Notes under the pieces: generated by a model
The model's database searches: none
What the model was told of the DNA's origin: nothing
The model's input: the letters and a program-made list of their open reading frames with translations, nothing else
Program-made: the position numbers and the translations under genes
Shown here: positions 1 through 51,676 of the stretch, piece after piece
How the letters are laid out: every line of letters begins with the position of its first letter
How positions within the stretch are numbered: the first letter of the stretch is position 1
NCBI GenBank assembly: GCA_002155895.1
Contig: MUMD01000207.1
Coordinates: forward strand, 1-51,676
Length of the DNA stretch: 51,676 nt
Direction: 5' to 3'
From: Streptomyces rochei
GTDB lineage: Bacteria; Actinomycetota; Actinomycetes; Streptomycetales; Streptomycetaceae

Positions 1-102
1 ACGAACGGACGACCACGAACGAACGGACGACCACGAACGAACGGACGCCCACGAACGAAGGACGCCCACGAACGAACGACACGAACGGACGACCACGAGT
101 GA
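1..102. repeat. 18-bp direct tandem repeat, about five copies
   Basis: The unit ACGGACGACCACGAACGA occurs head to tail from position 5, exact at 5-22 and 23-40, then with single changes at 41-58, as a 17-bp version at 59-75, and as a diverged copy near 85-101. The array continues off the left window edge. It lies upstream of the DUF4244 gene and contains no convincing start signal. It may be a noncoding minisatellite or the 3' coding end of an upstream gene outside the window. Confidence 0.85.
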
Positions 103-161
103 GCGACCAGTGGTGAACGAACCGCTGGTGCACAACGACAGCGAATCTTACGGGGGTTGAG

Positions 162-389
162 ATGTATCAGGTGGTGCGGGCACGGTTGGGTGCCCTGATG
201 CGTGCGGTGGGTGCGGCACGACGCCGACGGGCCGCGGGGCGGGACTCGGGCATGGTGACGTCCGAGTACGCGATGGGAATCGTCGCGGCGGTGGCGTTCG
301 CGGTGGTCCTGTACAAGGTGGTGACGAGCGGGGCGGTCAGCGCCGAACTGCAGGGCATCGTGAAGCGGGCCCTCGATGCGCGGATGTGA
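162..389 (+). CDS. DUF4244 small membrane protein of Tad/Flp-like cluster
   Basis: A 75-residue protein with an Arg-rich N-terminal half (residues 7-26), then a short segment GMVTSEYA leading into one hydrophobic helix (about residues 35-55). This is the layout of the DUF4244 family, which sits in actinobacterial tad (tight adherence/Flp pilus) clusters and resembles a short Flp-type pilin with a cleavage region before the helix. Two TadE-like genes follow with overlapping ends, supporting one operon. A pilin-like role in a surface or secretion apparatus is inference from context. The ATG at 162 follows a G-rich stretch at 151-155 that could serve as ribosome binding site. Confidence 0.8.
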   Translation: MYQVVRARLGALMRAVGAARRRRAAGRDSGMVTSEYAMGIVAAVAFAVVLYKVVTSGAVSAELQGIVKRALDARM

Positions 390-762
390 GCGGAGCCCGG
401 CGGTGCGGTCCCGTCGTTCGGACCGGGGCTTCGTGACGGCGGAGACCGCCGTGGTGCTGCCCGTGCTGGTGGCGTTCGTCATGACACTGGTGTGGGGGCT
501 CCTCCTGGTGGCCGCGCAGATCCAGTGCGTGGACGCGGCCCGGACGGGCGCCCGTGCGGCGGCCCGGCACGACCCCGCCGACGCGGTCGTGGAGGCCGCC
601 CGGGAGGCGGCACCCCGCGGCGCACGGGTCTCGGTCAGCCGGGAGGGCGACAGGTTCCGTGTGGTCGTGGTGGCCGAGCCGCCGGTGCTGCGCGGCCTGC
701 CCTTCGAGGTGCGGGAGGAGGCCGTGGCGTCGGTGGAGCGGGCGGCGGGAGGCGGGCCGTGA
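376..762 (+). CDS. TadE-like pilus assembly protein
   Basis: A 128-residue protein. After a basic N-terminus (residues 1-17) comes RGFVTAETAVVLPVLVAF, a TadE signature in which a Glu in the hydrophobic helix start marks a prepilin-like segment, then a helix to about residue 50 and a soluble tail. TadE proteins are minor pseudopilins of the tad system, anchored by the N-terminal helix. The ATG at 376 overlaps the preceding gene by 14 bp; an in-frame GTG at 403 is an alternative start. The stop overlaps the start of the next gene, indicating translational coupling. Confidence 0.8.
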   Translation: MRGCERSPAVRSRRSDRGFVTAETAVVLPVLVAFVMTLVWGLLLVAAQIQCVDAARTGARAAARHDPADAVVEAAREAAPRGARVSVSREGDRFRVVVVAEPPVLRGLPFEVREEAVASVERAAGGGP

Positions 763-1262
763 GGGCCCGGAAGGCGGGCGCCGACCAGGGCTCGGCCACT
801 GTCTGGAGCGTCGGCGCGGTCGCTGTTCTGTGCCTGGTGTTCGGTGTCGTGCTGGCCCTGGGCCAGGCGGTCGTGGCCCGGCACCGTGCGGCCGGCGGAG
901 CGGATCTGGCGGCGCTCGCGGCGGCGGAGCACTGGGCTCGGGGCGCTACGGCCGCCTGCGCCCGGGCGGAGCGGATCGCGGCGGCCCAGGAGACGCGGCT
1001 GGTCAGATGCGCGCTCACCGGCCAGGTCTCCGACGTGACGGTGGCTTCCGGTCGGGGGCCCTTCACCGCGGAGGTCAGGGCGAGGGCGGGCCCCGCGCCG
1101 GAGCGCCCTCCGGCGGGGGCCGTCCCGGAGGACGCCGCTTCCGCCGGGGCCGTCTGGGAGGGTGCCGCTTCCGCGGGGGCTCTCCCGGAGGGGGCCCTTC
1201 GAGCGGGTGCTGCTGCGGAAGGGGCTGCTGCGGAGGGTGCCGTTGCGAAGAGGGCGCCTTGA
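759..1262 (+). CDS. Rv3654c-family TadE-like protein with low-complexity tail
   Basis: A 167-residue protein starting at GTG 759, overlapping the previous stop codon by GTGA coupling. Residues 1-60 match the Rv3654c/TadE-like family: a short basic leader, DQGSATVWSVGAV, a transmembrane helix, and the family hallmark GGADLAALAAAEH just after it. From about residue 108 the protein turns into an Ala/Gly/Glu repeat encoded by roughly 30-bp imperfect DNA repeats (1087-1258). The membrane-anchored pilus or secretion role is inferred from family and operon. The tail is unusual; an earlier stop could have been lost, so the native C-terminus is uncertain. Confidence 0.75.
   Translation: MRARKAGADQGSATVWSVGAVAVLCLVFGVVLALGQAVVARHRAAGGADLAALAAAEHWARGATAACARAERIAAAQETRLVRCALTGQVSDVTVASGRGPFTAEVRARAGPAPERPPAGAVPEDAASAGAVWEGAASAGALPEGALRAGAAAEGAAAEGAVAKRAP
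1087..1258 (+). repeat. degenerate ~30-bp repeats encoding Ala/Gly/Glu tail
   Basis: Successive blocks encode variants of PEDAASAGAV, WEGAASAGAL and PEGALRAGAA, giving about four to five imperfect 30-bp units within the end of the TadE-like gene. The in-frame period suggests expansion by slippage. Confidence 0.6.
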
Positions 1263-1506
1263 GCGGGTGCTCCCCCCGCTCGGCGGGCGCTCCCCGGGGC
1301 ACGCTGCCCGGGTGGACGCTGCCCTGGTGGGCTCGGCCTTGGTGGGCTCGGCCTTGGTGGGCTCCGCCCGGTGCGGCGGCCGTCGGCGGCGCCCCGGCCG
1401 CCCGCCTTCCGTACGACTGTCGTTCCGCCCGCGAACCGGCTGTGCCCCCTCCCGGCTGCCCCGGCTGTGCTCCCCTCGGCTAGCCCCTTCGGCCAGCCCT
1501 CTTCGG
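1263..1506. repeat. low-complexity repeats between convergent genes
   Basis: This stretch lies between the convergent TadE-like and helicase genes. It contains a 15-bp unit GGTGGGCTCGGCCTT repeated about three times at roughly 1325-1366 and a second repeat family around CTTCGGCTAGCCCC near 1477-1515. No independent gene is supported; the ORFs here have the composition of frame shadows. Confidence 0.6.
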
Positions 1507-4056
1507 CTAGCCCCGCTGTGCTCTTCCCTGCGACCCTTCCTGCGCTGCCCCGGCCGCCCCGGCGCCGCTCCCCTCCCGGCCCTCGGCTGAGTCCCGCTCC
1601 GAGTCCTCTTGCGGGGCTCCCCGCAGCAGCTCCGTGAGCAGGCGTACGGCGCCCCGTTTGTGCAGCGGGTCGTTGCCGTTGCCGCACTTGGGGGACTGGA
1701 TGCAGGAGGGGCAGCCGGCGTCGCACTCGCAGGAGGCGATGGCCTCCCGGGTGGCGGTGAGCCAGGCGCGCGCCGTGTGGAAGGCGCGCTCGGCGAAGCC
1801 GGCCCCGCCGGGGTGGCCGTCGTACACGAAGACGGTCGGCAGCAGCGTGTCGGGGTGGAGGGGGACGGAGACGCCGCCGATGTCCCAGCGGTCGCAGGTC
1901 GCGAAGAGGGGCAGCATGCCGATCGAGGCGTGCTCGGCGGCGTGCAGGGCCCCGCCGAGGATCTCCGGGTTGATCCGGGCCGCGTCCAGCTGGTCCTCGG
2001 TGACCGTCCACCACACCGCCCGCGTGCGCAGCGTCCGCGGCGGCAGGTCGAGCTTCGTCTCGCCCAGGACCTCGCCGGTGATCAGACGCCGGCGCAGGAA
2101 GGAGACCACTTGGTTGGTGACCTCGACCGAGCCGTAGCACAGGCGCCCGTCGCCCCAGGGGATCTCGGTGTCGGTCTCCAGGACGGAGATCGCCGTCGTG
2201 TCGCGGGCGACCGTCGAGTACGTCGGCGTCGCCTGCTCGACCAGCGCGACGGAGTCCTCCAGGTCCAGCGAACGCACGAGATAGGTACGGCCCTGGTGGA
2301 GGTGGACCGCGCCCTCGTGGACCGTCGTGTGCGCGGCGCCGGCGTCCACCGTGCCCAGCAGCCGGCCCGTTTCGGCCTCGACGACCTGCACCGGCCGTCC
2401 GCCCTCGCCGCGGATGTCGGTCAGGTCGGCGGCCCGCTCCCGGCGTGTCCAGTGCCAGGCCCGGGTCCGGCGGCGCAGCAGCTTCGCCGCCTCCAGCTGG
2501 GGGAGCAGTTCCTCGCAGGCGGGTCCGAAGAGGGGCAGGTCCTCCTCGGTCAGCGGAAGCTCGGCCGCCGCCGCGCAGAGGTGGGGCGCGAGGACGTACG
2601 GGTTGTCCGGATCGAGGACCGTGGACTCCACGGGCTGGTCGAACAGGGCCTCCGGATGGTGGACCAGGAAGGTGTCCAGCGGGTCGTCGCGCGCGACCAG
2701 CACCGCCAGCGCCCCCTGCCCGGACCGTCCCGCCCGGCCCGCCTGCTGCCACAGCGAAGCCCGGGTGCCCGGATAGCCGGCGATCACCACGGCGTCCAGA
2801 CCGGAGATGTCGAGGCCGAGTTCGAGGGCGTTGGTCGCGGCGAGGCCGAGGAGTTCACCCGAGTGGAGGGCACGTTCCAGCGCGCGGCGCTCCTCGGGGA
2901 GGTAGCCGCCGCGATAGGCCGCCACCCGCCCGGCGAGCGAGCGGTCGACCTCGGCCAGCCGTTCCTGCGCGATCACGGAGATCAGCTCCGCGCCGCGCCG
3001 GGAGCGCACGAAGGTGATCGAGCGCATCCCCTGCACGGTGAGGTCGGTGAGCAGGTCGGCGGCCTCTGCGGTGGCCGTGCGGCGGACCGGCGCGCCCTTC
3101 TCGCCCTCCAGTTCGGTCAGCGGCGGCTCCCAGAGCGCGAACACCAGTTCACCGCGGGGTGAGGCGTCGTCGGCGACCTCGACCACCGGCAGTCCGGTGA
3201 GCCGGCGGGCGGCCACCGCGGGTTCGGCTGCGGTCGCGGAGGCGAGCAGGAACACCGGCGACGCGCCGTATCGCGCGCACAGTCTGCGCAGTCTTCGCAG
3301 CACCTGGGCGACGTGGGAGCCGAAGACCCCGCGATAGGTGTGGCACTCGTCGACGACGACGTATTTCAGCGCCTTCAGGAAGGAGGACCAGCGGGGGTGG
3401 GAGGGCAGGATGCCGCGGTGCAGCATGTCCGGGTTGGTCAGCACGTAGGTGCCGTACTGGCGGATCCACTCGCGCTCCTCGAACGGCGTGTCGCCGTCGT
3501 ACACCGCCGCTCGAACGGACGTGCCGAGAGGTTGTGAAAGTTCCTTCACGGATCGGCACTGATCGGCCGCCAGAGCCTTCGTGGGAGCGAGGTACAGGGC
3601 GGTGGCACCGCGCCCGTTCGGGGCCTCGGAGCCGTCCAGCAGCGTCGAGAGCACCGGCACCAGATAGGCCAGGGACTTGCCGGAGGCGGTGCCGGTGGCG
3701 ACGACCACCGAGTCGCCGTCTAGGGCGTGCTCGGCGGCGCGTGCCTGGTGGGCCCAGGGATGTTCGATTCCCGCCGCGCGCACGGCCGCGACGACCTCCG
3801 GGCGAATCCGCTCCGGCCAGACGGCATGACGACCCGCACGCGGGGGCAAGTGCTCCGTATGAGTGATGCGCGCAGCCCGGCTCGGTCCCGCGGCGAGCCG
3901 GTGCAGGACCGCGCCCGGTTCCGGCCGGGAGCCGGGCTCCGCCGGGGGTCTATCGGGTCGGTGATTGTTGGCCATCGGCACCGAGTCTGTCACTGGCGTG
4001 ACGGACAATGGGACCAAGGCGTCGTGCACGCCTGCCGGTAAGTGATTGAATGCCAT
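1507..4056 (-). CDS. DEAD/DEAH-box helicase with DUF1998 zinc-binding C-terminus
   Basis: An 849-residue superfamily 2 helicase of the YprA/MrfA-like type. Visible motifs: Walker A GTASGKS near residue 122, Walker B DECH in VVDECHTY, motif III SAT in LLASATAA, and motif VI QQAGRAGRSGQG. The C-terminal DUF1998 part holds a four-cysteine cluster (CECDAGCPSC plus a later Cys). B. subtilis MrfA, a member of this family, acts in mitomycin C repair; a DNA repair role here is inference. It is divergent from bldG. The ATG at 4056 gives the full length but lacks a clear Shine-Dalgarno; an in-frame ATG at 3975 (MANNHRPD) is an alternative. Confidence 0.9.
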   Translation of the reverse strand: MAFNHLPAGVHDALVPLSVTPVTDSVPMANNHRPDRPPAEPGSRPEPGAVLHRLAAGPSRAARITHTEHLPPRAGRHAVWPERIRPEVVAAVRAAGIEHPWAHQARAAEHALDGDSVVVATGTASGKSLAYLVPVLSTLLDGSEAPNGRGATALYLAPTKALAADQCRSVKELSQPLGTSVRAAVYDGDTPFEEREWIRQYGTYVLTNPDMLHRGILPSHPRWSSFLKALKYVVVDECHTYRGVFGSHVAQVLRRLRRLCARYGASPVFLLASATAAEPAVAARRLTGLPVVEVADDASPRGELVFALWEPPLTELEGEKGAPVRRTATAEAADLLTDLTVQGMRSITFVRSRRGAELISVIAQERLAEVDRSLAGRVAAYRGGYLPEERRALERALHSGELLGLAATNALELGLDISGLDAVVIAGYPGTRASLWQQAGRAGRSGQGALAVLVARDDPLDTFLVHHPEALFDQPVESTVLDPDNPYVLAPHLCAAAAELPLTEEDLPLFGPACEELLPQLEAAKLLRRRTRAWHWTRRERAADLTDIRGEGGRPVQVVEAETGRLLGTVDAGAAHTTVHEGAVHLHQGRTYLVRSLDLEDSVALVEQATPTYSTVARDTTAISVLETDTEIPWGDGRLCYGSVEVTNQVVSFLRRRLITGEVLGETKLDLPPRTLRTRAVWWTVTEDQLDAARINPEILGGALHAAEHASIGMLPLFATCDRWDIGGVSVPLHPDTLLPTVFVYDGHPGGAGFAERAFHTARAWLTATREAIASCECDAGCPSCIQSPKCGNGNDPLHKRGAVRLLTELLRGAPQEDSERDSAEGREGSGAGAAGAAQEGSQGRAQRG

Positions 4057-4138
4057 CGCGGCTGGCGAACCGTCCTGGGGGCTTCAAGCCGAGGTGTCCC
4101 GAGGGACGACCGCTCGATAGCAAGGTGCTGGAGGATCC

Positions 4139-4480
4139 GTGGACCTGTCCCTGTCGACCCGTACCGTCGGCGATCGTACGGTCGTCGAGGTCGGTGGCGA
4201 AATTGACGTATACACCGCGCCCAAGCTGCGTGAGCAGCTGGTCGAGCTCGTGAACGACGGGAGTTTCCACCTCGTCGTCGACATGGAGGGCGTGGACTTC
4301 CTCGACTCCACCGGGCTCGGCGTGCTGGTCGGCGGCCTGAAGCGTGTGCGTGCCCACGAGGGCTCGCTGCGCCTGGTCTGCAACCAGGAGCGCATTCTCA
4401 AGATCTTCCGTATCACCGGCCTCACCAAGGTGTTCCCGATTCACACCTCGGTCGAGGAAGCGGTGGCGGCCACCGACTGA
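4139..4480 (+). CDS. bldG: BldG, STAS-domain anti-sigma factor antagonist
   Basis: A 113-residue STAS-domain protein. The conserved phosphorylation site is Ser57 in FLDSTGLG, which matches the numbering known for S. coelicolor BldG. In that organism BldG is needed for aerial mycelium and antibiotic production, is controlled by reversible phosphorylation, and acts on partner anti-sigma factors. Start is GTG 4139 preceded by GGAGGA. The downstream ATPase gene lies 109 bp away across two hairpins, consistent with the mono- and polycistronic bldG transcripts reported in S. coelicolor. Identification rests on sequence and on the conserved gene pair. Confidence 0.95.
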
Positions 4481-4488
4481 CGACCGGT

Positions 4489-4554
4489 CCCGGGCCTTCG
4501 GGCCCGGGGCGGCAGTAGAGAACGACGGAGGTCCGGGCTGTCGGCGGCCCGGAC
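4489..4554 (+). terminator. two intercistronic hairpins after bldG
   Basis: First hairpin: CCCGGGCC (4489-4496), UUCG tetraloop, GGCCCGGG (4501-4508). Second: GTCCGGGC (4531-4538), 8-nt loop, GCCCGGAC (4547-4554). Neither has a U-tract. They could partially terminate or stabilise bldG-only mRNA ahead of the next gene; that function is inferred. Confidence 0.6.
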
Positions 4555-4589
4555 CCCCGACAGCACGCCCGTAGTTCAAAGGGGGATGC

Positions 4590-5021
4590 ATGGCCACCGT
4601 CGAACTCCGCTTCAGCGCGCTGCCCGAGCATGTCCGCACCGCCCGTCTGGTGGCGGCCGCGGTGGCACGCAGGGCCGGAGTGGACGAGGCCGTCCTCGAC
4701 GAGGTCAGGCTGGCCGTCGGTGAGGCGTGCACCCGGGCCGTGGGCCTGCATCAGCACGTCGGCATCACGGCGCCCGTCAAGGTGTCGCTGATCGAGGAGG
4801 AGAAGCAGTTCTCCATCGAGGTCGGCGACGAGGCGCCGCACGCGCCTTCCGGGGCCGGGGCCCCGGGGAGCGCCGTCGACGACGCGGAGGCCGAGGAGGA
4901 CGAGATGGGCCTCGCGGTCATCAGCGGACTCGTCGACGACGTGGAGGTCACGGCCGGCGAGGACGGCGGACTCATCCGCATGACCTGGCCGACGGCCCCG
5001 GCGGTGCTGCCGCAGGTCTGA
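4590..5021 (+). CDS. RsbW/SpoIIAB-like ATPase, probable anti-sigma partner of BldG
   Basis: A 143-residue GHKL-fold protein that corresponds by position to the orf3 anti-sigma factor gene next to bldG in S. coelicolor. The N-box region reads VGEACTRAV, with Arg where RsbW/SpoIIAB have the Mg-binding Asn. The G1 region (VGDEAPHAP) lacks the DxGxG pattern. The G2-like GLAVISGLVDDVEV is recognisable. A Gly/Ala/Asp/Glu-rich insertion (about residues 85-108) replaces a compact ATP lid. It likely binds BldG and/or a sigma factor, but kinase activity looks doubtful from these residues. Start ATG 4590 follows AAAGGGGG. It is followed by a strong terminator. Confidence 0.85.
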   Translation: MATVELRFSALPEHVRTARLVAAAVARRAGVDEAVLDEVRLAVGEACTRAVGLHQHVGITAPVKVSLIEEEKQFSIEVGDEAPHAPSGAGAPGSAVDDAEAEEDEMGLAVISGLVDDVEVTAGEDGGLIRMTWPTAPAVLPQV

Positions 5022-5037
5022 CCCACCCCGTTTCACC

Positions 5038-5066
5038 CGAAGGGCCCCACCCGGTGGGGCCCTTCG
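5038..5066 (+). terminator. terminator of bldG operon
   Basis: A perfect 13-bp stem (5038-5050 with 5054-5066) and a 3-nt loop lie 17 nt after the stop codon of the anti-sigma gene. There is no long U-tract, as is usual in Streptomyces. Confidence 0.85.
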
Positions 5067-5359
5067 CCGTGTGCGCGCATAGATTGGTTCCGTGCGGGAT
5101 CCACGTGAATTCATTCACGATCAACGCCGCGAAAACGGTCGCGAATCGGACCACCGGAATTGATCACGAATGGATCACCGGAATCGGTCGCGAACGGATC
5201 ACGGGACGGATCTCGCAATAATGCCGGAGGGGCATTACTACTTCCGGCCTCCGTGTGGTTGACACGGTAATTCTATTTGTCGTGCACTGTTTTGATCGGG
5301 TTCCGGTACCTACAATCCCGTCCACATCTTGAGCTCAGCCCAAGCGTCAAGGAGGACGA
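5067..5359 (+). promoter_or_regulatory. repeat-rich leader/promoter region of hppA
   Basis: About 290 bp without a gene. Between about 5131 and 5205 the motifs GGATCACCGGAAT and CGGTCGCGAA(T/C)GG alternate in imperfect direct repeats. A 7-bp inverted repeat TAATGCC/GGCATTA (5219-5237, 5-nt loop) follows. A TTGACA (5259-5264) and a TACAAT (5311-5316) are promoter-like, but they are not at mutual 17-bp spacing, so they could belong to different promoters. The long leader suggests regulated expression of the pyrophosphatase. Confidence 0.45.
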
Positions 5360-7765
5360 ATGGCGGAGCTTTCCACCCCTCTTCGGTCGGGCGATCCCTT
5401 CCCCCTCGCGGCCGCCGTGCTGACCGACGGAAACCGCGTCCTGGTCGCGGTCATCGCGGTCGTGGCACTGGCCGCGCTGGTGCTCGCGGGCATCCTGGTG
5501 CGCCAGGTGCTCGCGGCGGGCGAGGGAACCGACAGCATGAAGAAGATCGCGGCGGCCGTCCAGGAAGGCGCCAACGCCTATCTGGCCAGGCAGTTGCGCA
5601 CGCTCGGCGTATTCGCCGTCGTCGTGTTCTTCCTTCTCATGCTGCTGCCCGCGGACGACTGGAATCAACGTGCCGGGCGATCGATCTTCTTCCTGATCGG
5701 CGCGGCGTTCTCGGCGGCCACCGGCTATATCGGCATGTGGCTCGCGGTGCGCAGCAATGTGCGTGTCGCCGCGGCGGCGCGGGAGGCGACACCGGCACCG
5801 GGTGAACCGGAAAAGGATCTCACCGAGGTCTCGCACAAGGCGACGAAGATCGCTTTCCGTACGGGCGGCGTGGTCGGCATGTTCACGGTGGGGCTCGGCC
5901 TGCTGGGCGCCTGCTGTGTGGTGCTGGTCTACGCGGCCGACGCGCCGAAGGTCCTGGAGGGCTTCGGTCTCGGCGCCGCGCTGATCGCGATGTTCATGCG
6001 GGTCGGCGGCGGCATCTTCACCAAGGCCGCCGACGTCGGCGCCGACCTCGTCGGCAAGGTCGAGCAGGGCATCCCGGAGGACGACCCGCGCAACGCCGCG
6101 ACCATCGCCGACAACGTGGGCGACAACGTCGGCGACTGCGCGGGCATGGCGGCCGACCTCTTCGAGTCGTACGCCGTGACCCTGGTCGCCGCGCTGATCC
6201 TCGGCAAGGTGGCCTTCGGCGACGCCGGCCTGGCCTTCCCGCTGCTGGTGCCGGCGATCGGCGTGATCACCGCCATGATCGGCATCTTCGCGGTGGCACC
6301 CCGGCGGTCCGACCGCAGCGGCATGAGCGCGATCAACCGGGGATTCTTCGTCTCTGCCGTGATCTCGCTGGTGCTGGTGGCGGTGGCCGTCTTCGTCTAC
6401 CTGCCCGGGAAGTACTCGGAGCTGGACGGCGTCACCGACGCGGCGATCGCGGGCCGGGACGGCGACCCGCGCGTCCTGGCGCTCGTCGCGGTGGCCGTCG
6501 GCATCGTGCTCGCCGCCCTGATCCAGCAGCTCACCGGTTACTTCACCGAGACCACCCGACGCCCCGTCAGGGACATCGGCAAGACCTCGCTGACGGGCCC
6601 CGCGACCGTCGTCCTCGCCGGCATCTCGATCGGGCTCGAGTCCGCCGTCTACACCGCCCTGCTGATCGGCCTCGGCGTCTACGGGGCGTTCCTGCTCGGC
6701 GGCACGTCCATCATGCTGGCGCTCTTCGCGGTGGCGCTGGCCGGTACCGGTCTGCTCACCACGGTCGGTGTCATCGTCGCCATGGACACCTTCGGGCCGG
6801 TCTCCGACAACGCGCAGGGCATCGCCGAGATGTCCGGTGACGTCGAGGGCGCCGGTGCCCAGGTCCTCACGGACCTGGACGCGGTCGGCAACACCACCAA
6901 GGCCATCACCAAGGGCATCGCCATCGCCACGGCCGTCCTCGCGGCGGCGGCCCTCTTCGGGTCGTACCGCGACGCCATCACCACCGGCGCCGCGGACGTG
7001 GGCGAGAAACTCAGCGGCGAGGGCGCGCCGATGAGCCTGATGATGGACATCTCGCAGCCCAACAACCTCGTCGGGCTCATCGCGGGCGCGGCGGTCGTCT
7101 TCCTCTTCTCGGGGCTGGCGATCAACGCGGTGTCGCGGTCGGCGGGCGCGGTCGTCTTCGAGGTGCGGCGCCAGTTCCGGGAGAAGCCCGGAATCATGGA
7201 CCACAGCGAGAAACCCGAGTACGGCAAGGTCGTCGACATTTGCACCCGGGACGCCCTGCGGGAACTCGCCACGCCCGGACTGCTCGCCGTGATGGCACCC
7301 ATCTTCATCGGGTTCACGCTCGGCGTGGGCGCGCTCGGCGCGTTCCTGGCCGGCGCGATCGGCGCGGGCACCCTGATGGCGGTCTTCCTCGCCAACTCCG
7401 GTGGCGCCTGGGACAACGCCAAGAAGCTCGTCGAGGACGGCCACCACGGCGGCAAGGGCAGCGAGGCGCACGCCGCCACCGTCATCGGCGACACGGTCGG
7501 CGACCCGTTCAAGGACACCGCCGGCCCGGCGATCAACCCGCTGCTGAAGGTGATGAACCTGGTGGCCCTGCTCATCGCGCCCGCGGTCATCAAGTTCTCC
7601 TACGGCGCCGACGAGAGCATCGCGGTGCGGGTGCTGATCGCCGTCGTCGCGTTCCTCGTCATCGCGGGCGCCGTCTACGTCTCCAAACGGCGCGGCATCG
7701 CCATGGGCGACGAGGACGACGCCGGTCGCGACCCCAAGTCGGCCGATCCCGCGGTGGTTTCGTAG
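5360..7765 (+). CDS. hppA: K+-independent membrane proton-pumping pyrophosphatase
   Basis: An 801-residue polytopic membrane protein with about 16 hydrophobic segments. It couples PPi hydrolysis to proton export across the cytoplasmic membrane. The substrate-binding signature DVGADLVGK is followed by the acidic loop PEDDPRNAA and DNVGDNVGDCAG; a second Asp-rich region lies in ATVIGDTVGDPFKDT. The sequence GNTTKA carries Lys at the position that makes the family potassium-independent (potassium-dependent members have GNTAA). Start ATG 5360 has the ribosome binding site GGAGG at 5351. A soluble pyrophosphatase (49782-50273) provides the energy-dissipating alternative in the same window. Confidence 0.97.
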   Translation: MAELSTPLRSGDPFPLAAAVLTDGNRVLVAVIAVVALAALVLAGILVRQVLAAGEGTDSMKKIAAAVQEGANAYLARQLRTLGVFAVVVFFLLMLLPADDWNQRAGRSIFFLIGAAFSAATGYIGMWLAVRSNVRVAAAAREATPAPGEPEKDLTEVSHKATKIAFRTGGVVGMFTVGLGLLGACCVVLVYAADAPKVLEGFGLGAALIAMFMRVGGGIFTKAADVGADLVGKVEQGIPEDDPRNAATIADNVGDNVGDCAGMAADLFESYAVTLVAALILGKVAFGDAGLAFPLLVPAIGVITAMIGIFAVAPRRSDRSGMSAINRGFFVSAVISLVLVAVAVFVYLPGKYSELDGVTDAAIAGRDGDPRVLALVAVAVGIVLAALIQQLTGYFTETTRRPVRDIGKTSLTGPATVVLAGISIGLESAVYTALLIGLGVYGAFLLGGTSIMLALFAVALAGTGLLTTVGVIVAMDTFGPVSDNAQGIAEMSGDVEGAGAQVLTDLDAVGNTTKAITKGIAIATAVLAAAALFGSYRDAITTGAADVGEKLSGEGAPMSLMMDISQPNNLVGLIAGAAVVFLFSGLAINAVSRSAGAVVFEVRRQFREKPGIMDHSEKPEYGKVVDICTRDALRELATPGLLAVMAPIFIGFTLGVGALGAFLAGAIGAGTLMAVFLANSGGAWDNAKKLVEDGHHGGKGSEAHAATVIGDTVGDPFKDTAGPAINPLLKVMNLVALLIAPAVIKFSYGADESIAVRVLIAVVAFLVIAGAVYVSKRRGIAMGDEDDAGRDPKSADPAVVS

Positions 7766-7805
7766 CCCCGGCCGTCGGATCACCGCGGAGCCGCGGCTCA
7801 AAGGG

Positions 7806-7841
7806 CGGGCGGACGGCGCGTGTTGACGCCTCGTCCGCCCG
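7806..7841 (+). terminator. hppA terminator hairpin
   Basis: Stem CGGGCGGACG (7806-7815) pairs with CGTCCGCCCG (7832-7841). Inner GCG/CGC pairs extend it. It lies 40 bp after the hppA stop codon. Confidence 0.75.
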
Positions 7842-7989
7842 TCCCGCGCGGCCGCGCATCGCTCACCGTGAGCCTTCTCTCTCTTGGTGCAAATGGCTTC
7901 AATACGTTCATAACGGATGTTCGTCCTGCGGGTGTCCTCCATCCGGCGTGTATGTTCCGGGGCCGAGAGCCATGGAAGGGACCAATCCG

Positions 7990-8562
7990 GTGAACAAGAA
8001 GCTCGCGGCCGCACTGTCCGGCGGTGCGGTACTGGTACTGGCGCTGACGGGATGCAGCAGCAGCGACGACAACGAGAAGCTGGACGGCTGGGCGAAGGAG
8101 GTCTGCGACGCGGTGAAGCCGCAGGCCACGAAGATCGAGTCCGCCAACGCCGCGATCCAGAAGGAGACGTCGGACAACAGCACGCCCGCCGAGGTCCAGA
8201 AGACCGACGCGCAGGCGTTCCAGGACATGTCCGACGCCTACAAGGCCATGGGCAGCGCCGTCCAGAAGGCCGGGGCCCCGGACGTCGAGGACGGTGAGAA
8301 GAAGCAGAAGGACGCCGTCACCGAGCTCAACGGCCTCGCCTCGTCGTACGCCTCCCTGAAGAAGCAGGTCGAGGCCCTGGACACCAAGGACCAGGCGAAG
8401 TTCGCCGACGGCCTCAAGGACATCGCCACCGAGCTGAACAAGCTCAGCAAGAGCGGCAGCGACGCGCTGAAGACGCTGGAGGAGGGCGAGGTCGGCCAGG
8501 CGATGGCCAAGCAGGCCAGCTGCAAGTCCGCCTCGGTGACGCCGTCGGCGACCAACGGCTGA
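7990..8562 (+). CDS. small secreted lipoprotein, function unknown
   Basis: A 190-residue protein with a type II signal peptide: basic MNKK, hydrophobic core, lipobox LTGC with the lipidated Cys at residue 22, then a Ser/Asp-rich linker. The mature part is rich in Ala, Lys and Asp with a helical, coiled-coil-like pattern and no catalytic motif I recognise. Start GTG 7990 is preceded by GGAAGGGACC; an in-frame ATG at 7972 would add six residues before the signal. It is probably attached to the outer face of the membrane. A direct function cannot be inferred from the neighbours. Confidence 0.85.
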   Translation: MNKKLAAALSGGAVLVLALTGCSSSDDNEKLDGWAKEVCDAVKPQATKIESANAAIQKETSDNSTPAEVQKTDAQAFQDMSDAYKAMGSAVQKAGAPDVEDGEKKQKDAVTELNGLASSYASLKKQVEALDTKDQAKFADGLKDIATELNKLSKSGSDALKTLEEGEVGQAMAKQASCKSASVTPSATNG

Positions 8563-8608
8563 CGTCCGCTGCGCAGGCGTGGGGCGGGGCGCGGGCCACA
8601 ATGGTGGT

Positions 8609-10126
8609 GTGAGTAACACCGGCCTGTCCCCCCTGCCCTCCGCCGATCGCCCCGACGTCACCGCACGGCTGCGGGACGCCCTGCTCGGCGCGTCCTTCAC
8701 CGCCGACGGACTGCTGGAGCTGCTCGGCGCCCCCGCCTACGCGGCGCTGTCGCGCAGCGAGACCGTGCCCGCGCTGCGGGCCACCCGCGGCGACACGCCG
8801 CTCGAACGGCTCGTCAGGCTCTTCCTGCTCCAGCAGCCCGTGCCCCGCGCGCGCGTGGCGGACGTCCTGCCCGTCGACGCCCTGCTGGAGAGCGGCTGGC
8901 TGGTGCGCGCGGGCGACGACCAGGTGGCCGCCACCGTGGACGTACGGCCGTACGGGGGGCCCGGCGGCGAGGACTGGTTCATCGTCTCCGACCTCGGCTG
9001 CGCGGTCGGCGGCGCCGGCGGCATCGGCAACCACGCCGAGGGCGTCGTCCTCGGCGTCGGCGGCGCCTCCATGACGCTGGCCGGCCTCACCGTCCGCACG
9101 CCCGTCTCCGCCGCCCTGGACCTCGGCACCGGCTCCGGCATCCAGGCCCTGCACGCCTCCCGCCACGCCACCCGCGTGACGGCGACGGACGTGAACCCGC
9201 GCGCGCTGCACATCACCGCGCTCACCCTCGCCCTCTCCGGAGCCCAGGCCGCCGACCTGCGCGAGGGCTCCCTGTACGAGCCGGTGCGGGAGGACGAGAC
9301 GTACGACCTGATCGTCTCCAACCCGCCCTTCGTGATCTCCCCCGGCGCCCGGCTCACCTACCGCGACGGAGGCATGAGCGGGGACGATCTGTGCCGGTCG
9401 CTCGTTCAGGAGACGGGGGAGCGGCTGAACGAGGGCGGGTTCGCGCACTTCCTCGCCAACTGGCAGCACGTCGAGGGGGAGGAGTGGACCGACCGGCTGC
9501 GCTCCTGGGTGCCGCGCGGCTGTGACGCCTGGATCGTGCAGCGCGAGGTGCAGGACGTCACGCAGTACGCCGAGCTGTGGCTCAGGGACGCCGGCGACCA
9601 CCGCGCCGACCCGGCCGAGTACCAGGCGCGGTACGACGCGTGGCTGGACGAGTTCGAGGCGCGCAAGGTCAAGGCGGTCGGCTTCGGCTGGATCACCCTG
9701 CGTCGCACCGCGGCCGCGGAGCCCTCGATCACCGTCGAGGAGTGGCCGCACCCCGTCGAGCAGCCGCTGGGCGAGACGGTCCGCGCGCACTTCGACCGCG
9801 TCGACTACCTGCGCGCCCACGACGACGCGGCCCTCCTGGAGGCGAGTTTCACGCTGGCCGGCGAGGTCGTCCAGGAGCAGGTCGGCCTGCCCGGCGCCGA
9901 GGACCCCGAGCACGTGGTGCTGCGCCAGAACCGCGGCATGCGCCGCGCCACCCGCGTCGACACGGTCGGCGCCGGCTTCGCGGGCGTCTGCGACGGCACC
10001 ATGAGCGCGGGCCGCATCCTGGACGCCATCGCCCAGCTGGTCGGCGAGGACCCGGTGGCCCTGCGCGACCGCACGCCCGCTCAGATCCGCCTGCTGGTGG
10101 AGCAGGGCTTCATCGAACCGGCGTAG
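8609..10126 (+). CDS. class I SAM-dependent methyltransferase (NPPF type)
   Basis: About 505 residues. An N-terminal all-helical domain of DUF7059 type (about residues 1-140) precedes a Rossmann methyltransferase core with motif I ALDLGTGSGIQAL and the motif IV NPPF in DLIVSNPPFVIS. NPP(F/Y) is typical of enzymes methylating a planar amide or exocyclic amine: PrmC-type glutamine methyltransferases and RlmG/RsmC-like rRNA guanine-N2 methyltransferases. The C-terminal third is a family-specific extension. The substrate cannot be decided here. Start GTG 8609 is chosen because CACAAT (8597-8602) lies exactly 6 nt upstream, suggesting a leaderless mRNA. Confidence 0.88.
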   Translation: MSNTGLSPLPSADRPDVTARLRDALLGASFTADGLLELLGAPAYAALSRSETVPALRATRGDTPLERLVRLFLLQQPVPRARVADVLPVDALLESGWLVRAGDDQVAATVDVRPYGGPGGEDWFIVSDLGCAVGGAGGIGNHAEGVVLGVGGASMTLAGLTVRTPVSAALDLGTGSGIQALHASRHATRVTATDVNPRALHITALTLALSGAQAADLREGSLYEPVREDETYDLIVSNPPFVISPGARLTYRDGGMSGDDLCRSLVQETGERLNEGGFAHFLANWQHVEGEEWTDRLRSWVPRGCDAWIVQREVQDVTQYAELWLRDAGDHRADPAEYQARYDAWLDEFEARKVKAVGFGWITLRRTAAAEPSITVEEWPHPVEQPLGETVRAHFDRVDYLRAHDDAALLEASFTLAGEVVQEQVGLPGAEDPEHVVLRQNRGMRRATRVDTVGAGFAGVCDGTMSAGRILDAIAQLVGEDPVALRDRTPAQIRLLVEQGFIEPA

Positions 10127-10308
10127 CCGACGGCCGGGCGGCCCCCTCCCGTCCTCCCGAGGGGCGGGCGGGGGAAACGAGCCACGGACGGCGAGCCGCC
10201 TCACTCGTCGGCCCCCCGTTCACCTCGGGTTCGCCTGCCCGCAGCCCGTGCGTGACAGCCTCCCCGAGGCTGGACACGCGCGGGCTGGAGAAAAGGGGCA
10301 CGGGGACC

Positions 10309-10506
10309 ATGGAGAGCGGGCCGGCGATCTTCGCGGGAATGGTGTTCGCCCTGTTCGGGGCCGGTCTGCTGGTGTGGACCGCGACACGGGTGCGGCACGG
10401 CCGGCCCGTGGCGCTCGGTGTGAGCCCCGTCGCATCGGCGGCCGTCGCGAGCCTCGCCGGAGTCGTCGCGCTCGCCCTCGGGGCATGGTGCTTGACCCGC
10501 GTGTGA
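10309..10506 (+). CDS. small two-helix membrane protein
   Basis: A 65-residue protein with two predicted transmembrane helices (about residues 6-24 and 41-61) joined by a basic loop (TRVRHGRP). ATG 10309 is preceded by AAAAGGGG at 10291-10298. It lies between the methyltransferase and topA genes on the same strand. I recognise no family; a position-equivalent hypothetical gene exists upstream of topA in other Streptomyces (recall). Confidence 0.7.
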   Translation: MESGPAIFAGMVFALFGAGLLVWTATRVRHGRPVALGVSPVASAAVASLAGVVALALGAWCLTRV

Positions 10507-10656
10507 GGGGCCGGTTCCGGACCGCGGCCGCACCCCCGCACGGGTAACCGGGGGGTCGCGCTCCGGATACGCGCGTCAGGGCCGGTCAGCACTCCGGGCG
10601 GCAGGAACGGGGTTCGTCGGGTTACCGTTCGAGTGGCCGTTGCGGGCTTTTCCCGT

Positions 10657-10686
10657 TTGACACGGGGGCGGGAGGTACCGTCACAC
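10657..10686 (+). promoter_or_regulatory. candidate topA promoter
   Basis: A perfect TTGACA (10657-10662) is followed after 18-19 bp by TCACACT, a weak -10. The start codon is about 95 bp further on. In S. coelicolor the topA promoter is known to respond to DNA supercoiling; whether this one does cannot be seen. Confidence 0.4.
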
Positions 10687-10776
10687 TCCGCAGCGTCACG
10701 ACCGAAACGCAGCACGACCCGACCCCGGGAGCACTGCCTGGGGAGGCCCCAGCGTCGACCGGAGAGAAGAGCGAAG

Positions 10777-13626
10777 TTGTCCCCGACCAGCGAGACCGCG
10801 AACGGCGGCCGCCGACTCGTCATCGTCGAGTCGCCTGCCAAGGCGAAGACGATCAAGGGCTATCTCGGCCCTGGTTACGTCGTCGAGGCGAGCGTCGGGC
10901 ACATCCGCGACCTTCCCAGCGGCGCGGCGGAGGTGCCGGAGAAGTACACCGGCGAGGTCCGTCGCCTCGGTGTGGACGTCGAACACGACTTCCAGCCGAT
11001 CTATGTGGTCAATGCCGACAAGAAGGCCCAGGTCAAGAAGCTCAAGGACCTGCTGAAGGACTCCGACGAACTCTTCCTCGCCACCGATGAGGACCGCGAG
11101 GGCGAGGCCATCGCGTGGCACCTCCAGGAAGTCCTCAAGCCGAAGATCCCGGTCAAGCGCATGGTGTTCCACGAGATCACCAAGGACGCGATCCGGGCCG
11201 CCGTCGCCAACCCGCGCCAGCTCAACCAGAAGCTCGTCGACGCCCAGGAGACCCGCCGCATCCTCGACCGCCTCTACGGCTACGAGGTCTCGCCGGTCCT
11301 GTGGAAGAAGGTCATGCCGCGCCTGTCGGCCGGCCGCGTCCAGTCCGTCGCGACGCGCCTGGTGGTCGAGCGGGAGCGCGAGCGCATGGCGTTCCGCTCC
11401 GCCGAGTACTGGGACCTCACCGGCACCTTCGCCACCGGCCGCGCGGGCGACGCCTCCGACCCGTCCTCGCTGGTCGCCCGCCTCCAGACGGTCGACGGAC
11501 GCCGGGTCGCGCAGGGCCGTGACTTCGACTCCCTGGGCCAGCTGAAGAGCGCGAACACCCTCCACCTCGACGAGGCGAACGCCCGCGCGCTCGCCGCCGC
11601 CCTGGAGGACACGCGCTTCGCGGTCCGCTCCGTCGAGTCCAAGCCGTACCGCCGCTCGCCGTACGCCCCGTTCCGTACGACGACGCTGCAGCAGGAGGCG
11701 AGCCGCAAGCTCGGCTTCGGCGCCAAGGCGACCATGCAGATCGCCCAGAAGCTGTACGAGAACGGCTACATCACCTACATGCGTACGGACTCGACGACGC
11801 TGAGCGACACGGCGGTCGCCGCCGCCCGCGCCCAGGTCACGCAGCTGTACGGCGCCGACTACCTGCCCGCCCAGCCGCGGACGTACGCCGGCAAGGTCAA
11901 GAACGCGCAGGAGGCGCACGAGGCGATCCGCCCCTCCGGCGACCGCTTCCGCACGCCCGCCGAGACCGGTCTGACCGGCGACCAGTTCAAGCTGTACGAG
12001 CTCATCTGGAAGCGCACCGTCGCCTCCCAGATGAAGGACGCGACCGGCAACAGCGTCACCGTGAAGATCGGCGGCGCCGCCTCCGACGGCCGGGACGTCG
12101 AGTTCAGCGCCTCCGGCAAGACCATCACCTTCCACGGCTTCCTCAAGGCGTACGTCGAGGGCGCCGACGACCCGAACGCCGAGCTGGACGACCGCGAGCG
12201 CCGGCTGCCGCAGGTCGCCGAGGGCGACGCGCTGACGGCCGAGGAGATCACGGTCGACGGCCACGCCACCAAGCCCCCGGCCCGCTACACCGAGGCGTCG
12301 CTGGTCAAGGAGCTGGAAGAGCGCGAGATCGGCCGTCCGTCGACGTACGCGTCGATCATCGGCACCATCCTGGACCGCGGCTACGTCTTCAAGAAGGGCA
12401 CGGCGCTCGTCCCGTCCTTCCTCTCCTTCGCCGTGGTCAACCTCCTGGAGAAGCACTTCGGGCGGCTCGTCGACTACGACTTCACCGCCAAGATGGAGGA
12501 CGACCTCGACCGCATCGCGCGGGGCGAGGCGCAGGCCGTGCCGTGGCTGAAGCGGTTCTACTTCGGTGAGGGCACCGGCACCGGCGGCGCCGCCGACGCC
12601 GGCAACGGCGACGGGGACCACCTCGGCGGCCTCAAGGAACTGGTGACGGACCTCGGCGCGATCGACGCCCGCGAGGTGTCCTCCTTCCCCGTCGGCAACG
12701 ACATCGTGCTGCGCGTCGGCCGCTACGGCCCGTACGTCGAGCGCGGCGAGAAGGACGCCGAGAACCACCAGCGCGCCGACGTCCCCGAGGACCTGGCGCC
12801 GGACGAGCTGTCCGTCGAGCTGGCGGAGGAACTGCTCGCCAAGCCGAGCGGCGACTTCGAGCTGGGCACCGACCCGGCCACCGGCCACGCCATCGTCGCC
12901 AAGGACGGCCGCTACGGCCCGTACGTCACCGAGGTGCTGCCCGAGGGCACCCCGAAGACCGGCAAGAACGCCGTGAAGCCGCGCACCGCCTCGCTGTTCA
13001 AGTCGATGTCCCTGGACACGGTGACCCTCGACGACGCCCTGAAGCTCATGTCGCTGCCGCGCGTCGTCGGCACCGACGCCGAGGGCGTCGAGATCACCGC
13101 CCAGAACGGCCGCTACGGCCCGTACCTGAAGAAGGGCACGGACTCGCGGTCCCTCACCTCCGAGGAGCAGCTCTTCACGATCACGCTGGAGGAGGCGCTG
13201 GCGATCTACGCCCAGCCCAAGCAGCGTGGCCGGGCCGCGGCCAAGCCGCCGCTGAAGGAGCTGGGCACCGACCCGGTCAGCGAGAAGCCCGTCGTGGTCA
13301 AGGACGGCCGCTTCGGGCCGTACGTCACCGACGGCGAGACCAACGCGACCCTGCGCTCCGGCGACAGCGTCGAGGAGATCACGCCGGAGCGCGGCTACGA
13401 GCTGCTCGCCGAGAAGCGGGCCAAGGGCCCCGCCAAGAAGACGGCGAAGAAGGCCACGAAGAAGACGGCCGCGAAGAAGGCTCCCGCCAAGAAGACCGCC
13501 GCCAAGAAGACGGCGGCGGCCAAGACGACGGCGGCGAAGAAGACCACGGCCAAGACCGCGGCGAAGAAGACGGCCACCAAGACGGCCGCCAAGAAGGCGA
13601 CCGCCGCCAAGGGTTCGGAGGACTGA
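10777..13626 (+). CDS. topA: DNA topoisomerase I with lysine-rich C-terminal tail
   Basis: About 949 residues from TTG 10777 (MSPTSETANGGRRLVIVESP); an upstream in-frame extension to 10633 has non-homologous composition. The TOPRIM domain is at residues 15-150 with the acidic motif ATDEDREGEA. The catalytic Tyr334 lies in YITYMRTDS. The C-terminal half has four to five RYGPY/RFGPYV modules (actinobacterial Topo_C repeats, no zinc fingers). The tail from about residue 885 is an AAKK-type Lys/Ala/Thr repeat. Such tails in Streptomyces and Mycobacterium TopA raise processivity on DNA. The enzyme relaxes negative supercoils and is essential in Streptomyces. Confidence 0.97.
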   Translation: MSPTSETANGGRRLVIVESPAKAKTIKGYLGPGYVVEASVGHIRDLPSGAAEVPEKYTGEVRRLGVDVEHDFQPIYVVNADKKAQVKKLKDLLKDSDELFLATDEDREGEAIAWHLQEVLKPKIPVKRMVFHEITKDAIRAAVANPRQLNQKLVDAQETRRILDRLYGYEVSPVLWKKVMPRLSAGRVQSVATRLVVERERERMAFRSAEYWDLTGTFATGRAGDASDPSSLVARLQTVDGRRVAQGRDFDSLGQLKSANTLHLDEANARALAAALEDTRFAVRSVESKPYRRSPYAPFRTTTLQQEASRKLGFGAKATMQIAQKLYENGYITYMRTDSTTLSDTAVAAARAQVTQLYGADYLPAQPRTYAGKVKNAQEAHEAIRPSGDRFRTPAETGLTGDQFKLYELIWKRTVASQMKDATGNSVTVKIGGAASDGRDVEFSASGKTITFHGFLKAYVEGADDPNAELDDRERRLPQVAEGDALTAEEITVDGHATKPPARYTEASLVKELEEREIGRPSTYASIIGTILDRGYVFKKGTALVPSFLSFAVVNLLEKHFGRLVDYDFTAKMEDDLDRIARGEAQAVPWLKRFYFGEGTGTGGAADAGNGDGDHLGGLKELVTDLGAIDAREVSSFPVGNDIVLRVGRYGPYVERGEKDAENHQRADVPEDLAPDELSVELAEELLAKPSGDFELGTDPATGHAIVAKDGRYGPYVTEVLPEGTPKTGKNAVKPRTASLFKSMSLDTVTLDDALKLMSLPRVVGTDAEGVEITAQNGRYGPYLKKGTDSRSLTSEEQLFTITLEEALAIYAQPKQRGRAAAKPPLKELGTDPVSEKPVVVKDGRFGPYVTDGETNATLRSGDSVEEITPERGYELLAEKRAKGPAKKTAKKATKKTAAKKAPAKKTAAKKTAAAKTTAAKKTTAKTAAKKTATKTAAKKATAAKGSED

Positions 13627-13671
13627 GCCCGCCCGGCACATCCCGCGCGGCGGCTTCCGTCGTCCGCCGGC

Positions 13672-13706
13672 GCCCGCCCCGGCACCGCTTCGGTGCCGGG
13701 GCGGGC
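13672..13706 (+). terminator. topA terminator
   Basis: A perfect 16-bp stem, 13672-13687 with 13691-13706, closes a 3-nt loop, starting 45 bp after the topA stop codon. Confidence 0.9.
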
Positions 13707-13747
13707 GTACGTTCGGCCGGGAACACCGGACTGTCCGCGTCGACCGA

Positions 13748-13753
13748 TAGGCT
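13748..13753 (+). promoter_or_regulatory. -10-like TAGGCT for tmk, leaderless arrangement
   Basis: TAGGCT ends 6 nt before ATG 13760 and no Shine-Dalgarno is present, so transcription would start at or next to the start codon. No clear -35 is visible. Confidence 0.5.
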
Positions 13754-13759
13754 GAACGC

Positions 13760-16700
13760 ATGACGCGAGCCGAGCAGCCAACGGCCCCTCACCCCGCCCC
13801 GGACGACGCCCTCGTCGCGGACTCCCGCGAGCGCGCCGTCCGCGCCCTGCTGCGCCGCCCGCAGTTGAGGCGGTTGTGGAGCGCACAGCTCGTGGGGGGT
13901 GTCGGCGACATCCTCGCCCTCCTGGTGCTGGTCCTCCTCGTGGTGCAGGCCGCGATCGGCGCGGGCTCCTTCGGCGGCGGTTACCGGGGCGTCGCGTTCG
14001 CAGTGGCGACCGTTTTCGGGCTGCGCATCCTCGCGACGCTGCTCTTCGGCGCCGTACTGCTCGGTCCCCTCACCTCGCTCACCTCACCCGACGGTCCGCT
14101 CGACCGGCGCTGGACCATGGTCGGCGCCGACGGGCTGCGGACGGCGCTGCTGATCGTGGCGCCGCTGTGGATCGACTGGACGCCGGACGACGCGCCCGCC
14201 TACCTCCTGGTGACCGTCTTCGTCACCGGGGTCGCCGAGCGCTTCTGGACGGTGTGCCGGGAGAGCGCGGCGCCCGCGCTGCTGCCCGCGCCGCCTCCGG
14301 AGGGCGCGACGGTACGCCCGCTGCCGGACCACATGGACACGCTGCGCCGCCTGTCGCTGCGCACGGGCTTCGTGGCGGTTCCGCTCGCCGGCGCCGCCCT
14401 GGTGATCGCGGGCCTGCTCAACAACCTGCTGGGCGCCGGCGTGGACTGGTTCGCCGAGCACCAGGCGGCGCTCGCCTCGTACGTGGCGGCCGGGCTGTTC
14501 GCCGCGTCGCTGTCCGTGGTGACCTTCCTGGAGCTGCCGTCGGTGCGCACCCCGCGCGCGCGGTCGCCGCTGGAGGGCATGCGCCGCCCGAAAAGCGGCA
14601 CGGGCGTCGACAAGGGCCGCACCGGCGCCCTGCCCCTGCTGGTCCTCGCCTGCGCCGCGGTCGCCGCGGTGGTGGCCGCCGCGGTCGCCGTGGCGGTGCT
14701 GCACGCCAAGGACCTCGGCGGCGGCCCGGTGCTGTACGGGCTGATGGTCGGCGCGCTGACCGGCGGCGTCGTCGTCGGCATCCGCACGGCCCCCGCGCTG
14801 CTGCCGTCGCTGTCGCGCAGGCGGCTGCTGGCGCTGGCGATCGCCTCCGCCGGCCTCGCCCTGCTGGCCGCCGGCCTCGTCCCGGACGACACCACCGTCC
14901 TGCTGCTGCTGACGCTGACCGGCGTCGCCGCGGGTGTGGCCGCCAACACCGGGCACACGCTGCTCGACCACGAGACCGAGGACGGCCGCCGGGCACGGAC
15001 CACGGAGCATCTGCACGCCGTGGTCCGGGTGTGCGTGGCGCTCGGCGCGGTCGTCGCCCCGGTGATCGCGGCGGCGATCGGGCCGCACCGGCTGGAGAAC
15101 GGCAAGTTCGTCTTCGCGCACGGCGGCGCCGCCTTCACCCTGATGCTGGCCGGCGCGCTGCTGCTGCCGGTGGCCGCGCTGGTGCTGGCCAAGGTCGACG
15201 ACCGCTCCGGGGTGCCGCTGCGGCAGGACCTGAGGGACGCGCTGCTCGGCGGCGACGACCCGGTGCCGACGCCCGCGGCGAACGGCTTCTTCATCGCCCT
15301 GGAGGGCGGCGACGGCGCCGGCAAGTCCACCCAGGCCGAGGCCCTCGCCGAGTGGATCAGGGGCAAGGGGCACGAGGTCGTGCTGACCCGCGAGCCGGGG
15401 GCGACCCCGGTGGGCAAGCGTCTGCGCTCCATCCTGCTCGACGTGTCGAGCGCCGGCCTGTCGCACCGCGCGGAGGCGCTGCTGTACGCGGCCGACCGCG
15501 CGGAGCACGTCGACACCGTGGTCCGGCCCGCCCTGGAGCGCGGCGCCGTGGTCATCTCCGACCGCTACATCGACTCCTCGGTCGCCTACCAGGGCGCCGG
15601 GCGCGACCTGTCGCCGACCGAGATCGCCCGTATCAACCGCTGGGCGACCAACGGGCTGGTGCCGCACCTGACCGTCCTGCTGGACGTCCTGCCGGAGGCC
15701 GCGCGCGAGCGGTTCACCGAGGCGCCGGACCGTCTGGAGTCGGAGCCCGCCGAGTTCCACGCGCGTGTGCGCTCCGGGTTCCTCGCGCTGGCCGCCGCCG
15801 ACCCCGGCCGCTACCTCGTCGTGGACGCCGGCCAGGAACCCGAGGCCGTCACCACCGTTGTACGCCGCCGGCTCGACCAGGTGCTGCCGCTGTCCGAGGC
15901 GGAGATCGAGGCCCGGGAGGAGGCGCGCCGCAAGGCCGAGGAGGAAGCGCGGCGCAAGGCCGAGGAGGAGGCCGCGCGCAAGGCCGAGGAGGAGCGCCTG
16001 GAGCGCGAGCGCCTCGAGCAGTTGGAGCGGCTGCGCGCCGAGGAGGAGGAGCGCAAGCGGCGCGAGCTGGAGGAGGCCCAGCGGCGCGAGGCCGAGCGGC
16101 AGGCCGAGGAGGCCAGGCAGCGGGCCGAGGAAGCACGCCGCAAGGCCGAGGAGGAGCGGGCCAGGCTCCTCGCCGAGGAGAAGGCGCGGGCCGAGGAGGA
16201 GGCGCGTCGCCGGGCCGAGGAGGAGCGGCGGCGCAAGCAGGCCGAGGAGGAGGAGCGGCTGCGCGCCGAGGCCGAGGCCCGGCGCCTGGAGAAGCAGCGC
16301 AAGGCCGAGGAGGCCCTGCTGCGGGCCGAGGAGGCGCGCCGGGCGGCGGAGCAGGCGGCGGCAGCGGCGGCGACCGGGCCGAAGCCGACGGCGCCGGCCG
16401 CGGCGGACGCGCCCCGTCCGGCACCGGCCGCACCGCGCCCCTCGGACGCGGCGACCGTCCCGACCCCGATCGTGACCCCGACGAACGCGTCCGGTGGCCC
16501 GGTGGAGGACACGGCGGTACTGCGCCCGGTGCGGGACACGGAGGACCGGCCGGGCACCACCGGCGGGGACGACGCCGGTGCCGGGGCCGGGGACAGCGGG
16601 GAGTCCGAGTCCGAGATCACGGCCGAGCTGCCCAAGCCGCCGGCCCCGGCCGGCGCGGCGGACGAGACGGCGGTCCTCCCGGCGGTGCAGCCGCCGGCCG

Positions 16701-17119
16701 AGGACGAGACGGCGGTCCTGCCGCCCGTCCCGCCCGGGGCCGCCGACGAGACGGCCGTGCTGCCGCCCGTGCGCGCGGAGGACCCCGCCGACCGGGTGCC
16801 GTCGGACTACTTCCGCAAGGAGGAGCCCGCCGCCCGCTCCGACCGGTCCGACCGGTCCGCGGAGCCCCAGGACCGCACCCGGGAACTGCCCCGGATCGAC
16901 CCGGACCAGGCACCGCCCCGCCGGCGGCGCTCCGACTGGGCCGAGGAGACCCCGCTGGACGACCTGCCGACGCTGGCCGACGAGCTGCTCGGCCCGCGTG
17001 AGGGCGACGAGCCCGACGCGGGCGGCCGCGGCCACGACGGCCGGGGCGGGCCGGACGGGGACGACGGGCAGGACGGCGACGGGGGCCGCCGGGGCAGGAG
17101 CGGCCGACGGCGGCGCTGA
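13760..17119 (+). CDS. tmk: MFS-like membrane domain fused to thymidylate kinase and coiled-coil tail
   Basis: A 1119-residue multidomain protein. Residues about 35-490 are a polytopic membrane region resembling MFS transporters (about 10-12 helices). Residues about 505-710 are a complete thymidylate kinase: P-loop EGGDGAGKST (Lys522), TREPG, and the DRY motif ISDRYIDSS (Asp601-Tyr603). This domain phosphorylates dTMP to dTDP. Residues about 714-870 are a highly charged EEARRKAEEE coiled coil. The rest is a Pro/Ala/Asp-rich disordered tail with four DETAVLPPV-like repeats. It sits next to the delta-prime gene, like tmk-holB in other bacteria. No other tmk is seen in this window. The membrane domain's substrate is unknown. 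Confidence 0.92.
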   Translation: MTRAEQPTAPHPAPDDALVADSRERAVRALLRRPQLRRLWSAQLVGGVGDILALLVLVLLVVQAAIGAGSFGGGYRGVAFAVATVFGLRILATLLFGAVLLGPLTSLTSPDGPLDRRWTMVGADGLRTALLIVAPLWIDWTPDDAPAYLLVTVFVTGVAERFWTVCRESAAPALLPAPPPEGATVRPLPDHMDTLRRLSLRTGFVAVPLAGAALVIAGLLNNLLGAGVDWFAEHQAALASYVAAGLFAASLSVVTFLELPSVRTPRARSPLEGMRRPKSGTGVDKGRTGALPLLVLACAAVAAVVAAAVAVAVLHAKDLGGGPVLYGLMVGALTGGVVVGIRTAPALLPSLSRRRLLALAIASAGLALLAAGLVPDDTTVLLLLTLTGVAAGVAANTGHTLLDHETEDGRRARTTEHLHAVVRVCVALGAVVAPVIAAAIGPHRLENGKFVFAHGGAAFTLMLAGALLLPVAALVLAKVDDRSGVPLRQDLRDALLGGDDPVPTPAANGFFIALEGGDGAGKSTQAEALAEWIRGKGHEVVLTREPGATPVGKRLRSILLDVSSAGLSHRAEALLYAADRAEHVDTVVRPALERGAVVISDRYIDSSVAYQGAGRDLSPTEIARINRWATNGLVPHLTVLLDVLPEAARERFTEAPDRLESEPAEFHARVRSGFLALAAADPGRYLVVDAGQEPEAVTTVVRRRLDQVLPLSEAEIEAREEARRKAEEEARRKAEEEAARKAEEERLERERLEQLERLRAEEEERKRRELEEAQRREAERQAEEARQRAEEARRKAEEERARLLAEEKARAEEEARRRAEEERRRKQAEEEERLRAEAEARRLEKQRKAEEALLRAEEARRAAEQAAAAAATGPKPTAPAAADAPRPAPAAPRPSDAATVPTPIVTPTNASGGPVEDTAVLRPVRDTEDRPGTTGGDDAGAGAGDSGESESEITAELPKPPAPAGAADETAVLPAVQPPAEDETAVLPPVPPGAADETAVLPPVRAEDPADRVPSDYFRKEEPAARSDRSDRSAEPQDRTRELPRIDPDQAPPRRRRSDWAEETPLDDLPTLADELLGPREGDEPDAGGRGHDGRGGPDGDDGQDGDGGRRGRSGRRRR
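16505..16776 (+). repeat. coding repeats for DETAVLPPV motifs in Tmk tail
   Basis: Four in-frame copies encode (E)DTAVLRPV, DETAVLPAV, DETAVLPPV and DETAVLPPV, spaced by Pro/Ala-rich linkers. The even spacing suggests a short linear binding motif or simple expansion. Confidence 0.6.
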
Positions 17120-17124
17120 GCCGC

Positions 17125-17255
17125 CGTGGTCCGGTCCGGCGCCCGCCGACCACAGGGTGCCCGGCCCGGTCCGGCGCCCGCCGACGACGGTGTCCGGTCC
17201 GGTCCAGTGCCCGCCGACGACGGGTGTCCGGTCCGGCCCGGCGTCCGTTGTCGGT
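17125..17255 (+). repeat. ~33-bp tandem repeat between tmk and holB
   Basis: About four imperfect units built from GGTCCGGCGCCCGCCGACGA and GGTGTCCGGTCC follow the tmk stop codon. No gene is supported. The inverted GGCGCCCGCCGAC content could form hairpins and act as a terminator. Confidence 0.7.
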
Positions 17256-17348
17256 GCCGCCCCGCACAATGGATGACGCGCCGCGACGTGCGGGACGTGC
17301 GTGCGGCGCGGTGCGACCGCGGAGTGTGACGGAAGGACGGCGTGACCC

Positions 17349-18554
17349 ATGACCGTGTGGGACGACCTCGTCGGGCAGGAGAAGGTGAGCGAGCAGCTCG
17401 CCGCCGCCACCCGGGACGCCGACGCCTTCGTCACCGCCGCCGCGGCCGACGGACCGCTGCCCGAGGCGTCGAGCATGACGCACGCCTGGCTGTTCACTGG
17501 GCCCCCCGGCTCCGGAGTGACGCAGACCGCGCGGGCCTTCGCCGCCGCCCTCCAGTGCGTGAGTCCGGACCGGGCGCTCGGCGGGGCCCCCGGCTGCGGC
17601 TTCTGCGACGGCTGCCACACCGCCCTCGTCGGCACCCACGCGGACGTCAGCACGGTGACCGCCGTGGGCGCGGAGATCCGCGTCGGCGACATGCGGGACA
17701 CCGTCCGCAAGTCCTTCACCTCACCGGCGAACGGCCGCTGGCAGATCATCCTCGTCGAGGACGCCGAGCGGCTGAACGAAAAATCCGCCAACGCCGTCCT
17801 CAAGGCGGTCGAGGAGCCCGCCCCCCGGACGGTGTGGCTGCTGTGCGCCCCGTCCATCGAGGACGTGCTGCCCACCATCCGCTCCCGCTGCCGCCACCTC
17901 AATCTGCGCACGCCCTCGGTGGAAGCCGTGGCCGACATGCTCGTACGCCGGGAGGGCATCGAGCCGGCCGTCGCCGCCGCGGCGGCCCGGGCCACCCAGG
18001 GCCACGTCGACCGCGCCCGGCGCCTGGCCACCGACCCCGCCGCCCGCGAACGCCGGGCCGCCGTGCTGAAGCTGCCGCTGCGGGTCGAGGACATCGGCGG
18101 CGCGCTCAAGGCGGCCCAGGAGCTGGTGGACGCCGCGGCAGCCGACGCCAAGCAGCTCGCCGAGGAGATGGACACCAAGGAGACCGAGGAGCTGAAGGCG
18201 GCCCTCGGCGCCGCCCAGGGCGGCCGGCTGCCGCGCGGCACGGCAGGCGTGGTCAAGGAGCTGGAGGACAACCAGAAGCGCCGCCGCACCCGCACCCAGC
18301 GCGACAGCCTCGACCTCGCCCTCGGCGACCTCACCTCCTTCTACCGCGACGTCCTCGCCCTCCAGCTCGGCTCCCGCGTGGCGATCGCCAACGCCGACGC
18401 CGAGGACACCCTGGAGCGCGTCGCCCGAGCCGGCACCCCGGAGGCCACGCTCCGCCGCATCGAGGCGATCGCGGCCTGCGGCGAGGCACTGGACCGCAAT
18501 GTGCCGCCGCTGCTGGCAGTGGAGGCCATGACGATGGCGCTGCGAGCGGGCTGA
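17349..18554 (+). CDS. holB: DNA polymerase III subunit delta-prime
   Basis: A 401-residue clamp-loader AAA+ protein. N-terminal VWDDLVGQE is typical of DnaX/HolB. The Walker A region reads GPPGSGVTQTA, with Val in place of the ATP-binding Lys, as expected for the non-hydrolysing delta-prime subunit. A zinc-knuckle-like GCGFCDGC with an earlier Cys follows. VEDAERLNEKSANAVLK and TIRSRC give the sensor 1 and arginine-finger SRC motifs. It loads the beta clamp together with delta and DnaX. ATG 17349 is preceded by GAAGGACGG. Confidence 0.93.
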   Translation: MTVWDDLVGQEKVSEQLAAATRDADAFVTAAAADGPLPEASSMTHAWLFTGPPGSGVTQTARAFAAALQCVSPDRALGGAPGCGFCDGCHTALVGTHADVSTVTAVGAEIRVGDMRDTVRKSFTSPANGRWQIILVEDAERLNEKSANAVLKAVEEPAPRTVWLLCAPSIEDVLPTIRSRCRHLNLRTPSVEAVADMLVRREGIEPAVAAAAARATQGHVDRARRLATDPAARERRAAVLKLPLRVEDIGGALKAAQELVDAAAADAKQLAEEMDTKETEELKAALGAAQGGRLPRGTAGVVKELEDNQKRRRTRTQRDSLDLALGDLTSFYRDVLALQLGSRVAIANADAEDTLERVARAGTPEATLRRIEAIAACGEALDRNVPPLLAVEAMTMALRAG

Positions 18555-18634
18555 GCCCGTTGACGACGTAACTCGTACGTGGCACGTCCAGCACGCTGAG
18601 CGCCCACACGGTCGCGGAGAGTTACGCTCGCTGA

Positions 18635-20254
18635 ATGCACACAAGGCGCACCCACCGCAGGACCCGCATCGGCAGGACCCGTACCGGAGCCACGCTGCTC
18701 GCCGCCGCGCTGCTCGCCACCGCCTGCTCGGCCGGTGGCGCGTCGACGTCCGCCGGCCCGGCGGCGGCCGAGGCCGCGGGGGCGACGAAGGCGGCGCGGA
18801 CCGCGCTGGCCGCGCTGCCGCAGGCCACGCCTTCCGCGCTGACGCCGTACTACGAGCAGAAGCTGAAGTGGCGCGACTGCGGGGTCCCGGGCTTCCAGTG
18901 CGCCACCATGAAGGCCCCGCTCGACTACGCGAAGCCCTCCGAGGGGGACGTCCGCCTCGCCGTGGCCCGGAAGAAGGCCACCGGCCCGGGCGAGTGGCTG
19001 GGCTCCCTGCTGGTGAACCCGGGCGGCCCGGGAGGCTCGGCGATCGGCTACCTCCAGCAGTACGCGGGCATCGGCTACCCGGAGGAGGTCCGCGCCCGGT
19101 ACGACATGGTGGCGGTCGACCCTCGGGGTGTCGCCCGCAGTGAGCCCATCGAGTGCCTCGACGGCCGCGAGATGGACGCGTACACGCAGACGGACGTCAC
19201 GCCGGACGACCAGGGCGAGACGGACGAGCTGGTCGGGGCGTACCAGAAGTTCGCCGAGGGCTGCGGGGCGGACGCGCCGAAGCTGCTGCGGCACGTGTCG
19301 ACCGTCGAGGCTGCCCGGGACATGGACATCCTGCGGGCGGTGCTCGGCGACGAGAAGCTGACCTACGTCGGCGCCTCGTACGGCACGTTCCTCGGGGCGA
19401 CCTACGCCGGCCTGTTCCCGGACCGGGCGGGCCGCCTGGTCCTGGACGGCGCGATGGACCCCTCCCTGCCCGCGCGCCGCCTGAACCTGGAGCAGACGGC
19501 CGGCTTCGAGACGGCCTTCCAGTCCTTCGCCAAGGACTGCGTGAAACAGCCCGACTGCCCCCTCGGCGACAAGAACACCACCCCCGACCAGGTCGGCAAG
19601 AACCTCAAGGCGTTCTTCGACGACCTGGACGCCGAGCCGATCCCCACCGGGGACGCCGACGGCCGCAGGCTCACCGAATCCCTCGCCACCACCGGCGTCA
19701 TCGCCGCGATGTACGACGAGGGCGCCTGGCAGCAGCTGCGCGAGTCCCTGACCTCGGCGATCAAGGAGAAGGACGGCGCCGGTCTGCTGGTGCTCTCCGA
19801 CAGCTACTACGAGCGCGAGGCCGACGGCGGCTACAGCAACCTGATGTTCGCCAACGCCTCCGTGAACTGCCTCGACCTCCCGGCCGCCTTCTCCACCCCG
19901 GACGAGGTGCGCGAGGCGCTCCCCGAGTTCGAGAAGGCGTCCCCGGTCTTCGGCGAGGGGCTGGCCTGGTCCTCCCTGAACTGCGCCTACTGGCCGGTGG
20001 AGCCCACGGGCGAGCCGCACCGCATCGAGGCCGCCGGGGCCACCCCGATCGTCGTGGTCGGCACCACCCGCGACCCGGCCACCCCCTACCGCTGGGCCGA
20101 GGCCCTGGCCGGCCAGCTCTCCTCCGGCCGCCTCCTCACCTACGAGGGCGACGGCCACACCGCCTACGGCCGGGGCAGCGCCTGCATCGACTCCGCGATC
20201 AACACCTACCTGCTGCGGGGCACGGCCCCCGAGGACGGCACACGCTGCTCCTGA
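18635..20254 (+). CDS. exported alpha/beta hydrolase, TAP-family tripeptidyl aminopeptidase
   Basis: A 539-residue protein. A twin Arg-rich leader and hydrophobic stretch end in LLATAC, a plausible but atypical lipobox, so it is probably a membrane-anchored lipoprotein. The hydrolase core has the oxyanion loop NPGGPGGS, the nucleophile elbow VGASYG (Ser248) and VVAVDPRG before it. The C-terminal TAP-like domain supplies Asp in TTRDPATPY and His in YEGDGHTAYG. Relatives SlpD/SlpE and Tap of S. lividans cleave N-terminal tripeptides outside the cell. A TACGCT hexamer ends 6 nt before the ATG, so the mRNA may be leaderless. Confidence 0.92.
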   Translation: MHTRRTHRRTRIGRTRTGATLLAAALLATACSAGGASTSAGPAAAEAAGATKAARTALAALPQATPSALTPYYEQKLKWRDCGVPGFQCATMKAPLDYAKPSEGDVRLAVARKKATGPGEWLGSLLVNPGGPGGSAIGYLQQYAGIGYPEEVRARYDMVAVDPRGVARSEPIECLDGREMDAYTQTDVTPDDQGETDELVGAYQKFAEGCGADAPKLLRHVSTVEAARDMDILRAVLGDEKLTYVGASYGTFLGATYAGLFPDRAGRLVLDGAMDPSLPARRLNLEQTAGFETAFQSFAKDCVKQPDCPLGDKNTTPDQVGKNLKAFFDDLDAEPIPTGDADGRRLTESLATTGVIAAMYDEGAWQQLRESLTSAIKEKDGAGLLVLSDSYYEREADGGYSNLMFANASVNCLDLPAAFSTPDEVREALPEFEKASPVFGEGLAWSSLNCAYWPVEPTGEPHRIEAAGATPIVVVGTTRDPATPYRWAEALAGQLSSGRLLTYEGDGHTAYGRGSACIDSAINTYLLRGTAPEDGTRCS

Positions 20255-20268
20255 CCACCCGGAAGCGC

Positions 20269-20309
20269 TCGTACCGGCCCCGGGACCCGGGCCCGTGGGG
20301 CCGGTACGA
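20269..20309 (+). terminator. terminator after TAP-family gene
   Basis: A 13-bp stem (20269-20281 with 20297-20309) has an inner GGGCCCGGG-like loop and lies 15 bp after the stop codon. Confidence 0.8.
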
Positions 20310-20372
20310 AGCACCCCCGGAAACTGTGTAGACTTACCGACGTCGCTGATCGCACCATGGTGCACACGGCAC

Positions 20373-20449
20373 GCCGCCTTAGCTCAGATGGCCAGAGCAA
20401 CGCACTCGTAATGCGTAGGTCTCGGGTTCGAATCCCGAAGGCGGCTCCA
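20373..20449 (+). tRNA. tRNA-Thr (anticodon CGU)
   Basis: A full cloverleaf can be drawn. Acceptor GCCGCCT (20373-20379) pairs with AGGCGGC (20439-20445). The anticodon stem ACGCA/TGCGT closes the loop CTCGTAA with anticodon CGT at 20407-20409, reading ACG. The T-arm contains GGTTCGAATCC. The CCA end is encoded (20447-20449). The 3' half serves as integration site for the element that follows. Confidence 0.96.
20404..20447 (+). repeat. attL, 44-bp core in tRNA-Thr
   Basis: This 44-bp segment, from the anticodon stem to the first C of CCA, is repeated exactly at 25257-25300. tRNA 3' halves are typical attachment sites for tyrosine integrases. Here the gene stays intact because the left copy keeps its native 5' half. 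Confidence 0.93.
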
Positions 20450-20453
20450 TTGG

Positions 20454-20489
20454 AAGCCCAGCCCAGACCCTGTCTGAGCTGGGCTTTTT
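20454..20489. terminator. hairpin with U-tract between tRNA-Thr and int remnant
   Basis: AAGCCCAGC (20454-20462) pairs with GCTGGGCTT (20478-20486) and is followed by TTT. It can end the tRNA transcript on the plus strand, and the complementary hairpin ends the integrase reading from the right. A sequence-related hairpin sits beside the right att copy. Confidence 0.8.
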
Positions 20490-20492
20490 AGT

Positions 20493-21238
20493 TCAGGCGT
20501 GCGGGTCGGCGCAGCCGTGCCGCCACGTGAGCCGCTGAAGCTGCCACTCCGGGCGGAACAGCTCCGCTTCCAGGTCGACGTACGACCAGCGCAGCCCGAG
20601 CGTCTCGCCCTGTCGGAACCCCATGCCGACACCGACGATCCACCGCATGAACGTAGGACGCTTCGCTGCGGCTTCGAGGAAAGCCTTCGCCTCCTCCTTG
20701 GTGAACGGGTTGGCCTCGGTCTCGTCAATGCTCGGCGGGTCCACGAGCGTGGCGACGTTCTCGCCGACGACGCGCCGGCGGTGGGCGATCTTCAAGGCGC
20801 GGGACAGGATGCGGTGCACCTTCACGACGTGGGAAGGAGCGTGACCGGCGTCGAGCATGGCCCGGTACATCCGCTCCAGGTGCTCAGGCTGCAACTTGTC
20901 GATGCGGTGCTTGCCGACGCCGGGGATGATGTCATTCCGGGTCTTCGACCAGTAGTCATCGAGCGAGCGCGGCTTGAGCTTCAGGCTCGCGATGTCGGTC
21001 AGGTAGGTCTCCATCCACACCGCGACCGTCGGCTTACGGCCTGCGGCGGGCGCGCGTCCCTGGTCCCGCTGGCGCTCCAGCTCCTTCACTTTGCGCTTGA
21101 TCTCGGCTTCCGTCCGGGCCCGGCGGTGGCGTCGGTCGGGCCCGCCGTCGCTCTTTACACCCATCGTCACGCGGGCGTGCCACCAGCCGCGGCACCGAAG
21201 TAGATGGATGACTCCAAGTTGGGCTTGCGGGGGCTCAT
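20493..21238 (-). pseudogene. int: tyrosine recombinase/integrase, frameshifted and C-terminally truncated
   Basis: ATG 21238 follows GGAGGAGC and starts MSPRKPNLESSIYFGA, an N-terminus usual for Streptomyces site-specific integrases. That frame stops at 21167. The homologous reading resumes one frame away with GWWHARVTMGVK, so one base was probably lost near 21183-21193. The SAM-like core-binding domain follows (YLTDIASLKLKPRSLDDYW onward). The catalytic domain begins with GMGFRQGE, containing the first active-site Arg, and then ends at a stop after TWRHGCADPHA. The HxxR and Tyr boxes are missing. About 248 codons remain of an enzyme normally near 380-460. It is almost certainly inactive. 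Confidence 0.88.
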
Positions 21239-21255
21239 GTGCTCCTCCATGCGGC

Positions 21256-21286
21256 AGGCGCCCCGAGCGAGATGCTCGGGGCGCCT
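21256..21286. terminator. hairpin between xis and int
   Basis: A perfect 13-bp stem AGGCGCCCCGAGC (21256-21268) with its complement at 21274-21286, 5-nt loop, is followed by TTT on the plus strand. It separates xis from int and could attenuate integrase transcription. Confidence 0.7.
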
Positions 21287-21304
21287 TTGGTGACGTGTTC
21301 AGGA

Positions 21305-21535
21305 TCAGTTGGGCAGCGGGGCGAGGTTGGCCACGTAGGCTTCGAGGTCGGTACGCCGGATGCGGTGCGTACGACCCAACTTGATGTACTTCAGTGCACC
21401 TTCGGCCATCAGCTCGTAGACCGTGGAACGGCCGATGGCGAGTGCTTCGGCGGCTTCTTCGGGCTTGTACAGGAGCCGGTCGACGGGAGCGGTGATCGCT
21501 GTACTTATCCAGGCGTCTCCTAAAGGCTTGGGCAC
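21305..21535 (-). CDS. xis: excisionase-like helix-turn-helix protein
   Basis: A 76-residue protein. LLYKPEEAAEALAIGRSTVYELM is the winged HTH of the HTH_17/excise family, followed by the wing LGRTHRIRRTDLEAYV. Such proteins bind att arms and direct the integrase toward excision. It lies directly upstream of int on the same strand, the standard order in actinobacterial elements. The start is GTG 21535; an internal start nearer the domain is possible. The protein looks intact although its integrase is broken. Confidence 0.88.
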   Translation of the reverse strand: MPKPLGDAWISTAITAPVDRLLYKPEEAAEALAIGRSTVYELMAEGALKYIKLGRTHRIRRTDLEAYVANLAPLPN

Positions 21536-21634
21536 TGTCAGGGTTTGCGCCTGTCCGAGGTGCGGATTTCTGCGTCACCGTCATCAGGTACGACGTTTCG
21601 GCAGAGTGAGCACGTCCCACAGGAGCGAACCAGA

Positions 21635-22309
21635 GTGAAGGCCCTGCGAAGTATCGACTCGACGCTTCCGCGGAACCAGCGCCCGACCAGGGTCTGGTAC
21701 ACGTCCTACGGGTCCAACATGCATTTGGACCGGTTGGCCGCCTATATCAAGGGCGGCCAGCCGCCAGGGGCAGCAAGGGAGTATCCAGGTTGCCACGACC
21801 GGGCTATTCCTACTCGGTCCATTCCCGTGGAACTCAACGGCGCGATGTACTTCGCAACCGAGTCACCGGTCTGGGGAGGCGGCCGTGCCTTCTATGATCC
21901 ACACGCGATCGGGCGTGTCCTCGCTAGGGCGCACCTGGTGACTGCGCAGCAATTTGCCGACATCGCGGCTCAAGAGATGTATCGCGAACCAGGTACGGAT
22001 CTCGACTTGGTCGACGCCTTGGCCCGGGGGCGCGCTGTGCTGGGAGAAGGCCGCTACGAAACGCTCGTATGCGCGGGTCAGATCGACGGCTTGCCCGTTC
22101 TGACCTTCACCGCTCCCTGGGGCATGGATGATGTTCCGTGGGTTAGCCCTTCCGCCGCCTACGTGCGCTTTCTGGCCTCTGGCCTACTGTCTGCCAGCGC
22201 TTGGGACGTGGAAGCCGTCGCCTCGTATGTCGCGGCGTGTCCTGGGGCGGCAGGCCACTGGTCGACTGAAACCATCACTGATCTTTTGCTTGACGGAACG
22301 CCGACGTAA
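21635..22309 (+). CDS. gamma-glutamylcyclotransferase-fold protein (cargo gene)
   Basis: A 224-residue protein. WYTSYGSNM at about residues 21-29 is the substrate-loop signature of the GGCT/AIG2 fold. The body (AMYFATESPVWGGGRAFYDP, AHLVTAQQFADIAAQEM, LVCAGQIDGLPVLTFT) matches a Streptomyces family often auto-annotated as histone deacetylase, a label I do not support from sequence. Substrate unknown. GTG 21635 with AGGAG at 21621-21625 is preferred; a reading frame open from 21545 has no ribosome binding site. It is divergent from xis and carries acquired-looking codon use. Confidence 0.75.
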   Translation: MKALRSIDSTLPRNQRPTRVWYTSYGSNMHLDRLAAYIKGGQPPGAAREYPGCHDRAIPTRSIPVELNGAMYFATESPVWGGGRAFYDPHAIGRVLARAHLVTAQQFADIAAQEMYREPGTDLDLVDALARGRAVLGEGRYETLVCAGQIDGLPVLTFTAPWGMDDVPWVSPSAAYVRFLASGLLSASAWDVEAVASYVAACPGAAGHWSTETITDLLLDGTPT

Positions 22310-22332
22310 ACCCCAGTTACAGGGTTGGTCCG

Positions 22333-23811
22333 TTACTTAGCCTTTCCCGTACCATCTAGTTGTTGTGCAAGCGCACTAATCTGAGCCTCAAGGCTGTTCA
22401 CTTCGTTCATCGCTGAGTGGAGATGGTTTCGTCTCGCCTCGGCTTCTCTGGCCAACCTATCCCGAACGTCCGCCGGCGCGTCTGAGTCTACTTCGCGCGC
22501 CGCTGCCTCGCTTTCCATGGCCCTGCGATGCGCTATCTCCCGTTCCATCCTTGCCATCTCTAGCAATTCCCTCAAGTCGGTCAGTTCCTTCATCAGGAGG
22601 CGGTATTCATTGCGCGCATTCTCCTGCTCGGTTGAACCGCTGTCACCGCTTGTTTCACTTTGAATGGCGAGCACGAATTCATTGAAGGGTGGCAGGTGGT
22701 CAGCCGGGAGCGTAAAAGTAACGTCGTCCCCCGAACCCCTCTTGCGGCCCTTCGTCATTGCGCGAAGAATCCGGTCATTCACCGCAAGTGCGGCTCGATC
22801 AGAGTCGGTCTTCATCCTGTCCGGCAGGCTCAAGATGTCTTCGGTATTGCTTGAAACCTTGTTGAGGATGTCCGTGAACATGCGCCTAGGTAGTGTGACG
22901 AGCATGGTTTCACTAGTGCTCACGTCCCGGATGTTCCTTGCTTGCTGCATAGTTGACTGACTCACCGATGCTCCCAGTACTTCCTTCGCCATGCCAAGGA
23001 AAAGCGGAAGCTGAGTCATCAGGAAATCACGGTTACATCGTTCTCCGAATTCCCGCATGAGCTCGGGTCGAGCCCCTACGACGTAACCGGCTTCTTTTTG
23101 AACCCAGTCCGGCTTGACGTCATTCGTCACCAGAAGGACAGGCGTTTCGCGACCCGCCGCCTCTCTCAGTAGCTGTTCCCATACAAAGAAGTCACCATGT
23201 GCATTCTCCGGCTTCCCTGCATCTCTGTAACCCGGCGGTATTTGTTCAGCGGCACGCTCCTGGAAGGCCGTAACAAGCGTGTCTGACTCCTCTTCTGAAA
23301 AAGGGTCACCTGTCTTGCCGTCTAAGACTTGGGCGAGGGTGGAAAGGATCGGATCATTACGGACAACCTTCGCTAGCGATAGATCGAAAGCGTCCGAATG
23401 GCGCTGAATCTCAGTAGAGACCTTCTCGAAGGCGTCATTGATAGGTGCCGTGAGAAGCTGCTTATCGGCGTCGCTCATTGAGCAGCGTTTAGCTAGTGTC
23501 TGAACCTCCTGCAGTGCCTTATTGCGGATACTTTTAAGGTTCTCTGGCACGGAAGTGTAGAGATCCAAATGTTCGCGTACAGCGTCGAAACGACGCTTGT
23601 GATATTCCTTTACTACCTGATGGGGAACCCACAAGCGTTTACCCAGCTGTGCCAAAATGTCGAGCAACTCTTGACGCGCCTGTGGCGTAAATCTATAGAG
23701 CTCCAGCAGGACATTAGTGTCCACGACGATTAGATAGCTTTTGACGGCTTCCCTGTAATCCTCGACGGGGCGCGCCCACAACCCGTCGAAGCCTCTAAGG
23801 AACGTTGACAT
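22333..23811 (-). CDS. PIN-like domain nuclease with C-terminal coiled coil
   Basis: A 492-residue protein. Residues about 25-260 form a PIN-like domain of the PIN_8 type: Asp31 in YLIVVDTNVLLELY, an Asp in GDFFVWEQLL (about 207), and Asp231 in VLLVTNDVK. These are the acidic positions that bind metal in PIN ribonucleases. Residues about 400-485 are a Glu/Arg/Ala-rich coiled coil (RLLMKELTDLRELLEMARME onward). ATG 23811 has AGGGGG upstream. Codon use is visibly AT-richer than the chromosome. No antitoxin gene is adjacent. It faces the EVE-DUF3883 gene across 261 bp. RNA cleavage in phage defence is inference. Confidence 0.82.
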   Translation of the reverse strand: MSTFLRGFDGLWARPVEDYREAVKSYLIVVDTNVLLELYRFTPQARQELLDILAQLGKRLWVPHQVVKEYHKRRFDAVREHLDLYTSVPENLKSIRNKALQEVQTLAKRCSMSDADKQLLTAPINDAFEKVSTEIQRHSDAFDLSLAKVVRNDPILSTLAQVLDGKTGDPFSEEESDTLVTAFQERAAEQIPPGYRDAGKPENAHGDFFVWEQLLREAAGRETPVLLVTNDVKPDWVQKEAGYVVGARPELMREFGERCNRDFLMTQLPLFLGMAKEVLGASVSQSTMQQARNIRDVSTSETMLVTLPRRMFTDILNKVSSNTEDILSLPDRMKTDSDRAALAVNDRILRAMTKGRKRGSGDDVTFTLPADHLPPFNEFVLAIQSETSGDSGSTEQENARNEYRLLMKELTDLRELLEMARMEREIAHRRAMESEAAAREVDSDAPADVRDRLAREAEARRNHLHSAMNEVNSLEAQISALAQQLDGTGKAK

Positions 23812-24072
23812 GTGATACCCCCTATCCCCTTGGGCAGGATATATGACCAACATCAGGTCGCGGTGTCGGTTCTAGGCATCTGTTAAGGAGAGCGAGTCTC
23901 GCCTGCGTGGGGTGAGCCCTGGGGGACGCAGCTGCAACAGTGCCCTTGTGCGGCTTTCGGGGCGAAAAGGTCGCTTTGTCGGTCGCTGTGAGAGAGGCGA
24001 ACGTCCGAGCCGCGGGAGTCGCTAGACCTGGCAGGATCACCCGTAGCCCGATGCTGAGAGTTAGGGGGGATC
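23812..24072. promoter_or_regulatory. divergent promoter region of PIN and EVE-DUF3883 genes
   Basis: A 261-bp noncoding gap separates the two divergent genes. Both have strong G-rich ribosome binding sites next to the start codons (PIN: AGGGGG; EVE gene: AGGGGGGA at 24063-24070). I see no convincing paired -35/-10 or operator. The shared region would allow coordinated expression. Confidence 0.4.
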
Positions 24073-25107
24073 ATGGCCATAAACAGGTGGTGGAGACACG
24101 ATCCAAACGAGCGTTACTGGCTGGAGATCACAAACCGCGAGGACATCGGTACCAACCTGCTGGCGCCCCAAGCCAACGATCGGGGCGAGGAGTATTGGTC
24201 CTACGCGCTCGTACGTGAGGTACGGCCCGGCGACCTCGTGCTGCACTGGGACAAGAACCACGGGCCTGGTGTGGTGGGGTACTCCCACGCTCGGGGGGAG
24301 GCCTTCGCCTCCACGATCATCTGGCAGAGCCGGGGGACCTACGGTCGGCAGCGGGGTGCGTCTGGTCCAGAACCCGCCTGGGAAGCGCCCTTGAGCGGCT
24401 ACCGGAAGTTGAAACGCCCGGTGACTCAGGCTCGCCTCAGGGAGATCGAAGCCACGATTCGGGGCCTGCGGGACCAGCTGGCGGAGGTAGTTGCGGGGCC
24501 GCTCTACTTCCCCTTTGCGTTGTCAGATACCCGGACGCTCCGTGCTGCGCAGGGCTACCTGACCAAGCTTCCGCGAGCACTGGTCGAAGCACTCCCTGAG
24601 CTACGGGAGTTGCGCCAGACGGCCGTCTCTGAGCCCCATGAGCCGGAAGCCGTCGACCTGTCGCCCGCTTCGCTGCTTAAGCCGCGCAGGGTCACCGGTT
24701 ACGGCCGTCAGCGAGACGTACGGCGACGTCAGGCCGTGGAGCGGTACGCGATGGAGCTCGTCCTCAGCCACTACCGCTCAAACGGCTATGAGGTTGAGGA
24801 CGTAGGTGCTCATTCGCCCTGGGACATCACCGCGCGCAAGAAGGGCGCTGAGGTTCACATAGAGGTGAAGGGCAGCACCACCACCCGCGAGGTAATCGAC
24901 CTAACTGAGGGGGAGGTCCGCCATGCGGAGGGCGTCGCCACCTGCCTGGTGGTGATAGATCAAATCGAACTGGGTGACGACCTCCGCTGTCAGGGGGGCC
25001 GGTGGCGCTCATGGAGCGAGTGGTCACCAGCGCGAGGCGATCTTGTTGCCACTGCTTACCGTTATCCGCTACCAGAGGGAGGCCGCGAGGGTCGACCATC
25101 TGTGTAG
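24073..25107 (+). CDS. EVE-like reader fused to DUF3883 PD-(D/E)XK nuclease
   Basis: A 344-residue protein. Residues about 5-110 (RYWLEITNREDIGTNLLAP, VREVRPGDLVLHWD, GVVGYSHARGE) look like an EVE/PUA-like domain, which reads modified bases in type IV restriction enzymes. Residues about 225-320 are a DUF3883 nuclease with a PD-(D/E)XK core: YEVEDVGAHSPWDITAR supplies Asp251, and HIEVKG supplies Glu264 and Lys266. The design fits a modification-dependent restriction endonuclease acting on invading DNA; this is inference from domains. ATG 24073 has a strong SD. It lies in an integrated element, opposite a PIN nuclease. Confidence 0.82.
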   Translation: MAINRWWRHDPNERYWLEITNREDIGTNLLAPQANDRGEEYWSYALVREVRPGDLVLHWDKNHGPGVVGYSHARGEAFASTIIWQSRGTYGRQRGASGPEPAWEAPLSGYRKLKRPVTQARLREIEATIRGLRDQLAEVVAGPLYFPFALSDTRTLRAAQGYLTKLPRALVEALPELRELRQTAVSEPHEPEAVDLSPASLLKPRRVTGYGRQRDVRRRQAVERYAMELVLSHYRSNGYEVEDVGAHSPWDITARKKGAEVHIEVKGSTTTREVIDLTEGEVRHAEGVATCLVVIDQIELGDDLRCQGGRWRSWSEWSPARGDLVATAYRYPLPEGGREGRPSV

Positions 25108-25256
25108 TAAGTCGGCCCCGCGGTCTCAGTGGTGGTCTCGTTTGCCGTTGTCTCCGACGTGGTCTCACCGCATCCGTCAACGTCCGGTAGACCGTCTGAC
25201 CAGGACGTGTGAAGCACAGCGAACGGCGACGGACGCCACTGGATCAAGATCGGACA

Positions 25257-25300
25257 ACTCGTAATGCGTAGGTCTCGGGTTCGAATCCCGAAGGCGGCTC
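25257..25300 (+). repeat. attR, 44-bp duplicate of tRNA-Thr 3' half
   Basis: An exact copy of 20404-20447. The 5' half of the tRNA is not present here, so this is not a functional tRNA. Identity stops at 25301 (T instead of C). Confidence 0.93.
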
Positions 25301-25440
25301 TGAAAAAGCCCAGGTCACATAGCCCGTGACCTGGGCTTTGTGCTGCTCGGGCATGGCGCGGCGCTCCCGCGTGATGCGGGTGTCGCTGTGTCCGAGGGTG
25401 TCTGACACGATCATGATGTCGATGCCGAGAGGTCGATCGC
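25301..25440 (-). pseudogene. C-terminal remnant of a second tyrosine integrase
   Basis: The minus strand encodes GIDIMIVSDTLGHSDTRITRE, the box preceding the catalytic Tyr in tyrosine recombinases, then PEQHKAQVTGYVTWAF before reading into attR. The expected Tyr (usually in RDxY) is replaced by RRAM, and the N-terminal and central domains are absent. This is a scar of another element at the same tRNA site, not the missing end of the left integrase in any simple arrangement. Confidence 0.72.
25305..25339. terminator. 14-bp hairpin beside attR
   Basis: AAAGCCCAGGTCAC (25305-25318) pairs perfectly with GTGACCTGGGCTTT (25326-25339). It mirrors the AAGCCCAGC hairpin next to attL and probably is the tRNA/integrase terminator of the older integration. 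Confidence 0.85.
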
Positions 25441-25742
25441 TTCGTGGGTCGGCGTAGACGTGCTCGATCCAGCCGGACGCGAAGGCGGCGAGGTCGTCGC
25501 GGAAGGCGTAGGGCGCCACGACGCCACCGGACTGGTCCGGCAGGGACTGGCGGCGGTGCTCAAACCGGGAATGCAGGAGCTGGAGGCCATGGAGGCCCCC
25601 GGTTTCTGGACCGGTTTTTCGTACGGCGTCGCTGTGCGCGGTACCGCCGCCCCGAGCGCGGTTGTCAGCATCGCCACCTGATGGGCAACGGAACCCCGGT
25701 GACCACGGAAAACTGACACCTCGCGGTGGAGAGGACGTAGGC
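25441..25742. other. non-genic remnant sequence right of the integrase scar
   Basis: About 300 bp with chromosomal-level GC. Short reading frames exist on both strands, for example 25460-25681 on plus, but none has a family I recognise or a good ribosome binding site. It is best described as decayed element or flank. Confidence 0.4.
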
Positions 25743-25937
25743 ATGAACACGAGGAGCCAGTCGGGCATCACCCTGGCGATGGCCGGCCTCTGTGCGCTGA
25801 TCGCACTGGGACTGGTCATGGCCACGATGAACCTGTCCGGAGGGATACGTATCGGCGTCACCGCCGTGCTTGTCCTCGCGCTGGCGGGCGGCATGGCCGT
25901 GGTCGGCGCCGCCGTGGCCCGGAGCCGTCGTGAGTGA
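25743..25937 (+). CDS. small two-helix membrane protein
   Basis: A 64-residue protein with hydrophobic segments at about residues 8-28 and 36-58, and a basic C-terminus SRRE. ATG 25743 is preceded by GGAGAGGA. No family recognised. It sits between the integration scar and the glycosyltransferase, and could be either the first core gene or an element leftover. Confidence 0.6.
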   Translation: MNTRSQSGITLAMAGLCALIALGLVMATMNLSGGIRIGVTAVLVLALAGGMAVVGAAVARSRRE

Positions 25938-26252
25938 GGTGTCACGCCCGTGCTGTCCGACAAAGACGCCGCGGCCCCTCTCCTCGAACAAGTCCGGCGA
26001 GTCCGGATGTTGCCCTCTTACCGTGATTGCCTTGCTGCCATAGGGCTTGCGCGGACCTACGTGGGCAGTTCGCTGGGTTAGCTCGAACGAAGTGTCGTCG
26101 CATCACACCGGCGGGGAACGAACCAGCCATGCGGTTCTTTTTGTTCGCTTCCTCCGGGCGCCGGTGCGTCGTAGCGCGGGTGTCCGGGGCCTGAACGGCT
26201 AGCATCGCGCGGGCACAGGGTCTGGCCTCGGGTCGGGAGGGACGGGCAGGGT
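25938..26252. other. gap upstream of glycosyltransferase with a 43-codon frame
   Basis: A GTG at 25950 opens 43 codons to a stop at 26081 (MLSDKDAAAPLLEQVRRV and onward). Composition is ordinary, but no ribosome binding site or family supports it; it may be a gene fragment. TAGCAT at 26200-26205 is a possible -10 for the glycosyltransferase. Confidence 0.35.
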
Positions 26253-27206
26253 ATGGGCGACAGCGCGGCGGAAGGGGCCGGCGTCCCGGCGGGGTCCGGG
26301 AGGCTCGCGGGCGGTGCCGTGCCGCGGATCGCGGTCGCCGTGGTGACCATGGGCAACCGGCCCGCCGAGATCGACGCCCTGCTGACGTCCGTGGCCCGGC
26401 AGGGCGCGCCGCCCGCCCGCATCGTGATCGTCGGCAACGGCTGTCCGCTGCCCGAGTTCGCCGAACGGCTGTCGCTGCCCGGCGAGGTCACCACGGTCGA
26501 GACCGACGAGAACCTCGGCTGCCCCGGCGGCCGGAACGTGGCGCTCGCCCGGCTGCGGGAGTTCGGCGACACCGATGTGGTGGTGGAGCTGGACGACGAC
26601 GGCCTCCTCGTGGACACCGACGTGCTGCGCCGCGTCGGGGAACTCTTCGCGGCCGACGACCGGCTCGGCATCGTCGGCTTCCGCATCGCCGACGAGAACG
26701 GCGAGACCCAGCAACGCCACGTCCCCCGGGTCGGCGCCTCCGATCCCCTGCGGGGCGGGTACGTCACCGGCTTCCTCGGGGGCGGGCACGCCCTGCGGTC
26801 GGCGATGCTCGACGAGGTCGGCGACTGGCCCGCGGAGTTCTTCTTCGCCCACGAGGAGACCGACCTGGCCTGGCGGGCGGCCGACGCCGGCTGGCGCATC
26901 CTCTACGCGCCCGAACTGCTGCTCCAGCACCCGAAGACCTCGCCCGCCCGGCACGCCGTCTACTTCCGGGTCAACGCCCGCAACCGCGTCTGGCTGGCCC
27001 GGCGCCGGCTGCCGCTGCCGCTGATCCCCGTCCACCTGGGCGTGTGGGTGCTGCTGACGCTGGCGCGCAACCGCTCGCTCGGCGGGCTGCGGGCCTGGTT
27101 CGGCGGATTCCTGGAGGGTGTGCGCAGACCGGCGGGGGAGCGGCGGCCGATGCGCTGGCGCACGGTGGGGCGGCTCACGCGGCTGGGACGGCCACCGGTC
27201 ATCTGA
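26253..27206 (+). CDS. family 2 glycosyltransferase
   Basis: A 317-residue protein. The GT2 nucleotide-sugar fold starts at residue 25 (RIAVAVVTMGNRPAEID). VELDDDG gives the DxD-type metal and sugar-nucleotide site. FFFAHEETDLAWRAADAGW is the acceptor-side catalytic region (EETD) shared with rhamnosyl- and mannosyl-transferases. A hydrophobic stretch near residues 252-268 (PLIPVHLGVWVLLTLA) may tether it to the membrane. It probably acts on cell-surface glycans; the sugar and acceptor cannot be named. ATG 26253 follows GGGCAGGGT. It is followed by a strong terminator. Confidence 0.88.
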   Translation: MGDSAAEGAGVPAGSGRLAGGAVPRIAVAVVTMGNRPAEIDALLTSVARQGAPPARIVIVGNGCPLPEFAERLSLPGEVTTVETDENLGCPGGRNVALARLREFGDTDVVVELDDDGLLVDTDVLRRVGELFAADDRLGIVGFRIADENGETQQRHVPRVGASDPLRGGYVTGFLGGGHALRSAMLDEVGDWPAEFFFAHEETDLAWRAADAGWRILYAPELLLQHPKTSPARHAVYFRVNARNRVWLARRRLPLPLIPVHLGVWVLLTLARNRSLGGLRAWFGGFLEGVRRPAGERRPMRWRTVGRLTRLGRPPVI

Positions 27207-27233
27207 CGGAGTACGCGGTCCCGGACAGGACGA

Positions 27234-27268
27234 GAGCCCCGTTCGCTCACCTCTGACGAACGGGGCTC
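27234..27268 (+). terminator. glycosyltransferase terminator
   Basis: GAGCCCCGTTCG (27234-27245) pairs with CGAACGGGGCTC (27257-27268), 12-bp stem and 11-nt loop, 27 bp after the stop codon. Confidence 0.85.
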
Positions 27269-27370
27269 CACACGTCCCCGGACCCGGCCGCGGCGGCGAC
27301 ACTCCCCCGAGCAACGCGTTGCACGCGCGCACCCCCGGGCCAGATCCGACGTTGTGATCACATCAGCTCC

Positions 27371-27412
27371 GGCCAACGGATCGCTAACATGAGGCCAACG
27401 GTTTTCCGTTGG
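27371..27412 (+). promoter_or_regulatory. direct and inverted CCAACGG repeats upstream of SARP gene
   Basis: GGCCAACGG occurs at 27371-27379 and again at 27393-27401, exactly 22 bp apart, that is two helical turns. An inverted copy CCGTTGG at 27406-27412 forms a 7-bp hairpin with the second repeat. SARP regulators bind direct repeats with 11-bp periodicity, so autoregulation is possible but unproven. Confidence 0.55.
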
Positions 27413-27443
27413 AGGGCCGCCGTGCGGAAGGTGGTTGGGCGGA

Positions 27444-30400
27444 GTGGAGCGAGACCGCCTGCGGTTCGGGTTGCTGGGACCACCGGTTCTGTACGACGCC
27501 CGGTCCGAGGCCGTTGCCGTTGCGAGCCCGAAGACGCGCGCCCTGCTCGCCGCGCTGCTGCTGGAGGCGGGGCGACCGGTCTCCGTCGGTGCCTTGCGGG
27601 ACGCGCTGTGGGACGGGTCCCCGCCCCCGTCCGCGCGGGCCTCGCTGCACAATCACGTCACCCGGCTGCGCCGGCTGATCGGTGAGCCCGGCCGGCTGCG
27701 CACCGTGCCGTCCGGGTACCTCCTGCGGGTCGCGGAGGGCGAGGTGGACGTGCACCTCTTCGAGGCCCGGGCGGCCGCGGCACGTGCCGCGTACGCCGCC
27801 GGTGACTGGGCCCGGGTCGTCGGCGCGGCCTCGGACGGGCTGGCCCTGTGGCGTGGGGCGCCGCTGGCCGGGCTGCCGGACGGGGTGGGCGGGTACGCGT
27901 TCGCCCAACGGCTGGAGGAGACGCGGCTGCTGCTCACCGAGTGGCGCCACGACGCCGAACTGGCGCTGGGCGGCGCACGGGTGGACAGCCTCGTACCGGA
28001 ACTCGCGGCGCTGGCGGCCGAGTACCCGCTGCGGGAGGCGTACCACCGTCAGCTGATGCTGGCGCTGCACCGCACCGGGCGGCGGGCCGAGGCGCTGGCC
28101 GTCCACCGCGACCTGCGCGCTCGCCTCGCCGAGGAACTCGGCATCGAACCGGGCCCCGCCGTGCGGGAGGCGCACGTCGAGGTGTTGCGGGGAGCGGGGG
28201 CGTCCGCCGCTCCCGAACGGGGCGGTTCGCGGGGTGCCGTGGACCGGGCGGCCCCTGCGGCGGCCCCGGCCGGCGGAGACGCGGGTGTCGACGACGCCGT
28301 ACGGGGGGACGACGCGGTGTCCCGTGGTGCCGTGGCCGGGCGCGGTGACGTCACCGGCCTCCCGCCGGAGCCGGAGAACGGGGGCGCGCTCGGACGCGAC
28401 CCGGAGACCGGGACCCCTTCGGAGACCGGCGCCCTCCCGGCGGCGACCGCCTCGGACTCCCGCCCCGAGCCGGAACCGGGGTCGGAGCCGGAACCAGGGT
28501 CGGAATCGGGACCGGAGCCGGAATCGGGACCGGAGTCGATGCCGGTCCGCCCCGTGACGCCGCCTCGTCCCGCCCAACTTCCGCCCTCACCGCCCTACTT
28601 CACCGGCCGTACCGTCGTACGCGACGCCCTGGCCCGGGCACTCACCCCCGGCCCGCAGCCGAGTGTCGCCGTCGTCAGCGGGATGGCCGGTGTCGGCAAG
28701 AGCGCCCTCGCGCTCCACGTCGCACACCGGGTGAAGGAACGTTTCCCCGACGGTCAGCTCTACCTCAACCTGCACGGCGCCACCCCGGGCATGCCCCCGC
28801 TGACCCCGGAACAGGCCCTCACCGCCCTGCTGCGCGACGTCGGTGCCGAACCGCGTCTCATCCCCGAACGGCCCGACGCGGCGGCCGCGTTGCTGAGGTC
28901 GTTGCTCGCGCCGACGCGCACGCTGCTGCTCCTGGACGACGCGGAGAACGCCGCGCAGGTGCGTCCGCTGCTGCCGGCCGGTGCCGGCTGCGCGGTGATC
29001 GTCACCAGCCGGTCGCCGCTCGCCGCTCTCGACGGGGCCCGCCGCTTCCCGCTCACCCCGCTGACCGGCGCGGAGAGCGCGGCACTGCTGCGCGCGGCCT
29101 CCGGACGCGACGGCACGAGCGGCCACGCCGCCCCGGCCGGCGCCCCCGGCACACCGGATGCCTCCCGCGTCCCCGACGGTCTCGACGGGCTGGACGCCGA
29201 CCACCCCCTCGTCGAGCTGACCGGCCGCCTGCCCCTGGCCCTGCGCGTGGTCGCCGCCCGGCTGGCCGCCCGCCGTGCCCTCACCCCCGATGTGCTCGCC
29301 GGTCAACTGGCCGCCACCGAGGGGCGGCTGAACCACCTCGAGTACGACGACCTGAGCGTGCGCCGCCCGCTGGCCGTCGCCCACGACGCCCTCGCCGCCT
29401 CCGACCGCGAGGCCGACCGGGACGCGGCCCTCGCCCTGCGCCGCATCGGGGCCCTCGACCTGCCCGCGTACGGCGTCCCGCTCCTGGCCCGCCTCCTCGG
29501 TACCGACGAGCGCCGCGCCGAGGCCGCCCTCGACCGCCTCGTGGACGTGGCCCTGCTGGAGGAGACCGCGTACGGCCGCTACGCCCCCCACGACCTGGTG
29601 CGCGAGTTCGCCCGGGAGATCGCGCGCGGTGACGGCGACGCGCACGGCGTGGCGCGGACCGCCGTGCGCTGGTACGCCGCCGTCGCCGAGCGCGTCCTCA
29701 CCGCGATCGTCGAACCCGGCATCGACCAGGACGACCGCCGCCGCCCCACCGCCGCGCAGCCGCCCGGGCACGCCGCGGAGGTCGCCTCCGTCCCGCCCTT
29801 CACACGCCCCGAGGACGCCTTCGCCTGGGGCGACCTGGAGCTGGAGAACGTGATCGCGCTCACCGAGCGCCACTGCACCGGCGACGAGGGGTGCACCCGT
29901 CACCTCGCCGTCCTCCTCCGTCTTCTCTTCCCCTACGCCCAGCGCAGCGGCCGGGTCGCCGAGATGGAGGTGATGGGGAAGGCCGCCCTCGCCCTCGCGG
30001 AGCGGCACGGTGACGCGGCCGCCGAGGCGTACGCGCTGGGCGACCTGGCGGGCGGGCACTTCATGTTCCGCCGGCTGGGCGAGGCGCTGGCCCTCAACGA
30101 CCGTTCGCTCGCGGTCTGGCGGAAGCTCGGTGCCGCCCCCCGCATCCGCCGCTGCCTGAACAACCGCGGGTTGCTCCTGGAGAACCTCGGCAGGCTCGAG
30201 GAGTCGGCCGAGGCGCTGCGTCAGAGCCTCGCCTACTCCCAGCAGCTGAACGACCCCTGGGGCGAGGCGATCACCCACCAGCACCTCGGCAACCTCTACG
30301 AGCACACCGACCCGCGCGCCGCCATCGAGCAGCACCGGCGCTCGCTGGCCATCGGGGACGAGATCGGTGACGTGATCGTGCGGCACTCGGCGCACTGCAA

Positions 30401-30785
30401 CATCGGCTATGCGCACCTCACCCTCGACGAACCCGCGGCCGCCGTGGGCCATTTCGAGGAGAGCCTGCGCATCCTCGGCGGCCACGGCGACTGGCACGGC
30501 GAGTCCCAGAGCCGGCTCGGCCTCGTCCGGGCCCTGCGCGCGCTGGGCGGGGTGGAACGGGCCGTGGAGGAGTGCGAGGAACTGCTGCGCCGGGCGGACG
30601 CCCGCGCCGACCGCTACACCGGTGGCCTCGCCCGCCACCAGCAGGGGCTGCTGCTGCGGGAGCGGGGGCAGGGCCGGGAGGCGTACGAGCGGTGGCGGTC
30701 GGCGCTGGCCGCGCTGGACGGGACGGACGCGCGGTCGGTGGTGGCGGAGCTGCGGGAACTGCTGGCCGAGGCGCCGCGGAGCTGA
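27444..30785 (+). CDS. SARP-family regulator with NB-ARC ATPase and TPR domains
   Basis: About 1113 residues with AfsR-like architecture. Residues 1-90: OmpR-type winged HTH (SPKTRALLAALLLEAGRPVSV, LHNHVTRLRRLIG). Residues about 95-245: bacterial transcriptional activation domain. Residues about 250-380: acidic Pro/Glu linker with GSEPEPGSE repeats. Residues about 400-690: NB-ARC with P-loop GMAGVGKSAL and Walker B TLLLLDDAE. The rest: TPR repeats (LNNRGLLLENLGRLEESAEAL, HQHLGNLYE). It likely activates transcription near secondary-metabolite or developmental genes; no such cluster is in the window. GTG 27444 has AAGGTGG about 10 nt upstream; TTG 27435 is an alternative. Confidence 0.92.
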   Translation: MERDRLRFGLLGPPVLYDARSEAVAVASPKTRALLAALLLEAGRPVSVGALRDALWDGSPPPSARASLHNHVTRLRRLIGEPGRLRTVPSGYLLRVAEGEVDVHLFEARAAAARAAYAAGDWARVVGAASDGLALWRGAPLAGLPDGVGGYAFAQRLEETRLLLTEWRHDAELALGGARVDSLVPELAALAAEYPLREAYHRQLMLALHRTGRRAEALAVHRDLRARLAEELGIEPGPAVREAHVEVLRGAGASAAPERGGSRGAVDRAAPAAAPAGGDAGVDDAVRGDDAVSRGAVAGRGDVTGLPPEPENGGALGRDPETGTPSETGALPAATASDSRPEPEPGSEPEPGSESGPEPESGPESMPVRPVTPPRPAQLPPSPPYFTGRTVVRDALARALTPGPQPSVAVVSGMAGVGKSALALHVAHRVKERFPDGQLYLNLHGATPGMPPLTPEQALTALLRDVGAEPRLIPERPDAAAALLRSLLAPTRTLLLLDDAENAAQVRPLLPAGAGCAVIVTSRSPLAALDGARRFPLTPLTGAESAALLRAASGRDGTSGHAAPAGAPGTPDASRVPDGLDGLDADHPLVELTGRLPLALRVVAARLAARRALTPDVLAGQLAATEGRLNHLEYDDLSVRRPLAVAHDALAASDREADRDAALALRRIGALDLPAYGVPLLARLLGTDERRAEAALDRLVDVALLEETAYGRYAPHDLVREFAREIARGDGDAHGVARTAVRWYAAVAERVLTAIVEPGIDQDDRRRPTAAQPPGHAAEVASVPPFTRPEDAFAWGDLELENVIALTERHCTGDEGCTRHLAVLLRLLFPYAQRSGRVAEMEVMGKAALALAERHGDAAAEAYALGDLAGGHFMFRRLGEALALNDRSLAVWRKLGAAPRIRRCLNNRGLLLENLGRLEESAEALRQSLAYSQQLNDPWGEAITHQHLGNLYEHTDPRAAIEQHRRSLAIGDEIGDVIVRHSAHCNIGYAHLTLDEPAAAVGHFEESLRILGGHGDWHGESQSRLGLVRALRALGGVERAVEECEELLRRADARADRYTGGLARHQQGLLLRERGQGREAYERWRSALAALDGTDARSVVAELRELLAEAPRS

Positions 30786-30908
30786 GCCCCCGGCCGTCTC
30801 CCGGGCCCTTCCCCCAGCTCCTTGCGGCCCTTGATCCCGTTTCCTCCTCACGTCCCGCGCTCGCCGCAGCCCTTGACCCCCGCTTCCTCCTCCCGTCCCC
30901 CCGCTCGC

Positions 30909-32612
30909 TCACTTGGCGTCCGCGTAGCACTCCACCACCGCCGTGGTGAACGGAAACCGCACCGGCGTCGGGCCGAACGTGAGCCGCCCCGCCAGCTCCG
31001 CGGCCTCCCGGATCGCCGCGACCACGGCGTCCGCCTCCTGCCGGGGGCAGTGCACGATCACCTCGTCGTGCTGGAAGAACACCAGCTCCGCCGCCTTGTC
31101 GGCGCACGCCCGCCGCAGCGCGGCGAGCATCAGCAGGGCCCAGTCGGCGGCGCTGCCCTGGACCACGAAGTTGCGTGCGAAGCGGCCCCGGGCCCGGGCG
31201 TTGGTGGAGGCGTATCCGGGCACCCACTCCTGCGACCGCGACTGCGACGCGGGGGCGTCCGGCAGCTCCTCCTGGGGGATGCCGGCCTCCTCGGCGGGCT
31301 CGTCGGACGCCCCGGCGGCCGGCGGACAGGTGCGCCCCAGCCAGGTCCGCACCAGCCGTCCCTCCTCGCCGGCGCGGGCCGCGTCGTCGACGTACGCCAC
31401 CGCTCGGGGGAAGCGGCGTCTGAGCGCGGCGAGGTTCTTCAGGCCGTCGCCGGAGGTCTGCCCGTACACCGCGCCGAGCACGGCGAGCTTGGCTTGGGCG
31501 CGGTCGCCGGAGAAGGCACGGTCGGAGACGGACTGGTAGAGGTCGGTCTCCCGGCCGGCCACCTCCATCAGGCCGGGGTCCCGGGAGATCGCCGCCAGCA
31601 CGCGCGGCTCCATCTGGTCGGCGTCGGCGACGACCAGGACCCAGCCCGGATCGGCGACGACCGCCCGCCGGATCACCTTGGGGATCTGGAGGCCGCCCCC
31701 GCCGTTGGTCACCCAGCGCCCGGTGACGGTGCCGCCGGCCAGGAACTCGGGGCGGAAGCGTCCCTCGCGCACCCAGTCCTGGAGCCAGGACCAGCCGTGG
31801 GCGACCCAGATCCGGTACAGCCTCTTGTACTCGATCAGCGGCTTCACGGCGGGATGGTCGACGGACTCGATCTCCCACCGGCGGGTGGAGGCGACCTTGA
31901 TCCCGGCCCGCGCGAACGCCTTGATGACGTCCCCGGGCAGGTCCGGCCGCACCCGGTGCCCGAAGGCGGCGGAGACCTCCTCGGCCAGCTCGGCCAGGCG
32001 GCGCGGCTCGCCGCCGCCCGCGTACCGCTCGCCGAGCAGGTCGTGCAGGACCTCGCGGTGCACGTCGGCGCGCCAGGGCAGCCCCGCGTGGTTCATCTCG
32101 GCGGCCACGAGTGTGCCCGCCGACTCGGCGGCCGTGAGCAGCCGCATCCGGTCGGGGTGCGCCGACCGGTCGTGTCTGCGCTGCTGTTCGGCGTAGACGG
32201 AGAGCAGGTCTGCCAGGGGCAGGTGGACCGCCTGGGGCTCGAAGAGCGGGGACTGCGCGCCGGGCTCGGCCGAGCGCTGCGGCGGGTCGGGCGGCACCGG
32301 GTCGCCCCGCAGCCGGGCCAGGGCGGCCGCGGCCGAGCGCGGCTGCCCGTGGTGGCCCTCATGGCCCAGCAGGAGGGTCTCGGCGACCTCCACGTCGTAG
32401 CACCGCTCCACTCGCACCCCCGCGGCGAGCAGGCGCGGACAGACCTCGGCGGTGGACCGCCACACCCAGCGCGAGACGTCCGGCCGGGCGCGGACCGCCT
32501 CCGCCGGGCCCGGCTCCCGCCGCACCGGTCCCGCGGGCATCCCGTCGGGGCCGAGGGGGGCGACCTCCACGCCACCGTCCTCGGCCACGGCGAGTGCCCA
32601 CCGGTCGGCCAT
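30909..32612 (-). CDS. short family A DNA polymerase (PolA-like)
   Basis: A 567-residue protein. The polymerase half is complete: TVTGRWVTNGGGGLQIPK, motif A VVADADQMEPRVLAAIS, motif B AKLAVLGAVYGQTSG, QGSAADWAL, and motif C FFQHDEVIVHC. No 5' nuclease domain is present. The N-terminal 200 residues occupy the 3'-5' exonuclease position, but I see no DxE/YxxxD metal site, so the usual label bifunctional exonuclease/polymerase is doubtful here. Actinobacteria carry this gene besides true polA; a repair or gap-filling role is inferred. No Shine-Dalgarno precedes ATG 32612. Confidence 0.9.
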   Translation of the reverse strand: MADRWALAVAEDGGVEVAPLGPDGMPAGPVRREPGPAEAVRARPDVSRWVWRSTAEVCPRLLAAGVRVERCYDVEVAETLLLGHEGHHGQPRSAAAALARLRGDPVPPDPPQRSAEPGAQSPLFEPQAVHLPLADLLSVYAEQQRRHDRSAHPDRMRLLTAAESAGTLVAAEMNHAGLPWRADVHREVLHDLLGERYAGGGEPRRLAELAEEVSAAFGHRVRPDLPGDVIKAFARAGIKVASTRRWEIESVDHPAVKPLIEYKRLYRIWVAHGWSWLQDWVREGRFRPEFLAGGTVTGRWVTNGGGGLQIPKVIRRAVVADPGWVLVVADADQMEPRVLAAISRDPGLMEVAGRETDLYQSVSDRAFSGDRAQAKLAVLGAVYGQTSGDGLKNLAALRRRFPRAVAYVDDAARAGEEGRLVRTWLGRTCPPAAGASDEPAEEAGIPQEELPDAPASQSRSQEWVPGYASTNARARGRFARNFVVQGSAADWALLMLAALRRACADKAAELVFFQHDEVIVHCPRQEADAVVAAIREAAELAGRLTFGPTPVRFPFTTAVVECYADAK

Positions 32613-32649
32613 GTCGCGAGTGTCGCAGCCGGGACTGACAACGGCCTCG

Positions 32650-32768
32650 CCGTGACGCGACCGCGACCGGGACCGCGACCGGCACCGGGACCGCGACCGG
32701 CACCGGGACCGGCACCGAAACCCTGACCGGCACCGGCACCGGCACCCTGACCGGCACCGGCACCCGCC
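32650..32768. repeat. hexanucleotide repeat array (GACCGC/ACCGGC)
   Basis: Nearly the whole gap between the polymerase start and the Clp-N gene end is made of about 19 variants of the 6-bp units GACCGG, CACCGG and GACCGC. On the minus strand it reads GGTGCC/GGTCGC. It lies in the 5' region of the polymerase and could affect its expression through copy-number change. Confidence 0.85.
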
Positions 32769-32778
32769 CAGACCCGCC

Positions 32779-33531
32779 TCACCCCTCCCGCTGACCGGTC
32801 TCCGTCTCCTCGGTCACCGCGATGAACTGCTTCAGTGCCTCGGTGACGAACTGCTCGGTGGCCTCCTTGTCGAGGCCGAGTCCGCTGAGCACGCCCTCGC
32901 CGTGTTCGTGCTCCAGCAGGGCGAGCAGGATGTGCTCGGTGCCGATGTAGTTGTGACCGAGGCGCAGGGCCTCGCGGAAGGTGAGTTCGAGGACCTTCTT
33001 GGCGGCCGGGCCGTAGGGCACCAGCTCCGGGACCTCGGTGCTCGCGGCCGGGAGCGCGGCGAGCGCGGCCTCCCGGACCGCGTCCGGGGTCACGCCCTGC
33101 GCGGCGATCGCCTTGGCGGAGAGGCTCTCGTTCTCCGTGAGCAGGCCGAGGACAAGGTGCTCGGGCAGCCCCTCGGCGTTGCCGGCGGTCTTGGCCGCGT
33201 TGTGGGCGGCCATCACGACGTTGCGCGCCCGGGGCGTGTAGCGGCTGAAGCCCTGGCTCGCGTCCAGGTCGGCGGACTCCTTCGGCACGAACCGCTTCTG
33301 CGCCGCCTGCCGGGTGACGCCCATGCTCTTGCCGATGTCCGTCCAGGAAGCGCCCGAACGCCGGGCCTGGTCCACGAAGTGGCCGATGAGGTGGTCGGCC
33401 ACCTCACCGAGGTGCTCACCGGCGAGGACGGCGTCCTGGAGCTGTTCGAGCGGCTCCGCGTGCACCTTCTTGATCGCGGTGATGAGTTCGTCGAGACGTA
33501 CGGAGGACGTGATGCTCGGGTTCGTCGTCAT
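32779..33531 (-). CDS. Clp N-terminal-domain protein with HTH, no AAA domain
   Basis: A 250-residue protein. Residues about 60-85 (SGASWTDIGKSMGVTRQAAQKRF) form a helix-turn-helix. Residues about 95-240 are two Clp_N repeats (FSRYTPRARNVVMAAHNAA and ELTFREALRLGHNYIGTEHILLALL), the substrate/adaptor-binding domain of ClpA/ClpC. AAA+ modules are absent, so it cannot unfold proteins. A DNA-binding regulator that senses or competes for Clp substrates is a reasonable inference. The promoter carries two palindromes and looks leaderless, suggesting autoregulation. It is divergent from a DUF2786 gene. Confidence 0.88.
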   Translation of the reverse strand: MTTNPSITSSVRLDELITAIKKVHAEPLEQLQDAVLAGEHLGEVADHLIGHFVDQARRSGASWTDIGKSMGVTRQAAQKRFVPKESADLDASQGFSRYTPRARNVVMAAHNAAKTAGNAEGLPEHLVLGLLTENESLSAKAIAAQGVTPDAVREAALAALPAASTEVPELVPYGPAAKKVLELTFREALRLGHNYIGTEHILLALLEHEHGEGVLSGLGLDKEATEQFVTEALKQFIAVTEETETGQREG

Positions 33532-33535
33532 GTGT

Positions 33536-33589
33536 CAACCGTAGGTTGCGCCCGTGGCACTGTCAACCGATGGTTGACAGTGCCACGGG
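33536..33589 (-). promoter_or_regulatory. Clp-N gene promoter with two palindromic operators, leaderless
   Basis: On the minus strand TTGACA (plus 33561-33566) and TACGGT (plus 33538-33543) are exactly 17 bp apart. TACGGT ends 6 nt before ATG 33531, so the mRNA should start at the AUG. An 18-bp perfect inverted repeat (33551-33568 with 33572-33589, 3-bp spacer) covers the -35, and a second palindrome CAACC-GTA-GGTTG (33536-33548) covers the -10. Both share the core CAACC-NNN-GGTTG, centres 28 bp apart. Confidence 0.82.
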
Positions 33590-33617
33590 ATTCCGGCGGC
33601 CGTGGCACCATCGCCGG

Positions 33618-34745
33618 GTGAGTACGCCCCGCACCGTCGACCGTGCCTTCGAGACCGCCCTGTACGACACCGACGACACCGCCCTCGACACCGCCGCCTC
33701 GCTGCTGGCGGCCGACCCGGCGGCGGACGCGGAACTGGCCCGGCGGGGCGAGGAGTTCGTCGCGACCGCCTGGCGGCGCGGCTGGCAGCCCGCCGACCTG
33801 GTGCGGATCGTGCGGCGCGAGCTGGACGAGGCGCACGTGCGGCTGGTGGCGGCGCTCATCCGGGCCCAGGCGCCCGGTGACCGCCCGCGCGGTCCCCGCT
33901 GGGCGGCCCAGCTCGACGCCGTACCCGAGCAGGCACCGGCCCGCACCGACCGGTTCTCGCACGCCACCGCCGTACTGGAGCTGTACCGCCTGCTGCTGCG
34001 CCTGCCCGTGCTCGAACCGCTGGAGCCGGGGACGCCCCGCGGCGAGGCGCGGCCGGAGTCCCGTGCCCTCGCCCGCATCCGGGCGCTGCTCGCCAAGGCG
34101 GAGGCGACCGGGTACCCGCAGGAGGCGGAGGCGCTGAGCGCCAAGGCGCAGGAGCTGATGGCCCGGCACAGCGTCGACGAGGCGCTGCTGGCGGCCGGCG
34201 CCCCCTCGCCCGACGCGCCGGGGGCCTGCCGGATCGGCGTGGAGCCGCCCTACGAGCAGGCCAAGGCGGTGCTGCTGGACGCGGTGGCCGACGCCAACCA
34301 CTGCCGCGCGGTGTGGAACGAGCCCTTGGGCTTTTCCACCGTCGTCGGCTTCGAGGGCGACCTGGAGGCGGTCGAACTCCTCTACACCTCGCTGCTGGTG
34401 CAGGCCGAGAGTGCGATGGCGAAGGCGGAGGCGGCGCAGCGGGCCGGCGGCCGCAAGCGGACCAAGACCTTCCGTCAGTCGTTCCTCGCCGCGTACGCGC
34501 ACCGCGCGGGCACCCGGCTCCGGGCGGCGGCCGAGGCGGCCACCGCCGAGGGCGGTGCGGCGGCGGGGGTGGACCTCCTGCCGGTGCTGGCCTCCCGCCA
34601 GGTCGCGGTCACCGACCGGCTGGAGCGCCTGTTCCCGCAGACCACCACGACCCGGCTGCGCGGTGCCTCCGACGCGGCGGGCTGGACGGAGGGCACCCGC
34701 GCGGCCGACGACGCCCGCGTCGAACGCCGGCGGCCGCTGCGGTAG
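33618..34745 (+). CDS. DUF2786 protein, function unknown
   Basis: A 375-residue protein. The DUF2786 segment is at about residues 150-190 (LARIRALLAKAEATGYPQEAEALSAKAQELMARHSVDEAL). A further conserved C-terminal region includes FRQSFLAAYAHRAGTRL. The N-terminal 110 residues are helical and acidic. DUF2786 proteins occur on chromosomes and mobile elements with no established activity. GTG 33618 is 6 nt after CACCAT (33606-33611), again a leaderless arrangement. The gene shares its upstream region, including the palindromes, with the Clp-N/HTH gene. Confidence 0.8.
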   Translation: MSTPRTVDRAFETALYDTDDTALDTAASLLAADPAADAELARRGEEFVATAWRRGWQPADLVRIVRRELDEAHVRLVAALIRAQAPGDRPRGPRWAAQLDAVPEQAPARTDRFSHATAVLELYRLLLRLPVLEPLEPGTPRGEARPESRALARIRALLAKAEATGYPQEAEALSAKAQELMARHSVDEALLAAGAPSPDAPGACRIGVEPPYEQAKAVLLDAVADANHCRAVWNEPLGFSTVVGFEGDLEAVELLYTSLLVQAESAMAKAEAAQRAGGRKRTKTFRQSFLAAYAHRAGTRLRAAAEAATAEGGAAAGVDLLPVLASRQVAVTDRLERLFPQTTTTRLRGASDAAGWTEGTRAADDARVERRRPLR

Positions 34746-34769
34746 CCCATCCCGGGGTGCGGGCGCCGA

Positions 34770-35390
34770 TCAGGAGCCGAGCCCCTCGGTCGGCAGCCCG
34801 GGCGGCAGCGAACCGCCCTCGGACCTGGTGTACGTCTCCTCGCCGACGCCGCCCTCCCACGTCACCCTGAGCGTGGTGTCGTCGACCGACTCGACGGTGC
34901 CGGTCGCCCGGTCGTCCCCGCCGGCGGTGCACTTCAGGCGGATCGTCCGGGTGCCGGAGACGTCCCCGGCGGTGCCGCTGCACACGGTCCCGCCGGTGGC
35001 GAAGAGGGCGGCCTTGTCGCCGGTGACCATCAGGGCGACCGCCTGGCCGTCGGCGGTGGCCAGCCAGCTGCCCTCCAGCTCCCCGGCGGCGGAGGGCGAT
35101 CCGCCCGTGGTGCCGCCGGTCTCCGCGCTCGCGGAGGCGCTGGGGGCCGCCGACGCCTTGTCGCCGCCGGAGCCGCCGGAGCCGCCGTCGTCGGAGTCAC
35201 CGCCGTCGGTGCACGCGGTCAGCGCCAGCGCGCCCACCAGCCCGACGACGGCCGCCACGGCCCGCGCCGGGCGCCGTCCCGGCCGCCCCCGCCGGCGCCG
35301 GGCGCCCCCGGGCGGGTTCGCGGCCCCGCCCTCGGCCGGGCTCGTCGCGTTCGCCGTGCTCGCCGTACTGTCCACAGTCACCCATGTCAC
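34770..35390 (-). CDS. putative lipoprotein, function unknown
   Basis: About 206 residues. A basic Arg/Pro/Gly-rich N-terminus (about residues 25-44) leads into a hydrophobic helix ending in LALTAC, a lipobox. A Gly/Ser/Asp-rich linker of about 45 residues follows, then a small beta-rich domain (GSWLATADGQAVALMVTGDK, TLRVTWEGG) with two Cys that may form a disulphide. GTG 35390 with GGAG six nt upstream is chosen; TTG 35402 and GTG 35381 are alternatives. It is convergent with the DUF2786 gene. Confidence 0.72.
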   Translation of the reverse strand: MTWVTVDSTASTANATSPAEGGAANPPGGARRRRGRPGRRPARAVAAVVGLVGALALTACTDGGDSDDGGSGGSGGDKASAAPSASASAETGGTTGGSPSAAGELEGSWLATADGQAVALMVTGDKAALFATGGTVCSGTAGDVSGTRTIRLKCTAGGDDRATGTVESVDDTTLRVTWEGGVGEETYTRSEGGSLPPGLPTEGLGS

Positions 35391-35443
35391 CGGAAGCTCC
35401 AAGCTGTTGCCGGACGGCCGTTCGGCCCCGAGTCAGCCGCAAG

Positions 35444-35749
35444 CTACCAGGACGCCTTGCGCACTCCGGGAAGATGACCGGCGTGTGCCTGCTCGCGCAG
35501 GTTCACCCGGGACAGTCCGAAGGTGCGCAGGTAACCGCGGGGCCGTCCGTCGACCTGATCGCGGTTGCGTACCCGCGTGGGGCTGGCGTCGCGCGGTTGC
35601 CTGCGCAGTTCCCGCTGGGCGGCGAGCCGTTCGGCCTCCGTGGAGGACGGCCGGCGGACGATCTCCTTCAGCTCGGCCCGGCGCGCGGCATACCGGGCGA
35701 CGACGAGCCGGCGCTGCTCGTTCTTCGCGATCTTGCTCTTCTTCGCCAT
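35444..35749 (-). CDS. rpsN: 30S ribosomal protein S14, zinc-free paralogue
   Basis: A 101-residue S14 ([14 protein letters not shown], then [44 protein letters not shown]). It is the long form without the two CxxC pairs, so it needs no zinc. Its start overlaps the stop of rpmB by one base (TGATG), so the two are co-translated. The Zur-like box upstream of the pair indicates expression under zinc limitation, when it would replace the zinc-binding S14. Confidence 0.95.
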
Positions 35750-35985
35750 CAGATCCTCACTCCCCGGGCACGGATGCGCGCCACGGCCGCCTCGACGCCG
35801 ATCGCGTCGACGGTCTTGATCCCCTTCGTGCTCAGCCGCAGCCGGACGTGCCGGTTCTCGCTCGGCAGCCAGTAGCGCTTGGTCTGGACGTTGGGGTCGA
35901 AGCGGCGGGAGGTCCGCCGGTGGGAGTGCGAGATGCGGTTGCCGAAACCGGGCCGGGCGCCGGTCAGCATGCAGTGGGCGGACAC
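35749..35985 (-). CDS. rpmB: 50S ribosomal protein L28, zinc-free paralogue
   Basis: A 78-residue L28 ([59 protein letters not shown]). Only one Cys is present in place of the two CxxC pairs of the zinc-binding form. GTG 35985 has GAGAGG upstream. It is the first gene of the leftward rpmB-rpsN operon, whose start lies about 45 bp from the shared Zur-like box. Confidence 0.94.
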
Positions 35986-36029
35986 GGTGACGTACCTCTC
36001 CTTCGGGTCGGACGACCCCTAGCTGTTAA

Positions 36030-36044
36030 TGGAATTCATTTTCA
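36030..36044. promoter_or_regulatory. Zur-box-like operator in divergent ribosomal gene region
   Basis: TGGAATTCATTTTCA matches the Streptomyces Zur consensus TGAAAATGATTTTCA at 12 of 15 positions. It lies between rpmB-rpsN (left) and rpmG-rpmE2-cobW-rpsR (right). TAAGAT (36046-36051), 7 nt before the rpmG ATG, is a likely -10, so Zur bound here would block it. The consensus is from memory of published Zur sites. Confidence 0.82.
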
Positions 36045-36058
36045 GTAAGATAGCAGCC

Positions 36059-36223
36059 ATGGCACGCAACGAACTCCGCCCGGTCATCAAACTCCGGTCC
36101 ACCGCCGGGACCGGTTTCACCTACGTCACCCGCAAGAACCGCCGCAACGACCCGGACCGGCTGGTCCTGCGCAAGTACGACCCGGTCGCCGGCCGGCACG
36201 TCGACTTCCGAGAGGAGCGCTGA
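36059..36223 (+). CDS. rpmG: 50S ribosomal protein L33, zinc-free paralogue
   Basis: A 54-residue L33 ([41 protein letters not shown]) without Cys residues, the C-minus type. ATG 36059 has no Shine-Dalgarno and lies 7 nt after a TAAGAT -10, so the mRNA is probably leaderless. It opens a four-gene operon, with rpmE2 6 bp downstream, under the Zur-like box. Confidence 0.94.
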
Positions 36224-36229
36224 TCCGTC

Positions 36230-36484
36230 ATGCGCAAGGGCATCCACCCCGCCTACCGCCCGGTCGTCTTCCGTGACCGCGCCGCCGACTACGCCTTCCT
36301 CACCCGCTCGACCATGACGAGCGAGCGCACGATCGAGTGGGAGGACGGCAACACCTACCCGGTCGTCGACGTGGAGATCTCGAACGTCAGCCACCCCTTC
36401 TACACCGGCACCGCCCGCGTCCTGGACACCGCCGGCCGCGTGGAGCGCTTCGAGCGCCGGTACGGGAAGCGGGGCGGGGCGTGA
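36230..36484 (+). CDS. rpmE2: 50S ribosomal protein L31 type B
   Basis: An 84-residue L31 of type B ([49 protein letters not shown]). No CxxC is present, unlike zinc-binding type A L31. AGAGGAGCG just before the start is a strong ribosome binding site. Its stop overlaps the GTG of the CobW-like gene. Under zinc limitation it would replace the zinc L31 and release zinc. Confidence 0.95.
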
Positions 36485-37644
36485 GCGGGCACGGGCGCCC
36501 GGACCTGCCCGTGGTGATCGTCGGAGGTCTGCACGCCGACGCCCGCAGGGCGGCCGTGGCCCGGCTCCTCGCCGATGTGCCCGGCAGCGTCGTCCTCCAT
36601 CACGACCTCGCCACGGCCGCGGCGGGCACGGTCGTGCGGACCGTGCGCGACGCCACCGGCGTCCTCTCCTCCGGTGAGGCGCCCCTGGTCAACGACTGCG
36701 CCTGCTGCGCCCTGCGCGAGGACCTCGTCCCCGAGCTGGAGCGGCTCGCCCGGGCCGGGGGCACCCCGCTGGCCGTCGTCGAGCTGTGGGACTCCGTCGA
36801 GCCCAAGGCCATGGCGGAGGTGGTGACCGCCGGCGGCTTCACCGTCACCGGCGTGATCACCGCCGTCGACCCGGCCCTGGTGCTGCCGTACCTCGGCAAC
36901 GGCGACGACCTCGCCGAGGGCGGCCTCGCCGCCGCCGCCACCGACCAGCGCACCGTCGCGGACACCTTCGCGCGCCAGCTGGAGTACGCCCCCGTCCTCG
37001 CCCTCGCCGACTCCCCGGAGGCCGACGACGAGGACCGCGAGCTGCTGGCCCAGCTCCACCCGACGGCCCGCCGGGTCCCGATCGGCCACGGCGACCCGGC
37101 GGGCTCCTCCCCGCTGGCGCGGGCGGCGCGGGCGGGCTTCGACGTGGAGGCCGCGGCCGCCGCCCAGCACCCGGCCTGCGCCCTGCTGCCGGCCGAGGCC
37201 GACGCGCACGGCGTCGCCACCCTGGTGTGGCACAGCCGCCGGCCCTTCCACCCGGAGCGGCTCTACGCGGCGCTGGAGGACCTGACCTGCGCGGCGGCCC
37301 GCAGCCGCGGCCGGTTCTGGCTCGCCGACAAGGCGGACACGTTGCTGCACTGGGACGCCGCCGGGGGAGCGCTGTGCGTCGAGAGCGCGGGGCCCTGGCT
37401 CGCCTCGCTGCCCGACGCCGCGTGGGAGATGGTCCCGCCGGTGCGCCGCGCCGCCGCCGCGCTGGACTGGCACCCCGAACACGGCGACCGCTGTCAGCAC
37501 CTGGTCTTCACCTCGCCCGGCCTCGACCGCGACGGCCTGGAACGGCTCCTGGAGTCCTGCCTGCTGACCGACGCCGAGTACGCCGCGGGCCGGGCCGCCT
37601 GGGAGCGCCTGCCGTCCGCCTTCGACACCCTCCTGGAGGTCTGA
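36481..37644 (+). CDS. CobW/COG0523-like protein lacking a canonical P-loop
   Basis: A 387-residue COG0523-family protein starting at GTG 36481 in a GTGA overlap with rpmE2. The family CxCC metal motif is present as [11 protein letters not shown]. The C-terminal CobW domain ([42 protein letters not shown]) is complete. The start, [20 protein letters not shown], has no GxxGxGKT, so GTP binding is doubtful. COG0523 members under Zur act as zinc metallochaperones or insertases in zinc starvation. The setting between zinc-free ribosomal genes fits that role. Confidence 0.9.
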
Positions 37645-37649
37645 CCCCC

Positions 37650-37883
37650 ATGCCCCGCAAGAACGACCGCAAGCCCGCCAAGCAGCGGCCCAACCCGCTG
37701 GACCAGGCCGGAGTGACGTACATCGACTACAAGGACACCGAGCTGCTGCGGAAGTTCATCTCCGACCGCGGCAAGATCCGCAGCCGCCGCGTCACCCGGG
37801 TGACCTCCCAGCAGCAGCGGCAGCTGGCCAGGGCGATCAAGAACGCGCGGGAGATGGCGCTGCTGCCGTACTCCACGCGCTGA
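37650..37883 (+). CDS. rpsR: 30S ribosomal protein S18 paralogue
   Basis: A 77-residue S18 ([60 protein letters not shown]). It has no Cys, the alternative form. GGAGG at 37635-37639 lies 10 nt before ATG 37650, inside the end of the CobW-like gene. It is the last gene of the Zur-controlled operon and is followed by a strong terminator. Confidence 0.95.
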
Positions 37884-37915
37884 CCGTGCCGCCGGCCGTC
37901 CACCGGCGCCGGGAC

Positions 37916-37947
37916 CCGGGGGCCCGCTCGACCGAGCGGGCCCCCGG
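37916..37947 (+). terminator. terminator of the zinc-free ribosomal operon
   Basis: A perfect 15-bp stem, 37916-37930 with 37933-37947, with a minimal loop, 33 bp after the rpsR stop codon. Confidence 0.88.
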
Positions 37948-38184
37948 CGCTGTCGCATGTTGTTGCATGTTCATCTGATTCGGGGGCATACGGGGGAACG
38001 AGTTCGCCGGAGCGGGCGTCAAAGAATGCAGGACTCGGTAAAGCGGTCGTCGCTGTAACCGCGGGGCCACCGCGCGTGCACGTGCATTTGCTCATGCATC
38101 TGCACGTGAACAGGGTTATGATCCGGATCAGTTGACCACTGCATCAATGGCCACATCAGCCAGTGCACCACCGGGGAGCGACCT
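37948..38184 (+). promoter_or_regulatory. promoter region of DUF397 gene with TGCACGTGCA motifs
   Basis: No gene is seen in this gap. The 10-bp palindrome TGCACGTGCA lies at 38077-38086 and a related ATGCATCTGCACGTGA at 38094-38109, together a loose inverted repeat. TATGAT (38117-38122) just downstream is a good -10. The motifs cover the -35 region, so a bound regulator could control transcription. The same motif recurs upstream of the neighbouring XRE/ATPase pair. Confidence 0.6.
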
Positions 38185-38463
38185 GTGGACCACGACGTGT
38201 ACGACGTGTACGCCGCTGACGACGCCCCCGGCGTGTACAACGGCATGGCCGCCACGCAGTTGCACGACGTGGCCTGGCAGAAGAGCCGGCACAGCAACTC
38301 GCAGGGCTCCTGCGTGGAGTTCGCGCGGCTGCCCGACGGCGCGGTGGCGGTGCGCAACTCCCGCTTCCCCGACGGCCCCGCGCTCGTCTACACCCGTGCC
38401 GAGATCGAGGCCATGCTGCTGGGCGTCAAGGACGGCGAGTTCGACCACCTGGTCGCCGGCTGA
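38185..38463 (+). CDS. DUF397 protein of a WhiJ-like regulatory trio
   Basis: A 92-residue protein. The DUF397 core WQKSRHSNSQGSCVEFARLP, VAVRNSRFPDGPALVYTRAE lies at residues 30-75. DUF397 proteins are small partners of XRE-DUF5753 regulators; in S. coelicolor the WhiJ/AbaA-type loci combine such pairs with an RsbW-like ATPase, as here. The protein is thought to relieve repression by its XRE partner. GTG 38185 follows GGGGAG at 38173-38178. An acidic N-terminal extension of about 25 residues precedes the domain. Confidence 0.9.
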   Translation: MDHDVYDVYAADDAPGVYNGMAATQLHDVAWQKSRHSNSQGSCVEFARLPDGAVAVRNSRFPDGPALVYTRAEIEAMLLGVKDGEFDHLVAG

Positions 38464-38502
38464 CACGCGTAGACCCGCGGCGCGCGAAGGCGCCGGGGCG
38501 CG

Positions 38503-39003
38503 TCACGCGCCGGGCTGCGGCAGCCGGAACAGCGCCCACACCACCTTGCCGTCGAGCGTCCCGGCGAGCGGGTGCCATCCCCAGCTGTCGCTGAAGGAGT
38601 CGACGAGGAACAGTCCCCGGCCCGACTCCGCCGAGAAGTCGTCGGTGTCGCGGGCCACCGGGCTGTCGTGGCTGGGGTCGCGCACCGCGCACACCAGCCG
38701 CTCGGGCCAGCGCATCAGGTGCAGCCGGACGGGGCCGTTGTGCTCACCGGTACGCGGGGTGCAGGCGGGCAGCGCGTGACGCAGGGCGTTGGTGACGAGT
38801 TCGGAGACCACCAGACAGACGTCGTCGAAGCGGTCGCCCATGTCCCACCCGTCGAGCGTCCTGCGGGTGAACCCCCGGGCCTCGCGCACCGCCTCGAATC
38901 TCGGCGGCAGGGCGCAGGAGGCGGCGTTGGAGACGGCCGCGGGGTCGAGTGGCGGAAGGCCCTGCCGTAACGGCTCGAGCATGGTCGATCCATTCGTCCC
39001 CAT
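38503..39003 (-). CDS. RsbW-like ATP-binding regulatory protein
   Basis: A 166-residue HATPase_c_2 protein. The N-box SELVTNALRHA keeps both Glu and Asn, in contrast to the BldG partner. The G1 region reads VRDPSHDSP and the G2-like region GRGLFLVDSFSDSWG. These fit the large Streptomyces family of SpoIIAB-like ATPases, possible anti-sigma factors or kinases. ATG 39003 follows GGGAG at an 8-nt spacing; GTG 39012 is an alternative. It is divergent from the XRE gene and belongs to the DUF397/XRE trio. Confidence 0.88.
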   Translation of the reverse strand: MGTNGSTMLEPLRQGLPPLDPAAVSNAASCALPPRFEAVREARGFTRRTLDGWDMGDRFDDVCLVVSELVTNALRHALPACTPRTGEHNGPVRLHLMRWPERLVCAVRDPSHDSPVARDTDDFSAESGRGLFLVDSFSDSWGWHPLAGTLDGKVVWALFRLPQPGA

Positions 39004-39323
39004 GCGAGGCACTCCCGAAATTCGCGGTCCGTAGCGATGCGGCGCGGTGGTGCGGGACCATGGTTTCGGATGCGTACCGCAGATGCAAGGGCAGATGCAC
39101 GTGCACGTGACCGAAATGGACCTGCCCGTACCGCTTGTTGGTCAATTTTTCCGTCCTCTTCGCCTCTTCTTCACCCCCCTCGGCGGCCGGTTCCGAGCGG
39201 TCCCGTGCATGATCCTGTGCGTTTCCTTTGGCTCGATTCCGTTTCCGTAACCGGACGAGTACTGCTCGAAGTGTTTTAGTGGCAGACTTCGGCCCCTGAA
39301 GACGGTTGGGGAGGCTGGCGAAC
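39004..39323. promoter_or_regulatory. divergent region of ATPase and XRE genes with TGCACGTGCA motif
   Basis: About 320 bp without a gene. TGCACGTGCACGTGACC (39096-39112) contains the same 10-bp palindrome found before the DUF397 gene, preceded by two AGATGCA half-motifs (39081-39097). An AT-rich stretch (39140-39150) and TAGTGGCAG near 39279 follow. GGGGAGG at 39308-39314 is the XRE ribosome binding site. Confidence 0.55.
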
Positions 39324-40184
39324 GTGAGCGCGGGAGAGCCCGGATCGGTGGTGCGGCGCATGCTGCTCGGATCACAACTCAGGCGACTGCGTGAGACGCG
39401 GGGGATCACGCGAGAGGCGGCGGGCTACTCGATCCGCGCCTCCGAATCGAAGATCAGCCGGATGGAGTTGGGCCGGGTGAGCTTCAAGACCAGGGACGTC
39501 GAGGACCTGCTGACGCTGTACGGCATCACGGACGAGCAGGAGCGCGCCTCGCTGCTCTCCCTCGCCAAGGAGGCCAACGTCGCGGGCTGGTGGCACAGTT
39601 ACTCCGACGTGCTGCCCAGCTGGTTCCCCACCTATGTGGGCCTGGAGGGCGCCGCCTCCCTGCTCCGGGTCTACGAGGTGCAGTTCGTGCACGGACTGCT
39701 GCAGACCGAGGAGTACGCCCGCGCGGTCGTCCGGCGCGGCATGAAGGGCGCCGGCGAGGCGGACGTCGAGCGGCGGGTGGCGCTGCGCCTGGAGCGGCAG
39801 AAGCACCTCGTCGCCGAGAACGCGCCCGAGTTCCACATCGTCCTGGACGAGGCCGCGCTGCGCCGCCCCTACGGCGACCGCGCGGTGATGCGCGGACAGC
39901 TCCAGCACCTCATCGAGATGTCCGAACGCCCCAACATCCGCCTCCAGGTGATGCCGTTCGGCTTCGGCGGGCACTCCGGCGAGAGTGGCGCGTTCACGAT
40001 CCTCAGCTTCCCGGAGTCCGACCTCTCCGACGTCGTCTACCTGGAGCAGCTGACCAGCGCCCTGTACCTGGACAAGCGCGAGGACGTCACCCAGTACGAG
40101 ACCGCGCTGAAGGAACTCCAGCACGACAGCCCCGGCCCGGACGAGAGCCGGGACCTTCTGCGCGGGCTTCTCCAACTCTCCTGA
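39324..40184 (+). CDS. XRE-family regulator with DUF5753
   Basis: A 286-residue WhiJ-like regulator. Residues about 10-65 are the XRE/HTH_31 domain (LGSQLRRLRETRGITREAAG, ASESKISRMELGRV). Residues about 100-275 are the DUF5753 ligand-like domain (VQFVHGLLQTEEYARAVV, VLDEAALRRPYG, IRLQVMPFGFGGH). Such proteins usually repress developmental genes and are antagonised by a DUF397 partner, which is encoded 0.9 kb upstream. GTG 39324 with GGGGAGG 9 nt upstream is preferred over TTG 39306. Confidence 0.92.
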   Translation: MSAGEPGSVVRRMLLGSQLRRLRETRGITREAAGYSIRASESKISRMELGRVSFKTRDVEDLLTLYGITDEQERASLLSLAKEANVAGWWHSYSDVLPSWFPTYVGLEGAASLLRVYEVQFVHGLLQTEEYARAVVRRGMKGAGEADVERRVALRLERQKHLVAENAPEFHIVLDEAALRRPYGDRAVMRGQLQHLIEMSERPNIRLQVMPFGFGGHSGESGAFTILSFPESDLSDVVYLEQLTSALYLDKREDVTQYETALKELQHDSPGPDESRDLLRGLLQLS

Positions 40185-40266
40185 AACGTCAGTACGATGA
40201 CGCTCAATCAGGCCGTCGGCTCGCGGATGTGGCGGCCGGCGGCAGCTATGGGGATTGAGGGATCAC

Positions 40267-41727
40267 ATGTCGTCGTACTTCACCGACCTCGCCCAGCAGT
40301 ACATCGACGGCGAGTGGCGCCCGGGCACCGGCTCCTGGGACATCATCGACTTCAACCCGTACGACAACGAGAAGCTGGCCTCGATCACCATAGCCACGGT
40401 CGACGAGGTCGACGCCGCCTACCGGTCCGCCGAGCGCGCGCAGAAGCAGTGGGCGGCGACCAACCCGTACGCCCGCCGCGCGGTGTTCGAGAAGGTGCTG
40501 CGCCTGGTGGAGGAGCGCGAGGCCGAGATCAGTGAGGCGATCGTCGCCGAACTGGGCGGCACCCGCCTGAAGGCCGCCTTCGAACTGCACCTCGCCAAGG
40601 AGTTCCTGCGCGAGGCCGTCCACCTGGCGCTGGCCCCCGAGGGCCGGATCATCCCCTCGCCGGTCGACGGCAAGGAGAACCGCGTCTACCGGGTGCCGGT
40701 CGGTGTCGTGGGCGTCATCAGCCCCTTCAACTTCCCCTTCCTCCTCTCCCTAAAGTCCGTCGCCCCGGCCCTCGCCCTCGGCAACGGCGTCGTCCTCAAG
40801 CCGCACCAGAACACGCCGATCGTGGGCGGCACCCTGGTGGCGAAGCTCTTCGAGGACGCCGGGCTGCCGGGCGGCCTGCTGAACGTGGTCGTCACCGACA
40901 TCGCGGAGATCGGCGACGCCTTCCTGGAGCACCCCGTCCCCAAGGTCATCTCCTTCACCGGCTCGGACAAGGTCGGCCGCCACGTGGCCACCGTCTGCGC
41001 GGCGAACTTCAAGCGCTCGGTCCTGGAACTCGGCGGCAACAGCGCGCTGGTGGTCCTCGACGACGCCGACGTCGACTACGCGGTCGACGCCGCCGTCTTC
41101 AGCCGGTTCGTGCACCAGGGGCAGGTCTGCATGGCGGCCAACCGCGTCCTGGTCGACCGGGCGGTCGCCGACGAGTTCACCGAGAAGTTCGTCGCCAAGG
41201 TCGCCGGCCTCAAGGCGGGCGACCCCCGCGACCCGTCGACGGTCATCGGCCCGGTGATCAACTCCTCGCAGGCGGACGCCCTCTCGGGCGTCGTCGAGCA
41301 GGCCCTGGCCGAGGGCGCCACCGCCCTGGTCCGCGGCTCGGTCACGGACAATCTGGTCGAGCCGTCGGTCCTGACCGGCCTGCCCGCCGACTCCGCCCTG
41401 CTCCGGCAGGAGGTCTTCGGTCCGGTCGTCTTCCTCGTCCCCTTCGACGGCGAGGAGGAGGCCATGCGCCTGGTCAACGACACCCCGTACGGGCTCAGCG
41501 GCGCCGTGCACACCGGGGACGTCGAGCGCGGCGTCGGCTTCGCCAAGCGGATCGACACCGGCATGTTCCACGTGAACGACGGCACCGTGCACGACGAGCC
41601 GATCGTGCCCTTCGGCGGCGAGAAGCACTCCGGCATCGGCCGCCTCAACGGCGACACCATGCTGGACGCCTTCACCACCCAGAAGTGGATCTCGGTGCAG
41701 CACGGGCGCAGCGGGTTCCCGTTCTAG
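40267..41727 (+). CDS. NAD(P)-dependent aldehyde dehydrogenase
   Basis: A 486-residue class 3-like ALDH. It oxidises aldehydes to acids via a thioester. Catalytic Cys288 lies in HQGQVCMAANR and the general base Glu254 in VLELGGNSALVV. The cofactor region has PFNFPF and SFTGSDKVGR, and the C-terminal VPFGGEKHSGIGR is standard. The sequence resembles benzaldehyde and vanillin dehydrogenases, suggesting aromatic aldehydes, but the substrate is unproven. ATG 40267 is preceded by GAGGGA. No pathway genes are adjacent. Confidence 0.92.
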   Translation: MSSYFTDLAQQYIDGEWRPGTGSWDIIDFNPYDNEKLASITIATVDEVDAAYRSAERAQKQWAATNPYARRAVFEKVLRLVEEREAEISEAIVAELGGTRLKAAFELHLAKEFLREAVHLALAPEGRIIPSPVDGKENRVYRVPVGVVGVISPFNFPFLLSLKSVAPALALGNGVVLKPHQNTPIVGGTLVAKLFEDAGLPGGLLNVVVTDIAEIGDAFLEHPVPKVISFTGSDKVGRHVATVCAANFKRSVLELGGNSALVVLDDADVDYAVDAAVFSRFVHQGQVCMAANRVLVDRAVADEFTEKFVAKVAGLKAGDPRDPSTVIGPVINSSQADALSGVVEQALAEGATALVRGSVTDNLVEPSVLTGLPADSALLRQEVFGPVVFLVPFDGEEEAMRLVNDTPYGLSGAVHTGDVERGVGFAKRIDTGMFHVNDGTVHDEPIVPFGGEKHSGIGRLNGDTMLDAFTTQKWISVQHGRSGFPF

Positions 41728-41746
41728 TCCCGATCCCGGGTCGGCC

Positions 41747-41752
41747 TAGGCT
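41747..41752 (+). promoter_or_regulatory. -10-like TAGGCT of padR gene, leaderless
   Basis: TAGGCT ends 6 nt before ATG 41759 with no Shine-Dalgarno between. The same hexamer and spacing precede tmk. Confidence 0.5.
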
Positions 41753-41758
41753 GGACCC

Positions 41759-42400
41759 ATGTCAGTGATCCGACTCCTGGTGCTCGGCGCGGTCCGCCAG
41801 CACGGGCGGGCCCACGGCTACCAGGTGCGCAACGACCTGGAGTACTGGGGCGCGCACGAGTGGTCCAACGCCAAGCCCGGCTCGATCTACCACGCGCTCA
41901 AGCAGATGGCCAAGCAGGGCCTGCTGCTCGCGCACGAGATCGCCCCGTCGCCCGCCGGCGGCCCGCCGCGCACTGAGTACGAGATCACCGAGCAGGGCAC
42001 CGAGGAGTACTTCACTCTGCTGCGGGAGTCCCTGACCGCGTACGACCAGAAGCCCGACGTGCTCTCCGCCGGGCTCGGCCTCATGGTCGACCTCGGGCGC
42101 GAGGAGGTGCTCGGCCTCCTGGAGGAGCGGATCGGCGCCATCGAGAAGTGGCGCAGGTCCGTCACCGAGTACTACACGCCCGAGGAGGGCCCCGGGCAGC
42201 TCGGTCACATCGGCGAGATCATGAACTTCTGGGTGCACTCCGCCGACACCGGCGCGCAGTGGACCCGGGAGCTGGTCGAGCGCATCCGGGGCGGTGCGTA
42301 CACCTTCGCGGGGGAGGGGGAGCCGTTCGTCGGCGTCCTGGGCGAGGGCGAGGAGAACCCCTTCGGGGCCGGTGAGCCGCACCCCGGGGACCGAGGCTGA
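41759..42400 (+). CDS. PadR-family transcriptional regulator
   Basis: A 213-residue regulator. The winged HTH at residues 1-85 (SVIRLLVLGAVRQHGRAHGY, GSIYHALKQMAKQGLL, PRTEYEITEQGTEEYF) is typical of PadR. The helical C-terminal domain (about 95-185) is the dimerisation and ligand part, longer than in PadR-s1 proteins. It lies directly upstream of an ABC exporter on the same strand, with two matching palindromes between, so it probably represses the exporter until a drug-like ligand binds. Confidence 0.93.
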   Translation: MSVIRLLVLGAVRQHGRAHGYQVRNDLEYWGAHEWSNAKPGSIYHALKQMAKQGLLLAHEIAPSPAGGPPRTEYEITEQGTEEYFTLLRESLTAYDQKPDVLSAGLGLMVDLGREEVLGLLEERIGAIEKWRRSVTEYYTPEEGPGQLGHIGEIMNFWVHSADTGAQWTRELVERIRGGAYTFAGEGEPFVGVLGEGEENPFGAGEPHPGDRG

Positions 42401-42413
42401 GGAAGCCCTCAGC

Positions 42414-42477
42414 TAATCAAGTTTGACTAACCGAGTCGACGGGCATACCCTCCTCCGCTGGTAGTCAAGTTTGACTA
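42414..42477 (+). promoter_or_regulatory. PadR-type operator pair and ABC exporter promoter
   Basis: The palindrome TAATCAAGTTTGACTA (42414-42429) and a second, exact one TAGTCAAGTTTGACTA (42462-42477) flank the promoter. TTGACT (42423-42428) overlaps the first operator and TACCCT (42446-42451) lies 17 bp downstream. The second operator starts near +4. This is a textbook arrangement for repression of the downstream exporter. Confidence 0.85.
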
Positions 42478-42491
42478 ATTGGGGAGTCTCA

Positions 42492-43433
42492 GTGACCGAC
42501 GCGGCGATCACCGTCGAAGGAGCACGCAAGAGGTACGGCGACAAACACGCGCTGGACGGACTCGACCTCACGGTCGCGCGGGGCACGGTGCACGGCGTGC
42601 TGGGGCCGAACGGCGCGGGCAAGACCACCCTGGTCCGCGTCCTGTCCACCCTCCTTCGCCCGGACGCGGGCCGCGTCGAGGTGGCCGGCCACGACGTCGT
42701 CACCCGGGCGTACGACGTACGGCGGCGCATCGGCCTGCTCGGCCAGCACGCGGCGCTCGACGAGGAACTGGGCGGCCGGCAGAACCTGGAGATGTTCGGC
42801 CGCCTGCACCACCTGGGCGCCCGGCGGGCACGCGCGCGGGCCGACGAACTCCTGGCCCGCTTCGGACTCGCCGACACCGGCCGCAAACCGGTCAGCGCCT
42901 ACAGCGGCGGCATGCGGCGCCGGCTGGACCTGGCCGCGTCCCTCATCACCGAACCGGAGGTGCTCTTCCTGGACGAACCGACCACCGGCCTCGACCCGCG
43001 GGGCCGCGCCGAGGTGTGGTCCTCCGTCCGCACCCTGGTCGGCGGCGGCACCACGGTCCTGCTCACCACCCAGTACCTGGAGGAGGCCGACCAGCTCGCC
43101 GACCGCATCTCGGTCGTGGACGCCGGCCGGGTCGTCGCCGACGGCACGGCGGACGAGCTGAAGGCCGCCACCGGCGGCGACCGCGTCGACGTCGTCCTGC
43201 GCGACGCCGGTCAGCTCGGCGCCGCCCTCGCCCTGCTGCCGCTCACCGGCGCCCGCGTCGACGCCGACCGCCGGCTGCTCAGCGCGCCGGTCACCGACCG
43301 GATGGCGGCGCTCTCCGGTGTCGTACGGGCACTGGAGGAGGCCGGTCTGGAGGCCGAGGACGTGGCCCTGCGCCGCCCGACCCTGGACGAGGTCTTCCTG
43401 CACCTCACCGACCGCGCCGAGGAGGCCGTATGA
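42492..43433 (+). CDS. drug-type ABC transporter ATP-binding protein
   Basis: A 313-residue ATPase of the DrrA type. Walker [10 protein letters not shown], signature [15 protein letters not shown] (an SGGM variant of LSGGQ), Walker [15 protein letters not shown], and the H-loop region TTQYLEEAD are all present. The C-terminal DrrA-like domain ends in [12 protein letters not shown]. It powers export together with the membrane protein overlapping its end. GTG 42492 has GGGGAG upstream. It is under the PadR operator pair. Confidence 0.95.
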
Positions 43434-44209
43434 GCGACAGCGCGCACGCCACGTCCTACGCCCTGACCGACTCCTGGACCATGACCCGCCGCGAGCTGGC
43501 CCGCTGGGCGCGGCAGCCGGTCGCGGTGGCCGTCAATCTGGCCTTCCCGGTCATGATGCTGCTGATGTTCGGCTACCTGGTCGGCGGCGGCCGGGGGGTG
43601 AGCGGGGACTACCTCGACTACCTGATCCCCGGGATGCTGGCCCTCACCATGGCCTTCGGCCTGGAGGGCACCATGGTCGCCGTCACCCGTGACCTGGAGA
43701 GGGGCGTCGTCGACCGCTTCCGCTCGCTGCCCATGACCAACGGCGCGATACTGGTGGGCCGCTCGGCCGCCGACATGCTCCAGTCGGTGCTCGGCCTCGC
43801 GGTCCTGCTCGCCGTCGGGTACGCGCTCGGCTGGCGGGCGCACGGGAGCGCCGGTGCCTTCCTGGGCGCGGTGGGCCTGCTCCTGCTCTTCCGGTTCGCG
43901 ATGCTGTGGGTCGGCATCCACCTGGCGCTGGTCGCGGGGAAGCCGGAGATGGTGCAGGCGGTGCAGATCCTGGTCTGGCCGGTCGGCTTCCTCTCCAACG
44001 CCTTCGCCGCCCCCGAGGCGATGCCGGGCTGGCTGGGCACGCTCGTCCAGTGGAACCCGATGTCCCAGACCGCCACCGCCGTGCGCGACCTGTTCGGCAG
44101 CCCCGGCGGCGAGAGCGGCCACGTGGGGGCGGCGGTGGTGTGGCCGCTGGTCATCCTGGCGGTGTTCTTCCCGCTGGCGGTGCGCCGCTTCGCCCGGCTG
44201 AGCCGGTGA
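43430..44209 (+). CDS. ABC-2 type permease (DrrB-like)
   Basis: A 259-residue membrane protein with six predicted helices. The ATG overlaps the ATPase stop (ATGA). The ABC-2 features [40 protein letters not shown] and [15 protein letters not shown] match DrrB and other antibiotic-resistance exporters. It forms the translocation path for the ATPase encoded upstream. Substrate unknown; PadR control suggests an amphiphilic or aromatic compound. Confidence 0.94.
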
Positions 44210-44217
44210 TCGCGGCC

Positions 44218-45642
44218 TCAGTGGTGGAAACCGGTGGCCGCGCCCTTGTCCCGGGTCAGCGGGTGCGGCTGCCGGCGCAGCTCCGGCAGCAGCCGCTCCA
44301 GCTCCTGGACCAGCAGGTCCGCCATGTCGGCCGAGAAGCCGTTGCGGCACACCACACGCAGCACGGACAGGTCCTGGCGGTGCGGCGGGAAGGTGTACGC
44401 GGGCACCAGCCAGCCGCCCTCCCGCAGCCGCCGTGAGACGTCGAACACGTCGTACGCCGTCACGTCGTCCGCCGTGGTGAACGCGAACACCGGCAGCTGG
44501 TCGCCGCGGGTCAGCAGCCGGAAGTCGCCGAGCGCCGCCACCCGCTCGGCGAGCCCCCGCGCGATGTCCCGCGACGCCTGCTGCACCGCCCGGTAGCCCT
44601 CCCGGCCCAGCCGCAGGAAGGTGTAGTACTGCGCGACCACCTGCGCGCCGGGCCGGGAGAAGTTCAGCGCGAAGGTCGGCATGTCGCCGCCCAGGTAGTT
44701 GACCCGGAAGACCAGCTCCTCGGGGAGCGCGTCCGCGTCCCGCCACAGGGCCCAGCCGACGCCCGGGTAGACGAGTCCGTACTTGTGCCCCGAGGTGTTG
44801 ATGGAGGCGACCCGCGGCAGCCGGAAGTCCCACACCAGCTCCTCGTCCAGGAAGGGCGCGACCATGCCGCCGGAGGCCCCGTCGACGTGCACCGGGACGT
44901 CGAGGCCGGTCCGGTCCTGGAGGGCGTCCAGGGCGGCGCACAGGTCGGCGATCGGCTCGTAGGACCCGTCGAAGGTGGAGCCGAGGATGCCGACGACCCC
45001 GATCGTGTTCTCGTCGCACAGCTCGGCCGCGGCCTGCGGGTCGAGGTGGAAGCGGTCGCCCTCCATGGGGACCTGCCGCGCCTCCACCTCCCAGAAGTTG
45101 CAGAACTTCTCCCAGCAGACCTGGACGTTGACGCCCATCACCAGATTGGGCCGGGCGTCCTTCGCCGGGTACCGGTCGGCGTTGCGCAGCGCCCAGCGCC
45201 GTTTCAGCGCCATCCCGGCCAGCATGCACGCCTCGCTCGACCCGGTCGTCGAGCAGCCCACGGCCGCCGACGGGTCCGGCGCGTGCCAGAGGTCGGCGAG
45301 CATCGCCACACAGCGCCGCTCCAGCTCGGCGGTGCGCGGGTACTCGTCCTTGTCGATCATGTTCTTGTCGCGGCACTCGCTCATCAGGACCCCGGCCTGG
45401 GGCTCCATCCAGGTGGTGACGAAGGTGGCCAGGTTGAGGCGCGCGTTGCCGTCCAGCATCAGCTCGTCGTGGACCAGCCGGTACGCGGTCTGGGGCGGCA
45501 GCGGGGTGTCGGGGAGGCGGTGCGTGGGCGGGGCCTCGGTCATGCCGCCGAGGGGATTGGTCGCGCCGTGGAACGGGTTGACGGCGAGCCGCCGCCGGTC
45601 ATGGTCGTCCTGGGACGCGTGGGGGCCCTGGTGCAGTGGCAT
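44218..45642 (-). CDS. gadB: glutamate decarboxylase
   Basis: A 474-residue PLP enzyme of group II decarboxylases. It converts glutamate to GABA and CO2, consuming a proton. The PLP lysine is Lys287 in SINTSGHKYGLVYPG. DVPVHVDGASGG supplies the Asp that contacts the pyridine ring, and TTGSSEACML binds the phosphate. Length and N-terminus (LPPQTAYRLVHDELMLDGNARLN region) match GadA/GadB. ATG 45642 is used. No glutamate/GABA antiporter gene is beside it, so acid resistance versus GABA catabolism cannot be decided. It converges with the ABC permease, 8 bp apart. Confidence 0.94.
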   Translation of the reverse strand: MPLHQGPHASQDDHDRRRLAVNPFHGATNPLGGMTEAPPTHRLPDTPLPPQTAYRLVHDELMLDGNARLNLATFVTTWMEPQAGVLMSECRDKNMIDKDEYPRTAELERRCVAMLADLWHAPDPSAAVGCSTTGSSEACMLAGMALKRRWALRNADRYPAKDARPNLVMGVNVQVCWEKFCNFWEVEARQVPMEGDRFHLDPQAAAELCDENTIGVVGILGSTFDGSYEPIADLCAALDALQDRTGLDVPVHVDGASGGMVAPFLDEELVWDFRLPRVASINTSGHKYGLVYPGVGWALWRDADALPEELVFRVNYLGGDMPTFALNFSRPGAQVVAQYYTFLRLGREGYRAVQQASRDIARGLAERVAALGDFRLLTRGDQLPVFAFTTADDVTAYDVFDVSRRLREGGWLVPAYTFPPHRQDLSVLRVVCRNGFSADMADLLVQELERLLPELRRQPHPLTRDKGAATGFHH

Positions 45643-45684
45643 GCAGTCGACGGTAGGTCCGGGTACCGGCCCCCGCACGCGGGC

Positions 45685-45715
45685 TTGCACCTCACGTCGC
45701 GTGAGGCGGCAGCGT
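45685..45715 (+). promoter_or_regulatory. tipA promoter with MerR-type operator
   Basis: TTGCAC (45685-45690) and CAGCGT (45710-45715) are separated by 19 bp, the overlong spacing of MerR-activated promoters. The spacer holds the inverted repeat CCTCACG-TCG-CGTGAGG (45690-45706). This nearly matches the thiostrepton-inducible tipA promoter of S. lividans (from memory). Confidence 0.9.
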
Positions 45716-45741
45716 GGAGGGCGTCAGAGAAGGGAGCGGAA

Positions 45742-46503
45742 GTGAGCTACTCCGTGGGACAGGTGGCCGGCTTCGCCGGAGTGACGGTGCGCACCCTGCA
45801 CCACTACGACGACATCGGCCTGCTCGTACCCAGCGAGCGCAGCCGCGCGGGCCACCGGCGCTACAACGACGCCGACCTCGACCGGCTGCAGCAGATCCTG
45901 TTCTACCGGGAGCTGGGCTTTCCGCTCGACGAGGTCGCCGTTCTGCTCGACGACCCGGACGCGGACCCGCGTGCGCACCTGCGACGCCAGCACGAGCTGC
46001 TGACCGCCCGGATCGAGAAGCTGGAGAAGATGGCGGCGGCCGTGGAGCACGCCATGGAGGCACGCAGCATGGGCATCAACCTCACGCCCGAGGAGAAGTT
46101 CGAGGTCTTCGGCGACTTCGACCCCGATCAGTACGAGGAGGAGGTCCGGGAGCGCTGGGGCGACACCGACGCCTACCGCCAGTCCAAGGAGAAGACCGCC
46201 TCGTACACCAAGGAGGACTGGCAGCGCGTCCAGGACGAGGCCGACGCCCTCACCCGGCGCTTCGTCGCCCTGATGGAGGCCGGCGAGCCCGCCGACTCCG
46301 AGGCGGCCATGGACGTCGCCGAGGACCACCGGCAGGGCATCGCCCGCAACCACTACGACTGCGGCTACGAGATGCACACGTGCCTGGGCGAGATGTACGT
46401 CTCGGACGAACGTTTCACGCGAAACATCGACGCCGCCAAGCCGGGGCTCGCCGCGTACATGCGCGACGCGATCCTCGCCAACGCCGTCCGGCACACCTCC
46501 TGA
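45742..46503 (+). CDS. tipA: TipA, thiopeptide-sensing MerR-family activator (TipAL)
   Basis: A 253-residue protein, the length of S. lividans TipAL. Residues 1-75 are the MerR HTH and wing (VGQVAGFAGVTVRTLHHYDD), residues about 76-109 the dimer helix, and residues 110-253 the antibiotic-binding domain. Cys207 and Cys214 (DCGYEMHTC) match the known positions; Cys214 is the residue that covalently traps thiostrepton-like drugs. An internal ATG at 46069 (Met110) corresponds to the TipAS start. GTG 45742 follows GGGAGCGGA. It activates its own promoter on drug binding. Confidence 0.97.
   Translation: MSYSVGQVAGFAGVTVRTLHHYDDIGLLVPSERSRAGHRRYNDADLDRLQQILFYRELGFPLDEVAVLLDDPDADPRAHLRRQHELLTARIEKLEKMAAAVEHAMEARSMGINLTPEEKFEVFGDFDPDQYEEEVRERWGDTDAYRQSKEKTASYTKEDWQRVQDEADALTRRFVALMEAGEPADSEAAMDVAEDHRQGIARNHYDCGYEMHTCLGEMYVSDERFTRNIDAAKPGLAAYMRDAILANAVRHTS
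46069..46503 (+). CDS. TipAS, internal-start antibiotic-binding domain
   Basis: The in-frame ATG at 46069 starts MGINLTPEEKFEVFGDF, 144 residues. In S. lividans the short form is made in excess from this internal start and sequesters thiopeptides, modulating TipAL. An upstream GGAGG near 46056-46060 could drive initiation. That it is made here is inferred from homology. Confidence 0.7.
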   Translation: MGINLTPEEKFEVFGDFDPDQYEEEVRERWGDTDAYRQSKEKTASYTKEDWQRVQDEADALTRRFVALMEAGEPADSEAAMDVAEDHRQGIARNHYDCGYEMHTCLGEMYVSDERFTRNIDAAKPGLAAYMRDAILANAVRHTS

Positions 46504-46548
46504 GCGGTGGTCGTGGCCCGGGTCTCACTCCCGGGCCACGACCACCGC
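46504..46548. terminator. bidirectional terminator of tipA and ybjQ-like gene
   Basis: A perfect 19-bp stem (46504-46522 with 46530-46548) and 7-nt loop begin right after the tipA stop. The right arm lies inside the last codons of the convergent YbjQ-family gene. Confidence 0.9.
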
Positions 46549-46890
46549 CGTCCCGTACGCGCACACCTCGGTGCCCACGTCCGCCGCCTCCGTCACGTCG
46601 AAGCGGAACGCCAGCACGGCGTTGGCCCCGCGCGCACGGGCCTGCTCGACCAGCCGCTCCATCGCCTGGTTCCGGGTCTCCACCAGCGTCTTCGTGAGTC
46701 CGCGCAGCTCACCGCCGACCAGTGACTTCAGCCCGGCGCCGATCTGGCTCCCCAGGTGCCGGGAGCGCACGGTCAGCCCGAAGACCTCCCCGAGCACCTC
46801 CTGCACCCGGTAGCCCGGCAGGTCGTTCGTGGTCACGACGAGCACCTCGGGTCGAGGCCCCTGTCCGCCGCCGTATTCTTCAATACCCAT
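46525..46890 (-). CDS. YbjQ/UPF0145 family protein
   Basis: A 121-residue protein of the YbjQ (heavy-metal-binding-like, UPF0145) family: LVVTTNDLPGYRVQEVLGEV, VRSRHLGSQIGAGLKSLVGG, ARARGANAVLAFRFD. The fold forms pentamers; its function is not settled. It has an N-terminal extension of about 12 residues before the domain. ATG 46890 is assigned. The last codons overlap the shared terminator hairpin with tipA, an unusual compaction. Confidence 0.9.
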   Translation of the reverse strand: MGIEEYGGGQGPRPEVLVVTTNDLPGYRVQEVLGEVFGLTVRSRHLGSQIGAGLKSLVGGELRGLTKTLVETRNQAMERLVEQARARGANAVLAFRFDVTEAADVGTEVCAYGTAVVVARE

Positions 46891-47022
46891 GGTTCTCAGG
46901 CTTCCCCGGGCGAGGGCACAGTGCACCCCGAGGAACCCCTTGGAACCTGGAACCCGACGGCTGCGTTGTACGTTTGGGCAGCCAGGTCCCGCCCGCCCCC
47001 CAGCAGCAGGAGCCACAATCCC

Positions 47023-47922
47023 GTGACCACGCTTGCGCTCGGCCCCGAGTGGCTGAGCCCGGACTACCTGATCGAGACGTTCGCTCTGCCGGGCATCCTG
47101 CTCATCGTCTTCGCCGAGTCCGGACTCTTCGCGTTCCTGCCCGGTGACTCGCTGCTGTTCACCGCGGGGCTCTTCGTCGCCCAGGGCGAGTACATCAGCC
47201 AGCCGCTGTGGCTGGTGTGCACCCTGATCGTGCTGGCCGCCGTCATCGGCGACCAAGTGGGCTACATGATCGGGAAGTTCCTCGGTCCCAAGCTCTTCAA
47301 CCGTCCGAACTCCAAGCTCTTCAAACAGGAGAACCTGGACAAGGCCCACGAGTTCATGGAGAAGTACGGGCCCAAGGCGATCGTCCTGGCCCGCTTCGTG
47401 CCGATCGTGCGCACCTTCGCCCCCATCGTGGCGGGCGCCGGCCGCATGCAGTACCGCACCTTCCTCACGTACAACGTCATCGGTGGTGTGGCCTGGGGCA
47501 CGGGCGTCACCCTGGCGGGCTACTGGCTCGGCCAGATCGAGTTCATCCGGACCAACGTCGAGCCCATCCTCGTCCTGATCGTCGTCGTCTCGGTCGTCCC
47601 GATCGCCGTCGAGTACCTGCGCGAGCGCAGGAAGAAGAAGCAGGCCCCGGCGGGCCGTCCCCCGGCGCCCCAGGTCCAGCAGCCGCAGCCCTCGTACCCG
47701 GTGATGGACGACGCCACCACCCAGCTCCGCAGGGTGGACCCGTACCAGCAGCCGCAGCAGTACCAGCCGCAGCCGCAGTCGCCGCAGCAGTACCAAGCGC
47801 AGCCGCAGTCGCCGCAGCAGTACCAGCAGCCCCCGCAGTACCAGGAGCCGTACGCCCCGCAGTACCCGCAGCAGGATTACGGCCGGCAGGGCGGCCAGTA
47901 CCCGTACAACCAGGGGAACTGA
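47023..47922 (+). CDS. DedA-family membrane protein with Gln/Pro/Tyr-rich tail
   Basis: A 299-residue protein. Residues about 15-205 are a DedA/SNARE-associated domain with four to five membrane segments, including ESGLFAFLPGDSLLFTAG, the conserved RFVPIVRTFAPIVAGAGRM, and the GVAWGTG motif. DedA proteins include undecaprenyl-phosphate and phospholipid flippases, so lipid carrier recycling is a possible role. Residues 205-299 are a cytoplasmic low-complexity tail rich in PQQYQ repeats. GTG 47023 has GGAG 10 nt upstream. Confidence 0.92.
   Translation: MTTLALGPEWLSPDYLIETFALPGILLIVFAESGLFAFLPGDSLLFTAGLFVAQGEYISQPLWLVCTLIVLAAVIGDQVGYMIGKFLGPKLFNRPNSKLFKQENLDKAHEFMEKYGPKAIVLARFVPIVRTFAPIVAGAGRMQYRTFLTYNVIGGVAWGTGVTLAGYWLGQIEFIRTNVEPILVLIVVVSVVPIAVEYLRERRKKKQAPAGRPPAPQVQQPQPSYPVMDDATTQLRRVDPYQQPQQYQPQPQSPQQYQAQPQSPQQYQQPPQYQEPYAPQYPQQDYGRQGGQYPYNQGN
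47758..47832 (+). repeat. 30-bp coding repeats (PQPQSPQQYQ) in DedA tail
   Basis: Two near-identical 30-bp units encoding QYQPQPQSPQ and QYQAQPQSPQ are followed by a partial third. Confidence 0.75.
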
Positions 47923-47947
47923 GCCACCCCGGCTCGCCGGCCCGGCG

Positions 47948-49654
47948 CTAGAACCCCCGCGTCCGCTTTGCCGCCCGCCTGCCCGCCGCACTCGCCGCGC
48001 CGGGCACCCGCAGGAAGAGCCGCGAGATCTCCCCACCGAGATTCACCCCGATGGCGATGGCCATGGCGAGGGCCACCGCCGTCGACAGGTACACCAGCCC
48101 CCGGTCGACCTCGCTCTGCGCGATCGCCAGCAGGCCGAAGTACGTCGCGGAACCGGGCAGCAGCGGCCCGATCGCCGCGGTCGTGTACGGCAGCGCCGAC
48201 GCGAACCGGTACCGGGACATCAGCTGCCCGAACAGCCCCACCAGCCCCGCCGCTGCGGCCGTGGAGGCCACCGGCGAGATGTCGCCGACGAGGTGCATGG
48301 CGCCGTACACGCTCCAGGCGACGCCCCCGTTCAGGGTCACCGCCAGCACGGTGGACCGTTCCTGCTGGAGCAGGATCGCGAAGGCCAGCGACAGCAGCAT
48401 CGACGCGCCGATCTGCACGAGCGGCTCGTCGCCGGTGCCCAGCTGGGCGTCCGGATTCAGCTCGGCGCCCAGCTGGACGCCGAAGTACAGCACCACCAGC
48501 ACCCCGGCGACGATGCTGACGAAGAAGTACATGACCTCCAGCAGGCGTGCCGCGGCGGTGATGTAGAAGCCGGTCAGGCCGTCCTGCACCCCGGCGACCA
48601 GCGCCCGCCCGGGCAGCAGCGCGAAGAGACCACCGGTGATCACCGCCGACGCCTTCACGTCGACGTGGATCAGCGTGAGCACGATCCCCATCGCGGCCGG
48701 CGGCATGGCGGCCACCGCGAACTGGTAGAACTCCGGCAGCCCGCGCCCGGCGCAGAGCCAGGCGAGCCGGTCGCCCAGCATCGAGCCCAGCATGGCCGCG
48801 ACGAACACCGTCAGACCACCGCCGACCAGCACCGACGCCGCGCCCGCCAGCAGGCCGCTGGCCGTGGTCAGCACCCAGGTGGGGTACGGATGCCGGTTGC
48901 GGCGGATCTCCGCGAGACGCCGGTACGCCTCCTCCAGGGAGATGTGCGTGTCCGGGTCGCTGAGGTCGTCCACCAGATGGAACACGGCCGCGAGCCGGGT
49001 GTAGTCGGTGCCCCGGCGGCGTACCGTCCGCGAGGCCGTCACCGGGTCCTCGACCAGGGACGGCTGGTGGGAGATCGACAGCAGGGTGAAGGTGACGTTC
49101 GGCTCGCAGCGGTCCAGGCCGTAGGAGCGGCAGACCGCGAACATCGCCGCCTCCACGTCCTCGGCGCCCTCGCCGCCCGCCAGCAGCAGTTCCCCGATGC
49201 GCAGCGTCAGGTCGAGCACGCGCGGCACGGCGGGGCCGGTGTCGTCGTCGTGCTTCTGGGAGGGTTCGGGCGCGGGCCGGTCGGCCACCGGCATGCGCAG
49301 CATGGCGCGCATCCGGTCCTGCCAGGGCACGTCCGTCAGGTTCACCGCCGGGAAGCCGCTCGCCGGGGTGAAGGCGGCCGGCGACCACGCGTGGTGCGTG
49401 CTCGGCATGCTGAACGCCGAGCCCTCGGTCTCCGCGGGCGCCCCCGTCGGCGCGTCCAGCCCCTCGGGCAGTGCGAACTCCGAGGTCGTCTCGGACTCCG
49501 AGCCGGTGCTCCGGGGGACCGCCAGGCCCTGCGGGATCTCGAACTCGGACGTCGTCGACGATTCACCGTCGATCGACGCCGCGACCCCGCTGGGCGGCCG
49601 GAAGGCACTGCGCGCCTCGTCCGACTGCGGCTTGCGGTCCTCCGCCTCCGTCAC
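47948..49654 (-). CDS. ThrE/DUF1212-family amino acid exporter
   Basis: About 568 residues. The N-terminal 140 are Ser/Thr/Glu/Pro-rich and presumably cytoplasmic. The ThrE (DUF1212) hydrophilic domain follows (VLDLTLRIGELLLAGGEGAEDVEAAM, YGLDRCEPNVTFTLLSIS), then two blocks of five membrane helices (ThrE and ThrE_2). The C. glutamicum homologue exports threonine and serine. GTG 49654 with GGGAG 10 nt upstream is preferred; GTG 49687 lies only 2 nt from its SD-like AGGAGG. The TM blocks are joined by RLLEVMYFFVSIVAGV. Substrate is inferred. Confidence 0.9.
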   Translation of the reverse strand: MTEAEDRKPQSDEARSAFRPPSGVAASIDGESSTTSEFEIPQGLAVPRSTGSESETTSEFALPEGLDAPTGAPAETEGSAFSMPSTHHAWSPAAFTPASGFPAVNLTDVPWQDRMRAMLRMPVADRPAPEPSQKHDDDTGPAVPRVLDLTLRIGELLLAGGEGAEDVEAAMFAVCRSYGLDRCEPNVTFTLLSISHQPSLVEDPVTASRTVRRRGTDYTRLAAVFHLVDDLSDPDTHISLEEAYRRLAEIRRNRHPYPTWVLTTASGLLAGAASVLVGGGLTVFVAAMLGSMLGDRLAWLCAGRGLPEFYQFAVAAMPPAAMGIVLTLIHVDVKASAVITGGLFALLPGRALVAGVQDGLTGFYITAAARLLEVMYFFVSIVAGVLVVLYFGVQLGAELNPDAQLGTGDEPLVQIGASMLLSLAFAILLQQERSTVLAVTLNGGVAWSVYGAMHLVGDISPVASTAAAAGLVGLFGQLMSRYRFASALPYTTAAIGPLLPGSATYFGLLAIAQSEVDRGLVYLSTAVALAMAIAIGVNLGGEISRLFLRVPGAASAAGRRAAKRTRGF

Positions 49655-49720
49655 CTGCGCAACGCTCCCTGAGCCCTCGTACGACACACCCTCCTGTAGC
49701 CCTCAGTATGCGCACCCAAA

Positions 49721-49760
49721 CGTGAACGGGCCGCACGCGCACGCGTGCGGCCCGTTCACG
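49721..49760 (-). terminator. ppa terminator
   Basis: A perfect 19-bp stem (49721-49739 with 49742-49760) with a minimal loop, 22 bp beyond the ppa stop on the minus strand and about 65 bp before the ThrE-type gene, insulating the two. Confidence 0.9.
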
Positions 49761-49781
49761 TTCGGGACTCAGGAGGCGTGC

Positions 49782-50273
49782 TCAGTGGCCGCCCTGCTCC
49801 TTGAAACGCTTGTAGGAGCGCTCGATCTCGGCCTCGGCGTCGGTGCGGCCGACCCAGTTGGCGCCCTCGACGGACTTGCCGGGCTCCAGGTCCTTGTAGA
49901 CCTCGAAGAAGTGCTGGATCTCCAGGCGGTCGAACTCCGAGACGTGGTGGATGTCACGCAGGTGCTCCACACGCGGGTCGGTCGACGGGACGCACAGCAG
50001 CTTGTCGTCGCCGCCGGCCTCGTCCGTCATCCGGAACATGCCGATCGCGCGGCAGCGGATCAGGCAGCCCGGGAACGTCGGCTCGTCCAGGATGACCAGC
50101 GCGTCCAGCGGGTCGCCGTCCTCGCCGAGGGTGTTCTCGACGAAGCCGTAGTCGGTCGGGTAGGCGGTCGAGGTGAACAGGCGGCGGTCCAGGCGGATAC
50201 GACCGGTCTCGTGGTCCACCTCGTACTTGTTCCGCGAACCCTTCGGGATCTCGATCGTGACGTCGAACTCCAC
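49782..50273 (-). CDS. ppa: soluble inorganic pyrophosphatase
   Basis: A 163-residue family I pyrophosphatase. It hydrolyses PPi to phosphate and drives biosynthesis. Active-site features include [36 protein letters not shown] with the metal-binding Asp residues, and VPSTDPR. GTG 50273 is chosen because GGAGGA lies 7 nt upstream and the 163-residue length suits bacterial family I enzymes; the ATG at 50288 would place this SD inside the gene. It is divergent from the carboxypeptidase. Confidence 0.96.
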
Positions 50274-50358
50274 CGGACGCTCCTCCATGATCAGCACATA
50301 GTTCTGGTGGTTAAGTGTCCCTCACGCAGGTGTGTGATCGCGAAAGGGGCTGGTGACG

Positions 50359-51676
50359 GTGCCGGAGCTGAGGCCTTGGCGGGCCGCGGGACCGCGTGTG
50401 GCGCGGGCCGCGGGTGCCGTCCGACCGCGTCTCGCACGCGCCGCGCGGGCCGTCCGACCGCGGGTCGCACGGTTCGCACGGGCCACGGCGCCGCGGCTCG
50501 ACCGGGTCACCCGGCCGAAGACCTGGCAGTACACCGCCGGTGCCGCCACGGCCGGACTGGCGCTCGCCGCCGGTGCGGTGACCGCCGCCGGACCCTGGGA
50601 CTCCACGGGTCAGCGTACGGCCGAGCGGGACCGGGCCGTCGCACTGGAGCACACGGGTGGCGCAGATCACGGTGGACCGGGCGGCTCCGGCGCGGCGGCC
50701 GGTTCGCCCCGCCCGGCACCCAGCGCCCCGTCCGTCCTCACCGGCCTGGGCGGCACCGACGGCGGGGTCCCGAGGGGAGCCGACGCCGCGCCCGGCGGCA
50801 CCGCCCTGGCCGACCTCCTCGGCCCCCTCCTGGACGACCCGGCGCTCGGCGGTACCCGCGGGGCGGCCGTCGTCGACCTCACCACCGGCAAGCGCCTGCA
50901 CGCCCTCGACGCCGACGCGGCCCTCACCCCCGCCTCCACCACCAAGGTCGCCACCGCCGTCGCCGCGCTCACCGCCCTCGGCCCCGACCACCGCCTCACC
51001 ACCCGCACGGCCCTGGAGGCCGACACCGGGGAACTCGTCCTGGTCGGCGGCGGCGACCCCACCCTCACCGCCCGCGAGGACGCCAACGGCCTCGCGAGCC
51101 TGCGCACCCTCGCCGAGAAGACCGCCACCGCCCTGAAGAAGCGGGACGTGCGCCGGGTGACGCTGTCGTACGACACCACGCTCTACGCCGGCGACAAGGC
51201 GCACCCGATCGGGGTCAACGAGAACCTCGCCCCCGTCACCGCCCTGATGTCCGACGAGGGCCGCACGGACGACTCCACCGCCGGCCCCGCCCCGCGCGTG
51301 CCGGACCCGGCCGCCGACGCCGCCCGCGCCTTCGCCGGGTTCCTGGAACAGCACGGCGTCACCGCTTCGGCCCCCGGCCCCTCCAAGGCCACCGACCGCG
51401 CGGACACCCTCGCCACGGTCTCCTCGCCCCCGCTGTCGGCGCTGGTCGAGCGCATGCTGACCCACAGCGACAACGACCTCGCCGAGGCCCTGGCCCGCCA
51501 CACCGCCGTGGCGAGCGGCGAGCCCGCCGACTTCGAGGGCGTCTCGGCGGCGATCACGGCCCGCCTGAAGCAGCTGGGCCTGCCCGTGCGCGGCGCCCGT
51601 TTCCACGACGGCAGCGGCCTGGACCGCACCGACCGCATCACCGCCGGCCTGCTCACCGCGCTGCTCGCCGAGGCCG
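50359..51676 (+). CDS. dacB: D-alanyl-D-alanine carboxypeptidase (PBP4/DacB), partial
   Basis: The gene runs off the right edge; 439 codons are visible. A basic Arg/Ala/Pro-rich N-terminus (about 55 residues) precedes a hydrophobic anchor (YTAGAATAGLALAAGAVTAA) and a disordered linker. The peptidase S13 domain has the nucleophile in ASTTKVAT (SxxK) and HSDNDLAEALAR (SxN); the KTG motif lies beyond the window. It trims or cleaves peptidoglycan peptides outside the membrane. GTG 50359 lies 9 nt after AAAGGGG; GTG 50353 is too close. Confidence 0.93.
   Translation, partial: MPELRPWRAAGPRVARAAGAVRPRLARAARAVRPRVARFARATAPRLDRVTRPKTWQYTAGAATAGLALAAGAVTAAGPWDSTGQRTAERDRAVALEHTGGADHGGPGGSGAAAGSPRPAPSAPSVLTGLGGTDGGVPRGADAAPGGTALADLLGPLLDDPALGGTRGAAVVDLTTGKRLHALDADAALTPASTTKVATAVAALTALGPDHRLTTRTALEADTGELVLVGGGDPTLTAREDANGLASLRTLAEKTATALKKRDVRRVTLSYDTTLYAGDKAHPIGVNENLAPVTALMSDEGRTDDSTAGPAPRVPDPAADAARAFAGFLEQHGVTASAPGPSKATDRADTLATVSSPPLSALVERMLTHSDNDLAEALARHTAVASGEPADFEGVSAAITARLKQLGLPVRGARFHDGSGLDRTDRITAGLLTALLAEA

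Follow-up and report, generated by a model that had tools for sequence, protein, structure and literature searches.

The window analysed here, a stretch of 51,676 nucleotides from Streptomyces rochei (contig MUMD01000207.1), carries two divergent genes that were originally predicted to form one defence module, in which an EVE-like domain joined to a DUF3883 nuclease would restrict modified DNA and a PIN-like ribonuclease could add an abortive arm. The locus therefore raises two questions, namely what the nuclease gene encodes and whether its neighbour is a partner or a separate passenger. We consider it likely that the ORF at 24073–25107 encodes a type IV-like restriction nuclease that is modification-dependent, works alone and requires no NTP, and that it lies beside a separately acquired PIN_8 gene.

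The EVE-NOV_C gene and its nuclease domain

The nuclease gene had been drawn from position 23812, a start that must be given up because three in-frame stop codons lie upstream of 24073. The ORF begins at the ATG at 24073, just upstream of which there is a G-rich, ribosome-binding-like stretch, and runs on the forward strand to 25107; its 344 aa product, EVE-NOV_C, is a predicted modification-dependent nuclease on the basis of Pfam, alignment, a fold model and hhalign. The nuclease region occupies residues 216–335 (24718–25077, forward strand) and matches the Pfam family NOV_C (PF13020, or DUF3883) at residues 222–286 with an E-value of 7.7e-11 (42.4 bits against a curated cut-off of 22.1). For this half of the protein, a Foldseek search found archaeal Hjc Holliday-junction resolvases (best E-value 0.0017). 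The three residues originally proposed as a PD-(D/E)XK core, D251, E264 and K266 (codons at 24823–24825, 24862–24864 and 24868–24870 respectively), are invariant in an alignment of 13 proteins, comprising the window protein and 12 homologues that are 34–83 % identical to it, so that this claim can be retained; a distant homologue from Nonomuraea (L002) is not among these 13. When the full 344 aa profile was compared with the PDB the matches were at chance level only, and a search of 50,697 phage records gave no match to either the EVE-NOV_C or the PIN_8 protein.

DUF3883 is termed a novel restriction endonuclease domain in a passage of PMC3710099. A survey (PMC10609329) lists it, in one passage, as a group of presumed Type II, not Type IV, enzymes, which speaks against the type IV-like reading. 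The PADLOC HmaA profile matches EVE-NOV_C at residues 170–285, and DUF3883 is common to the window protein and the SNF2 helicase–DUF3883 proteins (HmaA in PADLOC; treated in part of PMC3710099), although the window protein has no helicase.

An EVE-like reader and its candidate pocket

The reader region comprises residues 1–180 (24073–24612, forward strand), and the claim of an EVE/PUA-like N-terminus fares differently according to the method used. It falls short in Pfam, where the EVE family matches the window protein with an E-value of 0.0015 and a score of 19 bits, below the cut-off of 23 bits, and where none of seven other EVE-NOV_C proteins scanned has an EVE match above the cut-off, each being either below it or unmatched; a Pfam scan alone would thus leave the identity of the reader unsettled. 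It stands in the fold and profile–profile comparisons. An AlphaFold2 model of EVE-NOV_C of modest quality (mean pLDDT 76.5, pTM 0.55, with low confidence at residues 87–94, 183–212 and 325–328) has the modification-dependent EVE-HNH enzyme VcaM4I (6yex) as its first-ranked Foldseek match (E-value 1.5e-8), followed by EVE, PUA, ASCH and McrB-N structures, and a pairwise hhalign comparison of 12 reader domains with the reader domains of five EVE-HNH proteins, taken from plasmid records, gave a probability of 96.2 and an E-value of 2e-9. One of these five proteins (L089) can be aligned with VcaM4I along almost its entire length (E-value 1.8e-93), and this ties the residue numbering of VcaM4I to the EVE-HNH profile. 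VcaM4I is also the best match of a reader-only profile in the PDB, with a whole-sequence E-value of 0.01 and just 0.46 for the best single stretch.

According to passages of PMC7897488, VcaM4I flips 5mC or 5hmC into a pocket formed by P24, W82 and Y130 while Q128 fills the gap as a wedge, and T11 and E15 are among the residues that hold the edge of the base. Profile comparison and the PDB search map P24, W82, Y130 and Q128 to P32, W84, Y162 and Q160 of the window protein, and MAFFT alone maps T11 and E15 to R14 and E18. W84 is the least certain of the first four, since it is assigned from hhalign and the VcaM4I W82 column misses it in the MAFFT alignment. Y145 was tried as the pocket tyrosine and rejected, the alignments placing Y162 there. 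P32, W84, Y162, Q160, R14 and E18 are all invariant in the 13 aligned proteins, and the Nonomuraea homologue keeps the equivalents of P32, W84, Y162, Q160 and E18 and has an asparagine at the position of R14. The candidate pocket (E18, P32, W84, Q160 and Y162) appears from these alignments to match the VcaM4I set except at T11, and the arginine in its place is the main difference; because of this replacement the base that is read might differ from that of VcaM4I.

The likeness to VcaM4I, as described in part in PMC7897488, extends to a similar two-domain layout: an EVE reader at the N-terminus, which has the P24/W82/Q128/Y130 set as well as an acid at the E15 position (E18 in the window protein), and a nuclease at the C-terminus. 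The two proteins differ in that the window nuclease is a NOV_C PD-(D/E)XK domain and not HNH, in R14 for T11, and in the longer loops of the window reader. The same core architecture is found in the EVE-PD(D/E)XK fusions, which sections of Bell et al. 2020 (PMC7641849) present as predicted type IV enzymes, a prediction that recurs in a passage of a later paper (PMC8281217); neither NOV_C nor DUF3883 is named in the main text of Bell et al. 2020, and the terms 'EVE domain' and 'DUF3883' were not found together in any of the open-access papers searched. The fusions are therefore already published as a class, and the window protein would be a further member, in which the defining property, cleavage of modified DNA only, is predicted. 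To judge from sequence and model, the features of an EVE-type restriction endonuclease are present, these being a reader of EVE/PUA fold, a base-flipping pocket set and a nuclease with intact catalytic residues.

In the mechanism that we propose, a modified base of the incoming DNA, probably derived from cytosine, would be flipped out by the EVE domain and enter the pocket of P32, W84 and Y162, with Q160 serving as the wedge; the NOV_C domain, through D251, E264 and K266, would then cut the DNA nearby. The presumed outcome would be defence against phages.

A decayed integrative element at a tRNA-Thr gene

Both genes lie within a 4.85 kb element that is flanked by a perfect 44 bp direct repeat. 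The left copy (20404–20447, forward strand) is the 3′ part of an intact tRNA-Thr(CGT) gene (20373–20449) that was called by both ARAGORN and Rfam, and the right copy (25257–25300, forward strand) matches it exactly. Genes in this and the other loci were called with a simple in-house script and not with an established gene finder; the series between the repeats opens with an integrase remnant, continues with an excisionase-like HTH gene and an ORF that Pfam does not match, and closes with the PIN_8 gene and then the EVE-NOV_C gene. The integrase remnant (20496–21188, reverse strand) is 86 % identical to residues 18–248 (231 residues) of the 465 aa integrase of a related element (L083); its C-terminal catalytic domain is absent, and the match to residues 1–14 of the relative is a separate piece. 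The 76 aa excisionase-like protein (21305–21535, reverse strand) belongs to HTH_17 (Pfam, E-value 4.4e-14; NCBIfam excise, 4.2e-14) and is 85 % identical over 67 residues to an L083 gene product. The ORF without a Pfam match (21635–22309, forward strand) encodes 224 aa and contains a YTSYGSNM motif, which we take to be reminiscent of gamma-glutamylcyclotransferase-like proteins. The mol% G+C is 54.2 in the PIN_8 gene and 64.6 in the EVE-NOV_C gene, against about 73 in the flanks. The element is called from the repeat, the int and xis genes and the base composition together, and the original description of a tRNA-borne element of foreign base composition is borne out.

The element is decayed, with a truncated integrase. 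It resembles the actinomycete integrative and conjugative elements in its tRNA site and in having int and xis genes related to those of the 16.9 kb L083 element, and differs from them in being just 4.85 kb long, in its truncated integrase and in having no FtsK-like gene. Of the features of an autonomous integrative conjugative element, attachment repeats at a tRNA gene are present, whereas a complete integrase and an FtsK-like gene were not found among the five called genes, none of which matches a transfer or replication family in Pfam.

Relatives were found that have the upstream flank together with this tRNA-Thr gene. For nine of them a downstream stretch was fetched, and in four (L081–L084) the repeat occurs again at a distance of 3.1 to 19.8 kb; three of these four stretches had been cut so as to take in copies already known, and the five without a copy were read for about 8–10 kb only. 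This tRNA-Thr gene looks like a common insertion site, or hotspot, with varied cargo. At the same tRNA-Thr, the 16.9 kb element of L083 (1804–18767) contains the related integrase and excisionase genes, an FtsK-like gene and a gene for a 558 aa HNH-domain protein, and we note by eye that an N-terminal YDSKAIAGVAH stretch of the latter is also found in two NOV_C relatives (L064 and L065). Beyond the right repeat, and outside the element, a 21-residue integrase-like piece (25364–25426, reverse strand; 86 % identity to an L084-type integrase, E-value 1e-7) is perhaps the trace of an older neighbouring (tandem) element. The right flank of the window was not found after the tRNA gene in the loci of seven relatives, so that no empty site is demonstrated.

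The PIN_8 gene

The gene divergent from EVE-NOV_C (22333–23811, reverse strand) encodes a 492 aa protein. A G-rich, ribosome-binding-like stretch precedes the start at 23811, which was preferred to an alternative at 23853. Residues 27–251 (23059–23733) match Pfam PIN_8 (PF18476) with an E-value of 5.5e-59 (200.3 bits against a cut-off of 26.1), making the protein a clear member of this family, and D31, E69, D207, D231 and D235 do not vary across 14 aligned proteins, namely that of the window and 13 relatives; the PIN-like assignment and the three acidic residues first named for it (D31, D207 and D231) are thus upheld. The helical tail (residues approximately 394–487, 22351–22632) aligns poorly with relatives, and helices are predicted in the model at residues 394–440 and 447–487, so that it is probably a coiled coil, as had been suggested. 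A Foldseek search with the PIN_8 model gave nothing at E-values up to 0.001, the top matches looking like chance matches to helical proteins, and phmmer found nothing in the PDB at E-values up to 1; the PIN fold therefore rests on the Pfam profile and the conserved residues. PADLOC gave weak matches only (best 0.012).

A relative of the PIN_8 protein (E-value up to 1e-20) is present in 34 of 392 genomes of the genus, this genome included. No partner gene is common to all 13 PIN_8 loci that were examined (L003 and L037–L048). We note that three of the 13 (L038, 8944–10177; L040, 5143–6362; L042, 10826–12058) have two related genes in common near PIN_8, whose products are about 156 and 245 aa long. 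Among eight chosen neighbours of PIN_8 genes, PADLOC matched two as parts of type III restriction systems (L046), one as a type IIG enzyme (L047) and one as a type IV enzyme (L003); another (L048) has weaker matches only, and those in L040, L042 and L045 have none. In L003 (5956–9743) the type IV (mREase_IV) gene and the PIN_8 gene are arranged tail to tail on a Streptomyces plasmid. The most likely role of the window protein is an inferred one, that of a lone defence-associated RNase.

Relatives and neighbourhoods of EVE-NOV_C

EVE-NOV_C proteins are rarer, being found at E-values up to 1e-20 in five of the 392 genomes of the genus, again counting this one; a scan of genome contigs that is sensitive to close relatives only gave six loci, including one in Arthrobacter citreus. 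Across the class, 19 of 394 genomes matched at E-values up to 1e-15, five of them (this genome among them) nearly over the full length and 14 in the nuclease half only. Six of the NOV_C relatives with the nuclease half were scanned with Pfam, and in four (L054, L057, L062 and L063) MrcB_N takes the place of EVE; these share the C-terminal nuclease type of the window protein and have an McrB-type reader where it has EVE. The other two (L064 and L065) have no Pfam match there; they and a further NOV_C protein (L066) carry a different N-terminus. A protein encoded by a Lactiplantibacillus plasmid (L094, 5938–6903) and annotated as DUF3883 matches NOV_C with an E-value of 5.2e-10 and, weakly (E-value 0.7), the reader stretch of VcaM4I; this possible EVE-like N-terminus is a hint that fusions of the EVE-NOV_C type may reach the Bacillota.

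Beyond the EVE-NOV_C gene itself, nothing in common with the window was found at nine other loci of this gene (blastp E-value up to 1e-8, with one side only available for L007). Among themselves, L008 and L009 have in common a 60 aa ORF beside the EVE-NOV_C gene, and L008 and L036 several more distant genes. The neighbours include GmrSD_N and RelA_SpoT proteins (L006), AIPR (L009), an nSTAND1-WD40 protein (L007), an integrase (L008) and a protein with a weak, below-cut-off SIR2-like match (L010), which suggest defence or mobile settings; others are not of this kind, since L005 has an Aldedh protein and a glycosyltransferase and L035 has an HTH protein of ArsR type, and the neighbour in L036 has no match. 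The neighbours of EVE-NOV_C homologues (10 proteins), like those of the PIN_8 set (10 proteins), were picked by hand and without a control, and we claim no enrichment. A tRNA-Pro gene lies about 350 bp upstream in L035, and in L005 there is a dip in G+C of about the size of the EVE-NOV_C gene; with the unshared neighbourhoods, these observations make it seem that EVE-NOV_C travels as a single gene.

Partners or independent cargo, and alternative functions

If the two genes were one module, with DNA restriction and an abortive RNase arm expressed divergently from the 261 bp spacer, they should recur together or share a neighbourhood. They are adjacent and divergent within one element, and PIN endoRNases are described in part of PMC12839542 as backup effectors beside BREX systems. 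Against this, PF18476 (E-value up to 1e-5) was found in none of the 12 other EVE-NOV_C genomes searched, eight with a closer relative of the gene and four with a distant full-length one (the fifth such genome, that of L002, being left out). In the search of closer relatives this genome itself was matched, which shows that the search works, and in both searches 14 control genomes were unmatched; the distant search matched no genome at all and alone would not prove absence. The lists of EVE-NOV_C genomes (five) and PIN_8 genomes (34) overlap, among the 392, in this genome only. Since PIN_8 is present in about 9 % of genomes, its absence from 12 is unremarkable if the genes are unlinked and unexpected for a module. 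The base composition of the two genes differs, as given above, and a sigma-70 scan of the spacer found no promoter-like site, which is weak evidence. A conserved module of these two genes was accordingly rejected on whole-genome co-occurrence and neighbourhood comparison, and the joint system of the original prediction, of which the fusion of modification-dependent restriction kind and its status as element cargo are supported, is highly improbable. Given the lack of co-occurrence, the unshared neighbourhoods and the different G+C, we prefer to regard EVE-NOV_C and PIN_8 as cargo genes that are independent of each other and were probably acquired separately.

A different function for EVE-NOV_C itself is also improbable, namely that EVE recognizes RNA with modifications (in tRNA or mRNA, for instance), that the target of NOV_C is something other than phage DNA, and that the gene has a regulatory role or acts as a stress effector. 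Sections of PMC7641849 predict many EVE domains to bind modified RNA and describe a (PIN)-GNAT-EVE toxin–antitoxin class, yet the best structural and profile match of the reader is to VcaM4I, which depends on DNA modification, the PD-(D/E)XK core has Hjc-like DNA nuclease matches, and NOV_C relatives bear MrcB_N; moreover, the GNAT domain that marks this class has no Pfam match in either protein. The truncated integrase and the lack of transfer or replication families among the five element genes could alternatively mean that the element is a fossil whose decayed or inactive cargo no longer matters, but neither cargo ORF is shortened, and both retain their conserved catalytic and pocket residues and are preceded by ribosome-binding-like stretches; we regard this alternative as unlikely. 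A stand-alone modification-dependent nuclease remains the favoured reading, and a more specific form of it is conceivable, if rather doubtful: EVE-NOV_C could be an uncharacterized modification-dependent restriction class whose Arg-for-T11 pocket reads a modification other than 5mC/5hmC, perhaps from actinomycete phages or competing restriction systems, with NOV_C as a general cutting module that accepts swapped readers, which would include EVE, MrcB_N and one or more further N-termini. The asparagine of L002 at the R14 position lowers the weight of this suggestion.

Implications

The analysis turns a weak profile match into a testable prediction, in which the pocket residues and catalytic residues of an EVE-NOV_C nuclease are named. 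It also does away with a two-gene system that had been proposed and to which relatives give no support. The series EVE-HNH, EVE-NOV_C and MrcB_N-NOV_C, in which reader and nuclease appear to be swapped, offers a way to ask how modification readers and nucleases combine. Enzymes of this kind can hinder the transformation of Streptomyces with methylated DNA, and the predicted nuclease may for that reason be relevant to strain engineering.
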